From contig OY540809.1 of assembly GCA_961205875.1 (NCBI GenBank), forward strand, positions 21,712,267 to 21,776,266: a stretch of DNA of 64,000 bases, written 5' to 3'. Below the pieces are notes generated by a model. That model was not told the origin of the DNA and ran no database searches. It was given only the letters and a program-made list of their open reading frames with translations. Below, one piece after another: positions 1-64,000 of this stretch. Position 1 is the stretch's first letter. Each line of letters opens with the position of its first letter. The position numbers and the translations under genes were made by a program. The stretch is from Sialis fuliginosa. Taxonomy: Eukaryota; Arthropoda; Insecta; Megaloptera; Sialidae.

Positions 1-888
1 CTAAAAGTTACAAATAATATGATTTGGCAATGTTTAAGAATTTATTATCAGGTAATTTTTTTCTAAAATTTTCGTTCACAGTAAGAAATACTACTATCCT
101 TAAAAGAAATTTTTACTTTTTACTGTATGATATTTTGTCGCCGAGATATGCTAGTAAAAGAATCATTTTAAAAAGGAAATATAGTACTATTTTTTACCGT
201 GAACGAAAACAAAAAAAAATTATAGTTATCTCAAAAACATATTGTAATGAAGCCATTTGGGCAACGGATTCAGTATCAGCATACCAAAAACCTCCGAAAT
301 CACCCATTCAAGTAAAGACAACAGAACAAAAATATTTTTTGTCGATTATTATTATTGATTATAGATTTGATCTACAAGATCTATGTAGAGCCTCCTTATT
401 TATTGTGCCTAAATCCAGCCCTGGATCGAAGTTGAGATTTTTCTACTATTTTGGCTACATTATATTCCCCCATTTTTCATAACTTCAATATTAAATTTCC
501 GCTTGGTTATGTAATCTGACGAAATATCTGAAATTAAAAACATTGTAGTAGAAAAAAATATTTTGAATATTTTCAAACACATTTTATACATATACATAGT
601 TTTTAATTAAAAAAATCGTCTATAAGTCAACTGGAAACCCCATATATTTGATTTGTCTATTGCTGCTACAAATAAAATTTGAGAAAAGTCAATAAAAGCA
701 GCTATCTGGTATATACCTAATGGCGTAAAATAAAAAATTCATTCTTTATATAAATATTTTATTCGAATCTGTTCCGAAGAAATATTAGGTAACGGATCTG
801 GCCGAAAACGGGGTTAGTTTCAGAATTGTTATATACAAGGTAACAGTAATAAAACCCCAATTGCGTCACTGAACAGGCCATGAGACGA
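1..888. other. AT-rich intergenic DNA, nothing recognised
   Basis: No domain, splice-site pair or terminal repeat could be recognised. The longest open frame (about 152 codons on the + strand, near 24-482) has a composition typical of translated AT-rich DNA and resembles no family I know. It is not called a gene. Confidence 0.5.
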
Positions 889-934
889 GGGGGGGGGGGT
901 TACTGAAGCATTATAACATACACATCTACTACAA

Positions 935-1504
935 CAGCGGTTTTTAAACAGGGTCCGCGGAACTTTTGCCGGGGGTCCGTGAAACATGTTTGGCATAAAT
1001 TAAAGTACTTGTACATTTCTATTTACCAATGATTAATTACTATCTAACGACCTTCTTTGTTTTTCTGTCAGGGTGACAGGGGTTCTTTTAGTGTGTAGTT
1101 GTAGCTTATTTCTGCAGTTGTAAAATCTAATTTGTATAGTGAGAAAAATTGAAAAAATGTATAATAAATAAATAAAATAATAAAATGTGTGGAAAAAAGG
1201 TCATTGCAGTTGTAAAAGTAAAAAATCTAAGAAATGTAGAGCAAAAAAATAGGTCATTGCAGTTGTAAAAGCAAAAAAAAAGAAATGTAGAGCAAAAAAG
1301 TCATTGCTGTTGTAAAAATTAAAAAAATGTAAGAAATGTAATGCATAAAACAAAGGTCATTGCAGTTGAAAAGCAAAAATTGTAAGTATGGAGCAAAAAA
1401 TAAGGTTGTAAAATTTTCTTAAAATAACCCCTGCAGGGAGGAGGTCCCTGAAAAATAATTGTACAAAAGGGGATCCCTAGACAACATAAGTTTAAGAACT
1501 GCTG
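935..1504. mobile_element. hAT-type MITE with perfect 8-bp target duplication
   Basis: The left end reads CAGCGGTTTTTAAAC. The right end, reverse complemented, reads CAGCAGTTCTTAAAC, so the terminal inverted repeats match at 13 of 15 bases. Both ends are flanked by TACTACAA (927-934 and 1505-1512), a perfect 8-bp duplication as hAT transposases make. The ends resemble the CAGTGGTTCTTAAAC class of hAT termini. The 570-bp interior codes for nothing recognisable and holds a minisatellite. Classification rests on ends and duplication length only. Confidence 0.85.
1197..1412. repeat. Minisatellite of about 50 bp inside the hAT MITE
   Basis: Four imperfect units begin GGTCATTGCAGTTGTAAAA and continue through AAGAAATGTAGAGCAAAAAA. 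A decayed fifth copy starts near 1402. Unit length varies from about 48 to 55 bp because of the A-tracts. A related unit upstream (1107-1196) shows the array began earlier and is degenerate on that side. Confidence 0.8.
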
Positions 1505-1599
1505 TACTACAACATTGGGTTGTTTGCAATAGTATAGATATGGTACATAAATATTAAAAAAAAGCAATCTTTAATTATTTTTACCTGATAACATATTAA

Positions 1600-1866
1600 A
1601 TTACGTATTTAATTAACGTAGCTTGATTCCAAGGTAAAGTGACTTGTACGCATTTATCCCTATTTCTCTTATACATTTTACCATCGCTCTCTCACACATG
1701 ACCGATGTAAACTGATTTGTACCTTTTTTTATACATATACTCATCACTCTCTCACGAATATGTACACTCTATTTAGCGTTTGATCTTGAAAACCTGCCGT
1801 ATTTTATAAAAAGGTGTCGATGTCATTCCAATTCACTAGTTCGCTAAAGACGTTTCACTTCAAAAT
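1600..1866 (-). repeat. Family F repeat copy
   Basis: This is the reverse complement of the element seen at 3779-4274 and 32916-33350. It shares the GTCGGTGTCAAGCTA-like segment, the motif GTGAGAGAGCGATGAGTATA and a GAAGTGAAAC terminus (here GTTTCACTTC at 1850-1859). It has no coding capacity. Confidence 0.65.
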
Positions 1867-1869
1867 ATG

Positions 1870-2330
1870 TCACAACTTACGTATTAACATTTGATTAACG
1901 TGAGGTCATATTTCCCATACTGTATATTTTTATTACATCATTATCTAGTTGGTACTTTTTATTTATCTTTAAATCCGTATAAAAAGTTCGTAAAGTTGCA
2001 CTGTCAAATTTGATAAAATTGATGCCGAAAATTGTATTTAAACATTGGTAACATTTAATCATCACGTATAATGCAGTATTTTCCAAGCAAGTAAATAACA
2101 ATGTTAAAATCCAATTTTCGATATCATTTTATCCGACATTTTACAGTGTAACTGTATGATGGATGTAACACGAATGTAAAGAAAATAAGAATCACTAATG
2201 GTGTCATAAAATGTACAGAGTGTTACTTTAAAAATGTCCATTGTGCCATTTATGAAGTTTGATATTACTTATATATAAAAATTTCAAGAAAAAAAATAAA
2301 AACCTAAAAACATTGAAAAGTATAATCAAG
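1870..2330. other. AT-rich stretch without recognised features
   Basis: There are no recognised repeats or coding signals. An open frame of 68 codons on the minus strand is not convincing. Confidence 0.4.
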
Positions 2331-2339
2331 TTTTTCTCT

Positions 2340-2545
2340 TTTGAGTGACGTATTGTCGAAGTCCATGGTCAGATTCTGATAAAATTAATAATAGATCACT
2401 TCAAACAAACAAAAATCGTTCAAATCAATACATACATATTTGTCGTAGTTATGCCCAAACTTACATACTTACGTCCTTTTTTAAGTTGGTAAAAAATGGA
2501 GGTAGCCAAATTGTGGCCAATATATATTTTTGCATAGAGTTGTAG
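2340..2545 (-). repeat. 'Gag-less' dispersed repeat of the ACCGACTT..AAAAAGG type
   Basis: On the minus strand this ends in a degenerate form of ACCGACTTCAAAAAAGGAGG (plus strand CCTTTTTTAAGTTGGTAA near 2475). It shares GTCCATGGTCAGATTCTGAT and AAAAATCGTTCAAAT with the copies near 21.3 and 58.6 kb. The local label only means that no protein is present. This repeat type is very common in Lepidoptera. Confidence 0.65.
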
Positions 2546-2686
2546 AATCTAAAATCAATTTTTACAAAATGTTTTCTATATAGAAATAACAGTTAATACC
2601 GTAAACCGATGGTACTTTTACTAAATTATCGTAATTATACTAATGTTTTATCACATATTTATTTAAGCATAAATGCAACATGTTAT

Positions 2687-2870
2687 CTAGCTGTTATCCG
2701 CGACTTCATCCGCGTAAAATTTATGTAATCAATTTTTCAGAATAAAAAGTAGGCTAGGACGCAAGCTGTCTCATTGCCAAATTACATTAAGATCGGTTCA
2801 GCGGTTTAGCCGTGAAAAGCTAACAAACAGACAGAGTTACTTTCGCATTTATACCTAATATTTATATTGA
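2687..2870 (-). mobile_element. Hel-A Helitron-like copy
   Basis: On the minus strand the element ends with hairpin CGCGgATGAAGTCGCG, a short spacer and CTAG (plus strand 2687-2690). It contains the diagnostic 'GCTAAACCGCTGAACCGATCTT' region in reverse, split here as GCGGTTTAGC and AAGATCGGTTC. Ends of TC and CTAG with a 3' hairpin and no target duplication are Helitron traits. It is far too short to be autonomous. Confidence 0.8.
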
Positions 2871-3334
2871 TTACATTATTCTAAATATTTTATATTTTTT
2901 TGACAATTAAAATTTTATTTAAATAAAATTCAGTTATTATGGCGTTTATTTTTATGATCGATATTACAGAGGTACTTTTGACCGGCCGGGCTGCAATGGA
3001 ATTTCCCAATGTTTGCGTTAAATAATCGTACACGATCAAAGTAAACTTATAGGCTGGAAACTTTGACCGGGCGACAAATGTTTACTTCCTCTCCGTAGGT
3101 TAAATTATATAAGTTTGGTAGTTAGTTTAATAATTATTTTAGTATAGCCACTATTTTCGTTTTTTCATATATTTCAAAAATCAAACTAAAAACAGTTGTA
3201 CTAAAAATATCTGATATATACATTTAAAATTTATTTATTAAAAATATTTAGATAAAATATCTATTAATAAAATGACATAATTACTCTCTGGGGGTTCCGC
3301 GAGTTAAAATAAAATAATATTTTTTAAACTTTGA

Positions 3335-3740
3335 TTTTATAAAATGTACGAAAAAGTAAAAAGGAAAAAATAATTTGTATTTCAGATATTTTAGCTATCA
3401 ACACATTTTCAGTCTTAGACTGTTTCAGTCATTTCAACGCTTTCAGGTCTATACAACTAAAATCTAAGTTGCTTTTTATCACGAAGTAGAAAGTGTGGAA
3501 AACCCATATGTAAGTTATGCTGAACTTTGCTTGAGTTAACTACTTAAACTTTTACTATTTACGAATGAAGAAGATTAAAAACAAATCAAATGAACGCCCC
3601 ACATTTTTATTTTTAATGCGACCTGAAATTGAAAGTGTTTTGATGACTGAAGTCTTATAGACTGAAAATGCTTTGGTAACTGAAATATCTGAAAATTAAC
3701 TTATTTTGTCATTTTTAGTGCATTTTTCGAAAAGCACGGT
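3335..3740. mobile_element. Small foldback element
   Basis: About 70 bp at 3380-3450 (TTTCAGATATTTTAGC.. CATTTTCAGTCTTAGAC) recur inverted at 3625-3695 (GACTGAAAATGC.. ACTGAAATATCTGAAA). The similarity continues more weakly outward on both sides. The spacer of about 175 bp has no coding signal. No clear target duplication was seen, so the exact ends are uncertain. Confidence 0.55.
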
Positions 3741-3778
3741 TTAAGAAAAAAGCTATATATATATATTTTTTAAATATT

Positions 3779-4274
3779 GAAGTGAAACTTCATTAGCGAG
3801 CGAGTTTTAAAATACGACAGGTTTTCAAGATGAAACATTAATGTCCGGTAAGCACTTTCGAATGGTGTATTAATTCTGTGATATTATCCATTAGTTATGA
3901 AATTTAGAGCAGTGATACTTCAACTTATTATAACACAGTTGGTGACTCTGACCGTACAAAATACTTTTCATAATATCACCACTGTTTTAATACCGTTAGT
4001 ATTTATTTACCACGCGTGCGCGAAACTTGTCAAAAACTTCATGATACTTCAAGGGAACTGTCATTTAAAAGTGCTTGCAAGCTTGCAAATTTTGTTAGCT
4101 CGATTATAATACCGAGCATTTGGAGAGTGTTCATGTGCGTGAGAGAGCGATGAGTATATGTTTAAGAGAAAAATGGATGAATGCGTACAATCGTACAAGT
4201 CAGTTAAAGTCGGTGTCAAGCTAATAAAATAATACGTTAATTCGCGTAGTTAATGAAAATGAATGAAGTTTCAC
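3779..4274. mobile_element. Family F element, interrupted by an ATGTCCGG MITE
   Basis: It begins GAAGTGAAACTTCATTAG and ends GAATGAAGTTTCAC, so the termini are inverted repeats that are themselves partly palindromic. The interior shares GTGAGAGAGCGATGAGTATA with the copies at 1.7, 15.1 and 33.1 kb. Comparison with the uninterrupted copy near 15.2 kb shows that 3841-4119 is an inserted element. Confidence 0.7.
3841..4119. mobile_element. ATGTCCGG MITE inserted in family F
   Basis: The left end is ATGTCCGGTAA and the right end is TTATAATACCGAGCAT, a decayed ATGTCCGGTATTATAA in reverse. The interior (TTTAGAGCAGTGATACTTCA.. CCACGCGTGCGCG..) matches the element at 29546-30717 closely. Alignment to other family F copies puts the insertion point in a TTA-like site. 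The duplication is only 2-3 bp, so the superfamily is unresolved. A 70-codon open frame inside is incidental. Confidence 0.75.
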
Positions 4275-4371
4275 TAGGTGGGTGAGGCAATCTATTTTTT
4301 TATTATTTATAATTTAATTAAATTAATACAGAAATAATTTGTACTATGTAATTATATACACATTATCTATA

Positions 4372-5934
4372 CGGGTAGTTCAATAGTGCGTCCGGCTTTC
4401 CTAGCGCACTTCCCGTAGGAGATAGAAAAAAAAGTTTGGTACATAATATTATTGGTTTGAAAAGATCAACGTCGTAAAATTATTTTTAACAATACAGGGT
4501 GTCCCATTTTTTCGGTATAACAAAAACAAAGATTTTTTTAAATGGAATACCCTGTAACGTTTTATGTCTTCCGATGTCATTTTTTAACCTCTACATAAAC
4601 GTCTGTTCATTTTTTAATTTAATGACAGTGTTGCCAAATTAGAATTTTTTTTCCGAAAAATAACCCATATTCAGGCTCAACTATAAAAAATCGTAGCGAC
4701 CTCATTTTTTTTGAAGTGATGAATTTTTTTAGCAATAATGTTAGTCCAGGTAAAGAGTAACATTTTGATAATAAACAAATTTATTTAAGTTCTACAGGGT
4801 GTTAATAAAAAAATGCCAAAGTTTGCAATCTTCAAAATGATAAAACTCATTTTTTTCAAATGTGACTACCCTTTTTTTATTTCACTATTCGATGGGTTTT
4901 TTTCTCCTTTTCAATTTGTATAGGGGATATCTTATGTCTAAACCCCATACTTTCTGAGATATTCAATAATTTTCACAAAAGTAACCATTTCACCACGTTT
5001 TTATGCACCGAAGTAGGCTGTGCTGATGCAAAATAAATGCGAAACAATTACAAAACAAATGCCGGTAAATTGATTTGTGCCTGGATGAAAATGGAAGACA
5101 TTTCGAACATTTATTGTAGTCTTTTATCTTTTATATGTATTTTAAATTTTGTTACTTATCATAGTTTTTTGAATTAAATAAATAATTTTATTACATAAGT
5201 ATTATCCGTTTTAATTATAAAATTTAATCAAATGTTACATTGATACTTAAGTACTTACATTTTGGCATTTATTTTGCATCAGCACAGCCTACTTCGGTCC
5301 ATAAAAACGTGGTGAAATGGTTACTTTTGTGAAAATTATTGAATATCTCAGAAAGTATGGGGTTTAGACATAAGATATCCCCTATACAAATTGAAAAGGA
5401 GAAAAAAACCCATCGAATAGTGAAATAAAAAAAGGGTAGTCACATTTGAAAAAAATGAGTTTTATCATTTTGAAGATTGCAAACTTTGGCATTTTTTTAT
5501 TAACACCCTGTAGAACTTAAATAAATTTGTTTATTATCAAAATGTTACTCTTTACCTGGACTAACATTATTGCTAAAAAAATTCATCACTTCAAAAAAAA
5601 CGAGGTCGCTACGATTTTTTATAGTTGAGCCTGAATATGGGTTATTTTTCGGAAAAAAAATTCTAATTTGGCAACACTGTCATTAAATTAAAAAATGAAC
5701 AGACGTTTATGTAGAGGTTAAAAAATGACATCGGAAGACATAAAACGTTACAGGGTATTCCATTTAAAAAAATCTTTGTTTTTGTTATACCGAAAAAATG
5801 GGACACCCTGTATTGTTAAAAATAATTTTACGACGTTGATCTTTTCAAACCAATAATATTATGTACCAAACTTTTTTTTCTATCTCCTACGGGAAGTGCG
5901 CTAGGAAAGCCGGACGCACTATTGAACTACCCTG
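4372..5934. mobile_element. 1.56-kb near-perfect foldback element flanked by TA
   Basis: The left arm (4372-5040) and right arm (5265-5934) are almost identical inverted copies of about 670 bp around a 224-bp spacer. The left end reads TA-CGGGTAGTTCAATAGTG. The right end, reversed, reads TA-CAGGGTAGTTCAATAGTG, giving a TA duplication as Tc1/mariner transposases produce. A second inner motif, ACAGGGTGTCCCATTTTTTC, sits at 4495-4514 and recurs inverted at 5801-5820, so an older TIR may be nested inside. No transposase frame was found. Few arm differences suggest recent formation or arm conversion. Confidence 0.85.
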
Positions 5935-5936
5935 TA

Positions 5937-6200
5937 TATATAAAAATGAATGTTCGTTTGTGTGTGGCTTATAGACTCCGAAATTACTGAACCGATTTCA
6001 ATGCGGTTTTCAGCAATAGTCAGATAATTTTTACGAGCAGTATCGTGGCTAATAATATTTTATGAAAATCTAAAATTTAACATCAAAAGATGAAAAGGAA
6101 TCTTTTGCACAGCGTCTTTTGTTTCTATGATGTCAGAGCATAAAACTGTCATTTATAGAAAAACACAGTAGCTATGGAATATAAGACGCTGAAAACAATT
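5937..6200 (+). repeat. Dispersed 'TATATAAAAATGAATGTTCG' repeat, 5' part
   Basis: It starts TATATAAAAATGAATGTTCG, followed by TTTGTGTGTGGC and CCGAAATTACTGAACCGATT. This resembles a short Helitron-like family I recall from many arthropod genomes. No 3' hairpin or CTAG end could be located, so it may be a 5' fragment abutting the foldback end. Confidence 0.45.
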
Positions 6201-6412
6201 ACTATATGTGAATGTCAGTTTGAATCATGATACCTACAAATATATATCTTTCCACCATGAGTTTGAATGAAAAATATGTAATTTACAATATAAATAAACG
6301 GATTTTTATAAATTACAATAAAGAACTTCCAAGAAAGGTAACCTATTTATTTATTTTTGATTTTCATAAAAATTCTAAGATAAGACCTGGTGTTTCATGG
6401 GAGAAAATATAA

Positions 6413-6671
6413 TTTTACACGATTTTTTCAATAACTACTGAATGGATTTTATTCCGGTTTTCAATAATGGATAGGTTAAGTTTAGGTGTATAATTTGTGG
6501 ATATTTTGTGTAAATTTCATGAAGCCGAAAAAAACCGTGTGTTAGCATGTTGGGTGGGCATGTTGGGTGAGCATGTTGGGTGAGCATGTTGGGTGGGCAT
6601 GTCGAGTGGGCATGATTACTTTATGTTTAATTAAATTAATATCCCCGGGTAACACCGGGCCAATGCGCTAG
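6413..6671 (+). mobile_element. Hel-B Helitron-like copy
   Basis: It contains CTACTGAATGGATTTTATTC and GGTGTATAATTTGTGGATAT, common to all Hel-B copies. It ends with CCCCGGGTAACACCGGG and CTAG at 6668-6671. The CCGG.T/ACCGG stem is the subterminal hairpin. The 5' end is truncated. A 13-bp minisatellite has replaced or expanded part of the middle. Confidence 0.75.
6545..6614 (+). repeat. 13-bp minisatellite, 5.4 units
   Basis: Units of GCATGTTGGGTGG/A are repeated in tandem: four with at most one variable base and a fifth (GCATGTCGAGTGG) with more changes. The array is specific to this Hel-B copy; the others lack it. Confidence 0.9.
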
Positions 6672-6719
6672 TTACCAATAAAATGATTACATTCTGGAGA
6701 CTTATGTATGTATATGAAA

Positions 6720-7090
6720 AGGCAGGCGCACGTATCGCGATATGTTTTGTATATTGTTTAATGTTTAAAGTAGAAACTTCCGGATGCCGAATCTTGCCGA
6801 CCGCAATTAAGGAGAACCTTGTAAGATACGCGCAAGGTGTTACCGACACGTGCGTCGCCGTCGTTGGAACGCGCAGAGTGGAAGGGGTAGGGGTTTGGAA
6901 GGGGGGGTAGAGGGTGTGGTTGGCGTACGCAGGATTCATGTTCAGCCGCAGGATCGTGTTACAATTTGTACATGAGTTAGGTGTTACATGCCGTATGAAA
7001 TTTACATCATCTTTGTGGCCATAGGTAGAAGCTGAATTAACTCCCCTGTTTCTAAAGGTGAATAGGGTGGACACTCTTAAGAATTTCATT
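6720..7090. other. GC-rich non-repetitive island
   Basis: This block is much richer in G, C and CpG than its surroundings (for example ACGTGCGTCGCCGTCGTTGG and a purine run GAAGGGGGGGTAG). It does not recur elsewhere in the window. The minus strand is open for about 152 codons across 6631-7089, but the translation is not recognised and the low stop density is expected from the composition. It could be host promoter, untranslated exon or an unidentified element. No splice or TATA signal was convincing. Confidence 0.4.
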
Positions 7091-7588
7091 GCAGTGAAAA
7101 TGTTTATCCATTTCAGATCAGTGGCACAAAAACTTTTTGGGTAACAGAATAAATTTACTAGACATTTATATCTGATTATATATATTTGACGTAGCTTTAT
7201 AAAACTTTAAAGGAACATAATATGATTCTAAACATCGAACCTTTTAATATGGATCGAAAATGAGTCGTATAACTATGTTAAATAGATCTAAATATAATGT
7301 ATAAAATTAGAAAAATCGTGATATAACAAATCGGTATTTTTAAGTGATTAACGTCTTATGTTCACGCTAGATACTTGAGGGGGGGGGGGGGGGGGCATAA
7401 AAATCTTGAATTACAATCGGTATATCTCGACACTTTTGTTAGAACAACTAGCATGCTGGTTTTGGTCTCAAGTTATAGATCTACGAGGTACAAGTACAAA
7501 TCAAAATATTTAACCAGTTTTAATGAATGAAAAACTTCATATTATAAATATGTATGTCTGAATTATTTTTTATTTAATTATATATTAA
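7090..7588. other. AT-rich DNA with a 17-base dG run
   Basis: The only notable feature is an uninterrupted G homopolymer at 7379-7395. No coding or repeat family was recognised. Confidence 0.5.
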
Positions 7589-7870
7589 CTAGTGCGTTAA
7601 ATCCAGTATTACCCAGGGATATAAATTTTGTCGGTAATAAACCTATTAAACATTGTTTTCACTTATCGTTAACTATTTACGTAGTGCACGCGAAGATACC
7701 TCTCTTACGATTGTTTTTTTTTTCAGTATGAAATTTACACAAAATATCCACAAATTATACACTTAAACCTTCCAAGTGAAACATTTGATCTACTAGTGAA
7801 AACCGGAATAAAATCCGTTCAGTAGTTACTAAGAAATTCGCGCACAGACAAACAGACGTACGCGTTTGTA
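7589..7870 (-). mobile_element. Hel-B Helitron-like copy
   Basis: CTAG at 7589-7592 marks the element's 3' end on the minus strand. It is followed by the decayed hairpin (CCAGTATTACCCAGGG), the conserved AATAAACCTATTAAACATTG block and AAAACCGGAATAAAATCCG. The 5' end is weak, ending near GACGTACGCG. Confidence 0.75.
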
Positions 7871-9379
7871 TAAATTATTCTGATTTTCTGCTAAAAAAGC
7901 ATGTACGTAGCTTGTACTCGAGATTCTTGAAGTTGTTGTTACATTTTTAAGATCGGAGTAACTCAATTTAAATCCTCGAAAAAGTAGTAGAGAAAGGAAC
8001 CAAAACTGTATAAAAAACACACTACACACCCTATAAGATGAAAACAATCTATACTAGGTTTAACTTTGTTCGGATTTATCCGAATCGATCGGATACAAAA
8101 GAGATTAGCACACTTTTAAACTGACAGGAACATAGACAGATAGATTCAGTATATGTACAGAACGAAACATACATGCGTGAATATTCGACAGAACAAAAAT
8201 ATTCTGAACAAAGTCGAGTGTGAATTTGCATACGAATATTTTGTTGTTTGCGACAGAATATGGAAATGTTTTGCTGCATTTTTACAAATAAAATGTCACA
8301 CAGAAAATATAAATATTTGAAACGGATGTTTTTTGTAGGAGAATATACTCTAATGAACTAGACGTGAATGAATAATAATGAATATAATAAAAATATTTGA
8401 AATTGTTTAAAGGGGAACATATGAATAAACGGCGGAAAAAATAGGCGAATGTTGGGAATTATTATCTCAAAAACTATTTGTTCAGTTTCATCCAGGTTTG
8501 ATTTATTCTAAAGTATATAAATATTGAGGTATGTTTACAATTTTTTTATGAATATATATCGACTGGGAGCGTTGCTGTCGTGGCCGGCGTAAAACATGTC
8601 CCATAATTGGTTTTAAAATTTTGTAATTTAACATTATCAATAAAATTATGTAATTATGAAAAAAAAAATGTATGCCTGTTCATTTAATAGGGTAGGTAGC
8701 AAAATTATTACTTTGGGGATTATTTAAATAAAATAACTGGAAATATGTAAGACCTAGGTCCAAACTTGGTATAGTGAATTAATAGGTTATATTATGACAC
8801 ACCAAAATAAAATACCACATATGTATTATAGGTAGTCTATGGGACTAAATAAAAAGATTTTAGAGAGGATGTTATAGTTTATTTATTATCTTAGGTAATC
8901 TAGCTACCAAAAATAACATATTAATTATATGCTAGTTATCTTCAAGTGGAAGTTATAAAATAAAATAAAAATCTAAAAACATTTTCACGCATCTTTATCA
9001 TTATTTTATTAAACTCGGTTTGGAAGAAAATCTGTTTAAATTAAATGTAAATTGTCTCAAAGCATAAAATTCTATAATTTCGCTAATAATAAAAAAAAGA
9101 ATATTTCTTTCATTAGAATTTCTCGTTATGATTTATTCTCTAAAAACATTCTTTGGTTATTTAAAACAAAATCTCTTGATATTATTTAATAACGTATTTT
9201 TGATACAATGTGAATCCGTTTTTCCAATATAGTAAATTCTTCCGTATAAACAAAACCGGAAATTGCTTTTAATTAATTTATTTTCCTCTCTCATACTTGA
9301 ATAATAATTAGAAATAATTGGTCGATAATACTTGAAATATAAGGTATTCAGAATTAGAGTTAGGTTGTATTGAACATTT
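7871..9379. other. AT-rich intergenic DNA, nothing recognised
   Basis: I saw no repeat family, splice-flanked frame or RNA gene here. Open frames of 67-72 codons on the minus strand are unsupported. Confidence 0.45.
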
Positions 9380-9590
9380 CTCCGCGACTTCGCTCGCGTA
9401 TATTAAAAATGGTGTATATGCTGCTGTACAAAAATTAAACATTACATCTTCGTCACAGCGAAAACCGCTGAACCGATTTTGATGAAATTTAGCAGGAAGA
9501 TAGCTTGCATCCTGGACTACTTTGTATACTAAAAATTGATTAGATAAAAAATACAAATTCCACGTGGGCGAAGCCACAAGTAATAGCTAG
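9380..9590 (+). mobile_element. Hel-A copy with hairpins at both ends
   Basis: It ends CCACGTGGGCGAAGCCAC, spacer, CTAG (9587-9590), as expected for the 3' terminus. The interior ACCGCTGAACCGATTTTGAT is diagnostic. Unusually, the left side also starts with a hairpin-like CGCGACTTCGCTCGCG in the inverse orientation. The copy may therefore be two 3' ends joined head to head with the 5' end lost. A minus-strand 89-codon frame across it is incidental. Confidence 0.75.
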
Positions 9591-11890
9591 TTCAATATAT
9601 AGTTGGTTTATTGTAATTTTATCTTAATATTTTGTGAATAAATTATCATATAGCCTAAGAAACTAATTGAAATTGAAGTTTAGTACATAGTGCAATTAAA
9701 TTTACATAAATAACAGCTTTATTTACCAACTTGAAAATGTTTAAAATGATATTATATATATATCATTTTTAGCAAAAAAAAGATAAAATTGACGTAAATA
9801 TTTGCATCAATTTTATCTAATTTCAATAATTGTTTATTTATAATACATGGTTACGTTTTTTTATTAATATATATTTATTAATCTGCAGAAATAAAAATGA
9901 CGTAAATACTATTAAATATATATATTTTTGTTAAGTTGAATCTACCGTATAGTCAGTGTAAAAAAATACGTTATATTACGAGTATATTAAAAATTTTACA
10001 AATTTAACCAAAATAGTCATAGCGGTGGGAAAATTAGACTCTTGCTATAATTTGTGTAATTTGTAACTTTGATTACTAAATTTACAGCGCAGATATTTGT
10101 GAATTTTAAAATTTAGCTACTTTTGTCTCCAATTGTATGCCCCATTTCTCCTTAAATAGTTACATATAATGTACTTGTTAAAGTATTTCATTTTTTTAAA
10201 AATATTTTTTAAATACATATACCTAATCTGAAAGTAATGTCTATAGGTATATTTCAATATAAAAATATTTTCGCTTTAATATTAATATTAAAACGGTGTC
10301 AGTTTTTTAAATGTATACAATTACTTATTAAGACTTAAAACCAATGAAGCAGATTTATAATATATCAATAATGCAATAAAAAATAAAATAACTGATGATT
10401 ATTTTTTTGAACATTTTATAGGCTATATCAATCATTGACAAAATTATCATGAAAACAAATACACACACTAACTTTATGATTGAAACGTTACAAAACTCCA
10501 CAAAATAATGGACCTAATCAGAAATGATATATAACAAAATGACGCATGAAAATCAACAGAGAATTTCCACCGGAAGAACGCTTGTAATTGAATTCTCTTT
10601 GTGCCATATTTTTGGCGCCACTGTTTACCGATCCATCATTCGAGTTTCACACATTTGTGCTTGAGATTTATGTCCGAGAGTAAATTCGCTTTTTGCATTA
10701 TGTGTTTTCGTTCTTTGTCTTCCTTATTCTATTTCTATTACTTCGTTTTGTTGTAGGCTTGCTCTTTGATTTCTTTTTGAATCCGATCCAAAGTTTTACA
10801 CTGATTTCTGTGAATATTAAATAGGCATTATAAATGAAACGTTATGGAAATACCCCATTTAGTTTGTGATTGATTATCTTTATTTTAAAACAATATTTAA
10901 AAAGAAATATCCAAAGTTTATTCACTTTCTGTGAAGCCAGATAAATTATGTCGAGGTTTTAAACAAATCGCTAAATAATTATGCTATTTTATTATAATTA
11001 AGATTTTTTAAACTATTTAATATCAAATTTTACACTTTCTTGCAACAAAAAAATGTTTTTTGTCTGATTTTAAATATTTGATTAATGTGAATAATATTTT
11101 TGTTTTAATGGAATCACTTCCGTGTCCGATTTTCTCTGAAACTATTTGACTTAAAAATTAAAAATTCAACCCAATTATAGACGTGAAGTATAAAAAGTTG
11201 AGTTTTGATTCTGGGGGTTAATTTCAGGGGGTAAATTGGGAAATGGAAAAAAATCAATGACATCGTGTAGGCTGTCAAATGAAAGCTTATTAAAGCACGA
11301 ATTTAATAATTAATTTATTGTATTTTTTATACATTTTTTTTTAATTTTCGGGAAGACTGCTTAAAGACTTCTGCCCCCAACTTTTGTCACCAAAAAAATC
11401 GCTCAGAAAAATCTGAAAAAATAATGAACATTGAGAATTAGATGTAGACTGAGCAAAAATTATCATGATTGAAAAATTGTATTATTATAAACAATTTTAC
11501 TGTTTATTTCCTTAAACTAAATTAGTTAAAAATCACTAAATCGTAGTGAACATTCACTAATTGAAATAGTTAAAAGTATACCAGTACGAATTAGTGACTA
11601 ATCACTTCTTGAATTAGTAAACTTCTTAAGCTATGACATAATTTTAGGTTTTTATTTTATTTATTTTTAATGTAAAATCTGGAGCAAACCAAAAAATCTC
11701 ATTCATTATTTAATAAGAACAATAAATACAAATTCATCATGCATGATAATAATCTTTTAATCATTCATAACGTAACTTATGATGAATATATCAATTTTCA
11801 TAGACTAATTTAAGAAATTATTAAAATTAATGAAAAACGTTTATTGCAAACACACTAAAAATTATTTTTTCAAGCTTTGTATAAATAAAC
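9591..11890. other. AT-rich intergenic DNA
   Basis: No gene is recognisable. Around 10560-10800 the sequence is less AT-biased and holds TTTTTGGCGCCA near 10611, resembling an E2F-type palindrome, and a pyrimidine-rich stretch. I see no frame to go with it. The remainder is poly-A/T rich. Confidence 0.4.
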
Positions 11891-12097
11891 ATACCTGATT
11901 TATTGTGGCTCTTGGCTTCTGGGTGTAAGCCGCGTCGGTTTGGTCGTGTTATCGAAGAGCCCTGAAGATGTCCACTGCAATGTGTGACGAAACGTTGGCC
12001 GATAACACGACCAAACCGACGCGGCTTACACCCAGAAGCCAAGAGCCATATCAAGATCACCGCGGAAGCCTCAAGATCTGTATACCTGATTTATTGT
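11891..12097 (+). mobile_element. Penelope-like hairpin insertion with 16-bp target duplication and hammerhead-like core
   Basis: ATACCTGATTTATTGT occurs at 11891-11906 and 12082-12097, a perfect 16-bp duplication bounding a 175-bp insert. Inside, 11907-11954 and 12000-12047 are a perfect 48-bp inverted repeat. The 45-bp loop contains CTGAAGA, a stem GTC(c)AC/GTGAC and then GAAAC, the order of the hammerhead ribozyme core (CUGANGA, helix II, GAAA). A 34-bp tail follows. Penelope-like elements carry hammerhead motifs in their terminal repeats and make variable target duplications. No reverse transcriptase is present. Helix III and the cleavage triplet are not clearly formed in this copy. Confidence 0.65.
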
Positions 12098-12309
12098 TAA
12101 TAACTCAATCAAAGCAGTTGATTCGTATACATTGACAAAAGTAAGAATAAATGCCGTCACTATTATTTTAATAAAATTCAGTGTCTAATTCTAAGTGAAA
12201 TAACTACTAATTCGGTTTTAGAAAGTATAACCAATGAACACTTGATTTTAGAGATAAAGTAAACCAGATTTTTATGCAACCCTGTTATCGGTATTGATTT
12301 CTTAATTTA

Positions 12310-12674
12310 AACATGCCGTGGGTTCAACCCTTGAGGTCCACACAACAAACTTATAGTTTATGTGAATAATTTTAAATACATATAAAAAAAAATACTGAAA
12401 TACATGTTTCATTATTTGTATTGAAGAATATTTATGCTAACTTTAGAGTAAATCCGACCAAAAAAATATTTTTACCCACACAAACTTTTATACCTCTTTT
12501 TATCTCCGTAGGGGTTGAGTTTCGAAAAATCCTTTCTTTCAGATTATATTCACGTCAAGACGTTTCGATTAGTACCCCAACGAAACAAATAGCATTTTTT
12601 ATTTTCGAGATTTCGTGCACAAAAAAATTACACGCACGTAAATACACACACACAACATACACACACGCGCACAA

Positions 12675-12706
<32 letters not shown>

Positions 12707-12815
12707 TTCTGAAAATAGTGTAAGTAACTTTGAAACATAAAAATATGTATGTTGAAATTTATGATTTTGATTTTCGGACCGATTATAATAACTTCCTGTT
12801 GGGAAGTTTATATAT
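12310..12815 (+). repeat. Dispersed repeat with B-box-like start and CA microsatellite
   Basis: It begins GTGGGTTCAACCCTTGAGG (a tRNA B-box-like GGTTCAACCC), runs through TATTTTTACCCACACAAAC and a (CA)n tract, and ends in TTCGGACCGATTATAATAAC then TTCCTGTTGGGAAG. The same order is seen at 36290-36868 and partly at 57240-57440. It may be a SINE, but the A box and a clean tail are not evident. An open frame of 100 codons through it is due to the repeat. Confidence 0.6.
12676..12703. repeat. (CA)n microsatellite
   Basis: About fourteen uninterrupted CA units lie in the dispersed repeat, preceded by interrupted CA-rich sequence from 12643. Confidence 0.95.
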
Positions 12816-13919
12816 ATTTTATCCAGATAAAATAATTACTAATTTTGTGCTTCAGGCGGTATATACAATATATTTTCAAAATAATTAAACAAAATTTTCT
12901 TTCAGCCAGTGTCCCTATGGTGTGTGTATTTCATGCTCTTTCATTTTTAATTTAGAAAAGTAGAATTTAATTCATTACCTAATTTCCTTTCACAAACTTT
13001 TCTCTGGCGTGTTTCTATAAATAGAAATTCGTAAGAAATACAGAAAAGATTTCATAAGATGATTAATTAAATATCTGGTAGGTGTCTTTTTATGCTTTGA
13101 TCAAAAAGGTGTTCTGTTATTTTATACATTTTTTTACTCTGGTGTTGAAACAGGTAATTAAAAGATATTTATTAATGTAATAAAGTTACATTTTAAGAGT
13201 GCTATTAAATTTAAAATACATCGATTTTTCTAAAGAAAGTAACTTCTTAATGTCCTGCAAAAACTTGCTAATATTTGATATTATCAAAATTCGTTTCATA
13301 GATAATAATTCAGAATTCTGTAAGAAAACACAGTATATAAGTTGAATTAATTTTAAAAATCAAACATAAAAATTTCTCGACCGATTTTTAATTGAATTTT
13401 CAGTTAGAAAACTTTGATTAGGGAATACATTCCTATTGAACCGATTTCGGTGGAATTTTAATGTTACACGGTGTAAATATGGGACTATGTGACGATACAG
13501 AGAAGTGATGGGTGAAATATATGTAGGTAATCCACCGTAAGAACTATGTTTACAAAATTTGAATAACATGAAATTTTACTGTACAAAACATATACAATGC
13601 CTACCTAAAGTTCCGGGTTACTAACTTTTGAATGGTTTAAAATATAGGATTGAAATATATAGGGGTACAATAGGATCACAAAGTATATTATTTAACCATG
13701 CACAAAGACACCCAATTGCACACATCTGGTGAGAAAAAGGTCGGGGGGGGGGGGGGGCAAGAAACCTTAAATGGCTAGGGCTTTCTGAGACGATAACAAC
13801 GTGGAGTCGCCGAGTTCTCTACGATTTTTTTTCGAAGAGTTATGCCATTTGAACATTTCTATTGAGATTAGGTTAAATGCATTTTCAAAAATTTACTAAA
13901 ATGAAAAATACTAAAGAAA
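12816..13919. other. AT-rich DNA with a 15-base dG run
   Basis: A G homopolymer lies at 13743-13757. The stretch near 13380-13520 shows weak similarity to 'ACCGATTT..GGTGGAATTTTAATG' repeats but could not be assigned. No coding sequence was seen. Confidence 0.4.
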
Positions 13920-14490
13920 AAATAATATTAGATAAACGTTGTCGAAAATTCACAAGTTACCTAGTGAAAAATAATGGTACCTTTTCAAAATCATCAAAAT
14001 CGTGTTTCAAGATATCTCAAAAGTGACACATATTACGTGAAAATTTTATAGAATCTTTTTTGTAGAGCATTCGCTTTCCTATAATATAGGCCTACAACGT
14101 TTGTTGTAAAATAGTCCCTTACAAAGATTGATCTCAATTTGCTTTAAAAAAATCGTCATTTATTTTTTAAATTGATATTTACTTTACATATTTAATGTCA
14201 TTTTGACGTTTGCATAACAGAAAAATTTAGATTTAGATTGAAATTATCATAAAATTAAAAATACACGAGAAAATAATCATGTGTGTATAAAAAAAATTTC
14301 GAATTAATATTTTTTTAGTAAAACTGTTTAAAAATTAAATGGTTAACAAATGCCAGGCAATTTATCTTAACACTTTATTGGTTTTTATTTAAATTATTCA
14401 ATAATTAACTACCTTTGGTGAATTTAGTACGAGGAAGCACTGTGCATTTACTTGGCAGATTTTTTTTTATTCAACTTTTGATCAGTATAT
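13920..14490 (+). repeat. Copy of the arm sequence of the 18.4-19.85 kb foldback
   Basis: It shares GATAGAATCTTTTTT-like, ATTTAATGTCATTTTGACGT and TTCAATAATTA..TTAACTAC segments in the same order as 18590-18920. It is a separate single-arm copy with no inverted partner located nearby. Confidence 0.6.
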
Positions 14491-14663
14491 TTTTAAAGTA
14501 TCATTCCACAAAAAAATTATACCAAAAAATAAAATTCATTGCATTCTTGCGAGGTACTTTCTTTTGCTCTACTGTTAAAACGGCTCGTTTGAAGAAATGG
14601 GTTTATTAACAAAAATCGATTGTTTTAATGTCCTCGATAACTTCTGAAAGTTTGTCTGTATGT

Positions 14664-14682
14664 TTACGGGACATCCTGTATA
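14664..14682 (-). repeat. Solitary foldback-type terminus
   Basis: GGGACATCCTGTATA, reversed TATACAGGATGTCCC, matches the termini of the TA-flanked foldbacks elsewhere in the window. No matching left end was identified, so it is probably a truncated relic. Confidence 0.4.
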
Positions 14683-15069
14683 TTCATCAGATTTTCTTTT
14701 TATACTTTATCTATACAAAAATACGTACACACAACATCGAATAAATTTAAAGCTGTATGATTCGAACGCGCGTTTTTTCAGTTTGAAAACTGTTACATAA
14801 ACTAGTATGTTATGGTGATATATATGCCATATATGTCGACCCCAGTTTTCCTCTAGCAATAACGTGTTTTATTTTATTTCTCAATAGCATGTGTAAGGAA
14901 TATATATCCACAGAATTTCACTATTTTAAATTAAAAAAGGGGAGTTTTTACTAAATTATATATTAGAAACTATAGGCAGTAGGTTATCCTACAACACTTT
15001 TTTTAGAAACAGTTTTTAGTTTATATGAATTTACTTTCAGTAAATTAATTTTATTAAAAAAAGTGGTGT

Positions 15070-15235
15070 ATACCTCAAACGTATTATTTACTTGAATGCA
15101 TTCATCCATCTTTCTTTTATACATCTAATCATCACTTTCTCACGCATAATTACACTCTCCTTAGCGTTTCATCTTGAAAATCTGTCATATTCTTTAAAAC
15201 ATGTCGAGGTCATTCCAATCACACGTGATTTCAAT
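15070..15235 (-). repeat. Family F partial copy
   Basis: It contains ACACTCTCCTTAGCGTTTCA and GAGGTCATTCCAATCA. This copy preserves the empty insertion site that proves the ATGTCCGG MITE at 3841-4119 is an insert. Both outer termini are missing. Confidence 0.65.
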
Positions 15236-15369
15236 ATTATTAAAACTTATTTCTGACATACAAATAAAAGATTGAATAAAATTAATAGGAAATAAATTAT
15301 AGACAATAATATTCTCTACAACGTGTATGAATTTTTTTAACGTAATTACTAAACCAGAAACGGATGTTT

Positions 15370-15780
15370 ACTTTAGTCAATTTTTGAATTTTCGAATTAT
15401 TTTTTAAATAAGAAAAAATATATTTCCTACAATTTTTAACTTGATCTTTTTTCTCTAATTCACAAATTCACATTAGTAAACATCCATTTCTGGTTGAAAG
15501 ATCGTTTTCAAGAATAGAAGGTTTTCTTCCAAGACAAAACTAATCTTAAATATAAAATTTCGCCCTTCTACGATTTGTCGTATTTGAGTTACAGCATCTA
15601 TAGACAAAACGCCACACAGACATCATGACGAAAATAGTCAGAATGGATTAAGGGAAGGTCAAAATGGATAATTCCATCAAAATCCGGATTTCGAAAAAAA
15701 TCGGCTTAGCAATACTTACTTATACTATATGTAATATGTTCATTTCATATACATGGGTATATGAAAGTAAAAGAACTTAT
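15370..15780 (-). repeat. Family R copy, inverted
   Basis: The reverse complement matches 32018-32760 and 45262-45960. Shared blocks include CATGATGTCTGTGTGTC-like text, TACGATTTGTCGTATTTGAG, CGGATGTTTACT and AAAAAAATCGGCTTAGCAAT. A + strand frame of 123 codons at 15664-16035 begins inside this repeat and is not considered a gene. Confidence 0.65.
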
Positions 15781-16215
15781 AGGTATATATCTTATATTTT
15801 AATTCGTGTAAGAATGGGTAATTTCTGTTCAGAACAATGCTGGGTTAAAATTCATACTGTTTTCAAATGTATAATATCAATGCAGCCAACGTACAAAAAC
15901 AATAATTTTTATGCTGGTATGCAGCGAGAAAATTACATTCAGAACGATTTTCCGATATTTTCCAATTTTGTGTTCGTGAATAAATGCATTTGCCAGTTGT
16001 ACATTTTATACAAAAAGGTTCTCTTGTGTACTTAAAATACTGAATACTTGCTGATGTGAAGTATTGATCTAAAAGCTCTAAAATAAAAATATGGTTAACT
16101 ATTTTGCAGAACTATTTGTCACAATTGATTTCATGATTATTATAATTGATTATTTTCATTTTGTTTAAATCATCTATTTTATTAAGTAATAATCAAAGTA
16201 TATATATATTATATA
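15781..16215. other. Unassigned DNA between family R and a foldback
   Basis: No recognisable repeat or gene was seen. The + strand stays open to 16035, which is probably chance. Confidence 0.35.
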
Positions 16216-17183
16216 CAGAGTGTCTCACGAGAAGGTGTAAAGCTAAACAACTATCATTTTCAAATGGATGCAGTTATTGAAAAAACAAAAATTGCGTTGA
16301 AAAAAGGAGAGTGCAGTCAAAATGAATAATCTGACTTTTAGACTCGAAAGTGTTTATAGAGGGTCTCGTACTAAATACGAAAAACATAAAGTTATAAGCG
16401 AAACCATACTAAAAAGGTTATTTCATAATATATACGCTATTCAAAATGGTAAAAATAAACAACTGAAAAGTATATAATAATTAAATTTAACAATTTTTGA
16501 AGTCGGTGCCAAGTTAATAAATTTTTTTTTTAAATTAGAAAAAGAAAACCGACTTAAAAAACTGTTAAATTTAATTTTTAGGTATACTTTTCAGTGTTTT
16601 TAGGATTCCGTAAAAAACTAGGAACAATTTCGCTCTGTCCGTCCGTACATCTATATAAATTTTATACCTATTAAGATGAAATTTGGTATAGGGACGTAGA
16701 TTGATAACCCAAAAACATAATATTTTTTCACTTACCGCATTGAAATATGTTATATGACCTTTTTCATTTTAACCCTTCAGTCACGATATATTTGTAATTA
16801 AATGTGGTTATCAGAGCGCCCCCTCTCCTCTAATTTCTAAACTATCGGCGCAAGAAATCTGAAAAATAAATCAGAATATAGTTTTCAATTAGTACTCAAT
16901 TATAACGAACACCGTAAAACACGAACACGCACACTTTTATGGAGATTACATCTTTCGTCAACATGAAAAATCTCTTTATACGTATTATCAAGCAGAGAAT
17001 GTTAGATGAAGAGAAAGCTAGTGAGAACGGCTACGGAATCCTACCATGTTCGTGCCCAACACGCACTTGACCGTTTTATTTTAAGTTGGCTTCATTTATT
17101 TTCAAGTTTTTTTATTTTATAACAGCATCCATTTGAAAATGACAGCTGATTAATTTTAACATCTTTCCGTTTGGAACTTCCTG
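16216..17183. mobile_element. TA-flanked element with nested family S copy
   Basis: The left terminus is TA-CAGAGTGTCTCACGAGAAG. An inner block, ATTTTCAAATGGATGC, is repeated inverted at the right (GCATCCATTTGAAAAT, 17127-17142), where the terminus reads TTCCTGTA. The interior is filled by a GAAGTCGGTGCCAAG hairpin repeat (16478-16580) and a family S copy, apparently later insertions. The TA target and CAGGGTGTCTC-like ends suggest a Tc1/mariner-type MITE. Confidence 0.6.
16588..17085 (+). repeat. Family S (GGGTTCCGTAG) copy
   Basis: It starts GTTTTTAGGATTCCGTAAAA, then TTTCGCTCTGTCCGTCCG and TAAGATGAAATTTGGTATA. It ends GCTACGGAATCCTACCATG with GCCCAACACGCACTTGACCG. The two ends carry inverted AGGGTTCCGTA-type termini. 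Family members recur at 27718 and 43785. A related repeat is very common in Lepidoptera. Confidence 0.7.
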
Positions 17184-17190
17184 TACATTA

Positions 17191-17795
17191 GGGTGTCAAA
17201 AAAGCAATTTTTTTTAAATTCCCCTACAAGGATCATCCTGTAGTTCAATTTTAAGAGGTGTCACAAGGGGGTTTTATTGACATGTAAATAATATGGAAAA
17301 ATTATTTTTTAGTACTAAAGTTGGTATTACTGATTCATGATAACTGATAAAACAATTTTAAGGACGTCATTTTGTAGAGAATAAAATTATGTTCTAATAA
17401 TGCTAGTTATCGACTTGATCAATTCTTTTCTGACAGCTCACTAGCAGGGTAATATATTGATATTTAATTGCTATTTATAGAAAATTGACGTTAAAATATT
17501 GATTTTTGTAAAAAATATATATATTTAAAAAGCTTATAAGTTTTAATTCTTTGCATTAATTTACAGCTCTCTGACTGAGCTATTTTTATAGAGAGTTAAA
17601 TTTCCTAAAAAATTACCATTTAACTTATTTTTATAGAAACAATAGTTTAACCGTGATAACCTTTTGAAACGGGACCCCCCTCCCCCCTGAAGCACCTTTT
17701 AAAATTGAACTACAGTATAATCCTACGGCGAAAATTTATTTTAGGTCAAAAGCTAACTTATTTCGTAACGAGAACAAAATATTTTTTACACACCC
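17191..17795. mobile_element. TA-flanked foldback, immediately next to the previous element
   Basis: The left end TA-GGGTGTCAAAAAAG and right end CACACCC-TA are inverted. Inner blocks CTGTAGTTCAATTTTAAGAG (17239-17258) and its inverted partner near 17697-17716 confirm the pairing. Only five bases separate it from the end of the 16216-17183 element. No protein is encoded. Confidence 0.65.
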
Positions 17796-17799
17796 TACT

Positions 17800-18409
17800 T
17801 ACTGTACATATGCTATTTCTACTTAGGGTAGTAAAATTCTTGTTAACGAAGTAGTAAAAAAAGTGTATACCTCGTTAACTAAGACATAACCATAACTACA
17901 TATATGAGGTAACCTTTTTATACATACATATGTAGTATATATGTATAATATGCATAACTGAAGAATGAATAAACTATATTTAAGTTAACCTGGTTCATGT
18001 CATAACTAAATTTTATAAAATATCTTTAGGTACCTAGGATGTGAGAGGAATACATTCTAGATATCAACAATCCTCACGGGTGAAGGATAATAAGACCAAA
18101 GGGTGGAACTTTGCCTGGCTTCTGAGTAAAATAACTTTGTCTATAGGTTTTCATTATCGTTTTTTTCGTTCTCTTCAGTGTACCTACTTCTGAAAGGAGC
18201 TGTAAAGTTTTTCGATAACTATGCTAATGGCTTTAAAAGATTGTTGTAGTTTTTGAAGAAGAATTATGTACGACATGCAAAGAGTATCTCCTACATTATT
18301 TGTATCTCCTACATTAAATGTTCAGTTTGGTTGATAGTATCTTTTATTTCCTCGCCATATAGAAGATACGAGAAGCTTTTTGTGGTCGTTTAAAAAAAAT
18401 GTTATCCGA
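17800..18409. other. Unassigned DNA
   Basis: There is a moderately GC-richer patch at 18030-18120 and a short duplication of TTTGTATCTCCTACATTA (18280-18317). No gene was recognised. Confidence 0.35.
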
Positions 18410-19850
18410 TTTAAAAAAATTTAAAATTTTACTTTGATCTTTTTGTTTCCTGTTTGACTGTATGTCTCCTGAATTATTGTCACACGCATAACTCATGAAG
18501 AACGGAACCGATATTAATGAAGTTTGGTTGGTTAGTTGGGTCTACTTTGAGGACGGTTCCATTTAAAAAATATTAAAATCGTGCGTAATGGGGAGGTATG
18601 ACATTCCAAAATATTTATTTTTTAAGGTAACTCAAGAACGACATATGTAATGTGAAAATTTGATAGAATCTTTTTTTATGGCATTTAATTTTCTATAATA
18701 TAGGTAATCACAACATTTGTAGTAAAATATTCCCTTACAAAAATCGACATTTGTTTTTTACAACAGCTATTTGACATATTAAATGTCATTTTGACGTTTA
18801 CATAGCAGAAAAAAAAAGTTTTAGATTATCTGTGTTTATTAAAATTGTTCAATAATTATAATTAACTACTTTTGATAAATTTGCATTGCATTTACTGGGT
18901 AGAATTTTTTATCTATTGAGATATGCAGTATTAAATACGGTAAGGTGAGCACAAGCTATTATAAATTCTTGGATTGATGATCGTGAGTGAAAGTAAAATT
19001 TAACTTTTTCTGGGGTGTAAGTCCGTGAGTATAACTTTTATAAATTTTTTTCCTCAATTTTAATTAGTTGTCCTTTTTTTCTCGCGTCTGTAAAAACCTT
19101 GTACTTCATAATCCAAGATAACGCTCCTATTGTGTAGAAGATTTTAAGCTAAGATCGAGGAAAATTTATTACCTACCTATAGAATTTACTCGGATTACCA
19201 AACGTGGTCTCTTCAGAAAGATAGTTACACGTACTGTATATTGTACATGATGCAGTAAATTATACAGTAATTCTTCGAAATCATGATAAAGTGAAAAAAA
19301 AATTTCTAAGTTCATGCTAAATTCGCCAAAGGTATAGTTAATTCTCGAACAATTTTAATAAACACTGATAAAGTATTCAGATGAACTGCCTGCCATTGGT
19401 TAACCATTTAATTTTTATACGATCTTATTAAAAAACATTGATTGGAAAGTTTTTTTAATGCACGCCTGATTAATCAAAATTTTTCAGCTATATGAATGTC
19501 AAAATGACATTTAATAAGTCAAAGTAAATAATAGTGATTTAAAAAACTAAAGACGATTTTTTGTACAAATGGAGATAAAACTTAATGAGAATATTTTACT
19601 ATAAAAGTTGTGGTACCCTATTTTTTAAATTGAAATTATTTAAAAATAACTGTTTTTTCATTGATTTTTAAATGGGATCGTCCTCAAGCTAAACCCAATC
19701 AACCAACCAAGTTTCATTATTATCAGTACAGTGGTTTATGAGTTATGCGTGTGACAAGGATTCAGGGGACAGACAGACAAACACGGAACGAAAAGTGTTT
19801 ATCTTGATCTCAAACGGAAAGATCAAATAACAATTTTAAAATCAGAAAAC
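18410..19850. mobile_element. 1.4-kb divergent foldback element
   Basis: The left arm (about 18410-18815) and right arm (about 19485-19850) are inverted and moderately diverged. Markers are GTCACACGCATAACTCATGA versus TTTATGAGTTATGCGTGTGAC split across the arms, TTGGTTGGTTAGTTGGGTCT versus CCCAATCAACCAACCAAG, and ATGTCATTTTGACGTT versus ATGTCAAAATGACATT. The spacer of about 670 bp has no recognised coding sequence. Ends and target duplication were not resolved. Confidence 0.6.
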
Positions 19851-20489
19851 ATTTTTTTCTCATTTTGAAACTATCATTTGTTTTTTTCGAAGAGCAACAG
19901 TTGACAAAAGATACAATCATCATAAATTAATTTTATATATTTTATATTTGGTTAAATTATAAAATAAAATAAAAGCAAAACGAGGTTTAACTAAACATTA
20001 CAGTGAGATAAAAGATTCTCATAGTATAAGTAAATCTTTCATAATTATTATTATTTCGTAATAAAGATGTTTAAAAACGTCCTTTTACTGCGCTCGGCAG
20101 CAATCAAGTTTTCTAATCTGCCGCTCTTTTTTATATAAAGTCCATTTTTGTGCAAATTTTATTACTAATGTAAATATTTATTTTTTATGTTTGTATCGTC
20201 CACTTTTTTCCATTGTAACACGGGTTAGCTTACATTTAAATTTTAAATATATGTTTCGGAAACTGTCCAGACTTATATTTGAATTGAGAAACGGGGGAAG
20301 AGAACCAGAAAAGATATACCTTCCTATTGAATTGATTTGGAATTTTTATAAAAAATTCTCTTACATATATTTTTTTTAGAAGTATAGTCAAAATAATACA
20401 TTGAAAAAGATTTATTATCTATATATTAGTATATATATATTAATACGTGAATATAGAAAATTGTTTTATCTTTCTTTTAAATTTATTAT
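19851..20489. other. AT-rich DNA
   Basis: No recognised features. A 62-codon + strand frame near 20191-20379 is unsupported. Confidence 0.4.
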
Positions 20490-20675
20490 AAAAGGAAGGG
20501 TTAGGTTAGGTTAAGTTATGTAAGTTTTGGTTAAGGATACAAAGTAGCATATGTCCTTCCTCAGGATGCAAGCTTCAGCTGTCAAATTTAATCAAAACCA
20601 GTTCAGCGGCTTAGCCGTGAAAAGGTAACAAAAAACAGACAATTACTTTCGCATTTATAATATTAGTATGTATTC
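20490..20675 (-). mobile_element. Hel-A copy lacking its 3' hairpin, next to TTAGG-like units
   Basis: It carries AACCAGTTCAGCGGCTTAGC, GCCGTGAAAAGGTAAC and TTTCGCATTTATAATATTAG, typical of Hel-A in reverse. Instead of hairpin plus CTAG the left edge runs into GGGTTAGGTTAGGTTAAG, three TTAGG-like units. This tract also appears inside other long Hel-A copies, so it is not telomeric. Confidence 0.7.
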
Positions 20676-21094
20676 AAACATTTCCAATTCGTTATTTTAT
20701 AACTTATATCGATAAAAAAAATGTGTCCCCTTTTTGATTATACATATTATATAAATATTTATGGTACTTCAAACAAAATATTAATTGGGTTATAGTTTGA
20801 AGTACAAGAAAGCAACTTATTTGATTTTGTCAATTCAGAAACAATTTCAATCAATCTAATTAACTGCTTATGTACCAGCTCTTCATATAGGTATCGGCGT
20901 ACTACACTTAATTAATTAATTAAAATGAATTTATTTGAAATTTTGATAGTATACTTGACTATACATCAAACATTTTATGATCTTTCCGAATTTCCATAAA
21001 ATAATAATTTATTTCAGAATATTATGCCCTCGAAAAAAATGATATATAATAATTTTAATACCTACCAATATAAAACCGATTTGAAAAAATACTT

Positions 21095-21476
21095 ATATAA
21101 CTGAAAAATATATAATAATTAAATTCAAGTTTTTGAAATTGGTTTTATTTTTTATCTACATGTCCACTGCAATGTGTGACGAAACGTTGATAACATGAAG
21201 CCAAAATCCAAATACTTAAGTGTTTTTAGTTTTTTTTTTAACTCGGTTTTATTTTTTTCTTAAATGTTTTTTATTTTTCCTATTTGAAGTCCACGGTTAG
21301 ATTCTGATAAAATTTATATTGGAGCACCTAGGACCTAGGGAGTATACTCTTTTAAACAAATAAAAATCGTTCAAATCGGTGCATGTTTATTGGAGTTATG
21401 CCTGAGCATAGATAAAATATGTATTTTGTCTAATTGAGAAACTCCTCCTTTTTTGAAGTCGGTTAATAAACTATCA
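21095..21476 (-). repeat. ACCGACTT..AAAAAAGGAGG repeat with a hammerhead-like fragment
   Basis: The right edge GGAGT..CCTCCTTTTTTGAAGTCGGT is the inverted form of ACCGACTTCAAAAAAGGAGG. The interior GTCCACGGTTAGATTCTGAT and AAAAATCGTTCAAATCGGTG match the copies at 2.3 and 58.6 kb. Near the left, about 21160-21206 repeats the loop of the 11.9-kb Penelope-like insertion (TGTCCACTGCAATGTGTGAC then GAAACGTTG). Confidence 0.65.
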
Positions 21477-22758
21477 ATAATGATTTCTAATATATTTCAC
21501 AAAAACTTAAGGAGATTGTTCTAGTTATTATGAGTCAAGTGTAGTTATATATTAGAAAATTAATGTAAGTAGGAAAAAGTTTGTATTTGATGTAACAAAA
21601 CATAATATGTAGTACATTGAGATCATGCTAGGCTTTTTTTTTGTTTTTAATATTGATTATTTAAAAAATAAGTTAGTAAATGATGCTCTCAATCGCTAAT
21701 TTGACTCTAGTACCAAAGTTATACCAACCTAAATTTTTCCATCAAAAACATTTTTTAATTTAAATTTACTATTTATTCTTTACAAATTTCGCGCTCAACT
21801 CCTAACACAGCTCTACACCACAACACAGACAGTGTAGGTTTACACGTACATACACATACAAGCAAAAAAAAGCCAAACTTATAACTTTTATTCGACTTTA
21901 GTAATAATCTTTGTGATTCTGTTACCAATTACCAAAAATTAATTATTACAAAAAAAAAACAATGTTGTAAAAGTATTTATAATTTTGTTGATATGACGGC
22001 AATTGTTTTCCGAGCCATTTAAAATATTTTTCGAAAATTAAACTTGGTTAGAAAAGTATATTTTTTTTATATAAAGCATCAACGCGCCTCATTTCCCTAT
22101 ACTTACCTTACTAAACTGAGAATTTTCAAAATTTAATATTTTCATAACGACTCGACGTGGTGAAAATAAAAAACTTCAATTTCAGTAATTACATATATCA
22201 TATATAGAATATATACATATTTCAAATAATATCATATAAAACAATTATTAGAATGTAATATTGGATTTGGTTCATAGAACAACCTCCTGAATTGTTACAC
22301 ATTTAAAAAAAATTACAAATTAATTAACTAAAAAAAGTAAAGCTGCTGATTATTATCATATTCATTTTTGTTTACACAGGATCTTTTTAAAAAATTAAAC
22401 GTCATATAAATAAATTTAAAATTGCTACAGGATAATTTTGATAATCTGATAAGGGACGGTTTTCTTCCACTGGAGCATTTTCACATGAGAAATCACAAAA
22501 AATTAATGACGTGAGGGTATGACGATCAGCAAAAATGTAGATTTTCAGGTCACTAGAATATGTTTCCTTTTCTGGATTCTGTTTTAAGTGAATCTCAACT
22601 TGATTAATGCAGTTCTCCCGGAGAGTACAAAAAGAGAATGTAATATGTAGAGACCGAAATTGTGTGCGTTTAATCAGTGAATACCAAAAGTTTTTGTATA
22701 TAGAAAACTATGTATTTGGTTTGAATTTTAACACATAAATCAAATTTTATTTTAACTA
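21477..22758. other. AT-rich DNA, nothing recognised
   Basis: No supported features. The stretch 22440-22690 is somewhat less AT-rich, but no exon-like frame with splice signals was found. Confidence 0.4.
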
Positions 22759-22862
22759 CTAGCTGTTACCCGCGACTTCGGCCACGTGGAATTTGTATAT
22801 TTTTTTTATTAATAAATTTTCGGGATACAAAGTAGTTTATGTTCCGAATATCAGCTGAGTGC
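22759..22862 (-). mobile_element. Hel-A copy, 3' part only
   Basis: On the minus strand CTAG (22759-22762) is preceded by the hairpin CACGTGGCCGAAGTCGCGGG and by GATACAAAGTAG. The part carrying the ACCGATCTT segment is absent, so this is a truncated copy. Confidence 0.75.
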
Positions 22863-23347
22863 ACGCGAATCGCAATCTCCTACCTCCGCTCCGACGGGGC
22901 ACATGTTCTTTAGTTTAAAGTTATTTCATAAACTAAAAGACCAAATTGGATGCTGTAAAGGGCAAATTATAACTACATTAAGTAGGTTTTTATGACGATG
23001 AATTCATTTATTTATTATTTTATTTTTATTATATTTTATTTTATATTTATTTTAATGTTTTGCAGCTCATAAGTCCACGTAAACAGAACCCAAACATTTT
23101 TAATTTAAAATCAGTCATTGTGACTTAGATATAAAAATTAGATATATGGTATCGCGGAATTTATTTTAGATCTTTTGACTCTACCCAATTCTTTACTACA
23201 TTATTTTGTTCAATATTTAACGGTTTATTTAACGGTATTGCAAAAGAACGAGCTGGTGGCAAATTTTTTTTCCGACCTGATTATCGTCACTGCTTATTCC
23301 TTATGTTACTTAACGTAACAAAATATATCCTATAACCTAGAATATAT
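22863..23347. other. Unassigned DNA
   Basis: A CpG-containing patch, CTCCGCTCCGACGGGGCAC, lies at 22885-22903 beside the truncated Hel-A. No gene was recognised. Confidence 0.35.
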
Positions 23348-23355
23348 CTAACCTA

Positions 23356-24076
23356 TAGAGATCAGTTCGGGTCGGGCCGGCCCGATCCGATCCCAATTTA
23401 TCCCGGTCCGAATTTCGGATCGGATCGGACCGGGCTTAATTTTTGTTTGTAATGTTCGGGACCGGATCGGATCGGACCTTAGTATAAACCAGACCGGGTC
23501 GGATCGGATCTGTCCGAACCTTGGTATACATCGGACCAGGTCGGGTCGGATCTAAAGAAAAATAAATATATTATTTTTTCAAAACAAAACCTTAACTTAC
23601 AATTACTTTTATTATTATTTTATATATTATTAACAAAAATATAATTTATAATAATCGTTTAAAAAAATAAGGGCGTCCACTGTCTCTGGGTTCAGACGTG
23701 TCCTACTTTCTTCGACCGTCCTCCCGGCAGTACTGAAAACCCTCTCACTGGAAGCACCCGATGCCGGAATAGCTAAAATCTTTTTCGCCAATCGGGAAAG
23801 CAGTGGATAAATACCTTTCTTGCATTCCACCATTGCAAGATGTCATCATCATGGGAAATTAATTCGTTTTGATACCTTAACATTCAAATAATATGTGGTA
23901 GTACTAATTATCCTAATATCTTGGTAATTGAAATAAAATATTATTTTATGTTATTATGCATTTACCTATAGTCCTCAGTACGTCGATCTTTTTATTAATT
24001 TATCATTCAGACCGGGCCGAAAAAAAAAGTTTCGGATCGGATCGGGCCACTTTTTTAAGGTCCGATCTGATCTCTA
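23356..24076 (-). mobile_element. Internally deleted hAT element with GATCGG subterminal repeats
   Basis: Both ends read TAGAGATCAG when taken inward (23356 and, inverted, 24076). The flanks CTAACCTA and CAACCTAT are an 8-bp duplication if one base was lost; alternatively a perfect AACCTATA lies at 23350-23357 and 24078-24085. Subterminal DNA is packed with overlapping CGGATCGGATCGG and its complement (23366-23555, 24022-24070), probably transposase binding arrays and far more GC-rich than the window. At 721 bp it keeps only the 3' end of the transposase gene. Confidence 0.85.
23630..23885 (-). pseudogene. hAT transposase C-terminal dimerisation domain fragment
   Basis: The minus strand encodes YPLLSRLAKKILAIPASGAS, then SERVFSTAG and LNPETVDALIFLND. 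This is the hallmark hATC dimerisation segment of Ac/hobo/Tam3 transposases. The stop follows the tyrosine-rich tail (DYYKLYFC). Upstream, in another frame, LRYQNELISHDDDILQWW fits the family pattern D..LEWW just before YPLLS, so one frameshift near 23815 separates the two parts. The zinc finger and catalytic triad regions are missing. An ATG at 23833 lets the second part read as a 67-codon frame, but it is a remnant, not a gene. Confidence 0.85.
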
Positions 24077-24352
24077 CAACCTATACCTAGTGGTTCTAGA
24101 GTTATAAGCGCACTAACGGTCAGACAGACAGAGAGACGTTGAGCTTTATATACATATATTAAGGATTATTAGTACGGATTTTTTGGAAACATCATTAAGA
24201 TGTATTACTGGTGTGTCAAAATTATGTTCACATTTACTTAAATCGAATTAATAGACATTTAACCAGAAAACATTTATCATGAGAGGATTTTTATATATCA
24301 ATCTGTTGTTCATTGTTATCGATACACAATAGAAAAAGATTGAAAATCGAAT

Positions 24353-24606
24353 TTAACGCTTGGCGTACAATTCTTTGGGAATAGATGCTACCACACCCAT
24401 AACTCTTTCCTTGAGTTCCTCTTTGATACTGTGAACTCTCTCATTCACCTTACCTCACATCCAGAAGTCCCAGGTGCAAGATCGAGGAAATAAGGAGGCC
24501 ATTTCGAAGGTCCACATTCTCCTATTCGTCATCGTAGAAATTAGTTGTTTAGAAAATCACGAATATTGCCAATAAAATGCGCTGGTGCAAAGCATCAATT
24601 ACGTAG
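24353..24606 (-). pseudogene. Decayed mariner-like transposase, C-terminal part
   Basis: The minus strand carries APAHF, RDFLNN, then KWPPYFLDLAP, all in one frame broken by stops. These are recognisable forms of the mariner motifs APAHF and WPPRSPDL.P that end the DDE domain. In a second frame VNERVHSIKEELKERVMGVV leads to PKELYAKR and a stop at 24353-24355. The fragment covers roughly the last third of a transposase. The 5' part is cut off where a MITE begins at 24607. Confidence 0.75.
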
Positions 24607-25151
24607 AATAGGCATGATGCCAGTTACAAAGTATCACTGAAATTATGATTTTAAATAATGAAATAGGTTAGAAAGATTATAAAAAATGTATTTATTTTTA
24701 TATTAAAAGCGAGATTAATATAATTTTTGTTAAAATAAAAACACAAAATACAGCAATCCGCCATGTTAGATAAAATAACAGTCAGAGTGGATGACGTCAC
24801 GGTTAAGTAAACATCATATTTGTTTCATTAATATCTGCACTGTTTATAAATTATTTTGTGGTTTTAAATTATCAATTTACTCAGTTTTGTGTTACCAAAA
24901 CTAAAACCGAGAAACGTTAGCGATGGAACAAGGATTTATTATTGTTGTCAAGGAGTCTTTACATAGGCGTGACGTCAAAAATGCGCCATGACACCTGCGA
25001 GCGTTTTGGCGTCAAATTCAAAATTAGTTTAAAAAAAGTATATTTTTGTGATTAAACCTTTATTTTCTGCAGAATTAAGTACTTTTTTGGAAATAGGAGA
25101 CACGTAAGATCATCATAAAATAGTTTTTAAAAATTAGGCATCATGCCTATT
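24607..25151. mobile_element. 545-bp MITE with 15-bp perfect TIR and CRE-like sites
   Basis: AATAGGCATGATGCC at 24607-24621 is perfectly inverted at 25137-25151. The element lies against the break in the mariner remnant, so it probably inserted into it. The interior is less AT-rich than the flanks. It contains ATGACGTCAC near 24790 and GTGACGTCAA near 24969, full or near-full CREB/ATF palindromes, plus GCAATCCGCCATGTTAG. No target duplication was obvious, so the superfamily is open. Confidence 0.7.
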
Positions 25152-25238
25152 GAAACTTTTGGGCGTTAAAAAAGTAAGAACCAATTATTCAAGCATTGGT
25201 ATACGTGCTTATGAATTTTCGGCACTTGTCCACTAATA

Positions 25239-27708
25239 CACTGCTTGACACAATTAGTGGGACACTTTTTCAATGTAACACAGTTTTGGTAAAAAATGTC
25301 ATATTAATATGAAAATTCATTAAAATCATTAGTATGGTGTTGTTTCAAAGCCCAAAGAGTAAAAACTTTGTGCGTGCATCGATAGCGGGTGTACAACCCT
25401 TGGAGGGGTGAAAAATGGAAAGTGACAATTTCAAGTATTGAAAAAAAAGTTTAAAACCCGTTTATTCCAAGATAATGATAAAATTCACATTAATTTTTAT
25501 ACGTAGAACTTATTTGAACCCTAAAGGTATAAACTATTTTTTTAAATCAATATTTAATTCTATTTTCCACCTGTTATCATCCCCTAAATTTAGGTTATTA
25601 GAAATATAGGAAAATATGGAAGAAATTTTAAAAGTCTTCAAGGGTTGTTAGAAATAATCACAATAAATATAAATTTACAATTTCAATAAAATCCAGTAAT
25701 TTTCAACCACTTTTCTACCCTTTAATATTCAACCCTCTGTGTATTACAATTAATTCGAACAACCTAGGTAAAGATAAATTTTTGTAATTTACAAAATAGG
25801 TAGTAAACTGTATATACAACGGTACTGTATGTTAAAAAACACAAATAAATTATAAGGGTAGGCATCAACCCTTAAATACTAAACCACCCCAAATAATAGG
25901 GTAGAATATTAAATTTAAGTGTGATTTTATGAGAAATCAATTAATGCTCTTATTTGAAGATTTTTGTGAAAATTTTGTGCACCACAATTTACCCCTACGG
26001 ATGTAGCTACCCTAAATTTAAAAAAATATACACTTTTTTTAAAACATCGTATCTAAAAATTCAGTGGAATTTTTTTGTCATCCTTTCGTAATATAAAAGG
26101 CCGACATTTGATCTTTCTACACCGGTAAAATTAAAACAATACACTATCAGGAACTACCCTTAAATTTTTATTTCTTAAAAATAAAATAAATTTTATTTCA
26201 ATTAATATTGAAAATATAGGTATCTATGGAAATTAATGTACAATTTACGAGTTTGGCTCAAATTAATCCAATCGTTTTGACACGTTTCTGACAATGTATT
26301 GTTTTAATTTTACCGGTAACGAAAGAACAAATGTCGGCCTTTTATATTACGAAAGGATGATACAAAAATACCACGGACTGTCTAGATAACATATTTAAAA
26401 AAATGTGTATATTTTTTAAATTGAGGGTACCTATATCCGTAGGGGTGAATTGTGGTGCACAAAATTTTCAAAAAAATTGTTAAATAACAGCTTTAATTGA
26501 TTTTTTATAAAATTGCAATTGAATTCAATTTACAACCCTATTATTGGGGGTGATTTAGTTTTTAAGGGTTGATGACCACCCTTAAAACTTATTTGTGTTT
26601 TTTAACATACAATTCTGTTGTATACACAGTTTACTACACATTTAGTAAATTTCAACATCTCAGAACGATTGAATTAATTTGACCCAAACTTATGAAAAAC
26701 TCGTAATTGTTCATTAATTTCCATAGATACCTATATTTTCAATATTAATTGAAATAAAATTTATTTTATTTTTAAGAAATAAAAATTTAAGGGTAGTTCC
26801 TGATAGTGTATTGTTTTAATTTTACCGGTGTAGAAAGATCAAATGTCGGCCTTTTATATTACGAAAGGATGACAAAAAAATTCCATTGAATTTTTAGATA
26901 CGATGTTTTAAAAAAAGTGTATATTTTTTAAATTTAGGGTAGCTACATCCGTAGGGGTAAATTGTGGTGCACAAAATTTTCACAAAAATCTTCAAATAAA
27001 AGCATTAATTGAATTCTTATAAAATCACACTTAAATTTAATATTCTACCCTACTATTTTAGGGTTTAGTATTTAAGGGTTGATGCCTACCCTTATAATTT
27101 ATTTGTGTTTTTTAACATACAGTACCGTTGAATATACAGTTTACTACCTATTTTGTAAATTTCAAAAATTTATCTTTACCTACGTTGTTCGAATTAATTG
27201 TAATACACAGGGGGTTGAATATTAAAGGGTAGAAAAGTGGTTGAAAATTACTGGATTTTATTGAAATTGTAAATTTATATTTATTGTGATTATTTCTAAC
27301 AACCCTTGAAGACTTTTAAAATTTCTTCCATATTTTCCTATATTTCTAATAACCTAAATTTAGGGGATGATAACAGGTGGAAAATAGAATTAAATATTGA
27401 TTTAAAAAAATAGTTTATACCTTTAGGGTTCAAATAAGTTCTACGTATAAAAATTAATGTGAATTTTATCATTATCTTGGAATAAACGGGTTTTAAACTT
27501 TTTTTTTAATACTTGAAATTGTCACTTTCCATTTTTCACCCCTCCAAGGGTTGTACACCCGCTATCGATGCACGCACAAAGTTTTTACTCTTTGGACTTT
27601 GAAACAACACCATACTAATGATTTTAATGAATTTTCATATTAATATGACAATTTTTACCAAAACTGTGTTACATTGAAAAAGTGTCCCACTAATTGTGAC
27701 AAGCAGTG
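25239..27708. mobile_element. 2.47-kb foldback with an internal third copy
   Basis: It is flanked by TA at both ends and bounded by CACTGCTTGACACAATTAG and its inverted partner CTAATTGTGACAAGCAGTG. The arms are about 1.0 kb each (25239 to about 26280, and about 26660 to 27708). The spacer (about 26285-26655) is a diverged direct copy of part of the right arm: TTTTAATTTTACCGGT.. ATGTCGGCCTTTTATATTAC.. GTGGTGCAC.. TTTTTTAACATACA occur in the same order at 26299-26615 and 26813-27122. No coding frame was found. The TA target and CACTG ends indicate Tc1/mariner mobilisation. Confidence 0.85.
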
Positions 27709-27717
27709 TATAATAAG

Positions 27718-28545
27718 TGTTTTTAGGGTTCCGTAGAAAACTATGAACCCTTATAGTTTCGCTCTGTCCGCCCGACCGTCCTCATAAATTTTATACCGAT
27801 TAAGATGAAATTTGGTATACGGGCGTAGACTGATAATCCAAGAACAGAAATGATGAAATTTTGAAAAAATGAAAAAAAAAATTTTTTTGGACCCCCTTCC
27901 CATAGACTAAAAAGTATATTAAATTATTTTTTTCACTTATCCCATATAGTGGGGTGTCTTTAGATAGGTCTCTTAAATTGCGTCAAAAAATGTTTTAGAA
28001 CATTTTGATTATAACCCTTCAGGCACGGTATATTTGCGTTTAAATGTCGTTATCAGAGCGTCTCCCTCCTTTTTTTCTAAATTATAAAATGTAAAAAATC
28101 TAAAAAAATTCCAGAATGTAGTTTTTAATTAGTTTTTTTCACTGAAAATCATAACGAACACTGTAAAAAAAATTTTGAACCTCTTTCTCATAGACTGAAA
28201 AGCGTACTCACTTCTTTTTTTCTCTTACCCCATTGAGTGGTTTCTTTAGATAGGTCTCCTAAAATGTAAAAAATGTTATATGACGTTTTGATTTTAACAC
28301 TACAGTCACGATATGTTTGATTTTCAATCTCGTTATCAGAGCGTCCTTCCCTTTAATTTCTAAACTATCGAATCAAAAAATCTGAAATAATTCCAGAATA
28401 TACTTTCGATGAAATTATAACGAACACTGTAGCAAAAATAGTTTATGAAAAATTTTTGATTAATTTTTTTTTATAAATCGTGAAAATGACTACGGAACTC
28501 TATCATGTGCGTGCGTAACATGCACTTGGTCGTTTTATTTTCCGT
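27718..28545 (+). repeat. Family S copy with a 290-bp internal tandem duplication
   Basis: It starts GTGTTTTTAGGGTTCCGTAG and ends CTACGGAACTCTATCATG.. GTGCGTAACATGCACTTGGT. The central unit (CCCATAGACT.. GGTCTC.. TTATCAGAGCG.. ATAACGAACACTGTA) occurs twice, about 27895-28170 and 28185-28440. This makes the copy longer than those at 16.6 and 43.8 kb. Confidence 0.7.
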
Positions 28546-28751
28546 TCAATTGTTAAATATTTAAAACAACATGTGAAATATAAAGCATCGTCGGAAAATA
28601 TTGGAATGCATAATATATTTTATATTTAAATCCATATTTTCCTTATAAGTTGGTTTTATTTATATTATATTTATGTATTTTTTAATAGAAGTTTTTGGTT
28701 TTTGGTTTTTGGTAAGAACGTGAGTATAAGAATATATTGCGTTGAAAAATA

Positions 28752-29070
28752 GATAAATTAACATATAAGTTGAATAGTTAATATCTCAGCTATTGGCGCG
28801 ATCCTACAGACTCAAACTTTTTTTTAAATATAGTTTATATCATTGACTTTAAAAGTACCAAGTGCCCTAGGACCGTCGCGACCCCTTTTCTGTATTATAA
28901 GACCATTAAATTTTATAAATTAACAAATAAGTTGAATAGTTTGCGCGATCCTACAGACTCAACCTTTTTTTAAATATAGCTTATATCATTAACTTAGTAA
29001 CTAATTGTAAGTACCACGTGTCCTAGGACCGCTGAGACCCATTTCCCCTATTATAAACAAATTAAAATAT
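28752..29070. repeat. Two tandem units of about 158 bp
   Basis: Unit 1 (about 28750-28907) and unit 2 (about 28908-29065) share AAGTTGAATAGTT, GCGCGATCCTACAGACTCAA, TTTTTTAAATATAG and GTCCTAGGACCG. Divergence is moderate. No similarity elsewhere in the window was noticed. Confidence 0.75.
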
Positions 29071-29545
29071 GTAGATAAGTTAATAAATAATGATTTATTC
29101 AGATCGAATAAGAATATTCCAATATATTTTAGAAGTACTTTTTATTATTCAATGACAAAACATTCGTCTGAATGGCAAAAAATCTTACTTGCGTCTATAA
29201 CAAACGATTTCGATTTCCCGCTAATCGCGCAATAGAGTTCCCGAGGGAAAAACACACCACAATCAGCGGTCACGATACGTGGCATCTCTCTCTATCCCTA
29301 CCTCCCCTTCCTTTTAATCTACTGTTCCCCCGCAATCCTGTTTCAATACAACTGTATGTTATTTCAGAAAATTCCTTGCATTGTTGTGACTGTAGAATAG
29401 TAGAAATCCGAGAATTTGTACTTACATAGTTTTAACTTTTTCTATAAGAATTAAAATATATTGCTTGGTATAATTTTGTTCCGATATAGTCAACAAACTT
29501 TGTACTAATGGGTTTTCAAACATCCTTTATACATATATCACAGTA
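29071..29545. other. Less AT-rich unassigned stretch
   Basis: Between 29170 and 29345 the base composition rises (CCCGCTAATCGCGC, CTACCTCCCCTTCC). A + strand frame of 85 codons (29172-29429) crosses it. The translation is not recognised and lacks obvious splice context. It may be unique host DNA or an old element. Confidence 0.35.
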
Positions 29546-30717
29546 ATGTCCGGCATTATAAAAGAACTAACAAAATTTGCTAGCCTACAAGAACTTTCAA
29601 ATGGGGTATTAATTCTTTGATATTATCTATGGATTTATTTTGGAATTTAGAGCAGTGATACTTCAACTTAATATAACACAGTTTGTGATTCTGATCGTAC
29701 AAAATAATTTTCATAATATCATCACTGTTTTAATACCGTTGGTGTTTACTAAATTTTCAATCCCGGGATTTCGAGATTGAACAATTTTCTAATTCCGGAA
29801 TCCCGAAATTAGAATTTATTTTTGTAAAAAAATTATTTAACCATTTAATAACTTGTAAATAAATTTTGAAATGTGTACTTACGGTTTTACGTATGATTAT
29901 GAAAAATTTTCATACAGTGAGCTTTCGTAAAAAAATAATTAATTGATTTTATAAATAGAATTTAAAGTATAAGTCCTTTGAAGAACCTTAATTCTTTGTT
30001 AAACGTTTTACATTTTCAGATTGTCCATTCACTTCCAGCAAAAAGTATTTATACACAGAAAATTAATGTGTACTATTTAATTTCACAAATTTTTTATTAG
30101 CACATTTATCTAGGTTGGACCATAATAATTTACATTTAATAATTAATCGTTAAAAAATGATGTACTAAATAGAATTTGATATTCAGATCTATGTATAGTA
30201 AAATAAATGCAGTCAGACTATATGTCACTGTGATGTTGCTAGTTTTATGTCGATAACTTTATACACAACAGGTGTAAATGGTAAATACATTATACCAATC
30301 CTTAAAATTTGTTAAAATGCATTTTTTACAAGTTCTTGGAAAAGACAGTGCAGTCAGGAGACCTTTGTAAGCGTAAAGTTTCTAAAAGGGTCGTTTTTAT
30401 TGCAATTAAATGTAACATAAAAATTTCACTTTCCATATGGGCTAGCGTTATAATATCCTCATAGAAATATGAGGATGCAAATCCAGATAAATTCTTTTTA
30501 AATCCCGAAATCCCGGTATTAATGTGTTTCTAATCCCGGGATTTCGAGATCAAATTATTAGGCGGGATCCCGGGATTGCAATCCCTATTGTTTACCTACC
30601 ACGCGTGCGCGTAATTGTCAAACACTTCATGAAACTTCTAGGGAACTGTCATATAGTTTTGATATCCCATTTGACAGTACTGACAAGTTTCGTTAGGTCA
30701 TTTATAATACCGGACAT
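29546..30717. mobile_element. ATGTCCGG MITE carrying a nested hAT element
   Basis: The termini are ATGTCCGGCATTATAAA and, inverted at the right, ATGTCCGGTATTATAAA, a 17-bp TIR with one difference. Removing the nested insert (29750-30587) leaves about 330 bp that align with the 3841-4119 copy (GCAGTGATACTTCAACTTA.. CCACGCGTGCGCG). TA or TAA sits at the edges, but the target length is ambiguous. Confidence 0.8.
29750..30587. mobile_element. hAT-type element nested in the ATGTCCGG MITE
   Basis: The right end, reversed, is TAGGGATTGCAATCCCGGGA; the left is TAAATTTTCAATCCCGGGA. The flanks are GTGTTTAC and TTGTTTAC, an 8-bp duplication with one mismatch, and the 3841-4119 copy shows the uninterrupted site. 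AATCCCGGGATTTCGAGAT lies near each end as an inverted subterminal motif. The 838-bp interior is AT-rich and codes for nothing recognised. Confidence 0.8.
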
Positions 30718-31780
30718 AATTGTATTAATTTAGCACCTATATATGTAAGGCAGATACTCAATGAAACGGACAATGTTTCTAAACTAATCCGAACTATCCG
30801 AACGAGTTAATTCAAATTTTGTTGTTAGTATTACTAAGCTCCATAGACTACACCATAAATATGTCATTTGCCTAGTTATGTTTGTATTGACAATATAAGT
30901 TTTTGTCGTAAAAAAATAAAAAATAAATTTTTTTTTGAAAAAGATTCCATAGATGAGATATTAAACTAATTGTATTTTAAACGTTTTGTGTAATATTGCA
31001 TAAATTTGAGTCACACATTAATGGTAAGTTACTTTTCAAATCTTATATCTGTGTAGATGAAGTTTGTCAAATAATTTTAAAGATTACTTACTTAAATAGT
31101 AATGTTAATTGTAAAAATTCAGTAGTAATGTTGACTGGCTAAAATGTCTTAAATGCAATAAACAGGTTCATGTTAAAGGACTGCGGAACTTATTTTGTAA
31201 TAAATGTAATTAAAAAAGAGTTAGACCATGAAACAAAATTTTTGAATTAAGTACTAATACAAATAATAGATTAAAAATGATTATAGATCATAAAATTAGT
31301 TCAAATTTTCATTGCGTATCTCCCATATACCCTTACTAGTCAATATAATATCACATTAATTAGGAAAACAATTGTACTTGGTTAGAACAATCGAAATGTA
31401 TACCGTTTAGTAGTGTAAAGCCCTAGTAATAAATTAATATTTATTTTCTTAACAGTAAATTAATTACATGTATTAAATCTACTTTATTGGTTTCTATGTA
31501 TAACTAACATTGTAGTAGAGATTTTGAAGATACAAAAACAATCTAACAAATACCCCGAAATAAGATACCTACGTAAAAATGTGGTTTCATTTGTGACCCT
31601 TGCATTTGTCGGTCGTTTATCTATATTAGCCTTATGTCTGTCGGATTTTTATCAACCTTTTGTTCACATAATTCCTTATCTGTGTCAGCCTTTTGTATAT
31701 TGGCTTGTTATCTAACATTAAAATCTTAGATCGAAGATCGTGTTACCGATTAAAACAACTACACGAGGATGTACTGTAGT
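30718..31780. other. AT-rich DNA, nothing recognised
   Basis: No supported features. Frames of about 63 codons near 31524-31715 have no recognisable content. Confidence 0.4.
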
Positions 31781-31868
31781 ACTTCTTTAAGGCCAATTTA
31801 CCAAATGAGACACGCGCCAATACAATTTCGCATTCTGTCGCGGACTCGGCTGATTCGGCACTTTCTGT

Positions 31869-31876
31869 TATAAAAG
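31869..31876 (+). promoter_or_regulatory. Candidate TATA box
   Basis: TATAAAAG lies 70 bp upstream of the candidate start codon, at the end of a patch with raised GC and CpG (CGCATTCTGTCGCGGACTCGG). A CTCACTT sequence about 40-50 bp downstream could serve as initiator, though it is not a consensus match. Confidence 0.35.
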
Positions 31877-31946
31877 AGGGAATACTCCGGAGAAATTCTG
31901 CGCTGACATGTTGTATCTCACTTGTTTGTGACGTAGATGAAGAAAT

Positions 31947-32001
31947 ATGAATATCACAGATACGGGCGAAGGTGAATTTACAGCTATTTTAGTACCTTCA
32001 T
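31947..32001 (+). CDS. Candidate first coding exon of an unidentified host gene
   Basis: An ATG at 31947 opens MNITDTGEGEFTAILVPS. It runs into T|GTAAGTATGTT at 32001-32012, an excellent insect 5' splice donor (phase 1). The exon lies outside the repeats: a family R copy starts about 17 bases into the supposed intron. A 12-codon upstream frame begins at 31937 and overlaps it out of frame. An N-I-T glycosylation sequon at residues 2-4 would suit an extracellular N-terminus such as a receptor, but that is speculation. No downstream exon was recognised in the remaining 32 kb, and the protein family is unknown. Eighteen codons could be chance. Confidence 0.35.
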
Positions 32002-32017
32002 GTAAGTATGTTATTGC

Positions 32018-32888
32018 TTTCTTATACCTATATGTATATGAAATATATGTACATTAAGTAAGTATAGTAAAGCCGATTTTTTTCGAAATTTGATGGAATT
32101 TTTGACATTCCCTTAATCCATTCTGACTATTTTCGCCATGATGTCTGTGTGTCTGTCTGTCGGTCTGTAAGCGCTGTAACTTAAATATGATAAATTGTAG
32201 AAGGGTGAAATTTTATATTTATGATTGATTTTTGTCTGGGAAGAAAATCTCCTATTTTTGAAAACAATCTTTCAACTGGATACGGATGTTAACAAATGTC
32301 GAATTTTTCGAATTACTTTGAAACAGTTGCGAATTGGAGAAAAATGGTCAAGTTAAAAATTGTAGGTAATATTATTATCTATAATTTATGTTCTATTCAT
32401 TTTTTCGAAAAAAAAACAAATTTTTGAAAATAAATTTTTTATTTACATTTCAAATGGTTCATAACAGAGTGTCATGGGACTTTCTTATACGTATTACAGA
32501 GATTAAACAGTACCATAGGTACCATGGGACTTTCTTATACGTAATACTCAGAGTGAACAATGTGTGTATTTCTAATTAATTATGTAAAAAAATTATTTCT
32601 GGCTAAATCATAAACGTTGAACAAAATGTACGGGACATAAATTATAGATAATAACATACTCGACAATTTTTCTTTAAAATATTTTTTCTTATTTCAATAA
32701 CAATTTGAAAATTCAAAAATTAACAAGAGTAAATATCCATTTCCGTTTAAGTAATTAAGTAAATAATTAATTAATACTATTATCTTTAGTCTGATTTTTT
32801 TTAAATAAAACTAGAATCACGTGCACGGTTCACTCTCAGTATTACGTATAAGAAAGTCCCGTGGCTCCCATTGCCGATATATCTTTTT
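32018..32888 (+). repeat. Family R copy
   Basis: It matches 45262-46170 along its length: TTTTTTCGAAAT.., CATGATGTCTGTGTGTCTGT, GTCTGTAAGCGCTGTAACT, CGGATGTTAAC. It also has two direct CATGGGACTTTCTTATACG motifs (32484, 32523) and an inverted one, CGTATAAGAAAGTCCCGTGG, near 32845. The inverted motif suggests a MITE with CATGGGACTTTC ends nested in a longer repeat. Confidence 0.65.
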
Positions 32889-32915
32889 TGGAAATTTTAT
32901 ATTTATATTTATTGA

Positions 32916-33380
32916 AGTAAAACTTCTTTAGTGAAATTAGTGAATCGGAATGACCTCGTCACGTTAATCAAATGAAATTAAATAATAAAACGGAGAGGTG
33001 GAATCTGAAAGGCCAAAGCCGTTTTAATGTGTGCGTTTATATGTACGAAATAGCGTACAAGTCAATTTACATCGGTTATGCGTGAGAGATCGATGAGTAG
33101 ATGTATAAGAGAAAGATGGATAAATTGCGTGCAAGTCAGTTTACATCGGTTATGCGTGAGAGAGCGATGAGTATATGTATAAGAGAATGATGGATGAGTG
33201 CATATAAGTCAGTTTAAGTCGATATCAAGCTAAATGTTTTGTACCTATAAAGTTTATGCATTAAAATAATACCTTAGATTTATTATTTAATAGGCTTAGC
33301 TTTATTTATTTAATTCGCATGGGTAATGAAAACAAAAGAAGTTCCACTTCAACCGTATGCTTATGTGGGTGAGGTACAAT
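32916..33380 (+). repeat. Family F copy with 73-bp tandem units
   Basis: It begins GAAGTAAAACTTCTTTAG and ends GAAGTTCCACTTC, then GTGGGTGAGGTACAATCC. Between 33055 and 33225 a unit of about 73 bp (GTCAGTTTACATCGGTTATG.. GAGAGAGCGATGAGTATATG) is present two and a half times. The other family F copies have one unit, so the array expanded here. Confidence 0.7.
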
Positions 33381-33794
33381 CCGCTCTTTTTCATATATAG
33401 AGTTATGAAAAAACTCAAACTCGAGATCTCAACGTCACTAAATCGAGTATGACGTCTGAAGTTTGCATGTCTGTCTGTTCAAGCAAAACGGTGAAACTTA
33501 TGAACATAAAACTCTAAAATTAAAGTTTTTGTGTATATATCATATTTTTGAAGAGCATCATTACAAACGGAAACGGATGTTTCATAATTATTTTTGAAAT
33601 GGTGTGTAAGAGAAAAATACGTTTTAAGTAAAAGTTGTAAAGAACATTATTATTCTTAATGTATGTTCTGTCTATTTTATCGGTATAATAAACCATTTCA
33701 AAATAGGTCTTGCGCTAACTAAAGAAATTTATTTATATAAACCAAAATTATTTAAATCAAAACGAAAATATTATTAAAGCTGTTACAAAAACAA
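33381..33794. other. Unassigned AT-rich DNA
   Basis: No feature was recognised. Confidence 0.35.
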
Positions 33795-33988
33795 TCTATA
33801 CTAATATTATAAATTTAAAAGTAACTCTGCCTATTTGTAACCTTTTCAATGCTAAACCACTTAACCGATCTTGATGAAATTTTGCAGGGAGATAGCTTGT
33901 ATCTTGAGGAAGGACATAGGCTACTTTGTATTCTGATAAATGATTAGATTAAAAAATACACGCGGATGATGTCGCGGGTAACAGCTAG
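33795..33988 (+). mobile_element. Hel-A copy with both Helitron ends
   Basis: This is the cleanest copy. It starts TCTATACTAATATTATAAA, contains CCACTTAACCGATCTTGATG and GCAGGGAGATAGCTTG, and ends CGCGGATGATGTCGCGGGTA, then CTAG at 33985-33988. The flanking bases are A and T, as Helitrons insert between A and T without target duplication. At 194 bp it is non-autonomous and would depend on a Rep-helicase encoded elsewhere. Confidence 0.85.
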
Positions 33989-34381
33989 TGTATATATAAA
34001 TGTTACTTTTTTATGTTGTTAAACAACTTAATAAAGAGAAAATTGTTTGTAAGTATATATAAATTCAAAGAATTAAGAGCAAACATATACCAATGTATAT
34101 AATATAATACATAATCAAGTGATAATATTATTATTATTTTATTTAAATTCAAAATAAAAATCACAACGTGCGAAAAATAAGAATCGCAAATGATTGAAAT
34201 CCCGAAAAAAATATGTAGTTATTTATAATTAAAAACTCCGACTTAATTAGAAACTTTCTTTTAATTAAATTCATTTTTACAAAATTTAATAAAAAATATG
34301 TATTATATTACGTAAAATACTTAGAAATAATTAAATCATAATTCTGAAAATTTGATTGAAAACAGTAATATATTTACTATA
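33989..34381. other. AT-rich spacer
   Basis: No feature was recognised. Confidence 0.4.
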
Positions 34382-34734
34382 CCGGGTGGTCTATTTAAAT
34401 TGAGACAAGTAAATATTTCGAAAACTAAAGGATTTCAGAGAAAATATTTGATACAAAAGTTGCAGGGTTAGGAGGGGGAAAACTAATGAATGTAAAAAAA
34501 TTGAACTATATGTTTTAAGGTCATTTTGAGGTCAACTTCATTTTTTTAAATGGAAATATGTATATTTTTTTTACATATTCGTATTCTACAACAAAAAGGA
34601 AATAACTTTTGTCTAAAAAGTTTTTTTTTAAATCCTAATTTTAATAATAAAAATTTTTTTTTTTTTTTTAAATATCTGAAATTAATCTTCTAGAAAAAAT
34701 GAAACTAAAAATAATGGAAATTTAAAATGTTTTA

Positions 34735-34800
34735 TTAATATAAATAATAAATATTCGAAGTGATAACCATCAACTTCAATACATTTTTCAACATGATAAT
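34735..34800 (-). pseudogene. Mariner-like transposase C-terminal tail fragment
   Basis: The minus strand reads HVEKCIEVDGYHFEYLL. This corresponds to the C-terminal tail 'CIEVNGGHFEHLL' I know from insect mariner-like transposases. A longer 110-codon frame overlaps it in a different phase and is a shadow. The fragment points opposite to the catalytic-domain piece 90 bp away. Confidence 0.7.
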
Positions 34801-34883
34801 AATTAGATATTTTAAAATAATTCGAAAGCCTAGCCAAACTGGAAATCTGAAAGCCTTTCCAAATAAATTGTTGCTATGGAAAC

Positions 34884-35015
34884 TTGAATGGTGTAAAATA
34901 TCGAAACTTTTTGGATCAAGTGCTATATGAACTACATAAGCTAACTGATGAAGAAAAAATAAGAATGTGGTTTCAACAGGAAGGTTTTCGAAAAAAATTT
35001 TTGAGACAAAAGTTA
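34884..35015 (+). pseudogene. Mariner-like transposase catalytic-domain fragment
   Basis: The + strand encodes LNGVKYRNFLDQVLYELHKL, followed by RMWFQQEG. Insect mariner-like transposases carry NG..YRNFL..VLPELL and then R.RMWFQQDGAP. The catalytic Asp of WFQQDG is Glu here and the following APAHF is lost. The fragment is about 40 residues long and then runs into the right arm. It cannot be functional. Confidence 0.8.
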
Positions 35016-35238
35016 TTTCCTTTTTATTGTAGAATACGAATATGCAAAAATATATATATATTTCCATTTAAAAAAATTAAGTTGACCTCAAAATGACCTT
35101 AAAACATACAGTCAAGTTCAATTTTGTTACATTCATTAGTTTTCCCCCTCCTAACCCTGCAACTTTTGTATCAAACATTTTCTCTGAAATTCTTTAGTTT
35201 TCGAAATATTTACTTGTCTCAATTTAAATAGACCACTA

Positions 35239-36289
35239 TATTATATTTAAAATATATGATATATTTTCACTGAAAAACAATGGAAAATAATTCTAGAACA
35301 TTTCTTGGCCCGATTTTTCCGATGGACTATCCGTTGCTGGTATATTTGTGAAGACACATACAAATACAGGGGTGCATTCAGTGAGACGGAAACACTCCTA
35401 CGATTCAAATTTAACTAAAGTAACTATAGGTAAAAATGAGGATTGAAGAGTAGGAATTATGACAATTAAAAAGGTTATACCTAGCCTAAAAAAGGAAAAG
35501 TAATGTGATATTTAGCGCAGAGATCTTAAGATAATAAAAAAATAATTAGGAGGTATCTATAAATTGTTGAAAAAAAATTTTTTTTAGGTCGCCTCTAAAA
35601 ATAATCTCTATGCGTCCCTGTACAAACACATTGAATTGTCGCGGGACATTGTTGACTCTCGGTGGCTGAGACATTGGCGATAGCATGGCGGTTGGTTACA
35701 GATGTTGACGGGTTGAAATTGTTGTTTTTTTGTTCAATCACACCGATGTTATGTTTTTTATTACGACAAGACATTCTTGTTTTTACTGACGTCTTTGTAG
35801 AAAAGCTGCTAATGAAATGGGAAGATTTGTGTTGATTGGAAAATATCGGAACTGAATCTACAGAAAGAAATTGTGGGTTTTGTATAAAAAGTTTTACAAC
35901 TGTTCTGTTTTTTATTTGCTTCCAATGTAAAATGAAAAGCATTGCAACATTGCATTCTATTAAAGTTAAAGGATAAATGTAAATCAATTTGTGAAATATG
36001 AAATAACTACACTATATGAACATTTTTGTGTAGTTATATAGTCTGATAATAAAAATATAAAAGGTTAAAATATAAAATGTACTATAATTTTAAAATGGTG
36101 TGGGTATGTGTTTTTAGATTTAATAAAAGAAATAAAACGTTCTTCTAAAAATAAATAAAAAAAGAATTGCACACGAAGGTAAACTTTATGATGTTTTTTA
36201 TCTATCTCTTTTAGTAAAAAAAAAACTGTGAAGGGCTTTTTCGAACGTTTTGCACCGAAATGTTCATTTCATGAAAATATATAAAACTA
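35239..36289. other. Unassigned DNA with one minus-strand open frame
   Basis: A minus-strand frame of 130 codons spans 35595-35987. Its last 60 residues (MSCRNKKHNIGVIEQ.., ending near CTGTHRDYF) have a more ordinary composition, and the DNA at 35625-35720 is less AT-rich. No family is recognised and flanking splice signals are unclear. The boundary TAGGTCGCCTCTAAAAATAA may belong to a repeat. I leave it uncalled. Confidence 0.35.
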
Positions 36290-36868
36290 GCTGTGGGTTC
36301 GACCCTTGAGGTCCACACAACCAACATACCAACATGGTATGACTATAAATACTTGAGTACTGATTATTTATTGTTTCCATATAATTTATGTGAATAATAT
36401 TTTTAATATGTATATGACAATTTTAATGGAATTGGCCAGAAAAAATTCAACTTTGTATTATGAATATTCGTTTTCTAATATCTTAATATTAATAATATAA
36501 TATACATTTTTAAATAACTAATCTGACAATATAAAAATTGCATTTGTTTCTAAGGCAACATGATGAATTAGTAGATCAAAAAAATATTTTTTACCCACAC
36601 AAACTTTTACACCCCTTTTTACTCCCGTAAGGGTTGAACGTCAAGACGCTTCGATTGGCACCTCAACGAAGTCAATAACATTTTTTATTTGCGAGATTTC
36701 GTGCATGTAAAAAATGACACGCACGTACGCACATACATACACACATACACATACATCTTTCTGAAAATAGTGTAAATATACTATAGTGACCTTGAAACAT
36801 AAAAATATGTTGAAATTTTTTATTTTGATTTTCGGACCGATTACAATAACTTCCTGTTGGGAAGTTAA
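36290..36868 (+). repeat. Second copy of the B-box/CA-type dispersed repeat
   Basis: It starts GTGGGTTCGACCCTTGAGG, with a perfect tRNA B box GGTTCGACCC, and ends TTCGGACCGATTACAATAAC then TTCCTGTTGGGAAG. The segment TTTCTAAGGCAACATG..GAATTAG also recurs at 57400-57430. It could be a SINE, but no A box at proper spacing was found. Confidence 0.6.
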
Positions 36869-37076
36869 AAAAAATTATTTAGTTATGTAATGTACAATAA
36901 TATAACACTATAATGTAACAAGCAATTTACTAGGGCTCTTAAAAGGAGGGGGGTGGGGCAAAACCAATCTTTTATAAACTCATTACTGTAATAATATCGA
37001 AATTTAAGATTGGTGAAGGCTCCAAATCAATTTATATAAACTCATTACTGTATATAGTAAGAATATCAAAATTTAA
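36869..37076. other. Short spacer with a duplicated segment
   Basis: TATAAACTCATTACTGTA is present twice (36973 and 37034), each followed by AATATC.AAATTTAA, making a local tandem duplication of about 61 bp. Confidence 0.6.
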
Positions 37077-37308
37077 ATTGGATGTCATATAACAAACAAC
37101 AGACAAAAACTATGGTTATGACTTATCAAATACAAATCCCCTAACCATAAAAATTGTAAGAGTTTAGACTTACACGTGTTTCAATAGCAATGCTATCATC
37201 ATCAGAGTCTTTAAGACTGATGATGATGATAGCATTGCTATTGAAACACGTGTAAGTCTAAACTCTTACAATTTTTATGGTTAGGGGATTTGTATTGGAT
37301 GTCATATA
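37077..37308 (-). mobile_element. Second Penelope-like hairpin insertion with 15-bp target duplication
   Basis: ATTGGATGTCATATA occurs at 37077-37091 and 37294-37308. The 202-bp insert holds a nearly perfect inverted repeat, 37132-37205 against 37217-37293, with an 11-bp loop and one extra triplet in the right arm. Each arm contains CTGATGATGATAGC, ATT, GCTATT and GAAAC, giving a CUGANGA..stem..GAAA order on both strands. A 40-bp tail lies on the left. The architecture (arm, loop, arm, tail, 15-16 bp duplication) is that of the 11.9-kb insertion, read from the minus strand. No protein is encoded. Confidence 0.65.
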
Positions 37309-37429
37309 TATATGGGGACTCAGTATTACTGGTTTGAAGATATAATAAATTTGTTTTATTTATCCCTGTAATTTGTCATGGAATTTTTGTTGTAATTGCG
37401 ATTTTAAAAAATGTATTATGTTTTCCTAA

Positions 37430-37640
37430 TCGGAAACGAATTTACTGTTATCAATATTTGAATTTTTCGAACTATTTCTGAAACGGTGCGAATTAGAAAA
37501 AAAGTTAAAGTTGGAAAGAATATTTGCATATATTATTTATTTCGTATTCGTTTTTTTTCATCTTTTATTAGTTAGCCAGAAAGTTTTGTTTTATAAAATT
37601 ACACACGAAAGTCTCATAGCATCCATGGCAGCTTTTTTAA
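37430..37640 (+). repeat. Family R partial copy
   Basis: It has CGGAAACGAATTTACTG, AATTTTTCGAACTATTTCTG and AAAGTCTCATAGCATCCATG. These match the middle and 3' part of family R, but diverged and shortened. Confidence 0.45.
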
Positions 37641-38370
37641 ATTCAATTTCTAGGAATAAGATTGGATCATAACCCCTGTATTGGATTCTTGTTTAATTAA
37701 ATGTACTGAATTAGAAATATCTGTTAATATTTGATAATACATATACTGCCATTACTGAATCACAATCTATAGACAATTAACTGTTAAACAGCTTAATTTC
37801 ATGATAATCGGCCAATGGATGCAGAATGGTGGACATGTCAACTAATTATTAGTGCAACCTATTTATTAATTATTATATTATAATATTATATTATATTATC
37901 AAGCATTTGCTTTACATTATTTCAAATTTTACGATTCTTTATTTTATAATTTTTTTATTGAGGTACTTATCATTTTGCAATCATTAGCAAGTGTCCATCA
38001 TTTGGTGCCCATTACTGGTTTTACTTTATACATTACTGGAGAAAACACATAAAAACAAACTTTGTTTACGGATTTTGGTTAAATTGATTTAATAAAGAGG
38101 TACTTGTTTTATTAGTAACATGAGTTCATGAAAATTACAAATAACAATATACTTTACTCTTAAAGCAGCCAGAACTGATGCCAGTATCTTATTTAAATTA
38201 ATATTTTTCTACCATTGGGTTTATTAAAATCACGTCATAATGAATATGCTTTATGCATTTTTTATATTATTTTATAATCTGATTAATATAAAAAAAATCA
38301 AAGATAAAAAAACATAGCTAAAGGTAAATAATGTAAAAATATTCTTAAAATAACTAAACCGTAAAATCCG
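37641..38370. other. AT-rich DNA
   Basis: It includes a short alternating ATTATATTATATTATA stretch (37876-37900). No gene was recognised. Confidence 0.4.
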
Positions 38371-38580
38371 AGTTAAAACGTTCGAACAAAACATGTTAAA
38401 CCACAAATCATATTGACCTTTGACATGTTAATTCTCGCATCAATAAATTCGATAGCGTATGGATAAAAGTTTCTTGCAGACAACATTTGATATAATGAGG
38501 TTCTCCATTTGTGTTCTATTTGTAAAACGCATCCAGGGTCAGGATTTAGAGTCGTGGCAGGCAATCGATATCCTGTCTAT
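38371..38580 (-). other. Open stretch with protein-like composition, unassigned
   Basis: The minus strand reads YRLPATTLNPDPGC then VLQIEHKWRTSLYQ and ends at a stop near 38373. Base composition is less AT-rich than the flanks. The codons look more protein-like than most frames here, and a possible acceptor (ATATAGACAG) precedes the stretch at about 38580. I do not recognise the family and cannot connect it to other exons. It could be a last exon, an old pseudogene fragment or chance. Confidence 0.25.
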
Positions 38581-38796
38581 ATGAGGCGTGATCAGAATTC
38601 TCTAACAGCTCCAGTGTCAGATTATTGCCTCTGAGTTTTATAGATATTGTGTGACGGATTGAAATGGATTCGCATAATAAACGTTTACGTATCTTTGCAT
38701 AATTTTATTGCCATCAAAATATATGCGTTAAATTGGTGAAAACAAATAATTTAATTTAATTGGCTGAAAATATTGGCAGAGTTATAGTTTGCGGAT

Positions 38797-38834
38797 CAGT
38801 GGCTCACCCAGAAAAAAATACGGGGGGGGGGGGG
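38797..38834 (+). repeat. Solitary hAT-like terminus with a dG run
   Basis: CAGTGGCTCACCCAG, then A-rich sequence and 13 G's, resembles the CAGTGGCG.A.CCAG..GGGGGG ends of widespread hAT-derived repeats. No inverted partner was located, so the call rests on one end. Confidence 0.35.
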
Positions 38835-39712
38835 TAATTTTTTTATTTATCATATTTTTTAAGAATATATAGTCTGACAAGAAACACTACTCAAACGCCA
38901 TTCGTCGATATTCTTGAAACTTTGCACACACGTAGTACATCGAAAAACATTAAACATGTGTTTGTTTGTTTTTTGGCTAACAGGGCGTTTTAAGGTTAGA
39001 AAACGCATTCGAATGATAATCTAACGTTACTCATGTATGTCATTCTCTTATAGCTTATACATACCTATCTCTATTATAATTTTATTGTCTGCGTATTTTT
39101 GATATCACTATTGATGATTTTGACATTAGTCGAGATTCAGAATAGAAAATGCAAAATCGCCGAAGTTTCAAAAACTTTATTTAACGCCATTTGCGAAGTT
39201 CATTAGATACATGATTACGATTTTGGCAACAGTTATATCAATCTAGAGAGTCGTCCATAAAATACGTACGCAAAAAGGGGGGGGGGGGGGGAATTGTTAA
39301 GCTTGATGATATGTGACGAAGAGAGGAAAGGGTCAAAATAAATGTGACGCGACGCGGCATTTGAAAAACCAATTTTTCTTATTTTTTTAAGCTTGATTTT
39401 ATTTTTCAATTGCGATGTAAAGGACGTTATTTTAAATCAATTTTGACAATTTTCTTCTTTCATAAAAATAATTATTTATTGGGGGAGAGGGATGGGTGTA
39501 TGAATCACCCCTATTCATTTAAGTTTATATTTGTAATACTAAATTACTCATTTTATTACTTATTTTTTACCCTGAATTGGTTTCGTGGGGGCCGACTGCT
39601 CCCACAGGCCACGTTTTGATGCTTTTCTTAAAATCTAAGCATCGTGCGCACTCGCCATTTTAAGTAATCTCATTATGTCGCGACTCGCGGAGGGTTGCGG
39701 ACGTTCGGTGCT
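38835..39712. other. Unassigned DNA with a 15-base dG run
   Basis: GTCGTCCATAAAATACGTAC followed by a G homopolymer (39277-39291) and GTGACGCGACGCGG resembles 'TCCATAAATTACGTCACG' repeats known from many invertebrates. Neither a TIR pair nor a gene could be established. Confidence 0.35.
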
Positions 39713-40310
39713 TTAACACCTTCAGGGACAGAGGTACGTGCGTGTTGGGGACTGACCGGCCCTCACGATACCAGTTTGGTATGTTTTTTTAGATATTGTG
39801 TAGGTCGAATAACTTGTGAATTTATAAAAGATGTCCCTGTCACTTGTATAATCGAAAACAAGATATGTGACACTTACCCAATTTTTTTTGCAAAGTGTAT
39901 ACTAATTTATTGTGTGATAATTGCAAAGACAATGTTCCGAAGTCCTTAGAATAAGAGATATTTTTTTTTGTTAATTAGAGGTAAATAAATATGTTTTTTT
40001 CTTAATAAATTCATATTAGATAAGAATGAAAGAAATATTTGATTTAACAACATTCGTAAAGTTAATTTTTTCCGAGTTTTTATAGGTACCTTAAAAATAT
40101 CCAAAAAATTTGTTACTTTATTGCAATCTCTCGAAGAAAATAATTTAGTAAAATAATGATAATAAAAGCTAGTTGATTACATAAAATAAGTGTATTATTT
40201 ACCATTTATATATTTTATCATTATTGAAACTAACTTGGCAAAAGTTAATCTTCAGTGGGAGCCTACTGGCTCCCACATTTGTAAAATTTACGATACCAGT
40301 TAAGGGTTAA
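39713..40310. mobile_element. Possible piggyBac-like MITE flanked by TTAA
   Basis: TTAACACCTTCAGGGACAG at the left and, inverted at the right, TTAACCCTTAACTGGTATCG suggest TTAA target sites followed by C-rich ends, as in piggyBac-like elements. CGATACCAGTT occurs near both sides (39758 and 40290). A palindrome, GTGGGAGCCTACTGGCTCCC, sits inside the right end, and a similar GTGGGGGCCGACTGCTCCC lies just outside the left. TIR identity beyond the first bases is weak. Confidence 0.35.
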
Positions 40311-41304
40311 ACAATATCAGTAGATACATATAACAAAGATAATGTTCAGTGCAAAATTAATTTAAACAAATAAACTACATTTGTAATACAATCAGAGTAA
40401 CAAATTTTATTATATTATCTTGAACTAAACCTATATAGGAATTTAATCCCGCGGGAATAAAGGGATAGAAGTGTGCGAAGCAGTGACCAGAACAGCTTTA
40501 CCACACACACCAACATCTCCATACTCCACATCCACCCAAGTCACACAGTCGTGTATCATATCTCTTTCTACCACGTTTATATAAACAAGGATAAAACATT
40601 TATTATTATCATGTATATTTTATTTGTATGTGAACTCTTTTAACACTAGAAGGCTAATCAAATTTTATCAATGCAAAGGCTTAGTCGATTCGACTAACAT
40701 CAGTTATTATCCTCATTAATTAATTATACATGTGATTGTTGTATTTGATTTGTTTTTGCAATTTTTGTAACTACATTACCTATTTTAGAGGAATATAAAT
40801 GAAAAAACACAGTTTTTGTAATTCTTTTTTAATTAAAAGTTACAAAAATCAGTCTATTTCTATAATACTTTTACTGAGATCCTACTGAACGGTTTTTAAA
40901 ATCTTTTGTAGAAGAAACAAAAAAAAACTTTATTATTCTTTTTTTTTTACTAAATAAACTTATTTTGTCTAAACTTATTTCAACTAAAAAATAAATTAAA
41001 AATCGAACTTTTTTTAGTAGGATATTAGCATGGAACAAAAAAGTTGCGAAGAGGTTATTCATTAGCCGAATTGACTAATAAATACTTTGTATATCGAAAA
41101 TTAAAACTTAATACCGACGATTGAGTTAGCACGAGGAATCAACGCGATATATTAAAATATTAGATGTTATGTTTTTAAATATACTTAAAATAATTAAGTA
41201 TAGAAAATATAATTGTTTTTAATTAACTTTATTAAAATTCAGATATATATTTCAATTTAATCCCTAATAGGTTTAAAATAAATTAAAATTATTCATGAAA
41301 TATT
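40311..41304. other. AT-rich DNA
   Basis: Only a short GC-richer patch at 40447-40555 (AGTGACCAGAACAGC, CACACACACC) stands out. No gene was recognised. Confidence 0.4.
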
Positions 41305-41496
41305 TTATTGGACCCTATTAAACATTATTTTCATTTATCGCTAACTATTTACGACTTCATGAAATTTACATGAAATATCCACAAGTTATACACACCACTA
41401 ATGAAACCTGAAATAAAATCCGTTCAATAGTTACTGAGAAAATCGTGTACGGACAGATAGACGCGTCAAGGGACTTTGTTTTATACTATGTATAGA
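41305..41496 (-). mobile_element. Hel-B copy, internally deleted
   Basis: Conserved blocks are CCTATTAAACATTATTTTCA, TTATCGCTAACTATTTACG and GAAATAAAATCCGTTCAATA. The element's 5' end TCTATACATAGTATAAAA lies at the right edge (plus strand TTTTATACTATGTATAGA). The 3' hairpin and CTAG are lost, and the middle is shorter than in other copies. Confidence 0.75.
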
Positions 41497-42940
41497 TTTG
41501 TCTATTTTATTACGTATATAATAGCAAATGCTGGATTCTGATTGGTCCATTTGTTACAAACAACAGACTTTTATAAAATTGGAGGTTACTGTGGTTTGTT
41601 CATTTTGAGTATTTAAATGAATAAATTGTGTTATTTTTATGACCACGTGCGTATTAAAGCAATTTTTGCGTTAACTACATAAAAATCCGTTTATTAAAAA
41701 TGAAATCTATACAAAAATATTAAAATTTGTTAACTTTTATGTAACAGTTTAAAAAACAATACAATAAATATGTTTATTGTGTCAGTAATTCATTTTTTAT
41801 CGATCTAATATACCGTACGTAGGTGTATATTTACAACAATAAAAACCTGTCTTCCATATCGATCAAATATTTACTGCCATATTTATGTGATATATTTGAA
41901 AATAAAATATTAATATAGTCTTTTTAACCTATAAAAGTTGAGGTGAGTCTGTCTCTTGAGGTAAATTTTCTAATACTTTTAAAACCGATAAAACATTTTT
42001 ATTTGTTTTGGGTACGATGTAAAAATGTAGTCAAGATGTTGACTTCTTGACATAATAATTGTTTTATATCACAATTTAAAAACAAAATTATGAACTCATA
42101 TTAATTTGTATGGTAAAGACATAGTGTAAGTTTTATTATAATTAAATCTATTTATTAAGTGTAGCGGTGTTTACGTTTCCGAGCACCTACAGGTCCATCT
42201 ACCTAACCAATTAAAGGTTAAATGAAATTATAAAAGGCAATTGAATCCAAAACGTTACAATATTACTCAGGCAGGTGTGCTGAAAAATAAGGCTTTTTTA
42301 AGATTTTTTTCTTCACTATTAATAAAACAATCAAATTAGAGATTTGAGTGTATATTATACATGTTTTAAGTTATACAACAACATTTTTTATTTTGATTTA
42401 CAATACAAAATAGAGCCGTGGCAGTGGGAGAATCGAGAACGTATTTTTTTCGAAAAGGTAAACTGTGTGCAAAAGCAATGTCCAGACAGCACCTACAGCA
42501 ATACAAAAAAAATTCTTATTTTATATGAATTTTTCTTTGGAAGTACCTGAAATTATTAAAAAATATAGATTTCTACAAATTTGGCATACATTTAAACTTT
42601 TTTTTAATGAAAAAATTGTTTATAAAAATGTTATTGCTTATTGATCGCAAAAATCATTGGTACTTCAAAAAATTATATATCTAAGAAGCTACAATTAATC
42701 GGATAGAAATGACCCGAGTATTGCTGCACACTAGTTTGAAAAACATGGTTTTGAGATAATCGTGTTTAAAGTTTCAAAACATGTTTACTACAAAAAAAAT
42801 TAAAAAGGTCGGCTTCCTGAGTTTATTACTGTTTTTTTTTATAAATGTGTTGAAATATTATCTATTTTTAGATAGTTTATACATGTTTTAAGCCAATAAA
42901 AAAATTGAAAAATAATTGTTGAGTGATATAACCCTTTAAA
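41497..42940. other. AT-rich DNA, nothing recognised
   Basis: A 68-codon + strand frame (42344-42550) is not recognised. No repeats were identified. Confidence 0.4.
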
Positions 42941-43040
42941 CTAGCTGTTACTCGTGATACAAAGTAGATTACATCTTTCTTAAGCCGTGAAAAGGTAATA
43001 AACAGACAGAAAGACACACAGTTATTTTCGCATTTATAGA
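42941..43040 (-). mobile_element. Hel-A copy, deleted core
   Basis: CTAG at 42941-42944, then CTGTTACTCGTGATACAAAG and AAGCCGTGAAAAGGTAATAA, followed by TTTTCGCATTTATAGA. Both ends are present, but about half of the usual interior is missing. Confidence 0.65.
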
Positions 43041-43784
43041 TTTGTTTATCTACAGTGTTAAACCTGTGTATTTTTTGAGAAGTAGTTTATGATGTAAAAG
43101 ATGATGTTATTTGTTTGGAGAAATGTTTGTCACATTTATATTTCTTATTAATTCACCCAGTTTTACGACAATTTTTATAATACAGAACCATCGACATTTA
43201 CTTTGAAATAAATGCACTTACAAGTAAGGTGACCTTTTAGTTATACAGTTCATAAAATTACTTCTTAACCGTCCAAGAATAAATAATGTTCATGAGGGCG
43301 TAAATCGTCTAGCTAGACTTATGTTGACACTCGTACTAGATAATATTCTTTTTAATTTCTTTAGATGTTTTGCTCTCTACTAAATGTTTGTAGTAGACAC
43401 TCACTATTTAACTAACTGTCACAACAGGGTCTTCATACTCTGAGGAAAAACCTCGACAATGAGAATAACAAATAAATGGTTGTGTTAAACGATATCTCTT
43501 GTCTCAAGTATTCTTCCTTTGCAATGTAACGTTACAGTTTGGAATCTTAAGATTTATGTAAGTGCTGGCTTGACATTAATGATTACCTTCTGTGTTGCAG
43601 TGGACTTTAAAGTTGGAACATTTGTTACTAAATATATTTTGCGGAACTAATCTCTATAAAAGGAATTGCATTTTTCAGGTAAACGTAGGTAATATTTGAA
43701 AATTAAGAATTCCCTAGACAACAATTTTTAATACAGTATTTGCTTTATTTTTAAAGATAAAATAATTCAATTTGATCGATTTTT
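43041..43784. other. Unassigned DNA
   Basis: The composition is mixed and no element or gene was recognised. Confidence 0.4.
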
Positions 43785-44380
43785 AAAGGTTCACTCGAAA
43801 ACTTGGAACCTTTATAGTTTCGCTCTGTCCGTTTGTCTGCTGTGTAACATACAGCAGACAAACGGGCAGAGCAAAATGATAGGTTCCTTCCCATTCTCTC
43901 ATTTATATTTCTATTAAAATTGTAATTTGGTATACGGACGTAGATTAATAATCCAAAAACAGAAATGAAGATTTAACTGAAAAGTGTCCTCAATTTTTTT
44001 TACACATACATTGAGTGGGGTGTCCTAAAATGCAGCTAAAAATGTTGAAAAACCTTTTGATTTTAACTCTTCAGTCCGATATATTTGCTTTCAAAGTCAT
44101 TATCAAAGCCTTCCCTCCCACTAATTTCTTATCTATTGATGCAAGACACCTAAAAAAATCCATTTTCATTGAAATGTTTAACAAAAACTGTTGCCAAAAT
44201 AGTTTATAAAGAATTTAGAAATAACTGTTTTTTCATAAATCGTCACTTGAACACGTACACTTTTATAGTGATTAAATCTTTCATAGCTTTTGATACGTAT
44301 TATCAAGTAGATAATGTTAGTGATAATAGCTACGGAACCTTATTATGTGCGTACCCAACACGCACTTGGCTGTTTTATTA
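43785..44380 (+). repeat. Family S copy containing a snap-back duplication
   Basis: After TTTATAGTTTCGCTCTGTCC the sequence folds back. GCTCTGTCCGTTTGTCTGC (43822-43840) is inverted at 43854-43872 with a 7-base loop, and the pairing continues outward to GGAACC/GGTTCC. The rest follows family S (GTAATTTGGTATACGGACG.. GCTACGGAACCTTATTATG.. CCCAACACGCACTTGGC). Other copies lack the hairpin. Confidence 0.75.
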
Positions 44381-44826
44381 ATTTAAATTGATTAATATAA
44401 TATTTAATTTTTTTTAAAGAACGAGGCATATTTTTAAAAAGTTTTTATCGTATGCGTATTGTTTTGATATTACCTTTTCAAATTAAAACTTTTCGAAAAT
44501 AAAATAAAATACTGATTCTGTTATTTTGATTTTCTCATAAAATTCTTTCCTTATTTTAATGCTAATTTTGTAATAAATAATTCATGTTAACACAAATAGC
44601 TTTTAACCTTTTCTATATGTATAACTTTGAAATGTTTTTGTATGATTTCAAATGCAACGTACTCAAGATAGTATAGAAATTTATAAGCACATATTTTGAC
44701 AAACTTAAACGATTTAAAATTCAAACTAATAAGGATTAAGCATAAAAAATACTATAGTATAAAGTATATAATGAATTACTCATTTCTAAATGTAAGATCT
44801 AAAATTTTTCTTATTTGTTATTATAA
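44381..44826. other. AT-rich DNA
   Basis: No feature was recognised. Confidence 0.4.
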
Positions 44827-45241
44827 CTAGCGCATTGGAACTAGAGCTGGGCGCGTGGGTAAATTTTGCTCACGATCACGCACGCTCACGATTCTATATT
44901 TGAAAATCGCTCACGTTCACATCGGTTCACGGTCATGACTTAACGTGACCCGAAAAATTCACGGCCCGCGTCCAGCTCTAATTCGAACTTGTGGTCCGGG
45001 GAGTATAAATTTAAACTGTAATAAACCTATTAAACATTGTTTTCACTTATCGCTAACTATCTATTTACGCAGCGCACGTGAAGACTGTTTTTTCCTTCAT
45101 GATTTACACAAATTATACATCCAAACCTTCATCGTAAAATACACTATCTACCAATTAAAACCGGAATAAAATTCGTTCTGTAGTTACTAAGAAAATTATG
45201 CACAGACTCGGCGAGGGACTTTATTTTATACTATGTATAGA
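44827..45241 (-). mobile_element. Hel-B copy interrupted by a hAT MITE
   Basis: CTAG at 44827-44830 and TTTTATACTATGTATAGA at the far right give both Helitron ends, with A before and T after. Conserved blocks CAATAAACC-type, CTTATCGCTAACTATC and AAAACCGGAATAAAATTCG are present. Between CGCATTGGAAC and ATTCGAAC a 139-bp hAT MITE has been inserted. Confidence 0.8.
44842..44980. mobile_element. 139-bp hAT MITE inside Hel-B
   Basis: The ends TAGAGCTGGGCGCG and, inverted, TAGAGCTGGACGCG differ at one position. The flanks ATTGGAAC (44834-44841) and ATTCGAAC (44981-44988) are an 8-bp duplication with one mismatch. Inside, CTCACG or TCACG recurs many times (GCTCACGATCACGCACGCTC), probably subterminal transposase sites. 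Because the host Helitron is recognisable on both sides, the insertion order is certain. Confidence 0.9.
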
Positions 45242-45261
45242 TTGAAGAGAAAACTGCAAAT

Positions 45262-46170
45262 CTTTTTTTACCTTCTTATACCATGTATATATATGAAATA
45301 TACATACCTACAATATAATTAAGTATAGTGAAGTCGATTTTTTTCGAAATCCGTATTTCGATGAAATTATCCATTTTGACTTTCCCTGAATCCATACTGA
45401 CTATTTTCGCCATGATGTCTGTGTGTCTGTCTGCCTGTCGGTCTGTAAGCGCTGTAACTCAAATACGACAAATCGTAGAAGGGTGAAGCTTAATATTTAA
45501 GATTAATTTTTGTCTGGGAAGAATGGATACGGATGTTTACTGTGGCAGATTTTTGAATTTTTCGAATTACTTTGAAACTGCGAATTAAAGAAAAATGGGC
45601 AAATTAAAAATTGTATTTTAATTTTATAAAAATTTGTATTTTTAGAAAAAACAAATGTTTTATTATAATTCAAACGGTTTATAACAGATAAGAAATATCT
45701 ACCATGAGTATCATGGGACTTTCTTATACATATTACACAGATTAAACAGTGTGCGTGTTTGCCATAGGTACCATGGGACTTTCTTAAACGTAATACTGAG
45801 AGTGAACAGTGTGGGTGACTGACTAAATCATAAATGTTGGAAAATAATGTATGGGGAATAAATTAGATAATAAGTAATAATAACATACTCGACTTTTTTT
45901 TAGCTAAAACATTTTTTTCTTATTTCAAAAATAATTCGAAAATTCAAAAATTGATATCCATTTTCGGTTAAGTTATTACGTTCAAAAAAATTAATTTGAT
46001 ACATAATGTAGATTGTAGAGAATAATATTATCTATAGTTTATGTCCCATTCATTTTATTTGATCTTTTATTAGTTTGTCAAAAATGTGTTCTAATAAATT
46101 AAGAATCACGTACAATGTTCACTGTCAGGATTACGTATAAGAAAGTATCGTGGCTCCCATGGCAGATATT
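45262..46170 (+). repeat. Family R copy
   Basis: It parallels the copy at 32018-32888, with two direct CATGGGACTTTCTTA motifs (45713, 45771) and an inverted one near 46135 (CGTATAAGAAAGTATCGTGG). The segment TCTGTAAGCGCTGTAACTC and AATACGACAAATCGTAGAAG is better preserved than in the other copies. Confidence 0.65.
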
Positions 46171-46698
46171 TTTTATTAATTTATTAAAATGTTGAACCAA
46201 ACTGATTTTCATAAATCATATTTTGATCGTAATAGATTTTTACCACAAGATATAATTACTTTCGTGTCACATTATCCTCGAAATCTGTTCACCTACTAAA
46301 GGTATTCGTAGCCAAACTTGAGAGCTTATTGTTAATTCATCTGATGTGTGTGTATATATATAATATGTACCATATATGTGAGTATCAGTTTGTATGTGTT
46401 GGTTTGACATAAATGTCTAGTGTAGGAGGAAGAGAGTTACGCTAGATGATTTAAGCTATCGATACGCATGTCGTTTGCAAAATGATTTAGATAAAGGGTG
46501 GTGCCTATCATTAATAATTTATGAATTTGTGTGTATGTACAATGGCTTCCAAAGTCAATTTTGTGACACTGTGTTTCTATACGTAAGCATTTTCAATGAT
46601 TTCTGACCCAGACTATAACAGAAATGTATACTTATATTTGTATTAAATTGATAATTTATGTACATTATCTATCTAAATATACATATAGTATAATATAA
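46171..46698. other. Unassigned AT-rich DNA
   Basis: No feature was recognised. Confidence 0.4.
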
Positions 46699-46955
46699 AC
46701 ACATCGCGTCTGCGCGATTTTCTTAATAACTACTGAACGGATTTTATTCCGGTTTTCACTAATGGATAGAGTGTTTCAGAAGTAAGGTTTAGGTGTATAA
46801 TTTGTGGGTATATTGTGTAAATTTCATGAAGTCGGATAAACATTCGTCGGAGAGGTATCTTCGCTTGCTCTACGTAAATATTTAGCGATAAGTGGAAACA
46901 ATGTTTAATATATTTATTACAGATTAAATTTATATCCCTGTGTAACGCCCAAGGA
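46699..46955 (+). mobile_element. Hel-B copy
   Basis: It contains CTACTGAACGGATTTTATTC, CGGTTTTCACTAATGGATAG, CGTCGGAGAGGTATCTTCGC and TTTATATCCCTGTGTAACGC. The 3' hairpin is decayed (CCCTGTGTAACGCCC) and CTAG is lost. The 5' TATACATAG end is also missing. Confidence 0.75.
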
Positions 46956-47486
46956 TTTCGGAAGGAGGTTTGTTAGTAAAATAGAACAAAGCTACAAAAA
47001 TTATACCAGTTTGCCATTTTTTTGTATTGGTAAAAACGAAATTATCAATGCAGAATATATTTTGAACACAGCATTTTTTATATTTTTTTCAAAAATGGCT
47101 CAGATAAGTTACTAGACATGAAAAAGTAAAGCCACAATTAAATGTATTATACACAAAAAAGGCAAAATAAAAACTGCATTTTTCACAGAATCTAACAAAT
47201 TAATCTCATGTTCGTTGTAAATAAATGAACAATAAATTGCCAACTAAATTTCAAGTTAAAATGCCATTGTTGTTTTGCAAAAAAAACACACATCTCTGAT
47301 AAACCCTGTACACTGTACAGTCAATTCGCTTGCTGTAGTTCATTAATGTCAAACTAACTCATACACACACATGCACACCCATACATAGATGGGACACTTT
47401 AGAGTCACTCATAGTAAGAGTTTAGACAGCGCGAATCAATTTATGGTTGATTGTAATAGCCAAGTTACATTATGTCCAAGTGGTAG
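46956..47486. other. Unassigned DNA
   Basis: There is a short CACACACATGCACACCCATAC stretch at 47364, shown here only in outline. No gene was recognised. Confidence 0.4.
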
Positions 47487-47804
47487 TCCATACCCATACT
47501 AATATTACAAACGCAAAAGTGTCTCTGTCTGTTACCTTTTCACAGATAAACTACTGAACCGATCTTGATGAAATTTTGCAGGGACATAACTTGCATCCTG
47601 AGAAAGGACATAGACTACATTGCATCCTGAAAAATTTATTAGATATAAAATTGGTGTGTACTTTTATACGCGCGACCTATTTTATCGACTATCATAACAG
47701 AAATCTATATTACCTAACCTTCGTCTTCTTTATTATGGGTTTTATATCTGACGGCTCCTACCTAACCTAAATTCCATGCGAAAGATGTTGTGGGTAACCG
47801 CTAG
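47487..47804 (+). mobile_element. Long-form Hel-A copy
   Basis: It starts at TCCATACCCATACTAATATT, with the diagnostic CTACTGAACCGATCTTGATG, and ends CCGCTAG at 47798-47804. Between the body and the terminal hairpin it carries about 110 extra bases (ATCATAACAGAAATCTATAT.. GACGGCTCCTACCTAACCTA). The long copies at 54.2 and 63.2 kb and a fragment at 56.45 kb share this, so it defines a subfamily rather than a private insertion. Confidence 0.75.
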
Positions 47805-48204
47805 TTTTTTATACTTGTTAAAAATAATATTTAAATAAATTTTTAATAAAAAGTTAGTTAAAAATGGCAACGTTGTTAAAACTCTTACTAGAGTGACTCT
47901 AGAACACATTACCAGTTTTGGCAGCAGAAAGCTTATGAGATAATTGCATAGAATATATTAAATTTGTAGTCTGTTGTGACCTTGATTTAAAAGCTAATAT
48001 GACAGTATTAAAAATATAAGTAGATACATATATTAAACTTTTATCAGTACTATTCCTGGTACATTTTTTTTAACACCTTGTATAATCGTAAAGTTTTTCT
48101 TATATAAACTTTATGTTAATTTTTATTTAAATTTCAAATAACTAACAAACCATCATATTTAGCGTAGGATTTTAATTAATTAATATAAACACCTTAAAAT
48201 TCTG
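47805..48204. other. AT-rich DNA
   Basis: No feature was recognised. Confidence 0.4.
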
Positions 48205-48310
48205 TACACGGAGAAAAATGGAGTCGATTTTTTAATAAAAATTACAGTTACAGATTAAAAAATTAAATTTTGTATCAAAAAATACCATTAGTTTTAATAA
48301 AATATGTAAC
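48205..48310 (+). repeat. Left-end copy of the CACGGAGAAAAAT MITE
   Basis: TA-CACGGAGAAAAATGGAG, then AAAATTACAGTTACAGATTA, matches the inverted right end of the element at 60726-61538 over about 75 bp. A right terminus for this copy was not found. Confidence 0.6.
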
Positions 48311-48934
48311 TTTTACAATCTCCTCCATTGTAATTTTTATAATACGCAATTTGTAAATATCATTTACATGATTTATTCAACTAATTATATACGATTTTGT
48401 CTGAAATTTATTTATTTATTTAATATATACCTGTATAATACTGTATATATTTATCTGGATTATAAAAAAAAAACACTTTTCCTGTTAAATGTTCACATTT
48501 CACAATTACATCCTTTCTCTATAGCTTATATACATACCTACGCTTCTACGTTATGTACGTAGGCATATACATAAGTTTTAGTTTAAGCAAAGCTCCCGTC
48601 ACGTAGCTCCAGCTCGCAACACAGAGCAAGTTAGGAACCGAAGCTATCATTATTACAATTATCACCACGTATTGAATTAGTAGTTCAGTTTGGAGACGTT
48701 CGTCTTATGATTAACATCCCCCTTCCGGAAGATAACAATGTGGTATCGATGAATTTATCTAACGTATGTTTATGATGACACTTTTACATGCTTTATTCGA
48801 ATCTTGTGTTTTGGAGTTTATAAATATCGTGTTGTATATTGAGAGAAATATATTGATTCTATAGTATGGTTTAGTGCAGAAGATATGCCCTTTTTGATAA
48901 TTAGGTATTCCAATACAATACTTATATTTGTATA
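48311..48934. other. Unassigned DNA
   Basis: A less AT-rich patch at 48585-48660 (GTCACGTAGCTCCAGCTCGC) is unique in the window. No exon could be defined. Confidence 0.35.
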
Positions 48935-49828
48935 CAGGGTGATCAAGATAAGTATGAAATACATGGGGGTTTCCTAAACTGTAAGAGATGCAGATTTGGT
49001 TAAATGAGTTGAGTTATTTATTAGAAAGTATAAGAGTATTACTACATCAAAAATATTAATAATTCTATGTGGTTTAGGGAGTATAGCCAAAAATTTGAAA
49101 ATTCGTGGAAATTATTTAAATGGCTATAACTTTTTCGTCAAAGCGGTTTCATAAAGCACTTTTTGTGTAGAATTGATTGGTGTATTTATAATTTATATAT
49201 CATATTAGTTTCCGTGTTACAAACCCTAACTTTAGTTTTTCTTATACTCTATAACGATAGGTCACATGTCATATTTATTTTCGAAAATAAGTCAAAGTAC
49301 TAAATACCAGTGATATTTATTAAGTATTTTATTACAAACATTTAAGTAGGTCATCAAAAATCACAATAACAAATGAATATTTTAAAACAATAAACTATTA
49401 CAAATAAAATGTTCTTACTTGTTTTCGATAATAAGTATGACAAGTTACATATCATTGTAAAGAACAGTAAAAAAATATTCAAATATGCTATATCCAACTT
49501 AGTGGCCCATAAGAAAAACAAGTTAGGGCTTGTAACACGGTAACTTAAAGTGAAATAAAAATTCTAAATACACTAATCAATTCTACATAAAAAGTACTCT
49601 AAGAAACCATAAACAAAAATTACCTATCTGCTTTGATAAAAAAGTTATAGCCATTTTTTTTAAATCAGATTTTTGGATATATCTACCGCCTAAATCACAT
49701 AGAATTATTAATATTTTCTGATGTAGTAACATTCACCCCTTCCTTACAAATCATCTTATTTAACCGAATCTGTATTTCTTACCGTTTAGGAAATCTCCAT
49801 GCATTTCACGTTTATCTTGGACATCCTG
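48935..49828. mobile_element. TA-flanked 0.9-kb foldback element
   Basis: The left end is TA-CAGGGTGATCAAGATAAG; the right end, reversed, is TA-CAGGATGTCCAAGATAAA. Arms of about 330 bp share ATTAATAATTCTATGTGGTT, ATGGCTATAACTTTTT and CTAACTTTAGTTTTTCTTAT-like blocks in inverted order. There is no coding frame. A second copy begins at 63730. Confidence 0.8.
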
Positions 49829-51260
49829 TATACAGTAGAACTTAAACAACTCGAATCCCAAGGGGATATCTAAACTATTCGTGTTATCAAGGTTTCAAAA
49901 TACTGTGCTCTAACAAACTTAAATTTGACTTATAGAGGATTTCAAATTGTATGGCAAATATTTATCATTTGCTACTAAGTTTTTGATTCGAGATAAAGGG
50001 AATCATATGATTAAAATTCGAACTTTGGAGGTCTTTTAACCTTTAGGATAGCAGTGAAAACATTTAACGTTTCGACTTAAAAAGTCAAATTATGTTAGAA
50101 TTTAATAGTCGAAAATTTTTAAACTTCTACACCTAAAATTACTCTTTATTAAGTAGAGATTCGATTTATATGAGTTAATTTCGAATTACAAATATTTTTG
50201 CGCCGAAGCGAAAGACAATGGATAAAATTTAAAACTTACAAAGTTTTTCGTGCTATGGAAGTTCTACAGTACATTTATAATTCTTTGTATAGATTAAGTA
50301 TACATCGTAATTGTTCAAGAAGATATTGTACGTATTCTATTGTATCATATATCATTTTGCTGTAATGCATGGCTATGTTAGAATTACTATTATTTAGTGG
50401 AAAACACGTTTGATAAACTATACAAAACATAAAGTTACTGCGCTCGTAGCGAAATTCTATAGTAGATAGTAATGCCATTTACACGGTGATTAAAAAAACA
50501 ACCGTTTTAGATATCTTGTATAAGTAGATATAGATTATCAATATACGATGAATAAAAATTCTAACCAATCTTTCAAATTGTTTCCATACGATTTAAAAAT
50601 TGATACGAAGCATTATTTTGTTGGTTATTTTTCGATTAATTGCCTTTTTTCCTGTGACAGGTGCCAAAAAATAATTTTAGAAAATGTAAATCTAATAAAT
50701 AGTTTCTGTGTAATATTTTTATCATATACATAGTTCAGTGATTTATACGAAAATATACATATAATATAGTTTAATAACTTTGGTGGTAAGTGATCAAGGT
50801 GTATGTATGTGTACTTTCTAATATAAATAAAATATGTCAATGCAATATCGAAGAAGGCATAGCGTTGTTTTATGTTGTAGTCCGATTGACCCAAATTTTA
50901 ATTTGAAATTTTGAATTGGTAGTTTTTAATCGGTTAATAATTAGTAGTTTCCGTGGATTTTGACTGCTAGTACGTCACTAGCTGTCAACCAATAGCGTGA
51001 AACTACCCTACGAGACAATCTGTATAGTTTAATAACCTTGGTAAATGATGACAAATATTGCTAGGCAACACTTTCATGTGGTTGTGGCCTTGGCGTTAAA
51101 CCGCTTAACAGTTTAGAATTCAAATTGTACAGGAATTATTGATATGAACATTTCAAATTGAATTATTGCTTGTATAAATTTTGTATGTTTGTATTATACA
51201 GATTAAAATTTCATATAGGTAAGTTTAAACAGTCGCTTTTTGTGATTTTTTTTAAAAATA
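49829..51260. other. AT-rich DNA, nothing recognised
   Basis: Several frames of 61-89 codons (for example 50548-50733 and, minus, 50625-50894) overlap on both strands and are not convincing. No repeat was identified. Confidence 0.4.
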
Positions 51261-51460
51261 TCCATACTAATATTATAAATGCGAAACTATCTGTCTGTTT
51301 GTTACCTTTTTACGGCTAAACCGCCGAACCGATCTTGATGAAATTTGGCAGGGAGGTAGTTTGCATCCTGAGGAACGACATAAGCTATTTTGTATCCCGA
51401 AAATTGGTTATATAAAACAAATACAAATTCCACGCGGACGAAGTTGCGGGTAACAGTTGG
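51261..51460 (+). mobile_element. Hel-A copy, complete except for the last tetranucleotide
   Basis: It starts A|TCCATACTAATATTATAAA, includes CGCCGAACCGATCTTGATG and GGCAGGGAGGTAGTTTG, and ends CACGCGGACGAAGTTGCGGG with CAGTTGG where CAGCTAG is expected. At 200 bp it is one of the best preserved copies. Confidence 0.85.
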
Positions 51461-51650
51461 TATGTAAAATAATCAGAGTTTTAAATTTTCAAATTCCTTT
51501 CAGAAACCAAGAACCTAGTAGGAAATTATTTTTTATATATATTTAGATTTTGTGAAAGTATGTTTAATTAAAAATCAAGAACGTTAAATAATAAGGCTAA
51601 CAACTAACGACAAAAATTAAAAAGTTACTGTAGATCTATTAGTAATGAAT

Positions 51651-52362
51651 CTTCGGTACTTGTCCATTATATACCCGCCGGTTTGGAAAAAAATAAAATC
51701 ACTAGAAACATAAAATAACCAGTTCTACAGATAGGTAGGTAAGTATCATATGATAACATCAGTGCTAATGTGAGTTTATTTTTGTAATATTTATTTTAAT
51801 ATTTTTAAATAGGTAATCAATGGGTAATTATTATACATATATGTATTCTGTAACTAATTACATTATGAAAAGGTGAAGATTTATTTGTTTTGTGTTTTTA
51901 TTATAGGTATATATAAATCATATTGAAGAATTTTATTATGTATATCTATAAGCTTTATTGTACTTTTGGTTAATCGGAGAATTGTCAATAATTACGCATA
52001 TATAGTTATTCAGAATAGAGTTTATTTTATTTGATAGAATTATTTAAAAACAGTTTATTGCAGCGCAGATTGAATCCCCGTTTTTAACCTAACGGAAACT
52101 AACCAACTCAAAAGTAATCAACTCGATTTCGCCCCAATAGATTGCCCTAACCAAGGACAGTTAGAAGTTATCATTCAAAAATAATGAAAAATGTAATAAT
52201 TATATAAACATGAATATTTAAACTAATAGTATACACTTTACTCACATTGGCGCTAATCAACATAATACCTACATACTATCTATAGAACTGGTTGTTTTGT
52301 GTTCCTAGTGATTTTAGTTTTTTCAAACCGCCGGGGATATAATAGACAAATACCGGAACTTC
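51651..52362. mobile_element. 0.7-kb foldback element
   Basis: The left arm (51651-51780) and right arm (about 52240-52362) are inverted. Shared blocks are ATTATATACCCGCCGGTTTG versus CAAACCGCCGGGGATATAAT, AAAATCACTAGAAACA versus GTTCCTAGTGATTTTAG, and ACCAGTTCTA versus TAGAACTGGTT. The spacer of about 460 bp is AT-rich. The ends (TTCGGTA / TACCGGAA) are known only approximately and no target duplication was defined. Confidence 0.7.
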
Positions 52363-52924
52363 TTTTAATTTATTGAAAGTGTTAACAATCCAAATAAATT
52401 AAATATAAATTAAACAAACGTTATTTGGTATAAAATTAATTTTTTATTGGTTACAATTGAACTATCAAAATTCAAAGCAATTTAATCACGAGCTATAATA
52501 AATTACAAACGTTTACGATTTCACAAAAAGACATTAATTTTAAATACCGAGATAAAAATTGACAAATAATTGCACATGTATTATTCAAGTAATCTCCGAC
52601 TGATATTCGTATAGAATATTAATTTAGCGTAACTGCTATATACGTGCCATGATTTAAGGGTATAATTTCAATAATAGAACGCAGGTATTTAATTAATTAT
52701 TATACTAAAGTTGTTATTTACACAATTTGAATTTTTTATGATACGCATGCGCGCCAGAAACACGCAATGGTGTGCTATATACTTCTCACCTCTATAAGTG
52801 TACATTTAACAGGTTATTTTGTTTACAGGTGGTCATAAAATACTATAATGCAATTATCTTCAAATTACTCTATTATTGTCAAGTCTGTGCAGCTTTATTA
52901 CACATATAAACTTGTATATATGTA
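52363..52924. other. AT-rich DNA
   Basis: No feature was recognised. Confidence 0.4.
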
Positions 52925-53344
52925 TTATGGACTTCAGAAGTCACCGTAAAGGTCAAAATCGCTTACAACAGATTCGAAAATATTAAGACAAACATCATCG
53001 GTTATCTTTTTCCTAGGGCGGTGCTTATATAGTTACATCATTTTTAATAAAAACGCAAATATACGTCCATTTCATTAATTAATATTTATATCAAGTTTAA
53101 CATATTTAAATACTAAAATTCAGAATATCTTTATTGTCATAAAATTTACTTATACAATTTTCAATAGATTACATAATAATTTAATCGCACAAATATATGA
53201 GTACTATAAACGAAGAGTACTTTGTTTGGTACATGAAGAAATGATTTAAATATTATAATAATCAAATGGTAGGTGCCTACTAATGTAAAGTTTGTAATAA
53301 ACGAATTTCAATGAAAAATGTACTACCGCTTCGGCATTTCACTG
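52925..53344 (-). mobile_element. CAGTCGCCTGCA-type MITE, copy 1 (inverted)
   Basis: The reverse complement aligns with copies 2 and 3 along its length: GTAGGCACCTACCATTTGAT, TGTGCGATTAAATTATTATG and AATCGCTTACAACAGATT in inverse sense. The right end lies next to TA (53345-53346). The terminal inverted repeats have decayed. Confidence 0.7.
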
Positions 53345-53370
53345 TACATCAGTTTTATTTATGACTTAGT

Positions 53371-53627
53371 ACATTGGGCTTGGCGTTACTTGTGGATATA
53401 AATTGTATCTGCAATAAACATATTAAACATTGTTTTCACTTATTGCTAACTATTTATGAAGCGTACGCGAAGATACCTCTCCGATAATTTTTTTTCCGAC
53501 TTCATGAAAACATAAAATATCCATAAATTATACTACAACCTTTCTCGTAAAACTCTATCCACTAGCGAAAACCGGAATAAAATCCGTTCAGTGGTTACTG
53601 AGAAAATTGTTTTATACTATGTATAGA
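53371..53627 (-). mobile_element. Hel-B copy
   Basis: It has AATAAACATATTAAACATTG, GCGTACGCGAAGATACCTCT, AAAACCGGAATAAAATCCG and the 5' end TTTTATACTATGTATAGA at the right edge. The hairpin side is decayed and CTAG is lost. Confidence 0.8.
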
Positions 53628-54206
53628 TTTTTATGTGGACACAACGATATTTTAGAAATAAAATGTGATTTAGTGGAATAATTCAAGGGAAATTGAAGGT
53701 TAACATTTTTTAATACATCATTGTATTCTATAGTATATACATATATATGAATAAAAAAAAGTTTTCTCTGAAATATTTTTTTATCAGACTTCAATTAATT
53801 AATGATTAATTCTTTTATGTTACAAAGTTTTGTCAAACTACAATATTAACATATTTTTTACCCAATTTCTTTATGTAAAGTACCTAATAAGGATCGAATA
53901 TTTTTTGTAATCAATTTTTCTCCAACAAATGTCCGATAAAAGTATTTTATTATATACAAAATCAGCTTAAAGCACATTTGTTTCTTAATTTAATTGCATC
54001 TGTCGTTTTATTCCCCAGCGGACAACTGCCAGGCATGAGGGTACATATATAATTGGTTGGGTAGTAAAGTAGAATATTTTATACCACGTTTTATAAAAAA
54101 AATTAATAGAACATTTATAAATGTTTTAATTCATATTACACAGGTAACAAATTGATTTGGGCCAAGAAATCCTTTTAATTTTAAGACAAAATCATATTTT
54201 ATAATT
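53628..54206. other. AT-rich DNA
   Basis: No feature was recognised. Confidence 0.4.
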
Positions 54207-54476
54207 TAGGTTAGGTAGGAGCAGTCATCCATGAAGAAGAAGAAGAGGTTAGGTAATACAGATTTCTGTTATGATAGTCGATAAGATAGGTCGCGCTACA
54301 AATGTCACACACTCTTTTTTATCTAATAAATTTATTTGGATACAAAGTAGCCTATATTTTTCCACACGATACAAGCTATCTCTCTGCCAAATTTCATCAA
54401 GATCGGTTCAGTGGTTTAGCCATGAAAAGGTAACAAACAGACAGAGTTACTTTCGCATTTATAATATTAGTTTGGA
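54207..54476 (-). mobile_element. Long-form Hel-A copy without 3' hairpin
   Basis: In reverse orientation it carries AAGATCGGTTCAGTGGTTTA, GCCATGAAAAGGTAACAAAC and TATAATATTAGTTTGGA. The extra segment of the long subfamily (TTAGGTTAGGTAGGAGCAG.. GAAGAAGAAGAGGTTAGGTA) forms its left part. Hairpin and CTAG are missing. Confidence 0.75.
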
Positions 54477-54671
54477 TCAGAATTAATACATAATAGGTAC
54501 CCTTTTAAAGTGGTTACAATAATCAAATTTTGGTTAAATTAATTATATTTAATATTGGGCATGGAAATACAAGCATATTTTTTCTCTCCAACTTTACAAA
54601 TAAAAAAAAAATGTCATGATGAACAGAAAAAAATTAAAATATGCAAGTGAAAGAAATTAACAACTGTACAT

Positions 54672-55679
54672 CGGGCGTTCTACTTTTCTACCGACAATCT
54701 GAGTGATAAATTTTTTGATTTAAAAAAAAAATAAAAGTGTATTTCTTTTATAAGATGTATTTTTAAATCATTGTCCAGTTATCGAAGATTTCAGAAATGT
54801 ATAATGCATCGAAGTTTTATTTTATATATTTTATTTATTTTAAGTTTTATCGGAATAGTAAGAAAAAATAAACACCTCAGTCACAAAAAAAAATATATTC
54901 ATTAGTTATTATGTAAAATCAAATTTTCAGTTTTTCTTTAACTTTGCTTAACTAGAATACAAGCATTTATTATTATGTAACTCGATTTATAAGAATTTTT
55001 ATTACAAATATATAAAAAATAACATTTAATACCACTCTGTCACATTTTTAAAGTAGTAACTTACGTGACAGAGCGGTCGCCGAATAAACACACGCACCTC
55101 TGTTCACTTCCTGCAGGCGAATAACTCGGCTCGCTCCCGGGTGGGGCCTCAAGGCGCGAGGCCAAGGGGGAAGAGGAAACCGTCTGTTGCTTAGTGTTGA
55201 AGGTCAAACAGCTATAAGAAGCGTTTTTTGTTTTGCGAAATGCGTGACGGAAGATAGCAAGAAAAAACATACATAGCCGGACCCAACGATAAAATATTTT
55301 TTTGTTAAATAATGTGAACCTTTACGTTTATTATATTCTAATAAATTTAATGATAATATTTCAGAAGTTCAATAAATAATTTTATATTAAAGGATTCTAT
55401 ATGATTTTTTTAAGCGCGATCATTTTGTAACATTAGGCGGCGCAAAGAGACACATTTTATTTGTATGTAAAACACCTCTGTCACACATTTCGAATACTAT
55501 GTCACAATGATTTTGTAAAAAGCAAAAAAAATAAAAACGAAATTTTAGTATTATTATAATCTCTGTATGGTCCAAAAAAATCTTGTGGAAATAAAATTTG
55601 AGAAACTGCAATTTTGGACAAATACCGATTTTTTTTCAAGAAGAGACACGTCATTGTCGGTAGAAAAGTAGAACGCCCC
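54672..55679. mobile_element. Unclassified 1.0-kb DNA element with GC-rich core
   Basis: The left end CGGGCGTTCTACTTTTCTAC and the inverted right end GGGGCGTTCTACTTTTCTAC continue with CGACAAT, a TIR of about 27 bp with one or two differences. ACAT directly flanks both sides (54668-54671 and 55680-55683), compatible with a 4-bp target duplication. Inside, ACACCTCAGTCACA and ACACCTCTGTCACA are direct repeats, and ACCACTCTGTCAC/GTGACAGAGCGGT are inverted. The centre (about 55075-55215) is strikingly GC-rich, with GGCCTCAAGGCGCGAGGCC forming a hairpin. No transposase was recognised and I cannot name the superfamily. Confidence 0.75.
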
Positions 55680-55683
55680 ACAT

Positions 55684-57239
55684 GATAAAATATTTGTTTT
55701 TTTTTATTTAGAATCACCTGTAAAAATACTGGGTTTTGGACGATTTTCCCAAGCTAATGTATACAAACTGTTGTAAATATAACTGAGTTTCTGTCTTTCT
55801 CTCGCTCATGTAACACCGCATTTACATCTCTAGTTAATTAATTTTCTTGATTGGCGACGACAGTGATTTATTATTAGGGTTGCGAACTTTATTCCAGTTT
55901 AAAAAGTAGATCTCTTCGCCGGTATGAAACCAAGTTTTTATGTACAGTTTTTTGTGCGTACATGACAATGTTCATCTAACGACTAGTTAAACTAATTTCA
56001 CTTTGGTACAGATTAAAAAAAACTTGTTAGCATATTTAACGTCATGTGTAAGTTTTTTTTTTAAATTTTGTTTGTTTATGTTCAAACATTTTTATATTTT
56101 CTATGGAAGGCTATGAAAAAATTATAATAAATTGTGGGTGCAAAAATGATAAAACTTTATTTTAATAACGAGGTTATGCATTATTATTTTAACTAGACTG
56201 ATCTCGTCTGGATTCGCTGGACTCAACGAAGTGAAGATGTTTGGAAAATATTCTCAGAAAGAAAATGTGTTAGAAATTTTTTATTATTGTCATGAAATTT
56301 AATTTTTGTTACATTTATATAAAAATTATGTATTTATTATATAACAGTTCTGATTTTTATACATTGCCCTGCATTGGATATGGATACTATGTTTTTTTTA
56401 AGTTATACTTTTTTAAGCGCGTTCAGGGTGAAATGCAACGGAAACAATTTAACACCATGAAGATAGGTTAGGTATCGATAATACAGATTTCTGTTATGAT
56501 AGTTGGTAAAACAGGTTTTTAGTTTTGAATTTGCACGCTAGATGTCACTACGCTTTTATTTCAAATTAGTGACGACACTTAAATTTAATTTTTTTTAAAT
56601 CAACAAAATCGATTAATTAAGTGGAGTCCACTAACGAAACAGAAGAGAAAAAAACCACTTGCGTTTTTAATTTATAGATTCTATTTATGTACATTTTTGA
56701 ATTAACGTAGGTAATCGCATTTTTTCAATCTAAAACAATACATTATTTTTTTAATAATTTACAATTCTTGTACTTAATAAAACATTGAAGGTCAAACTAA
56801 TTTACTTATAATTAAAGGATTTAATCTTTATTTCTAAATCATTGTAGGTACAGTAAGTACATAAAGCTAGTAATTTACATAGTAAATTGTAACAAAATCA
56901 ATTAAAGCCATCATTGTTGAGTTGTTATCAATGTAGGAAATATATCCTTTGTTATATATAACTAATAAATTAATAAAACAGGGTCACTGCAAAATAATAG
57001 TTTTTTTCCGATAATAATAAACTAAAAAGTAGGTAACAAAAATGAAGCAATAAAATCTAGTCTATGATGCATTTATTTATTTATTTTCCGGTGGGTTTTA
57101 GGGTATAACCCCATTAGCTGCGTGTTAAAAAAGTATCACAAACTATACGTCAGAATTGGTTCAAATTTGGATACTTTTAAATACTAAAGAATATAACATA
57201 TTCAAAATATCGATATGGAGAACCATACATGACTTCCAT
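55684..57239. other. Mostly unassigned AT-rich DNA with a Hel-A fragment
   Basis: At 56450-56530 the extra segment of the long Hel-A subfamily recurs on its own (AGATAGGTTAGGTATCGATA.. ACAGATTTCTGTTATGATAG). The remainder holds no recognised gene or repeat. Confidence 0.45.
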
Positions 57240-57440
57240 GTTCTTTAATATCTTTTTAAATAATTTTTAATATATATGAAAAATTTCAATGGGATTTGTC
57301 AGAAATAAAACTCACCTTTGTATTATAAATATTAGTTTTCTAATGTCCTAATGTCAAAAACATAATACACATTCGTAGAATAACTAATTTAAATTTAGTT
57401 GCATTTGTTTCCAAGGCAACATGAATTAGTGACGTATTAA
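57240..57440 (+). repeat. Third partial copy of the B-box/CA-type repeat
   Basis: Shared with 36420-36570: TTTGTATTATAAATATTAG, TTTTCTAATGTCCTAATG and GCATTTGTTTCCAAGGCAAC followed by ATGAATTAGT. The B-box start and the CA-rich end are absent. Confidence 0.55.
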
Positions 57441-58496
57441 TTAGTATTTAAAAATCAAAATTTGAGGGTAGTTTAAACCCTTTCAATAGCTGTTTACAAA
57501 AAATAAATGTCCTTTAGGTTCAATTGAACTACAAATGTACTAAGTCTTATTAAAATTAGTGAGATATAACTCGCAACGTTCACTTTTAAGACGATAAAGG
57601 TACAAAATTTTTAATATTTCTAAAACCCCTAATCCAGTTAGCACCAAAATCAATAAATCTGGAGTATTCACTAAGACAAACGTTTTTCCAAAAAAATATT
57701 CAAATCGGTGCATTTTACAGTAGTTATCGTGAACGAAATAACTTTTCTTTAAGTTTTGAAGGTATTACAATACTTCCATTTCCTTCGGAATATGGAAGTA
57801 AAATCATTCATCAATCTTTAGAATGCTTTATTACACCAACTACATTAATTAGTTCAATACATAATTAAATTTTATAATACATGTAATTAAAATATTATTA
57901 AAGACTCCAGTATGTTTACGTTTAATTTTCATAATTATCGTGCACAACCCTTGATACCTATTAAGTATTTTTTTCGCGTGATTTTCCTGTGCGTGACTAG
58001 ATTTTCACGTTGTGAAAGTTACAGGCGTCAATGGCTATGATTTTTTCATTTTCCAGTCAGGTTTGACCAACTGCTTGGACGACACGAACTTTTGTTATTG
58101 TTGTCAACTAATTGAATCGTACAAAACTCAGTTGGAATATCTGAGGTGATTCGTTAAGTGAAAAATTGTTAATGAAATAAATAGTGTATTTGTGTAATTT
58201 AATGAATTGGAACCGAACATATTTTTTTAATCGATGAGGTTATAATGGAATATGTTTAATATATTTCCTTTTATTTATCGTAAGTTGGTGTTATATTTTC
58301 AAATTTCTACATTGAAAACTAAATATGTATAACTCCACCCCAATAAAAAGACACGTGTTTCGATTTGTCTCTTTCTATAATGTTTGGTTTAAATTATAAA
58401 ACTTCTGATGAGGGCTACTTGAAAATCGTGTTGAGTGGCATTATTTTATTATGGTTAATATTGTAAGTTGAACATATTTAGTTTTAAGAGACTTTT
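57441..58496. other. Unassigned DNA
   Basis: No coding or repeat feature was recognised. Confidence 0.4.
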
Positions 58497-58850
58497 TAAC
58501 CGACTTTAAAAAAGGAGGAGGTTCTCAATTCGACTATATATATTTTTATGTATGTTCGGGCATAACTCCAACAAATATGCACCGACTTGGACAATTTATA
58601 TTTATTTGAGGGAGTATACTCCCAAGGTGATTCTATATAAATTTTATCAAAATCTGACCATGTACTTCAAAGATACGCCTAAAAACTTTAAAAAAATATT
58701 TAAAAGTACATAATAATTAAATTAAACAGTTTTTGAAGTCGATGCCAACCCAATAAAAAACTTTTTAAGAATGAAAAAAAATAAAACTTACTTCAAAAAC
58801 TGTTAAATTATTTTAATTAATAATTATAATAATGATAAATTAAGTATAGT
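58497..58850 (+). repeat. ACCGACTTTAAAAAAGGAGGAGG repeat with terminal hairpin
   Basis: It begins ACCGACTTTAAAAAAGGAGG, then AGGTTCTCAATTCGAC and CATAACTCCAACAAATATGC. Its 3' part is an inverted repeat: AATTAAACAGTTTTTGAAGT (58720) against ACTTCAAAAACTGTTAAATT (58788). The same hairpin module is seen at 16478-16580 and in part at 21100. Confidence 0.7.
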
Positions 58851-59009
58851 TATAATTATTATTATTATTTTATTTTTTTCTTAAAAAGTTTTTTATTTAC
58901 ATTTACGTTCTAAACTGCAACATGTTTTAAATAACATTTTGTTGCTCGTAAGAAAACAGTACAATAATTAAATATTTTATACAATGCTTATGGTCCTTAA
59001 ATGTAGGTA

Positions 59010-59396
59010 CAGTCACCTGCATTAATGGTCTTACAGTTTGTATTCATTTTCGTTTATCACAAACTTAGTAGGCTCCTCCCATTTGATTATTATAATATTT
59101 AAATCATTTCTCCATGTATCAAACAAAGACAGATATTTTGAAATTCATTTGCTAGATAAAGAACTACTCTTCGTTTATAGTACTCATATATATTTGTGCA
59201 ATTAAATTATTATTTAATCTATTGAAAATTGTATACGTAAATTTTGTGACAATAAATATTTGGTATTCCGAATTTTAGTTTTTAAATATATTAAACTTGA
59301 TAGAAAAAGATAACCGATGATTTTTGTCTTTAAATTTGGAATCTGCTGTAAGCGATTCTAGCCTTTAGGGTGCCAGACGAGTTCTGCAGGCGACTG
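59010..59396 (+). mobile_element. CAGTCGCCTGCA-type MITE, copy 2 (intact ends)
   Basis: It is bounded by TA-CAGTCACCTGCA and TGCAGGCGACTG-TA, a 12-bp TIR with one difference and a TA target on each side. At 387 bp it has no coding content. The TA target suggests Tc1/mariner-type mobilisation. Confidence 0.85.
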
Positions 59397-59827
59397 TACA
59401 TATATATGTACTTAATTCGCCTTATTAAGAACTTTTTGTACCGTATTTGTTAATCAGTTTGGTATACCAATTAGGTAGGTATTCATTAAATAATATAGAT
59501 TGTATCAAAAATAATTTGTGCGATATTTATCTAATATGTAAAATTCAGAGAAAATGAATTTATAACTTTGTAAAAAATTATTCTTACATTTGTTGAATGG
59601 TGGCGGAAACCGTAATAAAAAACAAACAGGATATCCGACATTGAAATTTGGTCGAAAACGCTGATTCTTTTTGTATTGATTTTACATTGAATGGTTTTTA
59701 CTGGATTTATCAACGATACATTTCAAAGAAATGGTATATTTTATAAATTCTACACAACTTAATATTAATTCGGTTACAAAGGTGATTATAATTATTTTAA
59801 TTCAATTTGAAATAACTGGTACAGGTA
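59397..59827. other. Spacer between MITE copies
   Basis: AT-rich, with no recognised features. A minus-strand 60-codon frame is unsupported. Confidence 0.4.
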
Positions 59828-60264
59828 GAGTCGCATGCAGAAGTGGTTGTCCAGTTTTCATTGATATTCGCTTATCAAAATCTTAGTAGGCTCCTCCTAT
59901 TTGATTATTATAATATTTAAATCATTTCTCCATGTACCAAACAAAGACAGATTTTTTGAAACTAATTTGATAGATAAAGAAGTACTTTTCATTTATAGTA
60001 CTCCTATATATATCTGTGCGATTAAATTATTATATAACCTATGAAAAATTGTAAAGTAAATTTTGTGACAATAAATATTTGATATTTCGAATTTTAATAT
60101 TTAAAATTGTTAAACTTGATATAAAATTAATTAATGAAATGGACGTATATTTGTGTTTTTATTTAAATGATGATGTATAACGGATGATGTATGTCTTAAT
60201 ATTTTTAAATCTGTTGTAAGCGATTCTGATCTTCACGGTGGCAGATGACTTCTGAAGCCCATAG
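59828..60264 (+). mobile_element. CAGTCGCCTGCA-type MITE, copy 3
   Basis: It starts TA-GAGTCGCATGCAG and aligns with copy 2 through TTAGTAGGCTCCTCCTATTT, ATTAAATTATTATATAACCT and GTAAGCGATTCTGATCTTCA. Like copy 1 it has a segment absent from copy 2 (AATGGACGTATATTTGTG), so copies 1 and 3 are closer to each other than either is to copy 2. Confidence 0.75.
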
Positions 60265-60725
60265 TACATATACAAATGTTTAATTAAAGAATAAACCGTG
60301 GTTAAAATTATAGAATATCTTACCGAACAAATAACATTATTTTGCAAAGGATAATACTCTCACTGTTCGTATTAGTGTCTCAATCGATTACTGTCATTTT
60401 ATGTAACGTTCAGTTTTGTTTATATCGAAATGTATTTATATCTTTTGTGACCAGCTGAATTTTCAACTGATATTCCAGATACATCTATGGCCATCATAAT
60501 TTAATATTCTCTCTTCGCTATAATTTTGCTGGTAGAACATGATAAGTATCGCATTTGTCTCTATGGCCTTAGCCTTACACCTTGTGTAAATTGAAAGATC
60601 TAGTAACTTATAATGGATGAGTGGGTTATCTATAATATCTAAAGCTTCGCACAACAAGAGATTATTTTATTTGTTGATCAGATGAGATAGATAGGTACGA
60701 TAGTAATATTATTTATAAATAAGTA
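60265..60725. other. Unassigned DNA
   Basis: No feature was recognised. Minus-strand frames of 62-64 codons are not supported. Confidence 0.4.
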
Positions 60726-61538
60726 CACGGAGAAAAATATTTCATAACATTCACTTAATTTTTAAAGAAATATTACTATTTGATTTAGTATTCTTAAACT
60801 TAAAACTGGATACAATTTTGTAATTGTTCCATATTAATGATAATATAGGTACATTGTAAAGAATCTGGTGAAATTTTACAATACTGCATAGTAAAAATTA
60901 AACGTTGTATTGTATATAAAAAACATTTTTTAAAACAAGTCTACACATATTTATTCAAGCAATTGACATTATGGGCAGATATTCTCCTCTCTCTCTCTCT
61001 CTCACCATACACACCACACTCTCTCCTCACTGTGTACATAATTGCACTGGTGGTATCTGAAACTAAATATAAGTATACTTTAATATTAATTTTAAATGCA
61101 TTGTAACTTGCAATTTGTTTGGTTTATCTAAAATCTTCTATATAAAAAAACAAACTGAAAACATAGTACTGACGAGAGTTAACTTGCTTTATTTCTATAC
61201 ATTTCTAGGCCATGTGTTACTAAAATTACAATGTGAATAATAATTTTTGCGTGCAAGATCGAAATCTATGTATATTATTGATATAGTTTAATTTGTTATA
61301 CCAATAAAAAATTATATACTAATATAATTAATTCTACACAATCGTAGAATTTATTGTATTATCTTTTAATGAAAATCTAAGTATGGATAGAAAAATGTAC
61401 TAATAATTTAAATTAAATAATTTGTATTGAATAGCACTTAACAAATAATTAAACTTAAAAATTATTAGTTGATATAAAATTGAAATTTTTAATCTGTAAC
61501 TGTAATTTTTATTAATAAATCTACTCCATTTTTCTCTG
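60726..61538. mobile_element. TA-flanked MITE with CACGGAGAAAAAT ends
   Basis: The left end is TA-CACGGAGAAAAATATTTC; the right end, reversed, is TA-CAGAGAAAAATGGAGTAG. The inner right sequence matches the 48205 copy. A (CT)n microsatellite lies inside at 60987-61003. No open frame is recognisable. Confidence 0.65.
60987..61003. repeat. (CT)n microsatellite
   Basis: About eight CT units, followed by a CA/CT-rich stretch to about 61030. Confidence 0.9.
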
Positions 61539-62149
61539 TATGATTTATCATATGTTATAAATTCGAGACGAGAATGAGGTAAATTTCTCGTCTAGTGCGA
61601 ATCCTTAACGACGTAACAAAACTACATGTAATTATAAATGTTAAATCCTTATTTTCGTATTTTTTTTTTAAATTTAGTTAATTAGGTATAATATTATATT
61701 TGCTTTTTCATCACATGATAAAAACATATGATATTTGAAAAGTTTGTAGAAATTGAATTGACCGACAAACAAAATTAAATTTTAGAATGATTTATAAAAG
61801 CAACAAAATGATAATGTTTCTAAGTTGAAATAAATTTACATAACGAATGTCATAAAAAGGAAAATTGGAAACAATTATTTACACCCTCTCAAAAATATTA
61901 AATTTCTTCTTGGTTTACCTGAAACAACAAAATGAAGTAAAGGAATATTTCATTCTCTTGAAAGTTGTTATTTTTCATGTCAGATATGTTCTTTAAAATG
62001 TTATCATTTCTTAATTAATTTTTATATATTTATATATCTAAAGATGAATAATATAATTTAATTAATATAATTTATATATAATAATTTAATATAATTTATA
62101 TATACGTATAATATAAAACAATTTTATATATCTACATTTTTTTATAATT
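61539..62149. other. AT-rich DNA
   Basis: There is a short palindrome, GACGAGAA..TTCTCGTC, at 61566-61594. Otherwise nothing was recognised. Confidence 0.4.
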
Positions 62150-62708
62150 ATAAAACGATTTTCTCAGTAACTATAACGGTTTTTATTCTAGTTTAGGTGT
62201 ATAATTTGGGGATATTTTGTGTAAATTTCAAGAAGTCGAAAAAAAGGGTCTAGGAAAGTTTACCGTCCACAATTCACCGCCTGAAAAGTTCACCGTCGAA
62301 TAAAAAGACAAAAAAAAATATATTAATTTATTTAATTTATTAAATTAGACTGGTCTCAACAATGTTCATTGTGATTGAATTATTTGGTTGATTTGCATAC
62401 ATGCAACATAAATACATAAAGTGGGCGGGGCGAGCTTCATTTAGAGAATTTAAAATCGATTCGAATTTAAAATTGTAATTGTCGTATTTCAGAACTGATA
62501 ATATTTTAACTGTCCTTGGTTCCGGTAGGTTAGCTTAGGTTAGGTTACGTTAGATTAGGTTAGGACATCAATTAAAAAAAAAACAATCTTCGGAGAAGTA
62601 TCTTCACGTGCGCAGCGTAAATAGTTAGCGATAATTAAAAACAATGTTTAATAGGTTTATTACAGATTAAATTTATATCTCCGGGTAAAACCGGGTCCAA
62701 TGTGCTAG
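62150..62708 (+). mobile_element. Hel-B copy with a 330-bp insertion
   Basis: The left part (TCTCAGTAACTATAACGG.. GTGTATAATTTGGGGATATT) and right part (ATCTTCGGAGAAGTATCTTC.. CCGGGTAAAACCGGGTCCAA.. CTAG at 62705-62708) match other Hel-B copies. Between AAGTCGAAAAAAA and AAAAAAACAATC about 330 bases are inserted (62247-62575). They begin GGGTCTAGGAAAGTTTACC and end in TTAGG-like units. Confidence 0.75.
62520..62568 (+). repeat. Degenerate TTAGG-like array
   Basis: About seven units of GGTTA with spacers (GTAGGTTAGCTTAGGTTAGG then TTACGTTAGATTAGGTTAGG) resemble the insect telomere repeat. They sit within a transposon insertion, so they are interstitial and probably element-derived. Confidence 0.7.
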
Positions 62709-63161
62709 TATTATAATAATTATAAGTATCGTTATAATATAAACTATATTTTAGTTTGGTTATATAGTAATGATTAAAGTACCTACATTTCGTGACTATA
62801 TATGTACATACATACTTCTGTATCACTGTAGTAAATATATTCACATTTGTTTTGTAACAGTTTTAAATATGCATAGAACAATAGCAACAAAAGTGTTATT
62901 TATTCATACACTAGAATCTAGAAAGTTGAAAAAGGAAATGTTATTGAGTTATACTTTGAAAATATCTAGTTGCAGAAATAGATCTCAAGTTTTCGTGAAT
63001 AAGTTTTTGTTTTTAACAAAAGTAAACAAAAGTTTTATCGCAGTCCATAACTTATTTCTTAGATAAATATCTTCGATGTGCAGGTATGAAGTTTGTGTTG
63101 TGACAGAGATAAATGAATTAAAAAGTAAGTAATGAAAATTTGCTTTACAAATAAAAACAAT
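62709..63161. other. Unassigned DNA
   Basis: A + strand frame of 98 codons (62770-63066) has no recognisable content or splice context. Confidence 0.4.
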
Positions 63162-63437
63162 ACTAACGGTTACACGCGACTTCGTTCGCGTGGAAGTTAG
63201 GTTAGGTAGGAGCTGTCAAACATAGAATCCATGAAGAAGAAGAAGGTTAGGTAATACAAATATCACACATTTGTCACCATTTTTGTTATTTAATAAAATT
63301 TTCAGGGTAAAATGTAGCTCTTCCTATTTATGTAAGTAATCTCCCTGTGAAAAATTTCATCAAGATCGGTTTAGCGGTTTAGCCGTGAAAAGATAACAGA
63401 GGCAGACATACTTTCGCATTTGTAATATTAGTATGGA
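63162..63437 (-). mobile_element. Long-form Hel-A copy
   Basis: The hairpin CGCGACTTCGTTCGCG is perfect at the left edge (63175-63190) and the 5' end TATTAGTATGGA lies at the right. The long-subfamily segment (AGGTAGGAGCTGTCAAACAT.. GAAGAAGAAGGTTAGGTAAT) is present. CTAG has mutated to CTAA. Confidence 0.8.
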
Positions 63438-63729
63438 TTTTATGAATTATTAGAACAAATTAGCACATATTTGTACAATTTATTTTCACATTAGAAAGAT
63501 AAATATTTTTTACAAAATAATCCTGCATAAAAATTACGTAATACATTATTTTGATATACTACTAATGATATTCAACATTAAAATAATTATTTGTACTTTA
63601 TCCTTAATTAGCCTTTTTATTTCTTCTTGTACTGGTCGTATTTTAAATTTCAAAAGCAGGACAGGACTTAAGGGAGCTCTAAATTTTAGTCAAACATTTG
63701 TAAACCGGACATTAATTTTCTTAATTATA
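63438..63729. other. AT-rich spacer
   Basis: A 75-codon + strand frame starts at 63565 and runs into the next element. It starts with a hydrophobic stretch but is not recognised. Confidence 0.35.
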
Positions 63730-64000
63730 CCGGGTGCCCCAGATAACTTTTCCAGCATGGGGATCTCAGTATACGTGAGTATTACTACATAAAAAGATAT
63801 TAATAATTCTATGTGGTTTAGGTGGTATACCCAAAAAACTGAAATTTTCGAGTTTCTTTAAATTGCTTTTTTGTCAAAGTATATAGGTTCTCTCTTGTTT
63901 TCGGTTTCTTTAGGTACTTTTTTATATAGAATCGAATGTTGTATTAAGAATTTTGTATCACTTTTCGTTTTCGAGTTACAAGCCCTAACTTTAGTTTTTT
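63730..64000 (+). mobile_element. Left arm of a foldback, cut by the window end
   Basis: TA-CCGGGTGCCCCAGATAACT is followed by GAGTATTACTACAT, ATTAATAATTCTATGTGGTT, GGTATACCCAAAAA and CAAGCCCTAACTTTAGTTTT. This is the order of the left arm at 48935-49250. The remaining arm lies beyond the window. Confidence 0.75.

What the first reader, a model, noticed from the sequence alone, without database searches (positions are those of the whole stretch)
11891..12097. Palindromic Penelope-like insertion with a hammerhead-like core in its loop
A perfect 16-bp target duplication encloses a 175-bp insert made of a perfect 48-bp inverted repeat, a 45-bp loop and a 34-bp tail. The loop has CTGAAGA, a short helix and GAAAC in hammerhead order. 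Penelope-like elements are known to carry hammerhead motifs in terminal repeats. A whole insertion consisting of only an inverted terminal-repeat dimer plus tail would be a minimal, possibly ribozyme-bearing, non-autonomous form.
Basis: partly seen in the sequence, partly recalled or inferred. Interest (0 to 1): 0.72.

Follow-up and report, generated by a model that had tools for sequence, protein, structure and literature searches.

The report
Short fold-back Penelope retrotransposon insertion
A 175-letter fold-back insert turns out to be a very short copy of a Penelope-type jumping gene, probably made when both cut ends of the host DNA started copying the first stretch of the element's RNA; many related pieces in this genome record rules of that poorly understood reaction.

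Summary
In detail: a 16-bp target duplication encloses a 175-bp insert with a perfect 49-bp inverted repeat, a loop and a ~33-nt tail. It is Penelope-like, but not a dimer of terminal repeats. Each arm is the start of a Penelope-like element (PLE) mRNA: 5' UTR, hammerhead-type core sharing its last A with the start ATG, and ~81 or ~114 nt of ORF. A broken parent PLE (RT, GIY-YIG-like stretch, TATA box ~30 nt upstream) is in the genome. The two outer ends lie 33 nt apart, the distal one at the ORF position (112-117) where a purified lizard PLE starts reverse transcription (111-118). In 40 of 42 independent two-armed copies one arm starts proximally and the other distally; in copies picked only by the core, 15 of 16. 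Genome matches: core 1371, tail 2366, promoter 34, RT 11. Best reading: both cut target strands prime reverse transcription on PLE mRNA; copying runs off near the RNA's 5' end, so single mRNAs give only short fold-backs. A second PLE family left the same kind of structure in this window (37078-37308). Ribozyme activity is untested and Rfam sees none.

The parts
11891..11906 (.). target site duplication, left copy
   Evidence: 16/16 identical to 12082-12097
11907..11954 (-). left arm: antisense copy of the PLE mRNA 5' region; outer end at the proximal start site (ORF nt ~81), inner end at arm-reference position R62, fused to the other arm with 1 nt shared
11954..12081 (+). right arm: sense copy from R16 (about 10 nt short of the presumed mRNA 5' end) to the distal start site (ORF nt ~114)
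   Evidence: parent sequence L070
11959..11999 (+). hammerhead-type core: stem I GCC/GGC (11959-11961/11997-11999), CUGAAGA 11962-11968, stem II with one bulge, GAAA 11989-11992, predicted cut after U11996; no loop for a stem III
   Evidence: sequence; minimum-free-energy fold of the same core has this layout; core rules and cut position recalled, not from a call
11968..12081 (+). first 38 codons of the parent PLE ORF; start ATG 11968-11970 begins with the last A of CUGAAGA
   Evidence: MSTAMCDETLADNTTKPTRLTPRSQEPYQDHRGSLKIC; L070 has STAMCDETLADNTTKPTRLTPRSQDPYQ in the matching place, with ATA for ATG
12049..12081 (+). 'tail': stretch between proximal and distal start sites, present on one arm only
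12082..12097 (.). target site duplication, right copy
37078..37308 (.). second fold-back PLE insertion, from another PLE family (D): target duplication TTGGATGTCATATA (37078-37091, 37295-37308), 80-nt inverted repeat 99% complementary; its two outer ends lie ~37-41 nt apart on the family-D reference
21160..21205 (+). decayed single-arm fragment of the same family (A), 86% identical to R30-R77

Best explanation
It is a very short insertion of a Penelope-like retrotransposon (family A here), made by two-sided target-primed reverse transcription. Step 1 (inferred from the lizard PLE enzyme): the PLE protein cuts both strands of an AT-rich target with a stagger of ~10-17 nt. Step 2 (ends shown, order inferred): both DNA 3' ends prime reverse transcription inside PLE mRNA, one at a proximal site (ORF nt ~81-84) and one at a distal site (ORF nt ~112-117). 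Step 3 (inferred from where arms stop): copying runs toward the RNA 5' end, ~30 nt downstream of a TATA box, so a single mRNA can give only ~105-140 nt per arm. Step 4 (inferred from junctions): the less complete cDNA is joined, often at a few shared nucleotides, to the 5'-end side of the other, giving a head-to-head fold-back flanked by the target duplication. Full-length PLE copies would need multimeric RNA, which fits their tandem arrays. The hammerhead core sits in the copied part; whether it cuts RNA is unknown.
For: Outer ends (classed proximal at R103-R121, distal at R136 or beyond): of 51 two-armed places with both ends classed, 49 are one proximal + one distal, 1 both proximal, 1 both distal. 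Ten of these loci share one junction and count as one event: 40 of 42. In the 20 loci picked only by the core (L050-L069), 16 are two-armed and 15 of those mixed. Chance under equal independent ends: 2.6e-4 for 15 of 16, 2e-10 for 40 of 42. Exact tails form no pair within 500 bp in the 100 listed; exact proximal regions form 7 pairs in the 100 listed, all head-to-head. Direct repeats >=10 bp: 21 of 50 places against 20 of 2450 mismatched pairs. Parent: a promoter piece caught in L056 has 42 matches (itself included), several beside RT hits of one family; L070 holds RT (Pfam RVT_1 7.5e-13), a GIY-YIG-like stretch, TATA, hammerhead core and the unit's frame. Copy-number cliff at the presumed mRNA start: promoter 34, RT 11, core 1371, proximal region 3134, tail 2366, reversed controls 0. 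TATA to arm start 30 nt (L056), 31 nt (L070), 34 nt in family D. Opposite-strand neighbours are head-to-head in 5 of 5 (A), 14 of 14 (D), 7 of 7 (B), 15 of 15 (C), 22 of 24 (RT hits) (partial lists, see full report). PMC11167929: purified PLE protein cleaves and extends both strands, starts RT 111-118 nt into the ORF, and the tail lies between two start sites.
Against: No RNA or protein data here. One of 16 core-picked two-armed copies has two proximal-class ends (L060; one of them at R121), and 4 of the 20 core-picked loci are single-armed. The genome-wide ratio of proximal regions to tails is 1.32, not the 2 that a strict rule with two full arms would give; this count cannot separate truncation, decay and single arms. 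29 of 50 places show no direct repeat of 10 bp or more. The window copy stops at R16, about 10 nt short of the presumed mRNA start. Two neighbouring RT pairs are tail-to-tail. Arms of one insertion differ as much (7.4%) as arms of different insertions (8.1%), so one RNA versus two cannot be told. No family-A copy with an intact full ORF was read; GIY-YIG of family A is from motif reading only, Pfam gave no hit.
Confidence: 0.75

Rival explanations
1. Self-priming: an antisense PLE RNA (or a finished cDNA) folds back at its 3' end and copies itself, and the resulting hairpin is inserted. This is the explanation favoured for head-to-head PLE repeats in Adineta vaga (PMC3846280, Discussion).
For: Many junctions sit at a palindrome (AAAAGTGCACTTTT in family A, AGTCTTTAAGACT in the family-D copy), which favours snap-back; in some copies the arms are identical (window 0 of 49, L067 0 of 96, L011 0 of 50, L016 0 of 50).
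Against: A self-copied second arm should end where the first began or at scattered points; instead the two outer ends sit at two different fixed sites in 40 of 42 copies. Many junctions lie away from the palindrome (one arm ending between R24 and R107).
Confidence: 0.12
2. A true non-autonomous (SINE- or retrozyme-like) family: the unit is itself transcribed, cut and perhaps circularised by its hammerhead, and mobilised in trans by PLE protein.
For: Very high copy number against 11 RT matches; hammerhead-order core in the complete arms; animal retrozymes carry type I hammerheads and PLEs are proposed as their helpers (PMC7229834, passages). Several incomplete arms stop at R62 and others at R55-R60, within a few nt of the predicted cut at R58/R59, which could reflect cut RNA.
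Against: The unit lacks the promoter (34 promoter matches against 1371 cores); junctions differ between most copies, so the fold-back form is not inherited; most complete arms run past the predicted cut to the presumed mRNA start. The ten-locus group with one junction shares flanks where shown, so it looks like ordinary duplication.
Confidence: 0.1
3. A hairpin-type DNA transposon (MITE, Helitron or foldback element) unrelated to Penelope.
For: Perfect inverted repeat and direct target repeats.
Against: Arms of unequal and varying length, varying junctions, a reading frame that lies at the start of a PLE unit, and a parent element with RT in the genome.
Confidence: 0.02

Closest known systems
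Poseidon from Anolis carolinensis (PAc), Penelope/Poseidon clade (PMC11167929; parts 1-2 of 4 and found passages read)
   Same: ORF starts at hammerhead stem II; [quoted passage not shown] 26 nt past the ATG triplet); RT starts 111-118 nt into the ORF (here distal ends at ORF nt 112-117); tail between two start sites; AC-rich stem-loop at the start; AT-rich targets; both target strands cut and extended.
   Different: PAc is described in tandem repeats; I did not see the one-proximal-one-distal rule or short fold-back copies in the parts I read. Activity was shown there, not here.
Penelope elements of Adineta vaga, e.g. Pen2a (PMC3846280; passages and Discussion read)
   Same: Inverted pseudo-LTR at the 5' end next to the direct one; 31-bp tail optionally on one of the inverted copies; pLTR includes the first 12 codons (22 with the tail); target duplications of 8-10 bp; head-to-head most frequent.
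   Different: In the cases described there the inverted piece is attached to an ORF-bearing copy or host gene; here the whole insert is only the two arms. Copy number there is very low. The authors favour self-priming on an antisense template.
LINE-1 twin priming (start of the abstract of PMC2837659 seen; the rest recalled)
   Same: Inverted pieces flanked by target duplications; both target strands prime (recalled).
   Different: In L1 the second primer starts further upstream on the RNA, so the pieces are different parts (recalled); here both arms copy the same part from two fixed sites ~33 nt apart.
Animal retrozymes (PMC7229834; passages read)
   Same: Short, type I hammerhead, high copy number, co-occur with PLEs.
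   Different: Retrozymes are small tandem repeats expressed as ~170-400-nt circular RNAs; these units are head-to-head fold-backs without a promoter.

Membership tests
Endonuclease-bearing Penelope-like elements (Penelope/Poseidon type) | Single ORF with telomerase-like RT and C-terminal GIY-YIG endonuclease (in the parent) | tested here: inconclusive
   RT in L070: RVT_1 E 7.5e-13, 63% identity to the PLE RT probe. GIY-YIG in L070 is a motif read by eye (YIGQTGRTIGTRVQEHA); Pfam no hit. Other PLEs of the genome: family D frame 22.1 bits against cut-off 22.6; one place beside a 38%-identity RT hit is over the cut-off. The copy read is broken.
Endonuclease-bearing Penelope-like elements (Penelope/Poseidon type) | pLTR arrangement with direct and/or inverted copies, head-to-head | tested here: met
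Endonuclease-bearing Penelope-like elements (Penelope/Poseidon type) | Optional ~30-40-nt tail on one end | tested here: met
   ~33 nt in the window unit
Endonuclease-bearing Penelope-like elements (Penelope/Poseidon type) | Short variable target duplications at AT-rich sites | tested here: met
   21 of 50 at >=10 bp against 20 of 2450 control pairs; the other 29 are at or near background length
Endonuclease-bearing Penelope-like elements (Penelope/Poseidon type) | Reverse transcription starts inside the RNA, not at its 3' end | tested here: inconclusive
   Outer ends lie near the ORF start, as expected; inferred from insertion ends, not from an enzyme assay
Hammerhead ribozyme (type I, minimal PLE form) | CUGANGA ... 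GAAA core with stems I and II | tested here: met
   sequence and fold (z -1.67, 9 of 200 shuffles as stable); stem II has a bulge
Hammerhead ribozyme (type I, minimal PLE form) | Stem III or its replacement by an intermolecular pair | tested here: not met
   GAAAC runs straight into GUU: no loop for a stem III in family A; an intermolecular pair was not tested. The PAc text also names only stems I, II and loop II
Hammerhead ribozyme (type I, minimal PLE form) | Match to an Rfam hammerhead model | tested here: not met
   also no match in L070, L071, L072, L051, L057, L058, so weak evidence
Hammerhead ribozyme (type I, minimal PLE form) | Self-cleavage | not testable with these tools
   needs an RNA assay, with and without PLE protein

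The most novel reading that the evidence does not exclude
PLE insertion is an asymmetric two-sided reaction: a paired enzyme uses a duplicated start signal (GAAGCC..AAGAT before both sites in family A) so that one target strand starts at the proximal and the other at the distal site. The tail is the mark of that asymmetry, in short fold-backs and, in the one array looked at, in a ~23-kb array of full-length units. The 5' end of the mRNA sets the product length, so single mRNAs yield dead-end fold-backs and only multimeric (or circular) RNA can spread the whole element.
Probability: 0.5. Interest if true: 0.8.

Novelty: new variant of a known kind. Interest (0 to 1): 0.62.

Why it matters
How Penelope-like elements insert is an open question. 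Here many small insertions in one genome act as a natural record of the reaction: two fixed start sites, one used on each side, a stop near the presumed RNA 5' end, and short-homology joins. It offers a simple reason for the 'tail', for head-to-head repeats and for tandem arrays of full copies, and predictions that the existing purified-enzyme assay can test directly.

Tried and rejected
Rfam for a hammerhead: nothing over the window, over 11700-12300, or in the six other loci tried. Hits to microRNA models are below gathering score and lie on the palindromes; rejected. A Pfam accession recalled for PLEs was not in the library. A GIY-YIG Pfam search of the genome found only two places, so it is a poor probe for these PLEs; the RT probe worked. 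Looking by eye for RT hits near the 100 listed cores gave no parent; the promoter piece in L056 did. L075, fetched to see the N-terminus of a family-A ORF, is rearranged and did not show it. Whether the two arms come from one RNA or two: not decidable. The idea that a proximal-to-tail ratio of 2 would show the rule genome-wide: got 1.32, not usable. Literature on short or fold-back PLE copies: searches and 73 of the open library; in the listings and in the parts of papers I read I saw nothing describing the one-proximal-one-distal rule or run-off fold-backs, but most subscription papers are not held, and the 2014 PLE-hammerhead paper and a 2008 Penelope paper were not held and not read. One paper of the listing that mentions short PLE copies in schistosomes (PMC4465651) was seen as a listing only.

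The family-C and family-D start sites rest on one array and one copy. Step 3 was called shown; it is inferred. Confidence went from 0.76 to 0.75.

Full report
OBSERVATION. The insert is as described. Target duplications of 16 nt lie at 11891-11906 and 12082-12097, and a perfect 49-nt inverted repeat at 11906-11954 / 12000-12048 has 45 nt between its arms. The window is part of contig C1 of an unnamed 392-Mb genome. The unit is repeated: 1371 matches to a 59-nt core with up to 3 mismatches, against 0 for the reversed control.

WHAT EACH ARM IS. I mapped 60 loci to one arm reference R: the window copy, 39 found by similarity to it, and 20 taken in list order from the exact core matches, leaving out the window itself and taking three neighbouring matches as one locus. 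Arms have two kinds of outer end: proximal, mostly R110-R113, and distal, mostly R141-R146. In most copies one arm reaches R17 or lower and the other is variable, or both reach it. The start ATG is at R30, so proximal is ORF nt ~81-84 and distal ~112-117. In CUGAAGAUG the last A of the hammerhead core is the A of the start codon. The window frame reads MSTAMCDETLADNTTKPTRLTPRSQEPYQDHRGSLKIC.

THE PARENT. One copy (L056) has 119 nt of other sequence between the arms. It has 42 matches in the genome, itself included, several of them beside reverse-transcriptase hits of one PLE family. L070 (C14:5380900-5384700, minus) shows the order: RT (Pfam RVT_1, E 7.5e-13), a GIY-YIG-like stretch read by eye, a stop codon TAA inside a TATA-like TATTTAA, then after 31 nt the start of the arm, the hammerhead core, the frame STAMCDETLADNTTKPTRLTPRSQDPYQ, and an end at the proximal site. 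That copy is 5'-truncated and broken; no intact copy of family A was read.

COPY-NUMBER CLIFF. With up to 3 mismatches and reversed controls of 0: promoter 40-mer 34, RT 40-mer 11, core 59-mer 1371, proximal-region 40-mer 3134, tail 36-mer 2366. The excess starts at the presumed mRNA start; its end at the distal site is seen in the copies, as no count was made beyond it. TATA to arm start is 30 nt (L056), 31 nt (L070) and 34 nt in family D (L072). That is the usual distance from a TATA box to a transcription start (recalled). So the arms look like cDNA that ran to, or near, the 5' end of the mRNA. The window copy stops about 10 nt short of it.

ONE PROXIMAL, ONE DISTAL. With proximal set at R103-R121 and distal at R136 or beyond, the 60 loci gave 63 rows. 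51 are two-armed with both ends classed: 34 proximal-left/distal-right, 15 the reverse, 1 both proximal (L060), 1 both distal (L038, a nested place). 8 rows are single-armed and 4 have an end outside both classes. Ten loci (L016, L017, L019, L021, L023, L024, L025, L027, L031, L032) share one junction and, where shown, flanks, and count as one: 40 of 42. The 39 similarity-picked loci are biased toward the window's form. In the 20 core-picked loci, 16 are two-armed and 15 mixed; 4 are single-armed (3 distal, 1 proximal). Among the first 100 exact matches listed for each, proximal regions form 7 head-to-head pairs within 500 bp and tails none. The overall proximal-to-tail ratio is 1.32, which does not test the rule cleanly and is below the 2 of a strict rule with full arms.

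TARGETS AND JUNCTIONS. Longest shared strings of >=10 bp flank 21 of 50 places, against 20 of 2450 mismatched left-right pairs (nine duplicated loci, L038 and second places in L037 and L047 left out; single-armed places kept). Junctions differ between most copies; arms overlap by 0-9 nt at the join or carry short inserts. Opposite-strand neighbours are head-to-head in 5 of 5 (A, first 100 listed, within 400 bp), 14 of 14 (D, first 100 listed, within 400 bp), 7 of 7 (B, from 25 of the 100 listed places, within 1 kb), 15 of 15 (C, all 61, within 8 kb) and 22 of 24 (the 142 scored RT hits, within 8 kb; overlaps C).

OTHER PLE FAMILIES IN THE SAME GENOME. Family C (896-codon open frames, arrays such as six minus then five plus units at the start of C10) has 61 matches to one core: 40 in clusters of three or more, 2 in a same-strand pair, 14 in seven head-to-head pairs 219-1443 nt apart, 5 single. 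Its array at C1:22116-22140 kb ends 163 nt past CTGATGA on the left and ~127 nt on the right, in an (AT)n target: two ends ~36 nt apart, the same pattern, though the sites are known from this array alone. Family D has 806 core matches, and one is in this window: target duplication TTGGATGTCATATA at 37078-37091 and 37295-37308, an 80-nt inverted repeat 99% complementary, and outer ends ~37-41 nt apart, again from one copy. Family B has 138 core matches.

HAMMERHEAD. The family-A core folds to stem I GCC/GGC, seven unpaired CUGAAGA, and stem II with a bulge (and a U-G pair into the GAAA), with no stem III (z -1.67, 9 of 200 shuffles as stable). Family D has a cleaner layout by eye (AGACU/AGUCU and AUAGC/GCUAU), but its single-strand fold is no better than shuffles (z 0.06), and the family-B core folded otherwise (z -0.38). 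Rfam finds none in the sequences tried. The position matches the PAc hammerhead, which needed protein to cut and was not needed for insertion in vitro (PMC11167929). I claim the motif, not activity.

MECHANISM. PAc protein cuts and extends both target strands and starts inside the RNA (PMC11167929). If both ends prime on the same kind of RNA, one at each site, and run off near the cap, the product is this fold-back. Both sites in family A follow GAAGCC..AAGAT (R97 and R127) and the proximal one lies next to an AC-rich stem-loop (z -1.11, so the fold is not strongly supported). A duplicated start signal is a plausible cause. Self-priming on antisense RNA, proposed for A. vaga (PMC3846280), explains palindromic centres but not two different fixed outer ends. 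Whether the two arms come from one RNA or two is open.

NOVELTY. Inverted pLTRs, tails, head-to-head order and PLE hammerheads are known. The stand-alone short form in this number, the one-proximal-one-distal rule and the run-off explanation were not seen in the open library (searches; listings plus parts of three papers), which lacks most subscription papers.

Noticed in passing
window 37078-37308: A second fold-back PLE insertion from a different PLE family (D) with a 14-bp target duplication and two outer ends ~37-41 nt apart.
   Followed up: yes
window 21160-21205: Decayed single-arm fragment of family A starting at the ATG.
   Followed up: partly
G000 C10:789-42274 and C3:36752371-36778956: Arrays of full-length PLEs with 896-897-codon frames lie at the start of contig C10 and the end of contig C3; chromosome-end association not tested.
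   Followed up: no
L070 (minus) about 3397-3421; also L056: In the parent PLE the apparent ORF stop codon TAA lies inside the TATA-like box that precedes the next unit's presumed mRNA start.
   Followed up: partly
arm reference R62 (window 11954): One arm stops at R62 in several independent copies (window, L009, L011, L016 group, L030, L038, L041), 3-4 nt short of the predicted hammerhead cut; unexplained.
   Followed up: no
L016, L017, L019, L021, L023, L024, L025, L027, L031, L032: Ten loci carry one and the same fold-back junction, apparently spread inside a larger repeat rather than by new insertions.
   Followed up: partly
G000 families A-D: Families differ: A and D have 1371 and 806 core matches, while the C core has 61, of which 40 lie in clusters of three or more. 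Cause unknown; RNA multimers or circles could be tested.
   Followed up: partly
L051 and L054, between the arms: Some fold-backs hold extra scrambled element pieces at the centre, as if the enzyme jumped between templates more than once.
   Followed up: no
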